Origin: Bacteroidota bacterium
GTDB taxonomy: Bacteria; Bacteroidota; Bacteroidia; Chitinophagales; Chitinophagaceae
DNA length: 33,080 nucleotides
Assembly: GCA_005882975.1 (NCBI GenBank)
Contig: VBAS01000095.1
Location: 1 to 33,080 of the forward strand
Direction of reading: 5' to 3'
Positions 1 through 33,080 of this stretch are shown here, piece after piece. The number at the start of each line of letters is the position of its first letter. The first letter of the stretch is position 1. Both the position numbers and the translations under genes were made by a program. Under the pieces are notes generated by a model, which did not search any database, was not told where the DNA came from, and saw only the letters and a program-made list of their open reading frames with translations.

Positions 1-668
1 TGCCAGGATATACAGATGCGCAATTAAGAAAAATGGGTTATGTTGTTTGGATGCCTGTACAAATGAAAGGTTCCTGGCTGGGAGAAGGCGACAATCATAC
101 ATTTATGAATATGCTTGGAAATGGACTTCGTGCATATGAAGTAGCTTCATATGGAGGATGGGGTGGCCGCGGCGTAGCAGGGCATTCGGAGGGTGTTAGT
201 TTTCAAATGAGTGATACATCTCAGCAAGCTATGGCATCTGCTCTCAGTTCTGCGAATAATAATACTGTGAATGAATATCCGAATTTCTTTCCCCCAGCAC
301 AGTTAGATTTTGCTGCACGTCTTAAATGGTCCGTGACGTCGAAGTATGCAGATGCAAATCATGCACCTCTTGTAAAAATTGAAGGACCACTTAAAGTTTT
401 AGCATCAGCCGGAGAAACAATTAGGTTAAACGGCAATGTTACGGATCCGGATAAAGATAAAGTATCAATTAAATGGTGGCAGTTCCAGGTAGGGACTTAT
501 CCTAACAAATTGAATATTTCAAATTCAACTGCTATACAAACAAAGGTGACCATTCCCAAAGATGCAGTTGCGGGGCAAACCATTCATATGATCCTTGAAG
601 CGACGGACAACGGCACACCAGCACTCACCAGTTACCAACGTGTAATAATTATAGTAAGAAATAGATAA
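1..668 (+). CDS. C-terminal part of a DUF1593-like (nucleoside-hydrolase-like/cellulose-binding) protein, truncated by window start
   Basis: Frame open from base 3 (PGYTDAQLRKMGYVVWMPVQMKGSWLGEGDNHTFMNMLGNGLRAYE...GGWGGR) to TAA at 666-668; C-terminal Ig/cadherin-like segment (GNVTDPDKDKVSIKWWQ). Confidence 0.75.
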   Translation, partial: PGYTDAQLRKMGYVVWMPVQMKGSWLGEGDNHTFMNMLGNGLRAYEVASYGGWGGRGVAGHSEGVSFQMSDTSQQAMASALSSANNNTVNEYPNFFPPAQLDFAARLKWSVTSKYADANHAPLVKIEGPLKVLASAGETIRLNGNVTDPDKDKVSIKWWQFQVGTYPNKLNISNSTAIQTKVTIPKDAVAGQTIHMILEATDNGTPALTSYQRVIIIVRNR

Positions 669-792
669 TTATTGTTGTAATTTATCAAATTGCGATTATA
701 ATTTTTATTTACTAAGCTGTAGTGCTACTATTCAGCTTTTCTTGCGTCGCATTCTTGTACTGTACCAAGTCTATTCAATATAACTTCCTGTA

Positions 793-1594
793 TTATATAA
801 GTTGGCCTGAGTAATGGTTAAGCCATGCACTAAACAACTTTGATTGCTTATTTGACACTATACTATCTTTTTCCCCGTGATAAATCAAAAAGGGAGGATC
901 GTTTTTATCAATATAGGTAATTGGGCTGGCCGCTTTTGCTAAGTCTGGTCTTGATAATGGAGCTGCTCCTATCAATATACCTTCCGGTGATTTTTCGTCT
1001 TCGTTTCCGGGAAGCAACACTAAATCAATTGGACCATAAAAATCGACTACTGCTTTATAGCGGAAAGGACGATATGTGTTAGGAAAATAAAAGTTACTTA
1101 CCTTATTATTTTGCGACGTACCCAATAATGATGCTAAATGTCCACCGGCAGAAAAGCCCATCAGCGCAATGTTGTTTTTGTCTAAACTATATTTATCTGC
1201 ATTGTCGAATAGAAATGAAACCGCCTTATTGCAGTCTTGCAGAATTGCGAAATACCGCCTGGGTTGCAAAACGATAATCAATCGAAGCTACTGCCATTCC
1301 GTTATTTAGCATTGCTGAAACTGTATTGGGCATATAGCCCATATCGGCATATTTGTCGTTGCCTATCCATCCACCACCATGTATAAAGACCACCAAAGGC
1401 ACTTTTCCTTTAGCATCAGCAGGAACATAAATATCTAACAGGTGTTTTTTGAGGGTATCGTTGTTATACGGAATATTGCCATGGATAATTGTTCCTTTTG
1501 GCAAGCGGGCCTGTACCTGGCTTGATGAAGGCGGTTGTGCAATGGTAACAGTATGGAACACCATTGACATAATTAACATCAGAAATATTTTCAT
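793..1594 (-). pseudogene. Alpha/beta hydrolase (BD-FAE/esterase-lipase-like), frameshifted and apparently C-terminally truncated
   Basis: N-terminal ORF 1226-1594 carries signal peptide, HGGGW and [12 protein letters not shown]; the continuation ([20 protein letters not shown]...[13 protein letters not shown]...[14 protein letters not shown]) is in another frame (793-1281). The ORF stops shortly after [12 protein letters not shown] with no recognisable catalytic His segment. Confidence 0.75.
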
Positions 1595-1743
1595 TTTAAT
1601 TATTATTAAAATTCAGATTAAAAGTATTGGCTTTCTTAATAGAGGAAAAGTTTTGCCTTCTTTAATACCGTTGTTCTTAAATTACAAAATTACATAAGCC
1701 GGAATTCAACTACTTATAATATTCGATCTGATTATTAAGAATT

Positions 1744-1932
1744 TCAAACCTCTTGGTTCCGTAACGACTTTGGATTAGTACCAGTCCTATACTCATTTGG
1801 AGTAAAACCCACTTTTTGTTTGAAGAGGCGAGTGAAGTGTTGCGGATATTTAAAACCTAATTCATAAGCGATCTCACTGACTGATTTACTTTGGTCAAAT
1901 ATTTTTTTAGTGAAAATGTTATGCTTTTTCGT
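1744..1932 (-). pseudogene. Remnant of AraC-family regulator (last ~60 aa, second HTH only)
   Basis: Minus-strand translation TKKHNIFTKKIFDQSKSVSEIAYELGFKYPQHFTRLFKQKVGFTPNEYRTGTNPKSLRNQEV*; in-frame stop just upstream at 1933-1935, no start codon, abuts the end of the cupin gene. Confidence 0.8.
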
Positions 1933-1939
1933 TCAAAAC

Positions 1940-2335
1940 TTATTTTTGATATTCTTCCTCACTCACCTTTTCCATCCAATCAACAACTTTACCATTCAAA
2001 TTTTCCTGAATGGCGATATGTGACATTCCAATTGATGCTGTGGCGCCATGCCAATGTTTTTCATTTGGCTCAAACCAAACTATATCACCAGGATGAATTT
2101 CTTCAACAGCACCACCTTCACGTTGCACCCAACCGCAACCTGATGTAACGATCAAGGTTTGTCCAAGCGGATGTGTGTGCCATGCTGTTCTTGCTCCTGG
2201 TTCAAATGTAACCGTTGCAGCAGCAGCACGCCTTGCATCATTTGGCTGAAACAAAGGGTCTATGCGTACTGAACCTGTAAACCAATCTTCGGGTCCTTTA
2301 GAAGAAGGTCGTGAACCAATTCTTGTAATTTCCAT
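1940..2335 (-). CDS. Cupin domain protein ((R)-mandelonitrile lyase-like)
   Basis: 131 aa; ...[29 protein letters not shown]...[19 protein letters not shown]... Confidence 0.88.
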
Positions 2336-2389
2336 ACCAAAATTCTTTTTACTCGATTTCGGATGAGTATGATAAAAAATTTATTAAAC

Positions 2390-3124
2390 CTATTGAGGAA
2401 AAGAAATACCTGTGATCTTATTGCACGAAATTAAAAATCTTTCCTGCAACAGAACATCATCAGCTTCAGGATTATGATGTCTTTCTTTTTGATGAAAAAA
2501 ATAACGACCACTCACTTTTGCCTTCTCATCATTGCTTACTGCCAACCACACCTGTGTCTCATATCCTTTTTGCAGATCGTCAGATGCACCACGGCCGCCC
2601 ATTTTCGTAGGTACCCAACCCGGATCAATTGTATTAGCGTAAACATCTTTCCATTTCCTTGCTACTGCCATACATAGCATTAGTACATGCAATTTTGAAT
2701 CGGAATATGTAATGCGGCTGATATCAGTGTTGAAGTTGTCCAGCTTCGAATGTCCCTGCAAATGCATTCCAGAGCTCAGATAAATCAAGCGTTTTGGCCT
2801 TTGTATTAAGCATGTAAGAATATAAGGTGCTAATGTATTTACTGCAAAAATTTCTTTTGCTGAAGCCTGGTAAACTCCTGCATTATGGATCACAACATCC
2901 AATGTTCCAATTCTATTAATCTCGTGAGCAAGCTTTTTAGTTTCTTCGATATTTGATAGATCTCCCGTTAAAACACTCACTGCTCCCGGTGTTTTTTGTA
3001 TGACTTCAAGTCTGCGTTCAGCGTTCCGTGCATGTAAAACAACTTCATGCCCAAGCTCGATCAGCATCTTTGCCGCCAAATGCCCGAGTCCATCGGCCGA
3101 TCCTGTGATAAATATTTTTGCCAT
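2390..3124 (-). CDS. Short-chain dehydrogenase/reductase (SDR) family oxidoreductase
   Basis: 244 aa; TGSADGLG nucleotide-binding motif, HNAG, YSDSK catalytic motif. Confidence 0.9.
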   Translation of the reverse strand: MAKIFITGSADGLGHLAAKMLIELGHEVVLHARNAERRLEVIQKTPGAVSVLTGDLSNIEETKKLAHEINRIGTLDVVIHNAGVYQASAKEIFAVNTLAPYILTCLIQRPKRLIYLSSGMHLQGHSKLDNFNTDISRITYSDSKLHVLMLCMAVARKWKDVYANTIDPGWVPTKMGGRGASDDLQKGYETQVWLAVSNDEKAKVSGRYFFHQKERHHNPEADDVLLQERFLISCNKITGISFPQ

Positions 3125-3470
3125 GTAATTAATTTCCTTGGCTATTAAACGAATTTATATTTGATTTCGACCTTAAACTGCACCAATAACCGTACTATCT
3201 TTTTTATGCTGGGATCATCTATTTTAAATTTGGGATGAAGAATGGATTTAACCTGTCAAATGATTTATGCGAGCACGATAAAACTATCGTGGCCGCAACA
3301 GGAATATTGGTAGATATATCCGTAATCTGTATACCATGTGGGCATATGAAGGCGAAGACCTTTACACTATAGTAATAGTAAAGTATTAGAAGGTTTTGAA
3401 ATCAAATGAGAAATAGAAAGAGACGGCGTACTTTTTGTGATCATATTGGAGAAATAAAATATGCTGATAA

Positions 3471-3731
3471 ATGAATGACCAGTTCATCGGTATTGCAGCA
3501 GGAACATGTACCAGTATTTCACTGGTGCCGCAACTTATAAAAACCATTAAGGATAAAAAGGCGGGAGAAATTTCCTGGTTCATGCTGGTGATCTTAATGA
3601 TAGGGATAGCCTTTTGGATATGGTATGGTCTCATTAAGAAAGATCTCCCGATCATCATCACAAACACTGTCTCTTTTATAGTAAACGGCCTGATCATTTT
3701 TTTTAATATTTACTATGCACGGAAGAAATGA
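3471..3731 (+). CDS. SemiSWEET family (PQ-loop/MtN3-like) small transporter
   Basis: 86 aa, three predicted TM helices; GIAAGTCTSISLVPQLIKTIKDKKAGEISWFML...IWYGLIKKDLPIIITNTVSFIVNGLII. Confidence 0.88.
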   Translation: MNDQFIGIAAGTCTSISLVPQLIKTIKDKKAGEISWFMLVILMIGIAFWIWYGLIKKDLPIIITNTVSFIVNGLIIFFNIYYARKK

Positions 3732-3806
3732 TTTTGATATAAGAAGAAGTTTGATATTCGTAACGAATCATTTTGTTTTATTAATTCTCTTTGAAGTAAC
3801 CTCTAA

Positions 3807-4826
<1,020 letters not shown>

Positions 4827-4923
4827 GCAAAATTCTTTAAGCACTACATTGTTCTAGCCGAAATTTGACAAGATCATTTTACGGCTCTGTAAAAATAGTA
4901 GGTAACTTTATAGTTGTATTTCA

Positions 4924-5133
4924 CTATTCACGCCGGTGCTTTTCTTTCAGTTTTGCTTTAGGATTTTGTTTTTCTTTACTCACATTTTCGGGATGTGGCG
5001 TGCCGTCCGCTACTCCTTCATTCATTTCTGTGTCCTGTTCACTTCCCTGGTTAAATGTTCCGCTTCCTGCATTGGGTTCTTGTTTATGAGTGACACCAGC
5101 AGCTGGTTGTTCTTTTTTATTTTTCTTTTCCAT
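4924..5133 (-). CDS. Small hydrophilic, probably disordered protein of unknown function
   Basis: 69 aa ORF with ATG, charged low-complexity sequence (MEKKNKKEQPAAGVTHKQEPNAGSG...KEKHRRE); overlapping plus-strand ORFs look like its antisense. Confidence 0.5.
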   Translation of the reverse strand: MEKKNKKEQPAAGVTHKQEPNAGSGTFNQGSEQDTEMNEGVADGTPHPENVSKEKQNPKAKLKEKHRRE

Positions 5134-5222
5134 ATAGTAATTTTAAAAGTGAGTGCATTAAGTATGCCAAATGGAGCTAAGAAAGTTATTTTGTATCTTC
5201 TCCCTAAATAAAATTCGAAAGA

Positions 5223-5618
5223 ATGAACATAAAAAAAATTGCATTAATAGTCTCAATTGCTGTGTTTGTTATGGCGCTTCCCTTCTGTAATTATTCTAAT
5301 CAAAATAAAAACCAAATGGTACGACTTGCTAAACTCGTGATCGACCCCACACAATTAGAAAACTATAAAGCTTTGTTGAAAGAAGAGATCGAAGCTTCCA
5401 TACGTTTAGAACGCGGCGTATTGACTTTATATGCTGTTGTAGAAAAAAATGATCCAACCCACATCACCATTTTAGAAATATATGCTGATACAGTTGCATA
5501 CAAGTCGCATTTACTAACTCCTCATTTTATAAAATACAAGAACGGAACAAAAGATATGGTGAAGTCACTTGAACTTGTCGAGACTGTTCCGCTTATACCC
5601 GGAATGAAAATAAAATGA
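5223..5618 (+). CDS. Putative quinol monooxygenase (ABM domain) with N-terminal signal/lipoprotein-like peptide
   Basis: 131 aa; MVRLAKLVIDPTQLENYKALLKEEIEASIRLERGVLTLYAVVEKNDPTHITILEIYADTVAYKSHLLTPHFIKY is ABM-like. Confidence 0.85.
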   Translation: MNIKKIALIVSIAVFVMALPFCNYSNQNKNQMVRLAKLVIDPTQLENYKALLKEEIEASIRLERGVLTLYAVVEKNDPTHITILEIYADTVAYKSHLLTPHFIKYKNGTKDMVKSLELVETVPLIPGMKIK

Positions 5619-5620
5619 TT

Positions 5621-7222
5621 TTAAACTTTTTTTATTGGAAGAGTAATATGCATTGTCGTTCCTTTACCTTCTTCACTTTCTGCCCAGATCTTTCCATGAT
5701 GCGCTTCCACATATTCTTTACACAGATAAAGTCCAAGTCCCAATCCTTCTATTTGGTTGTTATTTGATGCGACCCTGTAAAATTGTGTAAACACCTGGTC
5801 CAAATGTTCCTTTGGAATTCCTTTTCCATGATCACTGATACTTATTTCAACTTCATCACCAAAACGTTCTGCATTCAGCTCTATCTCTTTGTTATTTGGT
5901 GAATATTTAATGGCATTAGATAAAATATTCAAAAGTACCTGGTTGATCTTTGTTGCATCAACATAGAGAAACAGTTCTTCATTAGGAATTTTATATTCTA
6001 TTTCGTGAGTTGTAGATAACTGCCTTGCTGAATCCACGCTTTCTTTTATAATTGATCGTAAGCTTATAGTTGTTTGGTTTAATTCAAATTTTCCTGCCTG
6101 GATCTTTGAAATATCAAGCAGATCTGAGATAATGGCAACCAGTCTTGCTACTTGTTTTTTTAGTTTAGGCGTTACGTGCCTGATAATATCGGGAGATTCT
6201 TCAACCATTTGCAGGTAACCTGTGATCGTAGTTAATGGCGTTCGCAATTCATGGCTGGCGAAGCCAATGAATTCATCTTTTTTTGCACTAAGGCTTTGCA
6301 CTTCCTGGTAAAGTCTTGCATTTTCTAATGATATAGCCGCCTGGCTGGCGATGGATTCTACCAGCGACTCGTGTTCTCTTGTAAACATCGCAGGTTTTGG
6401 ATGACCAAAAAAAAGCCCACCAATAACAATGCCTGTTTTCGAAAAAACAGGAACAGCCAGGTAACTAACCACGGGCAAGTGACCTGCTGGCATACCTTTA
6501 TGCGGTGGATTTTTCCCATACCTTGGATCTTTTGTAATATCATCAGAACGAACAATACCCTCGCCATTAAAAGTCATTTCGAATATGGGCGTATTTCGTG
6601 GCATACCTAACTTTTCAAATGCTTCTCTTGGCGCCCCGGAAAGTGCAAACAATAAATAGGATCCTCCTTTTGAATCTGTTTTATTATAAAAGAATGCGCC
6701 GAAAGCTGCGCCTGATAATTTTGTAGTAGCATCAGTAACCTTTTGGAGAATTGTATTGGTATCGAGTTCAGCAGCAAGCGTTTTACCTGTTACATTTAAT
6801 AATTCAAGTCGGGAAACATATTGTTCAATAAGTTTTTCGGATTCTTTTTGCCTGGTAATGTCACGGGCAATTTTTGAAGCGCCAATTACTTTTCCGTTTT
6901 CATCATGTATCGGTGAAATGGATAATGATAGAATAACTTCTTTTCCTGATTTAGTGATCCTTTTAGTTTGGTAATGTTCTATTCTTTCACCCTTCCTTAG
7001 TTTAGAAATTATCATCTCTTCTTCTTCCAATCTGTCCTTGGGTATTATTAACGATATATGTTGGCCGATCGCTTCAACTTCAGCATAACCAAATATAGTT
7101 TGTGCGCCTTTGTTCCAACTAGTAATGATACCGTTGAGATGTTTGCTGATAATGGCATCATCAGAAGATTCAATAATAGCAGCAAGTATGGCCATCCGTT
7201 CTGTGTTTGTCTGAACATTCAT
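5621..7222 (-). CDS. PAS-GAF sensor histidine kinase (HisKA + HATPase_c)
   Basis: 533 aa; PAS (SSDDAIISKHLNGIITSWNKGAQTIFGY), GAF, SHELRTPLTTITGYLQM, NAIKYSPNN, GLGLGLYLCKEYVEAHHGKIW. Confidence 0.93.
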   Translation of the reverse strand: MNVQTNTERMAILAAIIESSDDAIISKHLNGIITSWNKGAQTIFGYAEVEAIGQHISLIIPKDRLEEEEMIISKLRKGERIEHYQTKRITKSGKEVILSLSISPIHDENGKVIGASKIARDITRQKESEKLIEQYVSRLELLNVTGKTLAAELDTNTILQKVTDATTKLSGAAFGAFFYNKTDSKGGSYLLFALSGAPREAFEKLGMPRNTPIFEMTFNGEGIVRSDDITKDPRYGKNPPHKGMPAGHLPVVSYLAVPVFSKTGIVIGGLFFGHPKPAMFTREHESLVESIASQAAISLENARLYQEVQSLSAKKDEFIGFASHELRTPLTTITGYLQMVEESPDIIRHVTPKLKKQVARLVAIISDLLDISKIQAGKFELNQTTISLRSIIKESVDSARQLSTTHEIEYKIPNEELFLYVDATKINQVLLNILSNAIKYSPNNKEIELNAERFGDEVEISISDHGKGIPKEHLDQVFTQFYRVASNNNQIEGLGLGLYLCKEYVEAHHGKIWAESEEGKGTTMHITLPIKKV

Positions 7223-7362
7223 ATTTAATTGGGAAATTTATAGGCCTATATGTTGAAGCAATTTATTCAAAAAGTTTAAGATATTACATTTCACGTTTAA
7301 AAAATGAAATATATGTTTGGCGACAATTTTGCGGCAGAGTAATGGTTTATTGTTCAATTTGT

Positions 7363-7725
7363 ATGATGCCGAAAATCCTGGTGGTAGATAACGACAAAGA
7401 TCTTCTCGAAATGATGGAAATGTCTCTTTCAAGATTAGGTTATGATATTACAACACTTGCCAAAGGATCAGGTTTTCTCAGTATTATTGAATCAATTAGA
7501 CCGGATATTATTCTATTGGATATCTTTCTGGGAGATGCGGATGGAAGAAACCTTTGTTATCAAATGAAACTGCACCCCGCTTATCAGAATATTCCTGTGA
7601 TCTTATATTCGGCAGGTCATATATCCTTTTCTACCATTCAAAAATCAAAGGCTGATGAATTCATTGTGAAACCATTTGAGATCGACCAGCTACTTGGAAA
7701 GATAAAGGAGCTGCTTGTTATATAA
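7363..7725 (+). CDS. Single-domain response regulator (receiver only)
   Basis: MMPKILVVDNDKDLLEMMEMSLSRLGYD...DIILLDIFLGDADGR...ILYSAGH...ADEFIVKPFEIDQLLGKI; start chosen at the in-frame ATG at 7363 rather than 7207. Confidence 0.85.
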   Translation: MMPKILVVDNDKDLLEMMEMSLSRLGYDITTLAKGSGFLSIIESIRPDIILLDIFLGDADGRNLCYQMKLHPAYQNIPVILYSAGHISFSTIQKSKADEFIVKPFEIDQLLGKIKELLVI

Positions 7726-7836
7726 ATAAAGGGTTTGCTGACTACCGCATTTCGTTGCCAGTATAAAATACCATATCTAACTCTAAATATAAAAGTCAAA
7801 TGATCGATAAAGTATCTTCGTATCATTGAAAAGGAA

Positions 7837-9087
7837 ATGAATAAAACAGCCCGGAATAAAAAATTTTATCTTATCCTCATCCTTGGTTTGCTTACAGCTA
7901 TTGGACCTTTTTCCATTGATATGTATTTGCCGGCCTTCCCTGATATTGCAAAAAATCTGCATACCACAGTTGCACAAGTAACCTTATCGTTATCGAGTTT
8001 TTTCATTGGTATTTCGGCCGGGCAATTATTATATGGCCCCTTATTGGAACGGTTTGGAAGAAAAAAACCTTTATACATCGGGCTTTGTATTTATCTGTTA
8101 GCCTCTGTTGGTTGTGCCCTTGCAGCCTCAGTTAATGCATTGATAGTGCTAAGGCTTTTGCAGGCATTAGGTGGATGTGTCGGTATGGTAGCATCACGGG
8201 CAATGGTACGTGACTTGTTTGATGTGAAGGAGAATGCAAAAATATTTTCTACATTAATGCTCGTGGTTGCAGTATCACCGATCATTGCACCAACATTAGG
8301 AGGTTATATAACTGCAATGTTGGGTTGGCGTTTTGTATTTGCAATGCTTATTGTTGTAGATATTATTATTCTTGGAGGCGTTTATTTTTTATTACCTGAA
8401 AGCAAAAAAGCTGATCCAGGTTTTTCATTGAAACCGGCATCCATTCTCAAAAATTTTGCAGGCGTAATTAAGCATCCGCAATTTTATACATATGCATTAA
8501 CAGCTGCTATTTCTGCAGCAGGTCTATATGCTTATATCGGAGGATCGCCTCATGTGTTCATGGAAATATTTCATGTAAGTGAAAAACAATATGGATGGAT
8601 ATTTGCCTTAATAGCAATGGGGCTTATTGGCGCAAGCCAGCTCAACAGTGTACTATTGAAGAATTATACCAGCGAACAGCTCATCAAAGTCGCATTAACT
8701 TTTCAAAGTATTATCGGTATATCGATGGCGGTGATCACATTTTTTGGATGGAACGATGTGTTCATTACAATCTTTCTCCTATTTATTTTTTTGTGCACAC
8801 AAGGTTTTGTTTTTCCTAATGCATCGGCACTTTCTTTGGCTTCATTTGGACATAATGCTGGCAGCGCATCGGCACTTATGGGTGCTATTCAAATGAGTAT
8901 TGGTGCTGGTACATCAGCTCTTGTCAGTATTTTCCAAAATAGTACCGCTTTGCCAATGACAGCTGTTATGGCATGTTGTGCCGTAGCCGCTCTTACGGTT
9001 TTCTCATTAGGAAGAAAGATCATTATCCAACGGGGAAGTATTGAGAAAATAGAGGAAGAAGATATTGAAATGATAAGTATGATGTAA
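7837..9087 (+). CDS. Bcr/CflA-type MFS multidrug efflux transporter
   Basis: 416 aa; GPFSIDMYLPAFPDIAKNLHTT, GQLLYGPLLERFGRKKPL, RLLQALGGCVGMVASRAMVRDLF. Confidence 0.92.
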   Translation: MNKTARNKKFYLILILGLLTAIGPFSIDMYLPAFPDIAKNLHTTVAQVTLSLSSFFIGISAGQLLYGPLLERFGRKKPLYIGLCIYLLASVGCALAASVNALIVLRLLQALGGCVGMVASRAMVRDLFDVKENAKIFSTLMLVVAVSPIIAPTLGGYITAMLGWRFVFAMLIVVDIIILGGVYFLLPESKKADPGFSLKPASILKNFAGVIKHPQFYTYALTAAISAAGLYAYIGGSPHVFMEIFHVSEKQYGWIFALIAMGLIGASQLNSVLLKNYTSEQLIKVALTFQSIIGISMAVITFFGWNDVFITIFLLFIFLCTQGFVFPNASALSLASFGHNAGSASALMGAIQMSIGAGTSALVSIFQNSTALPMTAVMACCAVAALTVFSLGRKIIIQRGSIEKIEEEDIEMISMM

Positions 9088-9170
9088 ATTCTGTTTGAGC
9101 AAGAGCCCATAAACTTAAATATTTTTTCAAAAACAGGAACGGACTCTTGTTTTATCTTTATGAACACTTC

Positions 9171-10778
9171 ATGCAAGACAATTTTATTCAATACATATAT
9201 CTCGTCCTGATCATTCTTGGGTTGGTCATGCTTGCAAACAGGATGAAGTTGGCTTATCCTATCATTCTTGTGTTGGGTGGATTGGCTTTAAGCTTTACGG
9301 ATGGTTTTTCAAAACTTACTATTGATCCCGAACTGATATTCTTTATTTTTCTTCCACCACTTCTTTATGAAGCTGCGTGGCAGGTATCCTGGAAACAATT
9401 TTGGAAATGGCGAAGAGTGATCATGAGCTTTGCATTTCCAATCGTTATACTTACGTCATGTGTAGTTGCATTTGCATCGTATGTCTTTATTCCAGGTTTT
9501 ACTTTGGCACTTGGGTTTCTATTAGGTGGCATTGTTTCTCCACCTGATGCTATTTCTGCAACGACCATTATGCGACAGGTAAAAGCACCAAAAAGCCTTG
9601 TTAGCATTGCAGAAGGTGAAAGCCTGCTTAATGATGCTTCTTCATTGATCGTATTCCGTTTTGCATTAGCAGCCGTTATCACAGGTCAATTTCATTTTAA
9701 GCAGGCAGCGATCAGTTTTTTTCTTGTCATTATCATGGGAGCGTTGATCGGTCTGGCAATCGGATTGGTTATATATTATATTCATCGTTATTTGATCAGA
9801 TCATCAAGTGTAGAAATAGTATTGACACTTGTTACTCCTTATCTCATGTACTATTTCGCAGAACATTTTCATTTTTCAGGAGTACTGGCTGTTGTAAGCG
9901 GTGGTCTTTTTTTATCTGGCAGGCGACAATCAATGCTTAACTATAGAAGCAGGGTGCAGGGAATAAATGTTTGGGTAAATCTTGTCTTTGTATTGAATGG
10001 CTTGATCTTTCTTTTCATAGGTCTCCAATTACCTTCTATTGTAAACCAACTTGGCGAAACCAGTTTGACTAAAGCAATAGGCTATGGCCTGGCAATTTCA
10101 TTCGTTCTGATCATCGCCCGGTTTCTTTGCACATTCGGAGCAGCGTTATTTACCCGTTTCATAAGTCGGTTTATTAAAGTAGCGGATGCTAACCCTGGGT
10201 GGAAAGGTCCCATAATTCTGGGATGGGGAGGAATGCGTGGGGTGGTGTCACTTGCAATGGCATTGTCCATACCATTATTTATTAATGCCCAGACTTTCCC
10301 TTATCGTAATCTTATCCTCTTCATCACCTTCATTGTTATTCTTGTTACATTAGTTTTCCAGGGACTTACGCTTCCATGGGTAATACGGAAAGTGAAACTG
10401 GAAGACAGGTATAATCCTATCCCTGAACAGGAACAGGAATTGATCATTCAGAAAAAGATCGCAAAAGTGTCTCTTCAATTGTTGGACGAAAAGTATGATG
10501 GAGAACGAAAGCAGAATGACCACTTAAATATTTTATCCTCAAGACTGCGGACAGAAGTAAGTTTTTTTCAGCAGGATCTTAAAGAGCTGTCTAATTCAAC
10601 TGACAATACCCTTATTAAATTTCAACGCATTTATCTTGAATTGCTGGAAGGGCAAAGACACATGCTTGAAGAGATGAATCATAAAGATGAATTCGATGAG
10701 GATCTGATCCGGAAATATCTTGCATTGATAGATCTTGAAGAACTCAAAACAAGGGAAAAATTATTACAGGAAATTTGA
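9171..10778 (+). CDS. CPA1-family Na+/H+ antiporter
   Basis: FFIFLPPLLYEAAW, GGIVSPPDAISATTIMRQ, AEGESLLNDASSLIVFRFALA, WGGMRGVVSLAMALSIPL; alternative upstream start at 9147. Confidence 0.93.
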   Translation: MQDNFIQYIYLVLIILGLVMLANRMKLAYPIILVLGGLALSFTDGFSKLTIDPELIFFIFLPPLLYEAAWQVSWKQFWKWRRVIMSFAFPIVILTSCVVAFASYVFIPGFTLALGFLLGGIVSPPDAISATTIMRQVKAPKSLVSIAEGESLLNDASSLIVFRFALAAVITGQFHFKQAAISFFLVIIMGALIGLAIGLVIYYIHRYLIRSSSVEIVLTLVTPYLMYYFAEHFHFSGVLAVVSGGLFLSGRRQSMLNYRSRVQGINVWVNLVFVLNGLIFLFIGLQLPSIVNQLGETSLTKAIGYGLAISFVLIIARFLCTFGAALFTRFISRFIKVADANPGWKGPIILGWGGMRGVVSLAMALSIPLFINAQTFPYRNLILFITFIVILVTLVFQGLTLPWVIRKVKLEDRYNPIPEQEQELIIQKKIAKVSLQLLDEKYDGERKQNDHLNILSSRLRTEVSFFQQDLKELSNSTDNTLIKFQRIYLELLEGQRHMLEEMNHKDEFDEDLIRKYLALIDLEELKTREKLLQEI

Positions 10779-10798
10779 TCAGATAGGAAGAGTTTTTT

Positions 10799-12499
10799 TT
10801 AAAATTCGCTCAAACGAAAATCAATTACACGAAGCTGAAGAGTTTTATTACCATTCCATTCATTCTCATCTATTTTAAACACAACATCAATTGGTTTATT
10901 CATTTGAAGTAAATTAAATTTATCAGCCATTTTAAAACCGATTCCTGTGAAGACAGTATTATTTTGTTTTAAAGAAAATTTTATATGCTCTTCTTTTACA
11001 ATTTTTGAATATCCAGTGTTCCAAACGTTTTTAGCCACGAAGACTGGTCGTAAATTTTCCGGACCAAATGGCTCCATCTGTTGCAGTATATTATAGAAGG
11101 GCCATTGAATGTCTTTAAAATTTATTTCTGCATCGATGATTATTTCCGGGATCAATAATTCAGGATGAATTGTAGCAGAAACTATTTCTTCAAACTTATT
11201 TCTGAAAGCATCTACATTTTCCAACTGAAGTGTTAATCCTGCTGCAGCAAAATGCCCGCCATAGCCGATTAAATGTTCTCTGCAAGCATGAACGGCCTCG
11301 TATAAATTAAAACCAGGAACACTCCTGGCACTGCCTGCAACGTACTCGCCGCTTTGAGTCAATACAATAGTTGGCCTGTAATAATGTCCTATCAGGCGTG
11401 AAGCAACAATACCAACTACACCTTTATGCCAATGAGATCGAAAAACAACTGTTGATTTTCGATGTTGCCAATCCTGATTTTCGGTAATGATAAACAAGGC
11501 CTCACTCGTAATATTGAGATCCGCTTCTTTTCTGTCTGTATTATCGCTATGAAGCATTTCTGCATATTGTAATGCTTCATCATAAGAGTCCGCTATGAAC
11601 ATTTGCACCGCTTTTTTTGCGTCATCCATTCTTCCGGCAGCATTTACCCGCGGAGCTATTATAAAAACAAGATTATTGATATGCAGTTCAGTTTTTAAAC
11701 CGCTTAAAAACCCGAGTGCTTTAATGCCGTTGTTCGGATTTTCATTTGCTTTTTTTAAACCATAATAAGCAAGGATGCGATTTTCTCCTGTCATAGGAAC
11801 AATATCCGCGGCAATAGCGGTTGCAACAAGGTCAAGGCTTTCATTAACATCGTCGTTACTTAATCCAAACTGAGGTGCCAGTGCAGAAATTAATTTAAAA
11901 CCGACACCACATCCGCATAATTCCTTGTATGGATAATTACAATCTTTTTGTTTTGGATTTAAAATTGCGACTGCATTTGGCAATTCTTCATCAGGTAAAT
12001 GATGATCACAAACGATGAAATCAATATCAAGATCTTTAGCATAGGAAATAAGGTCAATTGATTTTATTCCGCAGTCAAGAGAAATTATAAGGGTAAATCC
12101 ATTTTCATTCGCAAAATCAATTCCTGCTTTGCTTACACCATATCCTTCGCGATAGCGATGAGGAATATAAAAATCAATATTGGAATGAATTTTTTTCAGG
12201 AAGCGATACATGCAGGCAACAGAAGTGGTCCCATCCACATCGTAATCTCCAAATACCAGGATCTTCTCATTATTATTAATTGCACAAATAATTCGTTCAA
12301 CTGCTTTATCCATGTCTTTCATTAACCATGGATCATGGAGATCAGTCAATTCAGGCCGAAAGTATTTTTTTGACTGATCAAATGTGGCAACACCTCGTTG
12401 TACGAGTATACCACAAATAACAGGAGAAATTTTAAGTGCTAATTGAAGTGAGTCAGATTCTGGCTTATCCGCAGTTAGTATTTTCCATCTTTTTTGCAT
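10799..12499 (-). CDS. recJ: Single-stranded-DNA-specific exonuclease RecJ
   Basis: 566 aa; GDYDVDGTTSVACMYRFL, CDHHLPDEELPNA, ARVNAAGRMDDA, GYGGHFAAAGLTL. Confidence 0.96.
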   Translation of the reverse strand: MQKRWKILTADKPESDSLQLALKISPVICGILVQRGVATFDQSKKYFRPELTDLHDPWLMKDMDKAVERIICAINNNEKILVFGDYDVDGTTSVACMYRFLKKIHSNIDFYIPHRYREGYGVSKAGIDFANENGFTLIISLDCGIKSIDLISYAKDLDIDFIVCDHHLPDEELPNAVAILNPKQKDCNYPYKELCGCGVGFKLISALAPQFGLSNDDVNESLDLVATAIAADIVPMTGENRILAYYGLKKANENPNNGIKALGFLSGLKTELHINNLVFIIAPRVNAAGRMDDAKKAVQMFIADSYDEALQYAEMLHSDNTDRKEADLNITSEALFIITENQDWQHRKSTVVFRSHWHKGVVGIVASRLIGHYYRPTIVLTQSGEYVAGSARSVPGFNLYEAVHACREHLIGYGGHFAAAGLTLQLENVDAFRNKFEEIVSATIHPELLIPEIIIDAEINFKDIQWPFYNILQQMEPFGPENLRPVFVAKNVWNTGYSKIVKEEHIKFSLKQNNTVFTGIGFKMADKFNLLQMNKPIDVVFKIDENEWNGNKTLQLRVIDFRLSEF

Positions 12500-12520
12500 C
12501 TTTAAATTTAAAGCTTAATA

Positions 12521-13477
12521 TTATCTGTTGATCACAAAATTGATAAGATCTTCAAGTCCTTTCCGTGAATCGTCATTGGGAAATTGATAAAGAATTTCTT
12601 TTGCCTTACTATAAAATTCATTCATTTTGTCCGATGCATATTGAATTCCTCCAGACCTGGTCACTATATCGGCGACTTTTGTTACTTGTGTAGTATCTGT
12701 ATTTTTATTTTTTATGATATAAATGATTTCGCGGCGGGTTTTTTTATCACAATTTTTCAAAGTATAAATAAGAGGGAGTGTAAGTTTTTTTTCTTTGATG
12801 TCATTACCCGTAGGCTTACCGATCTTATCGCTGGCATAGTCAAATAGGTCATCCTTGATTTGAAAAGCCATACCAGCATATTCACCAAAGGATCTCATTT
12901 GTTCAGTTTTCTCTTCATCATTTGAAGACGACCATGCGCCGGCGGCGCAGGCTGATGCCAATAAGGATGCGGTTTTGTTTCTTATAATTTCATAATATAC
13001 ATCTTCCGGAATATTCAGTGTTCTTGTTTTTTCTAATTGCAACAATTCTCCTTCACTCATTTTTCTTACAGCATCAGAAAGTATATGCAGTATTTTATAA
13101 TCGTTATTATCGAGAGATAATAAAAGACCCTTTGCAAGGAGATAATCACCGATCAATACAGAAGCTTTTGTTTTCCATAATGCATAAACCGAGAAAAAGC
13201 CTCTTCTTTCTGCAGAATCATCCACCACATCATCATGAACCAGCGTTGCAGTATGCAATAATTCAACGAGTGACGCAGCCCTATAAGTGCTTTCTGTGAT
13301 AGATCCGCAAAGTCTGGCAGACAGCAAAACAAACATTGGACGGAGCTGCTTGCCTTTCCTTTTTACAACATAGCGCATAATGCGATCTAAAAGAGGTGCT
13401 CTGCTTTTTGCAGCCTCTTTAAACCTATCTTCAAAGGTTTTAAGTTCATTTTCGATTACTGATGAGGGTAAATTCAT
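12521..13477 (-). CDS. Polyprenyl synthetase (trans-isoprenyl diphosphate synthase)
   Basis: 318 aa; LLHTATLVHDDVVDDSAERRG and second Asp-rich motif QIKDDLFDYASD. Confidence 0.94.
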   Translation of the reverse strand: MNLPSSVIENELKTFEDRFKEAAKSRAPLLDRIMRYVVKRKGKQLRPMFVLLSARLCGSITESTYRAASLVELLHTATLVHDDVVDDSAERRGFFSVYALWKTKASVLIGDYLLAKGLLLSLDNNDYKILHILSDAVRKMSEGELLQLEKTRTLNIPEDVYYEIIRNKTASLLASACAAGAWSSSNDEEKTEQMRSFGEYAGMAFQIKDDLFDYASDKIGKPTGNDIKEKKLTLPLIYTLKNCDKKTRREIIYIIKNKNTDTTQVTKVADIVTRSGGIQYASDKMNEFYSKAKEILYQFPNDDSRKGLEDLINFVINR

Positions 13478-13686
13478 TTTTTAAAGCAGGGCAATATACG
13501 TATCAAAAAAAATATTGCAGCGAGGTTATGAGCACTTTCCCCAACTTCGTTTTTTTTGTAGAACAAATTCTACAATGATTTTCAAGTAAATAAATGATAT
13601 AAAAATTTGGTTTTTAACCTTCAATTTCTATTTTTGCATATATTTTTGGACATCGTATTCTCTTATCAAAAACTAACTCTCAAGTT

Positions 13687-15438
13687 ATGGCAAGCAAAAA
13701 GTACATTTTACTAGCTGGCATTATATGTCTGCTGGCATCAGGAAGTAATGCTCAGGTAGGCGCAAGCTATGATGTAAAAGACTCTTCCCTTATCCCTTCG
13801 AAAAGAATGCCTCAGCATTCTGAATTTTTAAATGGAACATATAGTTTTCCGGCAAAACCACGAAATCAGTGGGAAATAGGGCTAAAGGCCGGAGCATTTA
13901 CCGTTGCTGGCGACATTCCCGCACTTTTTCCTACACTCGGTTTTGGGGTGCATGCAAGAAAAGCATTCGGGTATGTATTTTCGATGCGTGTTGAGTATAT
14001 GCACGGAAGTGGAAAAGGATATAGTTGGAATGTTGCTGATAATTTCGGAAGGAATCTTGGATTGATTCCGCCGGGTTTAACTCCTAAGTATTCGACTTTT
14101 TTGCTTGAGCCTGGCCCAGTTACAGGGCAGCCACGATATATAGTGGCTGGTACAGGTGCAGTAGCTGGTCCGAACACACCACGGGACGTGGTTTTTTATA
14201 ACTATAAGACCTCGGTAAATGATCTTTCCGTTCAAGGGCTAATCTCACTTAATAACATCCGTTTTCATAAACAGAAAACAGGCTTTAATGTATATTTCTT
14301 TGGAGGTATAGGCGCCACTATTTTTGAAACGTGGATAAATGCTGTAGACGGAGATGATTATGCAACTGGAACCTCATATGCAGCAGGATATAAGAGCATA
14401 TTTCAAAACAACTCTTTCGTTTATGAAAACAGAAATAAGATAAAAGACCAAGTAAAAAATCTTCTGGATGATTCATTTGAAACACCTGCAGAAACTGAAA
14501 GTGGTGTCAGGAGACCAAAATTATGGGGCAGTACCTTTAAACCATCGGGCTCTGTAGGTTTTGGAATGGCTTTCAAATTGAGCGATCGGATCAATCTTGC
14601 TCTTGAAGAACGGGCAACTGTGATTAAATCTGATCTACTTGACGGCCAACGCTGGTCGGAACATGGAAGTTATGACCCTGTACTTACTTCTGACTATGAC
14701 TCTTATAACTATCTAACTCTAGGTATTAATTTTAATATAGGTGGTCACGCTGTTGAGCCTCTTTTCTGGCTTAACCCACTTGATTATGCATACAGCGAGA
14801 TTCGCAACCCTCGTTTGATGCGCTTACCTAAACCAGTATTGCCTGATAGTGATTTGGATGGCGTTACTGATCAATTTGACCAGGAGCAAACTCCAGAAGG
14901 TTGCCCTGTTGATACACATGGTGTAACTCGTGATACAGATGGTGATGGAGTTCCGGACTGTAAGGATAAAGAGATCATCACTCCAACATATTGCCAGCCA
15001 GTTGACGCTGATGGTATCGGTAAATGTCCTTGTGACACAACTTGTGCAGGACGAGCAGTCTCTTCTCAACCAACTTGCTCTCAAATGCTTGGTGCATTAC
15101 CAAGTGTAAGTTTTGCTAAGAATGCAGTTAAATTGAGTGATGATGCTAAAAGATTACTTGCTGTAGTTGCTGACCGTATGCGTAACTCCCCAGGTTGTAA
15201 TGTAGTTGTAACTGGATATTGCGCAGGTAACAAAATGGAGCAACAAAGAAGCTGGGATAGAGTAAATGCGATTATTAACTACCTTATAGAAAAAGAAGGT
15301 GTCAGCGGTGATCGCCTGATCTTTAAATATGGTGAAGAAGGTGGAGATTGCGATACTGTTGATATCCGTGCGGCAAATGAAGGTGAAGAAGGACCAAACA
15401 CAGTACCTGCTCCTCATCCTAATCTTAGAAAGAATTAA
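13687..15438 (+). CDS. OmpA-family outer membrane protein with thrombospondin type 3-like Asp-rich repeats
   Basis: 583 aa; signal peptide, DSDLDGVTDQFDQEQTPEGCPVDTHGVTRDTDGDGVPDCKD, then OmpA-like C-terminal domain. Confidence 0.88.
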   Translation: MASKKYILLAGIICLLASGSNAQVGASYDVKDSSLIPSKRMPQHSEFLNGTYSFPAKPRNQWEIGLKAGAFTVAGDIPALFPTLGFGVHARKAFGYVFSMRVEYMHGSGKGYSWNVADNFGRNLGLIPPGLTPKYSTFLLEPGPVTGQPRYIVAGTGAVAGPNTPRDVVFYNYKTSVNDLSVQGLISLNNIRFHKQKTGFNVYFFGGIGATIFETWINAVDGDDYATGTSYAAGYKSIFQNNSFVYENRNKIKDQVKNLLDDSFETPAETESGVRRPKLWGSTFKPSGSVGFGMAFKLSDRINLALEERATVIKSDLLDGQRWSEHGSYDPVLTSDYDSYNYLTLGINFNIGGHAVEPLFWLNPLDYAYSEIRNPRLMRLPKPVLPDSDLDGVTDQFDQEQTPEGCPVDTHGVTRDTDGDGVPDCKDKEIITPTYCQPVDADGIGKCPCDTTCAGRAVSSQPTCSQMLGALPSVSFAKNAVKLSDDAKRLLAVVADRMRNSPGCNVVVTGYCAGNKMEQQRSWDRVNAIINYLIEKEGVSGDRLIFKYGEEGGDCDTVDIRAANEGEEGPNTVPAPHPNLRKN

Positions 15439-15455
15439 GAAATTATTTTTTATAG

Positions 15456-15484
15456 AAAGACCCTTGATTTTTCGGGGGTCTTTT
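15456..15484 (+). terminator. Rho-independent terminator after OmpA-like gene
   Basis: AAAGACCC(15456-15463)/GGGTCTTT(15476-15483) stem followed by a T-rich tail. Confidence 0.85.
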
Positions 15485-15599
15485 CTTTTATAAACAACTA
15501 TAGCAGGAGCAGAAAACTTTAGCACCCACTATTATAATAACCTTAACCACTTTATCTTGGCATCCATTTATTTTTAGAGCAGATTTGCCGGATTAAAAC

Positions 15600-15607
15600 T
15601 ATCTTTG
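15600..15607 (+). promoter_or_regulatory. Bacteroidota -7 element (TAnnTTTG) upstream of bamD
   Basis: TATCTTTG 10 bp before ATG at 15618; no clear -33 TTTG seen, so weak evidence. Confidence 0.35.
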
Positions 15608-15617
15608 CCCACTTTTT

Positions 15618-16403
15618 ATGAGAGTTTTTCTTTTGTTTATAATCGTCGGTTTGATCAGCAGTTGTAGCGGGATCAATAAGGTTTTGAAGAATAAAGATCC
15701 TGAGTACAAGTTGCGCATGGCGGAACAATACTATGTAAAAAAGAAGTATAATTTTGCTCAGACTCTTTATGAAGATATAATGCCGCACTTTAAGGGAACT
15801 GCAGTTTTTGAAGACTTGTATTATAAATATGCATATTGTGCTTATTATCAAAAGGATTATTTGAACGCTGAAAATCTTTTCAAAAATTTTCTTGAGGTTT
15901 TCCCCAACAGTACCAAAGCCGAAGAACTGGATTATATGCGGGCATTGTGCTATTATAAACTGTCGCCCAAAGTTCCATTAGATCAATCAAATACAATAAA
16001 AGCTTTGGGTATGTTACAGACATTTATTAATACACACCCCGGGTCTACAAGAAATAAGGAGGCTAATGAGTTTATAGAGATTTGTCATGACAAGTTAGAA
16101 GAAAAGGAGAGGATTGGAGCAAAATTATATTATGACTTGGGTCAGTTTAGGGCAGCAGGAGTGTCGTTTTCTACCTTACTCAATGATTTTCCAGATTCGG
16201 AAAAATGCGATGAATATAAATTAATGGTTATAAAATCTTACTATAAATTTGCTGAATTAAGTGTTGATGAGAGAAAGGTTGAGCGTTTCGAGCAGGTAAT
16301 AACAGAATGTAACGATTTTATTGACCGCTTTCCTGACAGTAAATTAGTAAAAGAAGTTGAACGATATATTTCCCTAACAAATGACAACATAAAAAAAATC
16401 TAA
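15618..16403 (+). CDS. bamD: Outer membrane protein assembly factor BamD
   Basis: 261 aa lipoprotein (LISSCSG lipobox) with TPR-like repeats: AEQYYVKKKYNFAQTLYEDIMPHFKGT..., FPNSTKAEELDYMRALCYY. Confidence 0.92.
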   Translation: MRVFLLFIIVGLISSCSGINKVLKNKDPEYKLRMAEQYYVKKKYNFAQTLYEDIMPHFKGTAVFEDLYYKYAYCAYYQKDYLNAENLFKNFLEVFPNSTKAEELDYMRALCYYKLSPKVPLDQSNTIKALGMLQTFINTHPGSTRNKEANEFIEICHDKLEEKERIGAKLYYDLGQFRAAGVSFSTLLNDFPDSEKCDEYKLMVIKSYYKFAELSVDERKVERFEQVITECNDFIDRFPDSKLVKEVERYISLTNDNIKKI

Positions 16404-16404
16404 T

Positions 16405-16746
16405 ATGAGCAAATTAAGACGCCAGCTTAGTGTTGGTACCAGTAACATAGTTGAAACAAAAAACCTGAACGACATTAAAGAGAAAACAGGCAATTTGTAT
16501 GAATCAATTTCCATAGTTGGAAAAAGAGCTAATCAGATCAATATTTCATTGAAAGAAGAATTGCATAATAAATTGGAAGAGTTTGCCAGCCATACGGATA
16601 GCATTGAGGAAATACATGAGAATAAAGAGCAAATCGAGATTTCCAGAGCGTATAAAAGAATGCCAAACCCCGCTTTACTTGCCACCCAGGAATTTATGGA
16701 AGACAAAGTTTATTTTCGCAAAGGAGAAGATGAGCTATTTAGTTAA
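16405..16746 (+). CDS. rpoZ: DNA-directed RNA polymerase omega-like subunit (Bacteroidota type)
   Basis: 113 aa; TGNLYESISIVGKRANQINISLKEELHNKL; position between bamD and coaBC. Confidence 0.85.
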   Translation: MSKLRRQLSVGTSNIVETKNLNDIKEKTGNLYESISIVGKRANQINISLKEELHNKLEEFASHTDSIEEIHENKEQIEISRAYKRMPNPALLATQEFMEDKVYFRKGEDELFS

Positions 16747-16783
16747 TAAATTGACGGGTTATCACTATTAATAAATTATTTTG

Positions 16784-16806
16784 GCGTCCCACATAAGGGA
16801 CGCTTT
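16784..16806 (+). terminator. Rho-independent terminator after rpoZ
   Basis: GCGTCCC(16784-16790)-ACATAA-GGGACGC(16797-16803) then TTTT. Confidence 0.85.
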
Positions 16807-16841
16807 TAGTTTCTGATAGTTAGGTTTAATTTTATAAGTAA

Positions 16842-18038
16842 ATGCTGAAAGGCAAAAAAATACTGCTAGGGGTTACTGGAAGCATAGCTGCTTATAAATC
16901 TGCCTTTCTTATCCGGTTGTTAATTAAAGCTGGTGCTGAAGTAAAAGTGATCATGACACCGGCTTCAACTGATTTTATTTCTAAACTTACTCTTTCTACT
17001 CTTTCGAAAAATACAGTGTTGGTTGATTTGTTTGATGAAGATTCATGGGCAAATCATGTTATGCTTGGCAGATGGGCTGATATAATGGTGATGGCGCCGC
17101 TCAGTTGTAATACGCTTTCTAAAATGGCCAATGGACAGTGTGACAATTTATTACTTGCAGTTTATTTATCTGCCACATGTCCCGTAGTTGTTGCTCCTGC
17201 TATGGATGAAGATATGTGGCACCATAATTCGACAAAACTAAATATTCAAAAACTTATAGAATTTGGGATTAAGATCATTCCCGTTGACAAAGGAGAACTT
17301 GCAAGCGGATTAGTTGGTGACGGACGAATGGCTGAACCGGAAACCATCGTACAATTTATTGAAGAATGTTTAAGAGTATCCAAGTCCTTTTCTGGAAAAA
17401 AAGTAATGGTTTCTGCTGGTCCTACATACGAGCCACTTGATCCCGTTCGTTTTATTGGAAATCATTCTTCCGGTAAAATGGGATTAGCAATTGCAGAAGA
17501 GCTATATGCTCGAGGTGCTGAGGTAACATTGATCATGGGTCCTTCAGCAATTAATTTGCCTAAAAATGGAATAAAATCGATTAGAGTTAATACAGCAGAA
17601 GAAATGTATGTAGCATGCACAAAACACTTCAACGAGTCAGATATTGGGGTAATGGCGGCTGCGGTTGCCGATTATACACCGGTAGAAGTGGCCACATCTA
17701 AGGTTAAAAAAAATAGTGACGAACTTGTTATTGAATTAAGAAAAACAAAAGACATTTTGAAAAGCCTGGGCGAAAATAAATCTTCTAAACAAGTACTGGT
17801 AGGATTTGCCCTGGAAACAAATAATGAACGTGAATATGCCCTTGAAAAATTGAAGAATAAAAATGCCGATATGATGGTGATGAATTCATTGAATGATAAG
17901 GGCGCCGGTTTTGGTACCGATACAAATAAAATTACCATCTTTGATAAAAGCGGAAAGGAATTTAATTATGAGCTTATGCCAAAAAAAGAGGTTGCTAAAA
18001 ATATTGTTGACACCATTATCCAATTATACTATGCTTAG
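16842..18038 (+). CDS. coaBC: Bifunctional phosphopantothenoylcysteine decarboxylase/phosphopantothenate-cysteine ligase
   Basis: 398 aa; LLGVTGSIAAYKSAFLIRLL, APAMDEDMWHHNST, SAGPTYEPLDPVRFIGNHSSGKMG. Confidence 0.96.
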   Translation: MLKGKKILLGVTGSIAAYKSAFLIRLLIKAGAEVKVIMTPASTDFISKLTLSTLSKNTVLVDLFDEDSWANHVMLGRWADIMVMAPLSCNTLSKMANGQCDNLLLAVYLSATCPVVVAPAMDEDMWHHNSTKLNIQKLIEFGIKIIPVDKGELASGLVGDGRMAEPETIVQFIEECLRVSKSFSGKKVMVSAGPTYEPLDPVRFIGNHSSGKMGLAIAEELYARGAEVTLIMGPSAINLPKNGIKSIRVNTAEEMYVACTKHFNESDIGVMAAAVADYTPVEVATSKVKKNSDELVIELRKTKDILKSLGENKSSKQVLVGFALETNNEREYALEKLKNKNADMMVMNSLNDKGAGFGTDTNKITIFDKSGKEFNYELMPKKEVAKNIVDTIIQLYYA

Positions 18039-18954
18039 ACAAACGATCCTCCTTGTTTCATCTTTCCTTATCTATTTATTTGGACAATCTCAGGAGATCA
18101 GGGCAAGACTAACAGTCAACGTAAATAAGGATAAGATACCTACAACAGTCGATAGAAAAATTTTCCAGACGCTTCAGGCGGGTCTTACAAATTTTGTCAA
18201 TAACAGGAAATGGACAAATGATGTTTTTCAACCAAATGAAAGGATACAATGCAATTTCCTTCTTAGCATAAATGATGTTGTTGGTACAAATGAATATCGG
18301 GCAACGCTTACTGTACAGGCAGCCCGTCCTGCTTACAACTCGACCTATCAGTGCCCACTGATAAATTATATGGATGAAACCATAGTTTTTAAATATGTTG
18401 AATTTCAGCCAATAGAATTTAATGAGAACCGTGTGCAGGGAAATGATCCTTTGGTTGCAAACTTAACCGCTGTATTTGCATACTGGGTAAATATTATCCT
18501 AGGATTTGATTATGATTCATTTTCTCTAAGAGGAGGTGATCCTTATTTTATCAAAGCACAAAATATTGTGAACAATGCACCGGAATCGAGTGAAATTTCC
18601 GGTTGGAAAAATTATGAAAATCAACGAAACCGTTACTGGCTCGCAGAAAATATAAATAACAACAGGTTTGCACTTTTTCATGATGCCATTTATTTGTATT
18701 ATAGAAATGGAATGGATCTGTTGTATGAAAATGAAGAAGAGGCAAGGAATGGAGTTCTAAATTGTCTTAATTATTTGTCCACTATAAACAAAGAGAATCC
18801 CAATTCTATGATCATGCAATTCTTTTTCCAGGGAAGAAGCAATGAATTGGTAAAGGTTTTCAGCAAGGCAAAAAAAGATGTAAAGGACCGCGCCTTAAAT
18901 CACTTATTGAAATTGGATGTTACGAATGCCCGTATATATAACGACCTGAAATGA
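18031..18954 (+). CDS. DUF4835 family protein (PorD-like, type IX secretion associated)
   Basis: From ATG 18031 (MLRQTILLVSSFLIYLFGQSQEIRARLTVNVNKDKIPTTVDRKIFQTLQAGLTNFVNNRKWTNDVF...); overlaps coaBC 3' end; family synteny downstream of coaBC. Confidence 0.88.
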   Translation: MLRQTILLVSSFLIYLFGQSQEIRARLTVNVNKDKIPTTVDRKIFQTLQAGLTNFVNNRKWTNDVFQPNERIQCNFLLSINDVVGTNEYRATLTVQAARPAYNSTYQCPLINYMDETIVFKYVEFQPIEFNENRVQGNDPLVANLTAVFAYWVNIILGFDYDSFSLRGGDPYFIKAQNIVNNAPESSEISGWKNYENQRNRYWLAENINNNRFALFHDAIYLYYRNGMDLLYENEEEARNGVLNCLNYLSTINKENPNSMIMQFFFQGRSNELVKVFSKAKKDVKDRALNHLLKLDVTNARIYNDLK

Positions 18955-19364
18955 GATTCTTCCTTTTTATAATTATCACTTTAAACTTTGCATGTATAAA
19001 AGGGAACAAAATTCCTAAGGATGTGATACCGCAAAATCAAATGCGTAAGATAATGTGGGATCTAATGCGTGCAGACGCTTATGTAACCGATTTTGTAATG
19101 AAAGATAGTACCCGAAATCAGAAAGAAGAGAGTACAAAACTTTATGAAAGGATTTTTGATATTCATGCCACCACTCTGGAGACCTTCAAAAAGAGTCTTG
19201 TATTTTACCAAAGCAGGCCCGACCTCTTTAAAGCAATAAGTGATTCCCTTCGCGTTGATGAACAAAGATCCCAACAGTATCCTGCTGAAAAAAAGTCTCA
19301 AATAATTGACACTACGCTCAGAAAAATGAGATTTAATAAGAAGCTGATCGAAAAGAAGCCATAA
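18951..19364 (+). CDS. DUF4296-like lipoprotein
   Basis: 137 aa; [40 protein letters not shown] overlap with the preceding gene. Confidence 0.82.
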
Positions 19365-19376
19365 ATTACCTCTACG

Positions 19377-19384
19377 TATTTTTG
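19377..19384 (+). promoter_or_regulatory. Bacteroidota -7 element (TAnnTTTG) upstream of CoA-transferase genes
   Basis: TATTTTTG 18 bp before ATG at 19403. Confidence 0.35.
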
Positions 19385-19402
19385 TTTAATAAATTTTTTG
19401 CT

Positions 19403-20101
19403 ATGAATAAAATTGTAAGTGGAGCGGATGAGGCAATTCATGATATTAATAGTGGTGCTACTATAATGTTAGGTGGATTTGGACTTAGTGGTATTCCGGA
19501 AAATTGTATTAATGCATTGAAACGTAAAGGCTGTACTGATCTTATTTGTATATCCAACAATGCGGGTGTCGATGATTTTGGATTAGGGTTGTTGCTAAAA
19601 ACAAGACAAATAAAAAAAATGCTAAGTTCCTATGTTGGAGAAAATGAAGAATTTGAAAGGCAATTATTGAGTGGGGAACTTGAAGTTGACTTAATACCAC
19701 AGGGAACGTTAGCAACAAGGATCCAGATGGCCGGCATGGGAATACCGGCTTTTTTTACCCCAGCGGGTTTCGGAACAGAAGTAGCGGCAGGAAAAGAACT
19801 AAGAGAGTTTAATGGTAAAAAGTATTTAATGGAGAAAGCTCTTCATGCCGATTTTGCAATTGTGAAAGCATGGAAAGGAGACAGGTTCGGCAATCTTGTA
19901 TTTAGAAAAACTACAAGAAATTTTTCAACATCCATGGCCAAAGCAGGAAATATCACAATAGTGGAGGTCGAAGAATTAGTTGAACCGGGAGAATTAGATC
20001 CCGATCACATTCATGTAGCGGGAATTTATGTACATAGAATTTTCCAGGGTAGTAATTATGAAAAAAGAATAGAAAGAAGAACTGTTCAAATTAAAAACTG
20101 A
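19403..20101 (+). CDS. 3-oxoacid CoA-transferase subunit A
   Basis: [21 protein letters not shown]...[11 protein letters not shown]...; followed by subunit B. Confidence 0.94.
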
Positions 20102-20114
20102 TCAAGCAAAATTT

Positions 20115-20786
20115 ATGGCTATCGATAAATATGGAATTGCAAAAAGAATTGCCCAGGAGCTTAAAGACGGAATGTATGTAAATCTCGGGATTGGTATACC
20201 AACTCTTGTTGCCAACTTTATTCCACATGGAATCAGTATTATGCTTCAGAGTGAAAATGGAATGCTTGGCATGGGCCCTTACCCGGTAGAAGAAAATATC
20301 GATGCGGATCTTATAAATGCCGGCAAAGAGACGGTAACGATTTTACCCGGTGGCGCTTTTTTTGACAGTGCCGAAAGTTTTGGAATGATAAGAGCGGGTA
20401 AAGTTGACTTAACAGTATTAGGTGCTATGGAAGTAAGTGAAACCGGTGATATTGCTAACTGGAAAATTCCGGGGAAGATGGTGAAGGGAATGGGAGGTGC
20501 CATGGATCTTGTCGCAAGTGCCCGAAATATTATAGTAGCAATGATGCATACAAATCCCAAAGGGGAATCGAAATTATTACCTGCATGTCAATTACCACTT
20601 ACAGGAGTAAGATGTGTAAAGAAAATAGTTACCGATCTGGCGGTTCTTGACATTACTTCAAATGGATTTAAATTAATAGAGAGAGCTCCGGGTGTTAGTG
20701 TTGAAGAAATTGTGTCAAAAACTGCGGGTAAATTAATTATCGAAGGTGATATTCCGGAAATGAAATTTGAAATGCGAAATCATTAA
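20115..20786 (+). CDS. 3-oxoacid CoA-transferase subunit B
   Basis: 223 aa; [47 protein letters not shown]. Confidence 0.95.
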
Positions 20787-21433
20787 TCGACAAGATTATT
20801 TTTAACAGCAAAGAATACCAGGCCCGCTGTATTCCGGCTTCCAAATCTTTCCATTAACCTGTCTTTGATTGCTTCAACAGTTCTCGCACTGATCTCCATT
20901 TTTTGAGCAATTTCCTGTGCAGTAAATTCCATGCAGATGAAACGAAGCACATCTCTTTCTTTATCGTTCATGGTAATTTCACTAGTGAGAGAAGGAACGA
21001 CTTTCTGACGGGCATGCGAACGTTTTAGTAAAATGCGGTTGACAAAATTATTCAGATAGTATCCTTTTTCGTAAACGTCCATTATAGCTCTTCTTATTTC
21101 CTGGGGTTCGGCATTTTTAAGCAAGTAACCATTCGCTCCGTTTTCCATCATGTGATAAACGAATCTTTCATCTTCATACATAGTAAGAACCACAACTTTA
21201 ATTTGGGGGTATTGTTTGCTAACGATCTTGGTGGCTTCCATTCCATCTTTTCCCGGCATTCGAAGATCCATCAATATCACATCAGGCTCATTACCGGAAA
21301 TTCCTTTTATTAATTCTTCACCATTTTCCGCTTCAAGTACAAATTTTATATTAGTATAGGGTCGGAGTGAAAGGATAACTCCTTTGCGGAAAATTTTATG
21401 ATCATCTGCAATTGCTACTTTAATAATCCCCAT
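20783..21433 (-). CDS. NarL/LuxR-type response regulator RR1 (cassette 1)
   Basis: 216 aa; [80 protein letters not shown]. Confidence 0.95.
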
Positions 21434-21500
21434 AGATATCAGATTGCACCAAATTATTATAATTCAAAGTCCGGAAGATAAATATATTTCTGAATAACAT

Positions 21501-22328
21501 TTATGAACTATATGGTTCGTCTTTAGGTACTTCGATCGTTACTTTATAATAGGTTTGCGAAATATCCTTTTCAAAAAGGATTTCACCCTGTAACAAACGA
21601 ATGCGGCTACCGATATTTTTTAACCCCAAACCAATATTGCTCTTATTTAATTTTTCAAAATCAGACTGTACAATACCGCGGCCATCATGATGTATACGAA
21701 GATAAAACTTGTCGGCATGCACATTCTGAGTTAAATGGATAAAACTTGAATTGCTATGCTTCAGAATATTATTGATAAGTTCCTGTATGATACGGAAAAC
21801 AAGTAATTCTTTTTCTGGCTTTAGCCTGTCTTTATAATCATGAAATCGCTGACTGGCATTTACTGTACCGCTACCACTAATTTTTTGAAACAAATCATTG
21901 ATCGCTGATTCCAACCCAAAGTTTTTAAGCGTTGGAGGCATCAGGTCATGACTTATATTTCTAATTAATTGAATAGTGTCATCAATGATCTGTCTTGCCT
22001 GGAAAATACTTTGAAGCTGGTTTACTTTATCCTGGTTTACAAGATTCTCATTTAAATAGAGTCTTGCAGTAGCCAATAATGGGCCGGCATCATCATGCAG
22101 GTCTGCCGCCAGGCGTTGACGTTCTTCCTCCTGCATTTTGATGGAAGCATTCAACATCATTTTTTGCTGTTCAATTTCCATTTGTTGCAGTTTTTGCTGG
22201 AAGCGCTGCACCCTGCGCTGATGCATAATAATAAATACCACAAGTCCGATAGTAAGAACAAGCATCCCGATAGTGCCCAGGAATAACGCCGTGGTGGTAG
22301 AAGAATTTGTGGCTTGTAGTAAAAACAT
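21501..22328 (-). CDS. HisKA_3-type sensor histidine kinase HK1 with single N-terminal TM (cassette 1)
   Basis: 275 aa; EEERQRLAADLHDDAGPLLATARLYL, RIIQELINNILKHSNSS, NIGLGLKNIGSRIRLLQG; no extracytoplasmic sensor domain. Confidence 0.93.
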   Translation of the reverse strand: MFLLQATNSSTTTALFLGTIGMLVLTIGLVVFIIMHQRRVQRFQQKLQQMEIEQQKMMLNASIKMQEEERQRLAADLHDDAGPLLATARLYLNENLVNQDKVNQLQSIFQARQIIDDTIQLIRNISHDLMPPTLKNFGLESAINDLFQKISGSGTVNASQRFHDYKDRLKPEKELLVFRIIQELINNILKHSNSSFIHLTQNVHADKFYLRIHHDGRGIVQSDFEKLNKSNIGLGLKNIGSRIRLLQGEILFEKDISQTYYKVTIEVPKDEPYSS

Positions 22329-22352
22329 AATTTGATAATAAAGGGTGGTGGA

Positions 22353-23015
22353 TTAAATCATGTCAAGATTTGGAAAATTTTTAGGATGATTAAGGATATG
22401 GTTAACCGGATGCTTTTTGTACATATAAATAGAGAATGCGAATAATAAATTCTTAATAATCTCAGCCACAAAAGTCATATTACCGAATCTATTGATTTCG
22501 TCAGGAGTAAGATTATTAATGAGAATATAAAAGAAGAATGACCCACCTAAATATATCATGATTCCCACTGCTATCCAGAAAGTATAATGATTATATATGT
22601 ATATGTCCTTTATGTATTTAGAAAATTCATAAAAGAAATAGAAAATGTAAATAAAAAGTAAGATTGTTTCTATACCAATAGGGATGCTATCTAATCTCTT
22701 AAAAGTAGTTGTCGTAACAAAGAATATTTGGAAAATAATAAACAACACAGAGGCTATCAGAATCAAAATTTTGAACACCTTCTTTTGAATATGAAGCCAA
22801 AAAATGTAAGTGAAAAAAGAATACTCTAATAATGTATAAAATGCCTGAATATATTTGCGAAGGTCTTTAGGAGTTTCATAATAGACCATTAAATATCCAA
22901 AAAAAACCAACCCGTATAACGCCAAGGTTACTGGTATTCTATCTTTTAGCTTAGATCGAAATAGCAGAAATGCAAGTGGGAGAATTAAGTACGAATATGT
23001 TACTGGTAAATACAA
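22353..23015 (-). CDS. Multi-spanning integral membrane protein of unknown function TM1 (cassette 1)
   Basis: 220 aa, several predicted TM segments; encoded 24 bp upstream of HK1 on the same strand; FWIAVGIMIYLGGSFFFYILIN. Confidence 0.85.
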   Translation of the reverse strand: MYLPVTYSYLILPLAFLLFRSKLKDRIPVTLALYGLVFFGYLMVYYETPKDLRKYIQAFYTLLEYSFFTYIFWLHIQKKVFKILILIASVLFIIFQIFFVTTTTFKRLDSIPIGIETILLFIYIFYFFYEFSKYIKDIYIYNHYTFWIAVGIMIYLGGSFFFYILINNLTPDEINRFGNMTFVAEIIKNLLFAFSIYMYKKHPVNHILNHPKNFPNLDMI

Positions 23016-23456
23016 AAGCTTTTCTAAATTTGGATTTGAACCAAAAATAGAAAAACTTTAGTTAGATTTTTAATACTTTGGGGATTATTCTTCCCAAATA
23101 GTAATTAAGATATCATTCTCCCAAGCTCTCTTTACATTCTTTTTCATAACACTAGTTTTTAGCCTTAAGATTAATTGTAAGGTAAAAGTTGCCCAAACAA
23201 AGAGGGTTTTCAAGGGAGAGGAGTTAGAATGCTACTGCCATAATCGGATGAAACGATATACCAGAGAGACTTTCATCCGATTTAACAAGTACTTGTACTA
23301 CTCAAATACGAGTAAAAATTCTAGGTATTTTTAGTATTTTTACGGGTATAAAAATAGGATGTTTACTTGAAATTATCCGATTTTTCAGACACTTGTTAAC
23401 AGATGTGGAAAACAGGCGTGTTATATGGGAGAAAACTTGAACTCAAAGAAGAAAAG

Positions 23457-23661
23457 AAGTTGATTGACTGCGGAGTTCGCAATGGTCTTCAAAGGATAAT
23501 GTGATTTCTTTTTTTGGACGGTTTTTCCCGATTGAGATCGGGATTAGGACATTGGATATTGAGGGAGCTAATCCTCGTCAATCAACTTGATTCAAATGTA
23601 GAAAGGCATTCCAACGACTGCAAGAGCAAATCTGCTCAACTTTATTGTTATGGTTTTTACT
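23457..23661. repeat. Structured intergenic repeat element, copy A
   Basis: 12-bp inverted repeat AAGTTGATTGAC(23457-23468)/GTCAATCAACTT(23577-23588); shares ordered blocks with copy B: AAAGGAT, ATTTCTTTTTTGGACGGTTT, GGACATTGGA, AATCAACTT, CAAGAGCAAA, TTATGGTTTTTACT. Confidence 0.8.
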
Positions 23662-23884
23662 AACGGGGTCGTAGATATACAATAAACATATAGGATTGTT
23701 TGTATGGTAGATTTTGAAGAATGGATATTTAAGACAACAGCTAGGAACTTTACCTAATTAATATTTTAGCTATAATTTTTTGATTTGAAATAATTTGTTC
23801 GCATGCCTTCAAAATTTATTGATTATAAAAAAGGAGTATTTTCGTCCGGCTTTTACTTAACCCCATTAAAGCGAACCACAACAC

Positions 23885-24541
23885 ATGACTGCTGATCAAA
23901 TCAAAGTTGCTATTGCCGATGACCATAAAATATTTCGTGATGGAATAAAAATGGCGCTGCGAGATAAGGAATACCTGAAAATACTTTGGGAGGCTGAAGA
24001 TGGAAAAGATCTGATGCACAAACTGAAGATCAAGATGCCTGATGTTATATTAATGGATATCCGTATGCCTGAAGTAGACGGTATAAATGCCATCAGCCTT
24101 ATCAGGAAGGAGTATGAAGCATTGAAAATAATTGTTCTTACAATGTATGACGACCAGGAAATGATCACTAAGATGATGGAAATGGGCGCAAATGCATATT
24201 TAACCAAGACAACTGATCCCGAAGAAATATACCAGGCGATACTTACTTGTATGAATGATGACTTTTATTTTAATGACCTGGTAAATAAAGCTGTGCTGCT
24301 TAAGCTGCAACATAAAAAGAAAGTACGGCAATTTTATCCCAATCCCGTCAAACTTTCAGAAAAGGAAATAAAGATCCTAAAACTGATCGCTGAGGACAAA
24401 ACAACAGAAGAGATCTCAAAAGAAGTATTTCTTAGTCCCCGTACTATTGAAACGATACGTCAAAACATGAAACAAAAGGTTGGCGCTAAGACTATAGCTG
24501 GGCTGGTGATGTATGCCATGCGTAACAAGCTATTAGAATAA
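23885..24541 (+). CDS. NarL/LuxR-type response regulator RR2 (no adjacent kinase in the same operon)
   Basis: 218 aa; [78 protein letters not shown]. Confidence 0.95.
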   Translation: MTADQIKVAIADDHKIFRDGIKMALRDKEYLKILWEAEDGKDLMHKLKIKMPDVILMDIRMPEVDGINAISLIRKEYEALKIIVLTMYDDQEMITKMMEMGANAYLTKTTDPEEIYQAILTCMNDDFYFNDLVNKAVLLKLQHKKKVRQFYPNPVKLSEKEIKILKLIAEDKTTEEISKEVFLSPRTIETIRQNMKQKVGAKTIAGLVMYAMRNKLLE

Positions 24542-24599
24542 ATAGATATTTAAAGTCGCCATATCTTAAGAAATCATTCTATATCTATAAAAAATTCTC

Positions 24600-25361
24600 A
24601 TGCCCCAAAATCTTAAGCCTGAAAACGTCAACAATTCTTTTTTTGACGGGTATTATAAGGATATCTGGCGGCAAATTTTTCCTGATAAAACGACAAAGGC
24701 TGAAGTTGATTTTATAGTGGAAGAAGCCAGGCTGAGTTCCCAAAGTACTATTCTTGATCTAATGTGTGGTTATGGCCGGCATGCTCTTGAATTTGCAAGG
24801 CGAAAAATCAATGTAACGGCGGTAGATAATCTTCCAGATTATATTAATGAAATCAAAGAAAAGAGCGTCTCCGAAGAATTATCACTTCAATGTATTTGTA
24901 CCGACGTTTTAGAAATGCAGATGGACCAGGAATATGACGCGGTTATCTGCATGGGTAATAGCTTGCAGTTTTTTGACGAAGAAGATGTGATTCGTTTGCT
25001 TTCAAACATATCTGAACATTTAAAAGCCAAGGGAAAGGTTTTTATTAATACATGGTCCATTGCGGAAATAGCAATGAATAGTTTTAAAGAAAAAAGCTGG
25101 AGCAGGATAGGGGGGCTTCTTTTTTTAACTGACTCAAAATTTCTTTTTCAACCCACAAGAATAGAAACAAACAGCATTATCATAACCGATGGCGGTGAGA
25201 AAGAGGAAAAAAAAGGAATTGATTTTATTTATAGCATTTCAGAATTGGAATCCATGTTTAATAAAACTGGTTTTCAATTAAAAGAAGTTTACAGTATTCC
25301 CGGTAAGAAGCGATTCACCGTTGGTGAACCAAGAGCTTACATAGTTGCTGAAAAAAAATAA
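24600..25361 (+). CDS. Class I SAM-dependent methyltransferase
   Basis: 253 aa; STILDLMCGYGRHALEFARRKINVTAVDNLPDYI...YDAVICMGNSLQFFDEE. Confidence 0.9.
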   Translation: MPQNLKPENVNNSFFDGYYKDIWRQIFPDKTTKAEVDFIVEEARLSSQSTILDLMCGYGRHALEFARRKINVTAVDNLPDYINEIKEKSVSEELSLQCICTDVLEMQMDQEYDAVICMGNSLQFFDEEDVIRLLSNISEHLKAKGKVFINTWSIAEIAMNSFKEKSWSRIGGLLFLTDSKFLFQPTRIETNSIIITDGGEKEEKKGIDFIYSISELESMFNKTGFQLKEVYSIPGKKRFTVGEPRAYIVAEKK

Positions 25362-25426
25362 GCAACGAATTTCATTTTCTATCTCAGATTTTAAAAACGA
25401 GGAATTTTCAATAAAACATAAAAAAA

Positions 25427-25631
25427 GAAAGTTGACTGTCAGGAGACAGTGCGTTGGTTTTTACAAAGGATTTGGAAATTTCTTTTTTGGACGGTTTGGA
25501 CATTGGACGGTTTCGGATTGCGAAGTATGCACAGTGAGTCCGTATCAATCAACTTTCTGACGCAAAACTATTGTTGCACCGCATACGATACAAGAGCAAA
25601 ACTTCCTGATCTTTCAATTATGGTTTTTACT
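25427..25631. repeat. Structured intergenic repeat element, copy B
   Basis: Inverted ends GAAAGTTGACTG(25427-25438)/CAATCAACTTTC(25546-25557), 11/12 complementary; same ordered conserved blocks and near-identical spacing as copy A. Confidence 0.8.
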
Positions 25632-25870
25632 GATGCTATCGTAAACTTCTCATTTGGCATTGAGTAGTTTTGCTTGCTTTCGTTTTATTACTTGTATATT
25701 CCACATACGTAAAATCAGGTACTTGTACTATGGTACATGTTGCAGGAATTTTACAATTTGCACTTCGAACCTAATTAAGAAAATAAGTTTTAAAGAAAAG
25801 CGTTTATTTACTAACCAATATCCGATGGGATCGTACGATTTCATCAAAAATTTTTAAAATCAATCATTTC

Positions 25871-26545
25871 ATGAAAAACCCAGAAACAACAAGCCATGTA
25901 ATTAAGGTGGCTATTGCCGATGATCACACACTTTTCCGTTCCGGTGTGAAAGCATCTTTGACTGCGCATAAGGACATACACATGGTAGCTGAAGCTGAGA
26001 ATGGCATGCAGATGCTTAATTTATTAAAGCATATTCAGCCCGATGTTGTACTTCTTGATATTTCAATGCCCATCATGGATGGTCTTGCAACATTACCCGA
26101 AATAAAAAAGTTATACCCTGGCGTAAAAGTGATCATGCTCAGCATGCACAATGATCATTCAATGATCAGCCGCATGATGGAGATCGGTGCTAACAGCTAC
26201 CTGACAAAGGAAAGTGGTGCTGAAAAGATCTATGAAGCGATCAAACAGGTATATGAAAATGAATTTTTCTTTAATGACCTTACTAATAAGGCATTGTTAA
26301 GCGGTTTGCGCAATAAGACATTCGCTGATGCTCACAAGCCTGCAGAAGTTCATTTGAATGAAAAAGAAATTACCATCCTGCGCCTGATGTGCGAAGAGAA
26401 AAGCACAAAAGAAATTGCAGATATAGTTGACCTGAGCCCCCGCACCGTTGAAGCTATCCGTGACAAATTAAAAACTAAGACCGGCACTAAGAGTATGGCT
26501 GGCTTAGTAATGTATGCGGTGAAAGCAGGAATTGTTGAACAATAG
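25871..26545 (+). CDS. NarL/LuxR-type response regulator RR3 (no adjacent kinase in the same operon)
   Basis: 224 aa; VAIADDHTLFRSGV, VVLLDISMPIMDGL, GANSYLTKESGAEKIYEAI, HTH KSTKEIADIVDLSPRTVEAIRDKLKTKT. Confidence 0.95.
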   Translation: MKNPETTSHVIKVAIADDHTLFRSGVKASLTAHKDIHMVAEAENGMQMLNLLKHIQPDVVLLDISMPIMDGLATLPEIKKLYPGVKVIMLSMHNDHSMISRMMEIGANSYLTKESGAEKIYEAIKQVYENEFFFNDLTNKALLSGLRNKTFADAHKPAEVHLNEKEITILRLMCEEKSTKEIADIVDLSPRTVEAIRDKLKTKTGTKSMAGLVMYAVKAGIVEQ

Positions 26546-26571
26546 GATAAAGATAACAATTATCATAAAGG

Positions 26572-26600
26572 AAATGGCATCAGGTAACGATGCCATTTTT
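26572..26600 (+). terminator. Rho-independent terminator for RR3, overlapping the 3' end of convergent RR4
   Basis: AAATGGCATC(26572-26581)-7 nt-GATGCCATTT(26589-26598), 10-bp stem with T tail; RR4 stop codon at 26580-26582 lies in the hairpin. Confidence 0.8.
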
Positions 26601-27239
26601 TATTGCGAACATCACAAGGCCGGCAGTATTCCGTACTCCAACTTTTTCTATTAATCGCTGACGAATACCTTCTACGGAACGAGGACTTAGAAAAATTTCT
26701 TTTGCAATCTCAGCTGCGGTCTTTTCTTCACAAATAAGTTTAAGCACTTCCTGCTCTCTTTCCGAAAATTCTACATTTTGATTAAATGACGGTTTGAAAT
26801 TATTTTTGATAACAAGCTTTTTTAATAATGCTTTGTTTACAAGATCATTGAAATAGTAACCGTTTTCGTGTACTGCATATATAGATTTTCTTATTTCATC
26901 CGGTTCTGTGTTCTTAAGTAAGTAGCCATTTGCGCCGATCTCCATAAGATGGATGATGAATTTGTCATCTTCATACATCGTAACAACCAGGACTTTTACA
27001 GATGGAAATTTTTTTCGAATGATCTGGGTAGCTTCCATCCCATCCATTATTGGCATTTTCAGGTCCATGATCACAACATCCGGCAATTTTTTTTCAAATC
27101 CATTAATAAGGTCTTCCCCATTATCTGCCTCAAATATCACTTCTAAGGATTTATCATTTGCAATGCATTTCTTTAATCCTTCCCGGTATATTTTGTAATC
27201 ATCTGCAATTGCAATTTGTATCTTTTTTTCTTTGCTCAT
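26580..27239 (-). CDS. NarL/LuxR-type response regulator RR4 (cassette 2)
   Basis: 219 aa; [80 protein letters not shown]. Confidence 0.95.
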   Translation of the reverse strand: MSKEKKIQIAIADDYKIYREGLKKCIANDKSLEVIFEADNGEDLINGFEKKLPDVVIMDLKMPIMDGMEATQIIRKKFPSVKVLVVTMYEDDKFIIHLMEIGANGYLLKNTEPDEIRKSIYAVHENGYYFNDLVNKALLKKLVIKNNFKPSFNQNVEFSEREQEVLKLICEEKTAAEIAKEIFLSPRSVEGIRQRLIEKVGVRNTAGLVMFAIKNGIVT

Positions 27240-28066
27240 ATTACTACAGGTATAGACAATTGAATAATATACTCCCCAGTGTCCAGTTTTGTGAAATGAA
27301 TTTTTCCTTTCAGTAAAATTATGCGGTTTTGAATATTTTTCAGACCCAGCCCCGCAGGTTTAAATCTTAATTCTTCAAATTGTTCCTGCGTTAGTCCTTT
27401 TCCATTATGCTGGATGTGCAACTCCAATTGAATTTGACTAAGCGAAGACCGAATGTTTATAAGACGAGGGTGTGCATGTTTTATCAGGTTATTTACCAGT
27501 TCCTGGATGATGCGATAAACTGCCAGGTCTGTTTCAGCATTTGATATCTGGTATTCGTCATCAAGGTCTACTGTGCTGTTTACAACCGAGCCGCCAGTTA
27601 TCTTTTTCATAAAATGACGAATGGCTTCATTTAAACCGAATTCTTTCAGAATTGTGGAATGAAGATTATGCGAGATGGTACGGACTTTCTGTATTGATTC
27701 GTCTATCATTTCTTTCACTTTTGCATGATCCTGTTTATCGTTTTCAGAAAGATTGTGTGTATTCATCTCAACAAGAAAGATTCGTGAAGAAGAAAGTAAA
27801 GCGCCGACTTCATCGTGAAGCATTTCAGCTATCCGGTGACGTTCGCCTTCCTCACTTCTTACGGCTGATTCAATTAATTGATTTTGCTGGTGTTCCTTTA
27901 ATTGACTCATTTGTTTTTGCAACATCCATTTCTTGCGTTGGTTAACCATCATTAAAAGTAGAAACCCTGCCGCCAACAAAAGCATGGCTGCAATTCCTAT
28001 AGTAATCATGAAGGTAATATCAAGTAACAAAATATCGAGCAGTTTATTCACGAGTAAAGAATTCAT
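27236..28066 (-). CDS. HisKA_3-type sensor histidine kinase HK2 with N-terminal TM (cassette 2)
   Basis: 276 aa; GERHRIAEMLHDEVGALLSSSRIFL, RIIQELVNNLIKHAHPR, PAGLGLKNIQNRIILLKG; 4-bp overlaps with both neighbours. Confidence 0.93.
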   Translation of the reverse strand: MNSLLVNKLLDILLLDITFMITIGIAAMLLLAAGFLLLMMVNQRKKWMLQKQMSQLKEHQQNQLIESAVRSEEGERHRIAEMLHDEVGALLSSSRIFLVEMNTHNLSENDKQDHAKVKEMIDESIQKVRTISHNLHSTILKEFGLNEAIRHFMKKITGGSVVNSTVDLDDEYQISNAETDLAVYRIIQELVNNLIKHAHPRLINIRSSLSQIQLELHIQHNGKGLTQEQFEELRFKPAGLGLKNIQNRIILLKGKIHFTKLDTGEYIIQLSIPVVI

Positions 28067-28758
28067 TTTGCTTTTTTAAAACCGATAGCAATAAAGATCA
28101 TTAAAACAATATAAATAAGATTATGAACATTCCAGATGCTCATGGCATATGTTCTTTCTGCATTGATCAGGTAATTGTAAAACAAGAATATCAAAAAATT
28201 TACAGAGGTATAAAGCGTAAGACCCATTACAATCCAAAAGGGAGGCAAAGCCAATGGTGATTTAATTTCGTCATTCATATTTACTGTGTAATAATATAAA
28301 AGACAATAAAAAAGTATGATAGCTGCCTCTATTGTGAATAGCCTACTGCTGAATGACAATACGATATTTTCAAAAAATCCAAAATTAATAATTACGCCAG
28401 TTAAAAAAAGGCTAGTAATGATTAAATATGTTTTCTTGTATAAGGGATTTACCTTATAAAAAAACCATGTAAGAAGTAGTAAACGTAAAAAAGAATTGAT
28501 ATTATAAAAAATAAGAGTATACAAAATCTTACCACGATATAGCCACCATAAAGTTCTCTCGACCCAGTCTTTTATCCCTAGTTCTTTAGATTTCCAGGTG
28601 ATGTCAACCACTACGCCGAGTAATAAGGCAATTAACAGGTAAATTAGTAATGGTCTCGTCCAAATAGCTTTCGGCTTTATCCAGATATAAACAATCAGAG
28701 GTATGAGTGTTGCCCACACCTCTGACCAATCCAATACTCCTTCTAAAATTTTTCCCAT
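28063..28758 (-). CDS. Multi-spanning integral membrane protein of unknown function TM2 (cassette 2)
   Basis: 231 aa, several predicted TM segments; overlaps HK2 start by 4 bp; FWIVMGLTLYTSVNFLIFLFYNYLI resembles TM1. Confidence 0.85.
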   Translation of the reverse strand: MGKILEGVLDWSEVWATLIPLIVYIWIKPKAIWTRPLLIYLLIALLLGVVVDITWKSKELGIKDWVERTLWWLYRGKILYTLIFYNINSFLRLLLLTWFFYKVNPLYKKTYLIITSLFLTGVIINFGFFENIVLSFSSRLFTIEAAIILFYCLLYYYTVNMNDEIKSPLALPPFWIVMGLTLYTSVNFLIFLFYNYLINAERTYAMSIWNVHNLIYIVLMIFIAIGFKKAK

Positions 28759-28767
28759 TGTTGTTTA

Positions 28768-29178
28768 TTATGATCCTGGTTGATTAGGTGGACAGGGATT
28801 AAGCTGGTCATAAGTAACTGCAGCAGGGTTTATTGTAATAGGCATGGGAGTAAGAATTATGTCTTTACTTCCATCATCACTCTTTTGTTTAAGTTCACTT
28901 TTGGACATCTCGTGTTGAAGAAAAATGAGCTCATCATCTATCGGAATATTTTTCATCTTAATTGCATCGGGATGGGCTTCAATAAAAATAAGGTGTGAGT
29001 CTTCAATTTTTTTTCTGCGTTTGTCAAGGATCTGTGCTACTAAAGTAAAATCATCTCCTTTGCGACGGTAAAATTGAATGCCAAGGCGATTGAACCCCTT
29101 TATTTTTTTTTTGCCGTGCAATAAATCATATATATCCTCTTTTTTAAAAATAAGAGTGGGAAAATTAAAAGTGGCCAT
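28768..29178 (-). CDS. Hypothetical protein without obvious signal peptide, C-terminus NPCPPNQPGS
   Basis: 136 aa ORF, 9 bp upstream of TM2 on the same strand; ends ...VTYDQLNPCPPNQPGS*. Confidence 0.8.
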   Translation of the reverse strand: MATFNFPTLIFKKEDIYDLLHGKKKIKGFNRLGIQFYRRKGDDFTLVAQILDKRRKKIEDSHLIFIEAHPDAIKMKNIPIDDELIFLQHEMSKSELKQKSDDGSKDIILTPMPITINPAAVTYDQLNPCPPNQPGS

Positions 29179-29262
29179 AAAAAATAATTTTAAGATTAAA
29201 GAATAGATTGCTCAATAGATTTCTCGATTCTATAAACCACGTTAGGATCCATTGGCATTCAT

Positions 29263-29871
29263 CTAATTGCCAGGTTGGTTCGGCGGACATGGATTAGTAT
29301 CGACACTGTTCAATGTGGCTATCACATGTTTCGCGGCGTTAAGTGCCACAACCTCAAAAATTAGATAGTGTATACCTTTCTTTGTAAACTGACTTTTCTT
29401 TGGTGTTAACTTCAAGTAGGCGAATTGGTATTCGAGGGGATTACCGCTAACGAAGTTCTGTGTCAAAAGCTCGTTATGCGCAAGCACGACACTTGATATG
29501 TCTAAAGTAACCGTCCCGGGCAGCACAGTCGCCTCTATGGGTTCAGTATTGGCTCCATAATGCGCATGGTCATTTGCAGCGTATAACCATAATTTCATAG
29601 TGCCTCCGGGATTGTTAATATTATCGAATTTGTACTGTATGATGAATTTACTTGGTCTTGGATTATTGGGGTTTCCCTGTAAAGGAGGCAACTGCTCCTT
29701 GGCAATGATGAAGGTTGGTAGAGTAGCAGAAAGGGGACTCACCTTCTTCTCAGTTGATGGCGATGTTGACTTATTACCATCGTCATTATTGCATGATACA
29801 ATTATGCAAATCAGACATAGAAAGGCAAGAATTTTGGACCTTGTCAGTAAGGAACTGTTTTGGTTGCTCAT
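29263..29871 (-). CDS. Putative lipoprotein of unknown function, C-terminus NPCPPNQPGN
   Basis: From ATG at 29871 (MSNQNSSLLTRSKILAFLCLICIIVSCNND, lipobox IVSC), ends ...LNSVDTNPCPPNQPGN*; ORF extends upstream to 29940. Confidence 0.8.
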   Translation of the reverse strand: MSNQNSSLLTRSKILAFLCLICIIVSCNNDDGNKSTSPSTEKKVSPLSATLPTFIIAKEQLPPLQGNPNNPRPSKFIIQYKFDNINNPGGTMKLWLYAANDHAHYGANTEPIEATVLPGTVTLDISSVVLAHNELLTQNFVSGNPLEYQFAYLKLTPKKSQFTKKGIHYLIFEVVALNAAKHVIATLNSVDTNPCPPNQPGN

Positions 29872-30195
29872 AATTTTAAAGTTTTGGTAGTTAATAAATC
29901 CGGAAGGGAGTCTTCTATATAGGCGGGAAAGCATTATCAAGTTATTTATTTAATCCCAAATATCAATCAGCAGTGCCCGTAAAACCAGCGTACAAGTACG
30001 TATTCTAAAGAAAAGGAGTTTCTACGCAGGCACCCTTCAGCAATTACCATATTAGTACGCTGTCACTTTAATACGAGTTGATACGCATTGAGAATTGTTA
30101 TGCTAACGTACTAGTTCCCAATAATTTTTTTGAGTAGATGCTACCTTGTTCCCGGGGCATCTGTGAGGCAAAATTGTGGTATAAAAATTACCGCA

Positions 30196-30606
30196 ATGAC
30201 ACCTCAAAAAACCTTCCGCATCAGTCTCGCAGCCATCATGATCTGCTCCTTTATGCTGGCTCCAATTAGCTCGAGAGAAGCTATACAAAAGTCAAAAAGA
30301 ATATCCTTCAACACCCAACAACAGGTGGTTGATGAAGGATCTTCTAAACAGGCAAATAATATTGATCTTACGATCCCTTTAGGTGATAAAAAGGAAAAAG
30401 AAAAGAATAATAATCATAACGAGGATCAGCCAAAAGCAAAACATCACTCTGATGAAGAGAAACATAAAAACCATGTTTATCATTATCACCGATTGAAAGC
30501 AAAGAAAAAGATCCACACAACATTTTTGCAATTATGCATGAAAATTTTTATTGCAATTAGTTTTATTTCAGTATTACTTTGCGGCTACCTGAGTATCGGT
30601 CATTGA
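30196..30606 (+). CDS. Hypothetical protein with hydrophobic segments at both ends and a Lys/His/Glu-rich middle
   Basis: From ATG 30196 (MTPQKTFRISLAAIMICSFMLAPISS...KEKEKNNNHNEDQPKAKHHSDEEKHKNHVYHYHRLKAKKK...LCMKIFIAISFISVLLCGYLSIGH); ends 2 bp before the next gene. Confidence 0.65.
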   Translation: MTPQKTFRISLAAIMICSFMLAPISSREAIQKSKRISFNTQQQVVDEGSSKQANNIDLTIPLGDKKEKEKNNNHNEDQPKAKHHSDEEKHKNHVYHYHRLKAKKKIHTTFLQLCMKIFIAISFISVLLCGYLSIGH

Positions 30607-30607
30607 A

Positions 30608-31432
30608 ATGAAAAAATATTTTAATTATAATGGAAGGTTTTTTGCGGATGATAAGAATGTTCTATCGAAAGACGACAGAAGTTATCGGTATGGAGATGGG
30701 GTTTTTGAAACTATGAAATTGATAAATGGAAATATTTTATTGAGGGATCACCATTTTGAAAGGTTGTTTTCGGGTTTAGAGGTTTTAAAATTTCACATCC
30801 CTGTTCTTTTCACAAAACAGAAAATTGAAAAGGAAATTAAAGAGCTGGGTAAAAAGAATGAATGTGAGAGATCCGCAAGGATTCGTCTTTCAGTATCCAG
30901 GGGAAATGGCCGTCTTTCTGATTGCGATAATAAATTTTCTTATTTGATCGAATGCTGGCCATTGGAACAAAAAGGGTTTAATGAAAACGGGTTGATCATT
31001 GATATTTTTCCTGATGCAAGGAAAAGCATTGATGTTTTTTCAAATCTTAAATCGGCAAATTATCTTCCTTATGTAATGGCTGCCATCTGGGCTAAAGAAA
31101 ATAGACTGAATGATGTTTTGATTCTGAATCAGCATGACCGTATCTGCGATTCAACAATTGCCAATGTTTTTTGGATAAAAGATAATAACATCTTCACACC
31201 TCCATTAAGCGAAGGTTGTGTCGCAGGTGTGATGAGAAAAAAAATTTTGGAATTGGCAACACTAAATCCTGATTACCTGGTGCAGGAATCTGTTCTTACC
31301 CGGGAAATATTGCTCCAGGCAGATGAAGTTTTTCTTACAAATGCTATTGCGGGTATTCGATGGGTAAAAGAATACCGGAATAAGGTTTATCAAAACACAA
31401 TTAGTGGTAAAATATTTCCTTTATTACACTAA
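30608..31432 (+). CDS. Class IV aminotransferase (branched-chain/aminodeoxychorismate lyase-like)
   Basis: 274 aa; DDRSYRYGDGVFETMKLINGNILLRDHHFERL, NYLPYVMAAIWAKENRLNDVLILNQHDRICDSTIANVFWIKDN. Confidence 0.9.
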   Translation: MKKYFNYNGRFFADDKNVLSKDDRSYRYGDGVFETMKLINGNILLRDHHFERLFSGLEVLKFHIPVLFTKQKIEKEIKELGKKNECERSARIRLSVSRGNGRLSDCDNKFSYLIECWPLEQKGFNENGLIIDIFPDARKSIDVFSNLKSANYLPYVMAAIWAKENRLNDVLILNQHDRICDSTIANVFWIKDNNIFTPPLSEGCVAGVMRKKILELATLNPDYLVQESVLTREILLQADEVFLTNAIAGIRWVKEYRNKVYQNTISGKIFPLLH

Positions 31433-31474
31433 ACAATTTCCAGTTTAAGTTGTTTGTTCATTAGTTAAGGCTTC

Positions 31475-32779
31475 ATGAGTTTACCCGTAAATATTTTTTG
31501 GTTTCGACGTGACTTGAGACTGCACGATAATGCAGGCTTATACCATGCCCTAAAGAAAGGTAAACCCCTTGTACCCGTTTTTATTTTTGACAGTAATATT
31601 CTGGATGAACTCGAAGACCGGCATGACAAACGAGTAGAATTTATACATTCATCATTGCAGGAGATCCAGCAATTACTTTTAGCTACCGGCTCAACATTAG
31701 ATGTGCGATATGGATATCCCAATGAGATATGGAAACAGTTAATTCAGGATTACAAGATTGAAAATGTTTATATCAATCATGACTATGAACCTTATGCACG
31801 AAGCAGAGACGAAGAAGTTGCAAAGTTTCTCAAAGCAAATGGAATAATATTTCATTCATTTAAGGACCAGGTAATTTTTGAAAAAGCGGAAGTGGTGAAA
31901 GATGATGGAAAGCCATATACCGTATTTACGCCTTATTCAAAAAAATGGAAAGCGACACTCAATAATTTTTATCTCTCTTCTTATCCAACAGAGAAACTTT
32001 TTTTTAATTTTTTCAGGCAAAAAGAAAAAGCAATCCTATCGCTTGCAGAAATGAACTTCAGGTCATCTGATCAGGGTTATCCAAAAAAAAATTGGAAAAC
32101 TGAAATGATCAAACAGTATAAAGAGCAAAGGGATTATCCTTCAGTTGATGGAACTTCCAGGTTAAGTGTACATATTCGGTTTGGAACTATCAGCATTCGG
32201 GAACTAGCAAGAGAAGTCCGTAAACTAAATGAGACTTTTCTTAACGAACTTACCTGGCGGGATTTTTATCAAATGATCCTCTGGCATTTTCCCCATGTTG
32301 TTGAACGATCTTTCAAACCCGAATATGATAACATCAAATGGAGAAATAATGAAAAAGAATTTGATGCCTGGTGTAAAGGTCAAACTGGTTATCCAATTGT
32401 TGATGCAGGCATGAGAGAGTTAAACACAACCGGTTTTATGCATAACCGTGTTCGAATGATCGTTGCTTCTTTTTTGACAAAACATTTATTGATCGACTGG
32501 CGCTGGGGAGAAGCATATTTCGCAAAAAAATTATTGGACTTTGACCTCGCAGCGAACAATGGTGGCTGGCAATGGGCCGCTGGTTCCGGTTGTGATGCTG
32601 CTCCATACTTCCGAATATTTAATCCTTATTTGCAAACCAAACGATTCGATCCGGAATTAAAATATATACGCAAATGGGTCCCCGAATTTGAGGAACTAAC
32701 TTATCCTCAACCTATCGTTGATCATGAATTTGCAAGAAAAAGATGTCTTGAAGTTTACGGAAAAGCTCTTAAAAAATAG
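31475..32779 (+). CDS. Deoxyribodipyrimidine photolyase
   Basis: 434 aa; NIFWFRRDLRLHDNAGLYHALKKG, LTWRDFYQMILWHFP, YPIVDAGMRELNTTGFMHNRVRMIVASFLTKHLLIDWRWGE, NGGWQWAAGSGCDAAPYFRIFNP. Confidence 0.96.
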   Translation: MSLPVNIFWFRRDLRLHDNAGLYHALKKGKPLVPVFIFDSNILDELEDRHDKRVEFIHSSLQEIQQLLLATGSTLDVRYGYPNEIWKQLIQDYKIENVYINHDYEPYARSRDEEVAKFLKANGIIFHSFKDQVIFEKAEVVKDDGKPYTVFTPYSKKWKATLNNFYLSSYPTEKLFFNFFRQKEKAILSLAEMNFRSSDQGYPKKNWKTEMIKQYKEQRDYPSVDGTSRLSVHIRFGTISIRELAREVRKLNETFLNELTWRDFYQMILWHFPHVVERSFKPEYDNIKWRNNEKEFDAWCKGQTGYPIVDAGMRELNTTGFMHNRVRMIVASFLTKHLLIDWRWGEAYFAKKLLDFDLAANNGGWQWAAGSGCDAAPYFRIFNPYLQTKRFDPELKYIRKWVPEFEELTYPQPIVDHEFARKRCLEVYGKALKK

Positions 32780-32780
32780 T

Positions 32781-33080
32781 TTAATCAAACCTTGGGTTAA
32801 CAAAATTATTGAGCTTTGACCCGAAGCGATAATTAAGGCCGAAACTCGTATATAGACTATAACCCGAAGCAATTTGTCTCCGGCGGGTAAGCACTTCTGT
32901 GACATCGGCTTCTTCTTTGGGTAAATATATTTGATCCCGGCTTAGTTCTGCATAAGAATAAAAATTAAAAGATAACCCACCAGTTATGCGTATATCAACT
33001 TCTCCATTTACTCTAAGATTCAAATATTTCCAATCATGAAAATAATTGTGATAATCTACTCCAAATTCTATGGTACCCCA
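32781..33080 (-). CDS. C-terminal fragment of probable outer-membrane beta-barrel protein, truncated by window end
   Basis: Open frame to window edge (GTIEFGVDYHNYFHDWKYLNLRVNGEVDIRITGGLSFNFYSYAELSRDQIYLPKEEADV...SGYSLYTSFGLNYRFGSKLNNFVNPRFD*), alternating beta-strand pattern. Confidence 0.6.
   Translation of the reverse strand, partial: WGTIEFGVDYHNYFHDWKYLNLRVNGEVDIRITGGLSFNFYSYAELSRDQIYLPKEEADVTEVLTRRRQIASGYSLYTSFGLNYRFGSKLNNFVNPRFD

Follow-up and report, generated by a model that had tools for sequence, protein, structure and literature searches.

Two-component systems are common in Bacteroidota and, to our knowledge, the ligands of most of them are not known. The AgrBDCA system of Staphylococcus is an example in which a polytopic membrane sensor, working with a two-component pair, recognises a peptide-type signal. 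In the DegS/RseA system, a membrane module takes the C-terminus of a protein as its signal. In the ComQXPA system of Bacillus, a small gene, a membrane sensor, a HisKA_3 kinase and a GerE regulator follow one another in that order, the variable part of the small protein lies at its C-terminal end, and the ComP/ComA pair presents the Pfam domains PF07730 and PF02518 in the kinase and PF00072 and PF00196 in the regulator (PMC4008528).

The window, a stretch of 33,080 nucleotides from a Bacteroidota bacterium whose gene content suggests a place in Chitinophagaceae, contains on its minus strand a cassette that resembles ComX-ComP-ComA in layout but is not a member of that system. Its first two genes encode what we call carriers, proteins ending in a shared C-terminal tail. 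Carrier 1 (29263..29871, 202 aa, ATG start) presents a signal peptide and a lipobox (...IVSC, then NNDDG), while carrier 2 (28768..29178, 136 aa) has no signal peptide. They are followed by a 7-TM protein of no named family (TM2, 28063..28758), predicted to be N-out/C-in and the candidate tail receptor, then by the histidine kinase HK2 (27236..28066), with an N-terminal membrane anchor, HisKA_3 (PF07730) and HATPase_c (PF02518), and by the NarL-type response regulator RR2 (26580..27239), with a PF00072 receiver and a PF00196 GerE/LuxR DNA-binding domain. The coordinates leave gaps of 84, 9, -4 and -4 bp between these five minus-strand genes, which therefore probably form one operon. By their Pfam domains, HK2 and RR2 are standard members of the HisKA_3/NarL two-component families; compared with ordinary systems of this kind, the operon adds a 7-TM protein and a tailed carrier, both without a named family.

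The differences from the described systems are several. Only the order carrier, 7-TM gene, kinase, regulator recurs in the loci that we surveyed, with no ComQ isoprenyl transferase, and the polyprenyl synthase-like ORF of the window (12521-13477) is some 13 kb distant, surrounded by genes of no relation. Carriers are proteins of 70-350 aa with a body domain, whereas ComX is a short pre-peptide; the polytopic sensor is encoded by a 7-TM gene of its own, whereas in ComP it is the N-terminal part of the kinase; and the tail core is made of Pro and Cys, whereas ComX requires Trp, a residue absent from the window tails. Unlike AgrBDCA, the cassette has no AgrB-like processing protease, no evidence of a thiolactone, and a regulator and kinase of the GerE and HisKA_3 families in place of a LytTR regulator. 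The likeness to DegS/RseA is one of analogy; the reader here would be a 7-TM protein with a kinase, with no PDZ domain or protease.

A second minus-strand cassette of the same kind, RR1-HK1-TM1, lies at 20783..23015. No carrier is recognisable upstream of TM1 (region 20783-23885), although TM1-type relatives at L092, L104, L109, L243 and L256 do come with a carrier, whose end is rich in Trp. Between the two cassettes, two lone NarL-type regulators lie on the plus strand (23885-24541 and 25871-26545); at L092 and L109 too, a regulator stands upstream of the TM1-type cassette and divergent from it.

Both carriers of the window end in NPCPPNQPG[S/N]-stop. In carrier 1 (C-terminus ...SVDTNPCPPNQPGN-stop), the nine residues are encoded on the minus strand at 29269..29295 by AAT CCA TGT CCG CCG AAC CAA CCT GGC and followed by N; in carrier 2 (...YDQLNPCPPNQPGS-stop), they are encoded on the same strand at 28774..28800 by AAT CCC TGT CCA CCT AAT CAA CCA GGA and followed by S. 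The first-pass annotation had described the same tail on both neighbours and proposed selection on the peptide: the tail is indeed the same, with 9/9 residues identical and 6/9 codons synonymously different, and selection on the peptide is supported. Within the 4.76 Mb genome, C-P-P-N-x-P-G occurs exactly twice, both times at this locus. The string PCPPNQPG has no match in 247 other genomes of the window's family, and its 16 matches across 85,462 species are about the number expected by chance; two of these adjoin a stop, in ORFs that show no sign of belonging here. These counts make the exact string private to this locus. Taken alone, this uniqueness misleads, for what follows the core differs from system to system, whereas the core itself and where it stands are common across the class; the refuting condition named in the first-pass annotation, that the tail occurs in these two proteins only, is right for the exact string and wrong for the kind of tail.

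A profile built from 31 relatives of the 7-TM protein (A1) places this protein in 213 of 258 sampled genomes of the window's family (83%), in 79 of 293 sampled genomes of its class (about a quarter) and, beyond the class, in three genomes of a different family. In about 150 loci, we inspected the proteins encoded immediately ahead of the 7-TM gene; with carriers called from ORF order and simple motifs, varied bodies there end in one kind of tail. Beside close relatives of the window 7-TM protein, the tails are NPCPPFKPD, NPTPPRNSY, NPSPPRATN, NPSPPY, NPVPPSLVP, NPSPPYQPGR, NPAPPF and NPCPPATII; at other loci, they take the forms ...YDFSxPCPxxCDxxSPL, ...RPCPxxCSxxNILN, ...GCPxPPGC and similar. 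Minor classes are NHGQIYP, NEGQLWP, LIPPxxS and GRPPxLxY, and ends rich in Trp, EWSWY and DWWS among them, are found only with relatives of TM1, the second 7-TM protein of the window. A mostly Cys-free class, N-x-G-x-[LI]-x-P, occupies the same position at L091, L251, L265, L086, L106, L198, L201, L190 and L188, with examples such as NHGQIYP-stop, NEGQLWP-stop, NDGHSHP-stop, NHGTLIPP and NYGNIGRPP. In a longer carrier type (L070_7, L077_5, L080_7), CPxPPGW stands mid-protein instead of at the end.

In the first two locus sets, CPx2-4C lies within the last 50 residues of 68/107 upstream proteins, picked with motif guidance, versus 6/776 other ORFs (Fisher 6e-66), and four of these six exceptions are carriers themselves. 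When the nearest same-strand upstream gene is taken instead, the strict motif is present in 65/103 and a broad motif (CPx2-4C or PxPP-type) in 82/103, compared with 23/776 control ORFs (about 3%) for the broad motif. Over all loci, the nearest upstream gene presents the strict motif in 82/139 and the broad one in 103/139, leaving about a quarter without it; the median gap from carrier to 7-TM gene is 15 bp, and a median of eight residues follows the motif (139 loci). The window fits the layout so defined, a Pro/Cys-tailed carrier directly upstream of a 7-TM gene on the same strand, then kinase and regulator. With the motif relaxed, the suggested tie between such tails and TM-HisKA_3-NarL cassettes is strongly positive (103/139 versus about 3% of controls), and the comparison of loci demonstrates an association between the genes for tailed carriers and for 7-TM proteins.

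The diversity of these tails bears on two chemical readings. CPx2-4C is the commonest tail form (82/139), as would be expected if the Cys pair of CPxxC were a disulfide or metal-binding switch; however, many tails lack a Cys pair at the same position (NPSPPY, NPTPPRNSY, NPVPPSLVP, NHGTLIPP, GRPPSLIY), and the window tail has a single Cys. We consider a redox or metal site very unlikely, and reject it as the general role because Cys-free tails exist. A RiPP-like modified core, as offered by the first-pass annotation, found no support, in that no modification, export or peptidase gene recurs adjacent to the cassettes in the surveyed loci; such a gene could lie elsewhere in the genome.

At five loci, a pair of carriers precedes a single 7-TM gene: the window, L149, L158, L161 and L233. 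L149, L158 and L161 were picked up because two of their ORFs bear the motif, not through any match of tails, and L233 was noticed on reading the third locus set. The paired tails match in each (NPCPPNQPG in the window, FSRPCPPTC in L149, FSYPCPTTCADPG in L158, NPSPPY in L161 and NPSPPAKP in L233), agreeing over the core in all five and beyond the core in all except L161, while the codons that differ number 6/9, 5/9, 7/13, 2/6 and 7/8, respectively. Body identity within the pair is 27-46% for L149, L158 and L161, and pairwise similarity is not recognisable in L233 and the window. By comparison, carriers from different loci whose bodies are 20-50% identical form 261 pairs, none of them with identical tails, the mean tail identity being 47-53%, and in an anchored comparison none of 187 cross-locus NPxPP-type pairs reaches the nine matches of the window. 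The L161 pair is unexceptional alone, since 15% of the background reaches its match. At L087 and L187, where two carriers of two different receptors lie within about 5 kb, the tails are unlike. The five matched pairs, the 0/261 and these two loci lead us to conclude, from sequence comparison, that the tail is locked to the receptor that its carriers have in common and not to the body.

A functionless leftover of duplication or gene conversion would also yield identical tails within a locus, and three of the five pairs do have recognisably homologous bodies. Synonymous tail codons have nevertheless diverged in 5/5 pairs, detectable pairwise body similarity is lost in 2/5, carriers of equal body divergence in different loci never have identical tails, and the kind of tail recurs throughout the class, so that we regard such a leftover as highly improbable. 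Gene conversion itself is rejected by the divergence of the tail codons between paired carriers.

Which partner reads the tail can be approached from co-variation. In 74 CPx2-4C systems, tail similarity follows 7-TM similarity with a rho of 0.38, in Mantel tests that model phylogeny only partly. The partial rho is 0.32 given the kinase and 0.32 given the carrier body (permutation p=0.002), and for tail and kinase it falls to 0.06 with the 7-TM protein held constant. The tail thus tracks the 7-TM protein but barely the kinase, which points to the 7-TM protein as the reader and, within the reach of these tests, shows that the two have diversified together. Seven hydrophobic segments are found in 105 of 139 relatives of this protein, and by the positive-inside rule 101 of the 105 are predicted N-out/C-in versus one. 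Among its polar positions, many of the most strongly conserved map to the outer half or the outer loops, as expected for an outward-facing pocket, and the main conserved inner features are W175 and G179, at the inner end of TM6. Searched against Pfam, the 7-TM proteins gave no credible match, and a single-sequence AlphaFold model, with a pLDDT of 55, was of too low a confidence to be useful. Tandem 7-TM genes, which may form heteromeric receptors, occur at L181, L183, L248, G432:C1 near 2.384 Mb and G603:C7; in L181, L183 and L248 they stand behind a single carrier.

The two carriers of the window had been described as one with a lipobox and one without a signal peptide, and otherwise dissimilar. 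The first point is borne out by N-terminal hydrophobic scores of 3.26 for carrier 1 and 0.47 for carrier 2. The second stands for pairwise comparison (Smith-Waterman p ~0.5) and fails by profile, hhalign relating carrier 1 to other carriers of the clade with an E of 9.5e-5 (probability 59%) and carrier 2 with an E of 4.8e-5 (probability 68%). The group with carrier 2 aligns by profile comparison to the pair L060_6/carrier 1 (probability 90%), and carrier 2 is homologous to L161_4, and an iterated search run with 600 decoys adds it to the L161 carriers; in L161, lipoprotein-type and signal-less carriers are clear homologues. By these profile comparisons, both window carriers belong to one carrier family with a common alpha/beta body pattern. 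A single-sequence search with either window carrier returned chance matches only, with no homologue in 149 genomes of the family; Pfam and NCBIfam gave nothing credible for the carriers. Profile searches of the PDB gave weak, unconvincing matches only. The carrier profile found no match in the window's own genome, a search that missed the known carriers too. A single-sequence AlphaFold model of carrier 2 (pLDDT 39) is too poor to confirm a fold, and its predicted order of strand-helix-strand-strand at least does not conflict with the carrier consensus.

We propose, with a probability of about 0.58, that the tail serves as a cognate-recognition peptide and that the adjoining 7-TM/kinase receptor reads it. 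Docking to the TM2/HK2 module, one of the roles suggested in the first-pass annotation, is the best-supported reading, given the five matched tail pairs, the 0/261 and the partial rho of 0.32. Each cassette would encode one, sometimes two, carriers with a Pro/Cys-rich C-terminal tail, which the adjacent 7-TM protein would recognise by physical binding, presumably on its outer face. The 7-TM protein and the membrane-anchored HisKA_3 kinase would together form a split receptor controlling the NarL-type regulator, and the carrier would act as the signal and not as an adaptor. The core (NPxPP in the clade of the window, PCPxxC in most others) would mark the family membership of a tail, while the residues around and after it would give specificity for its own receptor. 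The two divergent carriers of the window, an exported lipoprotein and a signal-less protein, would serve one receptor and would keep the same tail for that reason.

The main difficulty lies in the compartment. A signal for surface export has been described in Bacteroidetes (PMC5080379), and the start of carrier 1, C-NN-DD-G, appears to resemble it. By a simple hydrophobicity rule for the N-terminus, 33 of 139 carriers (about a quarter) look exported, and the window, L161 and L233 each mix exported and signal-less carriers. That so few carriers look exported, and that carrier 2 does not, fits poorly with a pocket on the outer face: either signal-less carriers exit by an unfamiliar route, or the tail acts inside, or it acts in both places. 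Because signal-less carriers leave this problem, we distinguish a released from a tethered or internal mode; both are forms of the cognate-recognition reading, and the likelihoods we assign to them overlap with that given above.

In the released mode, a stronger form of that reading, the tail would be cleaved and act between cells as ComX does on ComP, a quorum signal with species dialects. The gene order and the Pfam domains of kinase and regulator are those of ComX-ComP-ComA, the tail is C-terminal with a species-specific part after the core, lipoprotein and signal-peptide carriers occur, the conserved polar positions of the 7-TM protein are on its outer side, and several systems with unlike tails occur in one genome. 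Against this, most carriers have no export signal, genes for a protease, an exporter or a modification enzyme do not recur across the loci surveyed, the carrier body keeps its own conserved pattern, and the tail core is conserved class-wide, which leaves the released pheromone possible and, as a mode on its own, unlikely. The same lack of export signals and of processing genes, together with the conserved body pattern, would suit a tethered adaptor, whose body senses a ligand or stress and whose attached tail docks on the 7-TM protein or the kinase on the carrier's own side, as a docking motif and not an intercellular signal. Such docking fits the locking of tail to receptor, but exported and signal-less carriers of one receptor with the same tail (window, L161, L233) are awkward for docking on one face, and the conserved polar positions favour the outer face; we hold this mode, too, to be doubtful by itself.

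The genome of the window has two other 7-TM systems (L144 and L145; G000:C50, G000:C419), whose carriers end in MCPPYCGGRDKDF... and GLIPPPPAGGE-stop, respectively. The unlike tails of these carriers are consistent with separate specificities within one cell. Extending the cognate-recognition reading, we tentatively suggest, at less than even odds, a Bacteroidota-wide communication by peptides or peptide-tailed proteins, in which carriers would present or release a C-terminal peptide. Its PxPP/CPxxC core would be conserved and the rest system-specific, its receptor would be a 7-TM protein separate from the HisKA_3 kinase, and a genome would contain several such systems insulated from one another.

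In the open-licence PMC literature, we found neither a description of this cassette nor a peptide signalling system of this kind in Bacteroidota, although a report in a subscription journal or preprint could exist; the carrier/7-TM/HisKA_3/NarL cassette itself occurs across the phylum. For this widespread cassette, the comparison provides a hypothesis of ligand and receptor that can be tested and names candidate residues for specificity. If it is true, sequence alone could be enough to match many orphan kinases to candidate ligands.
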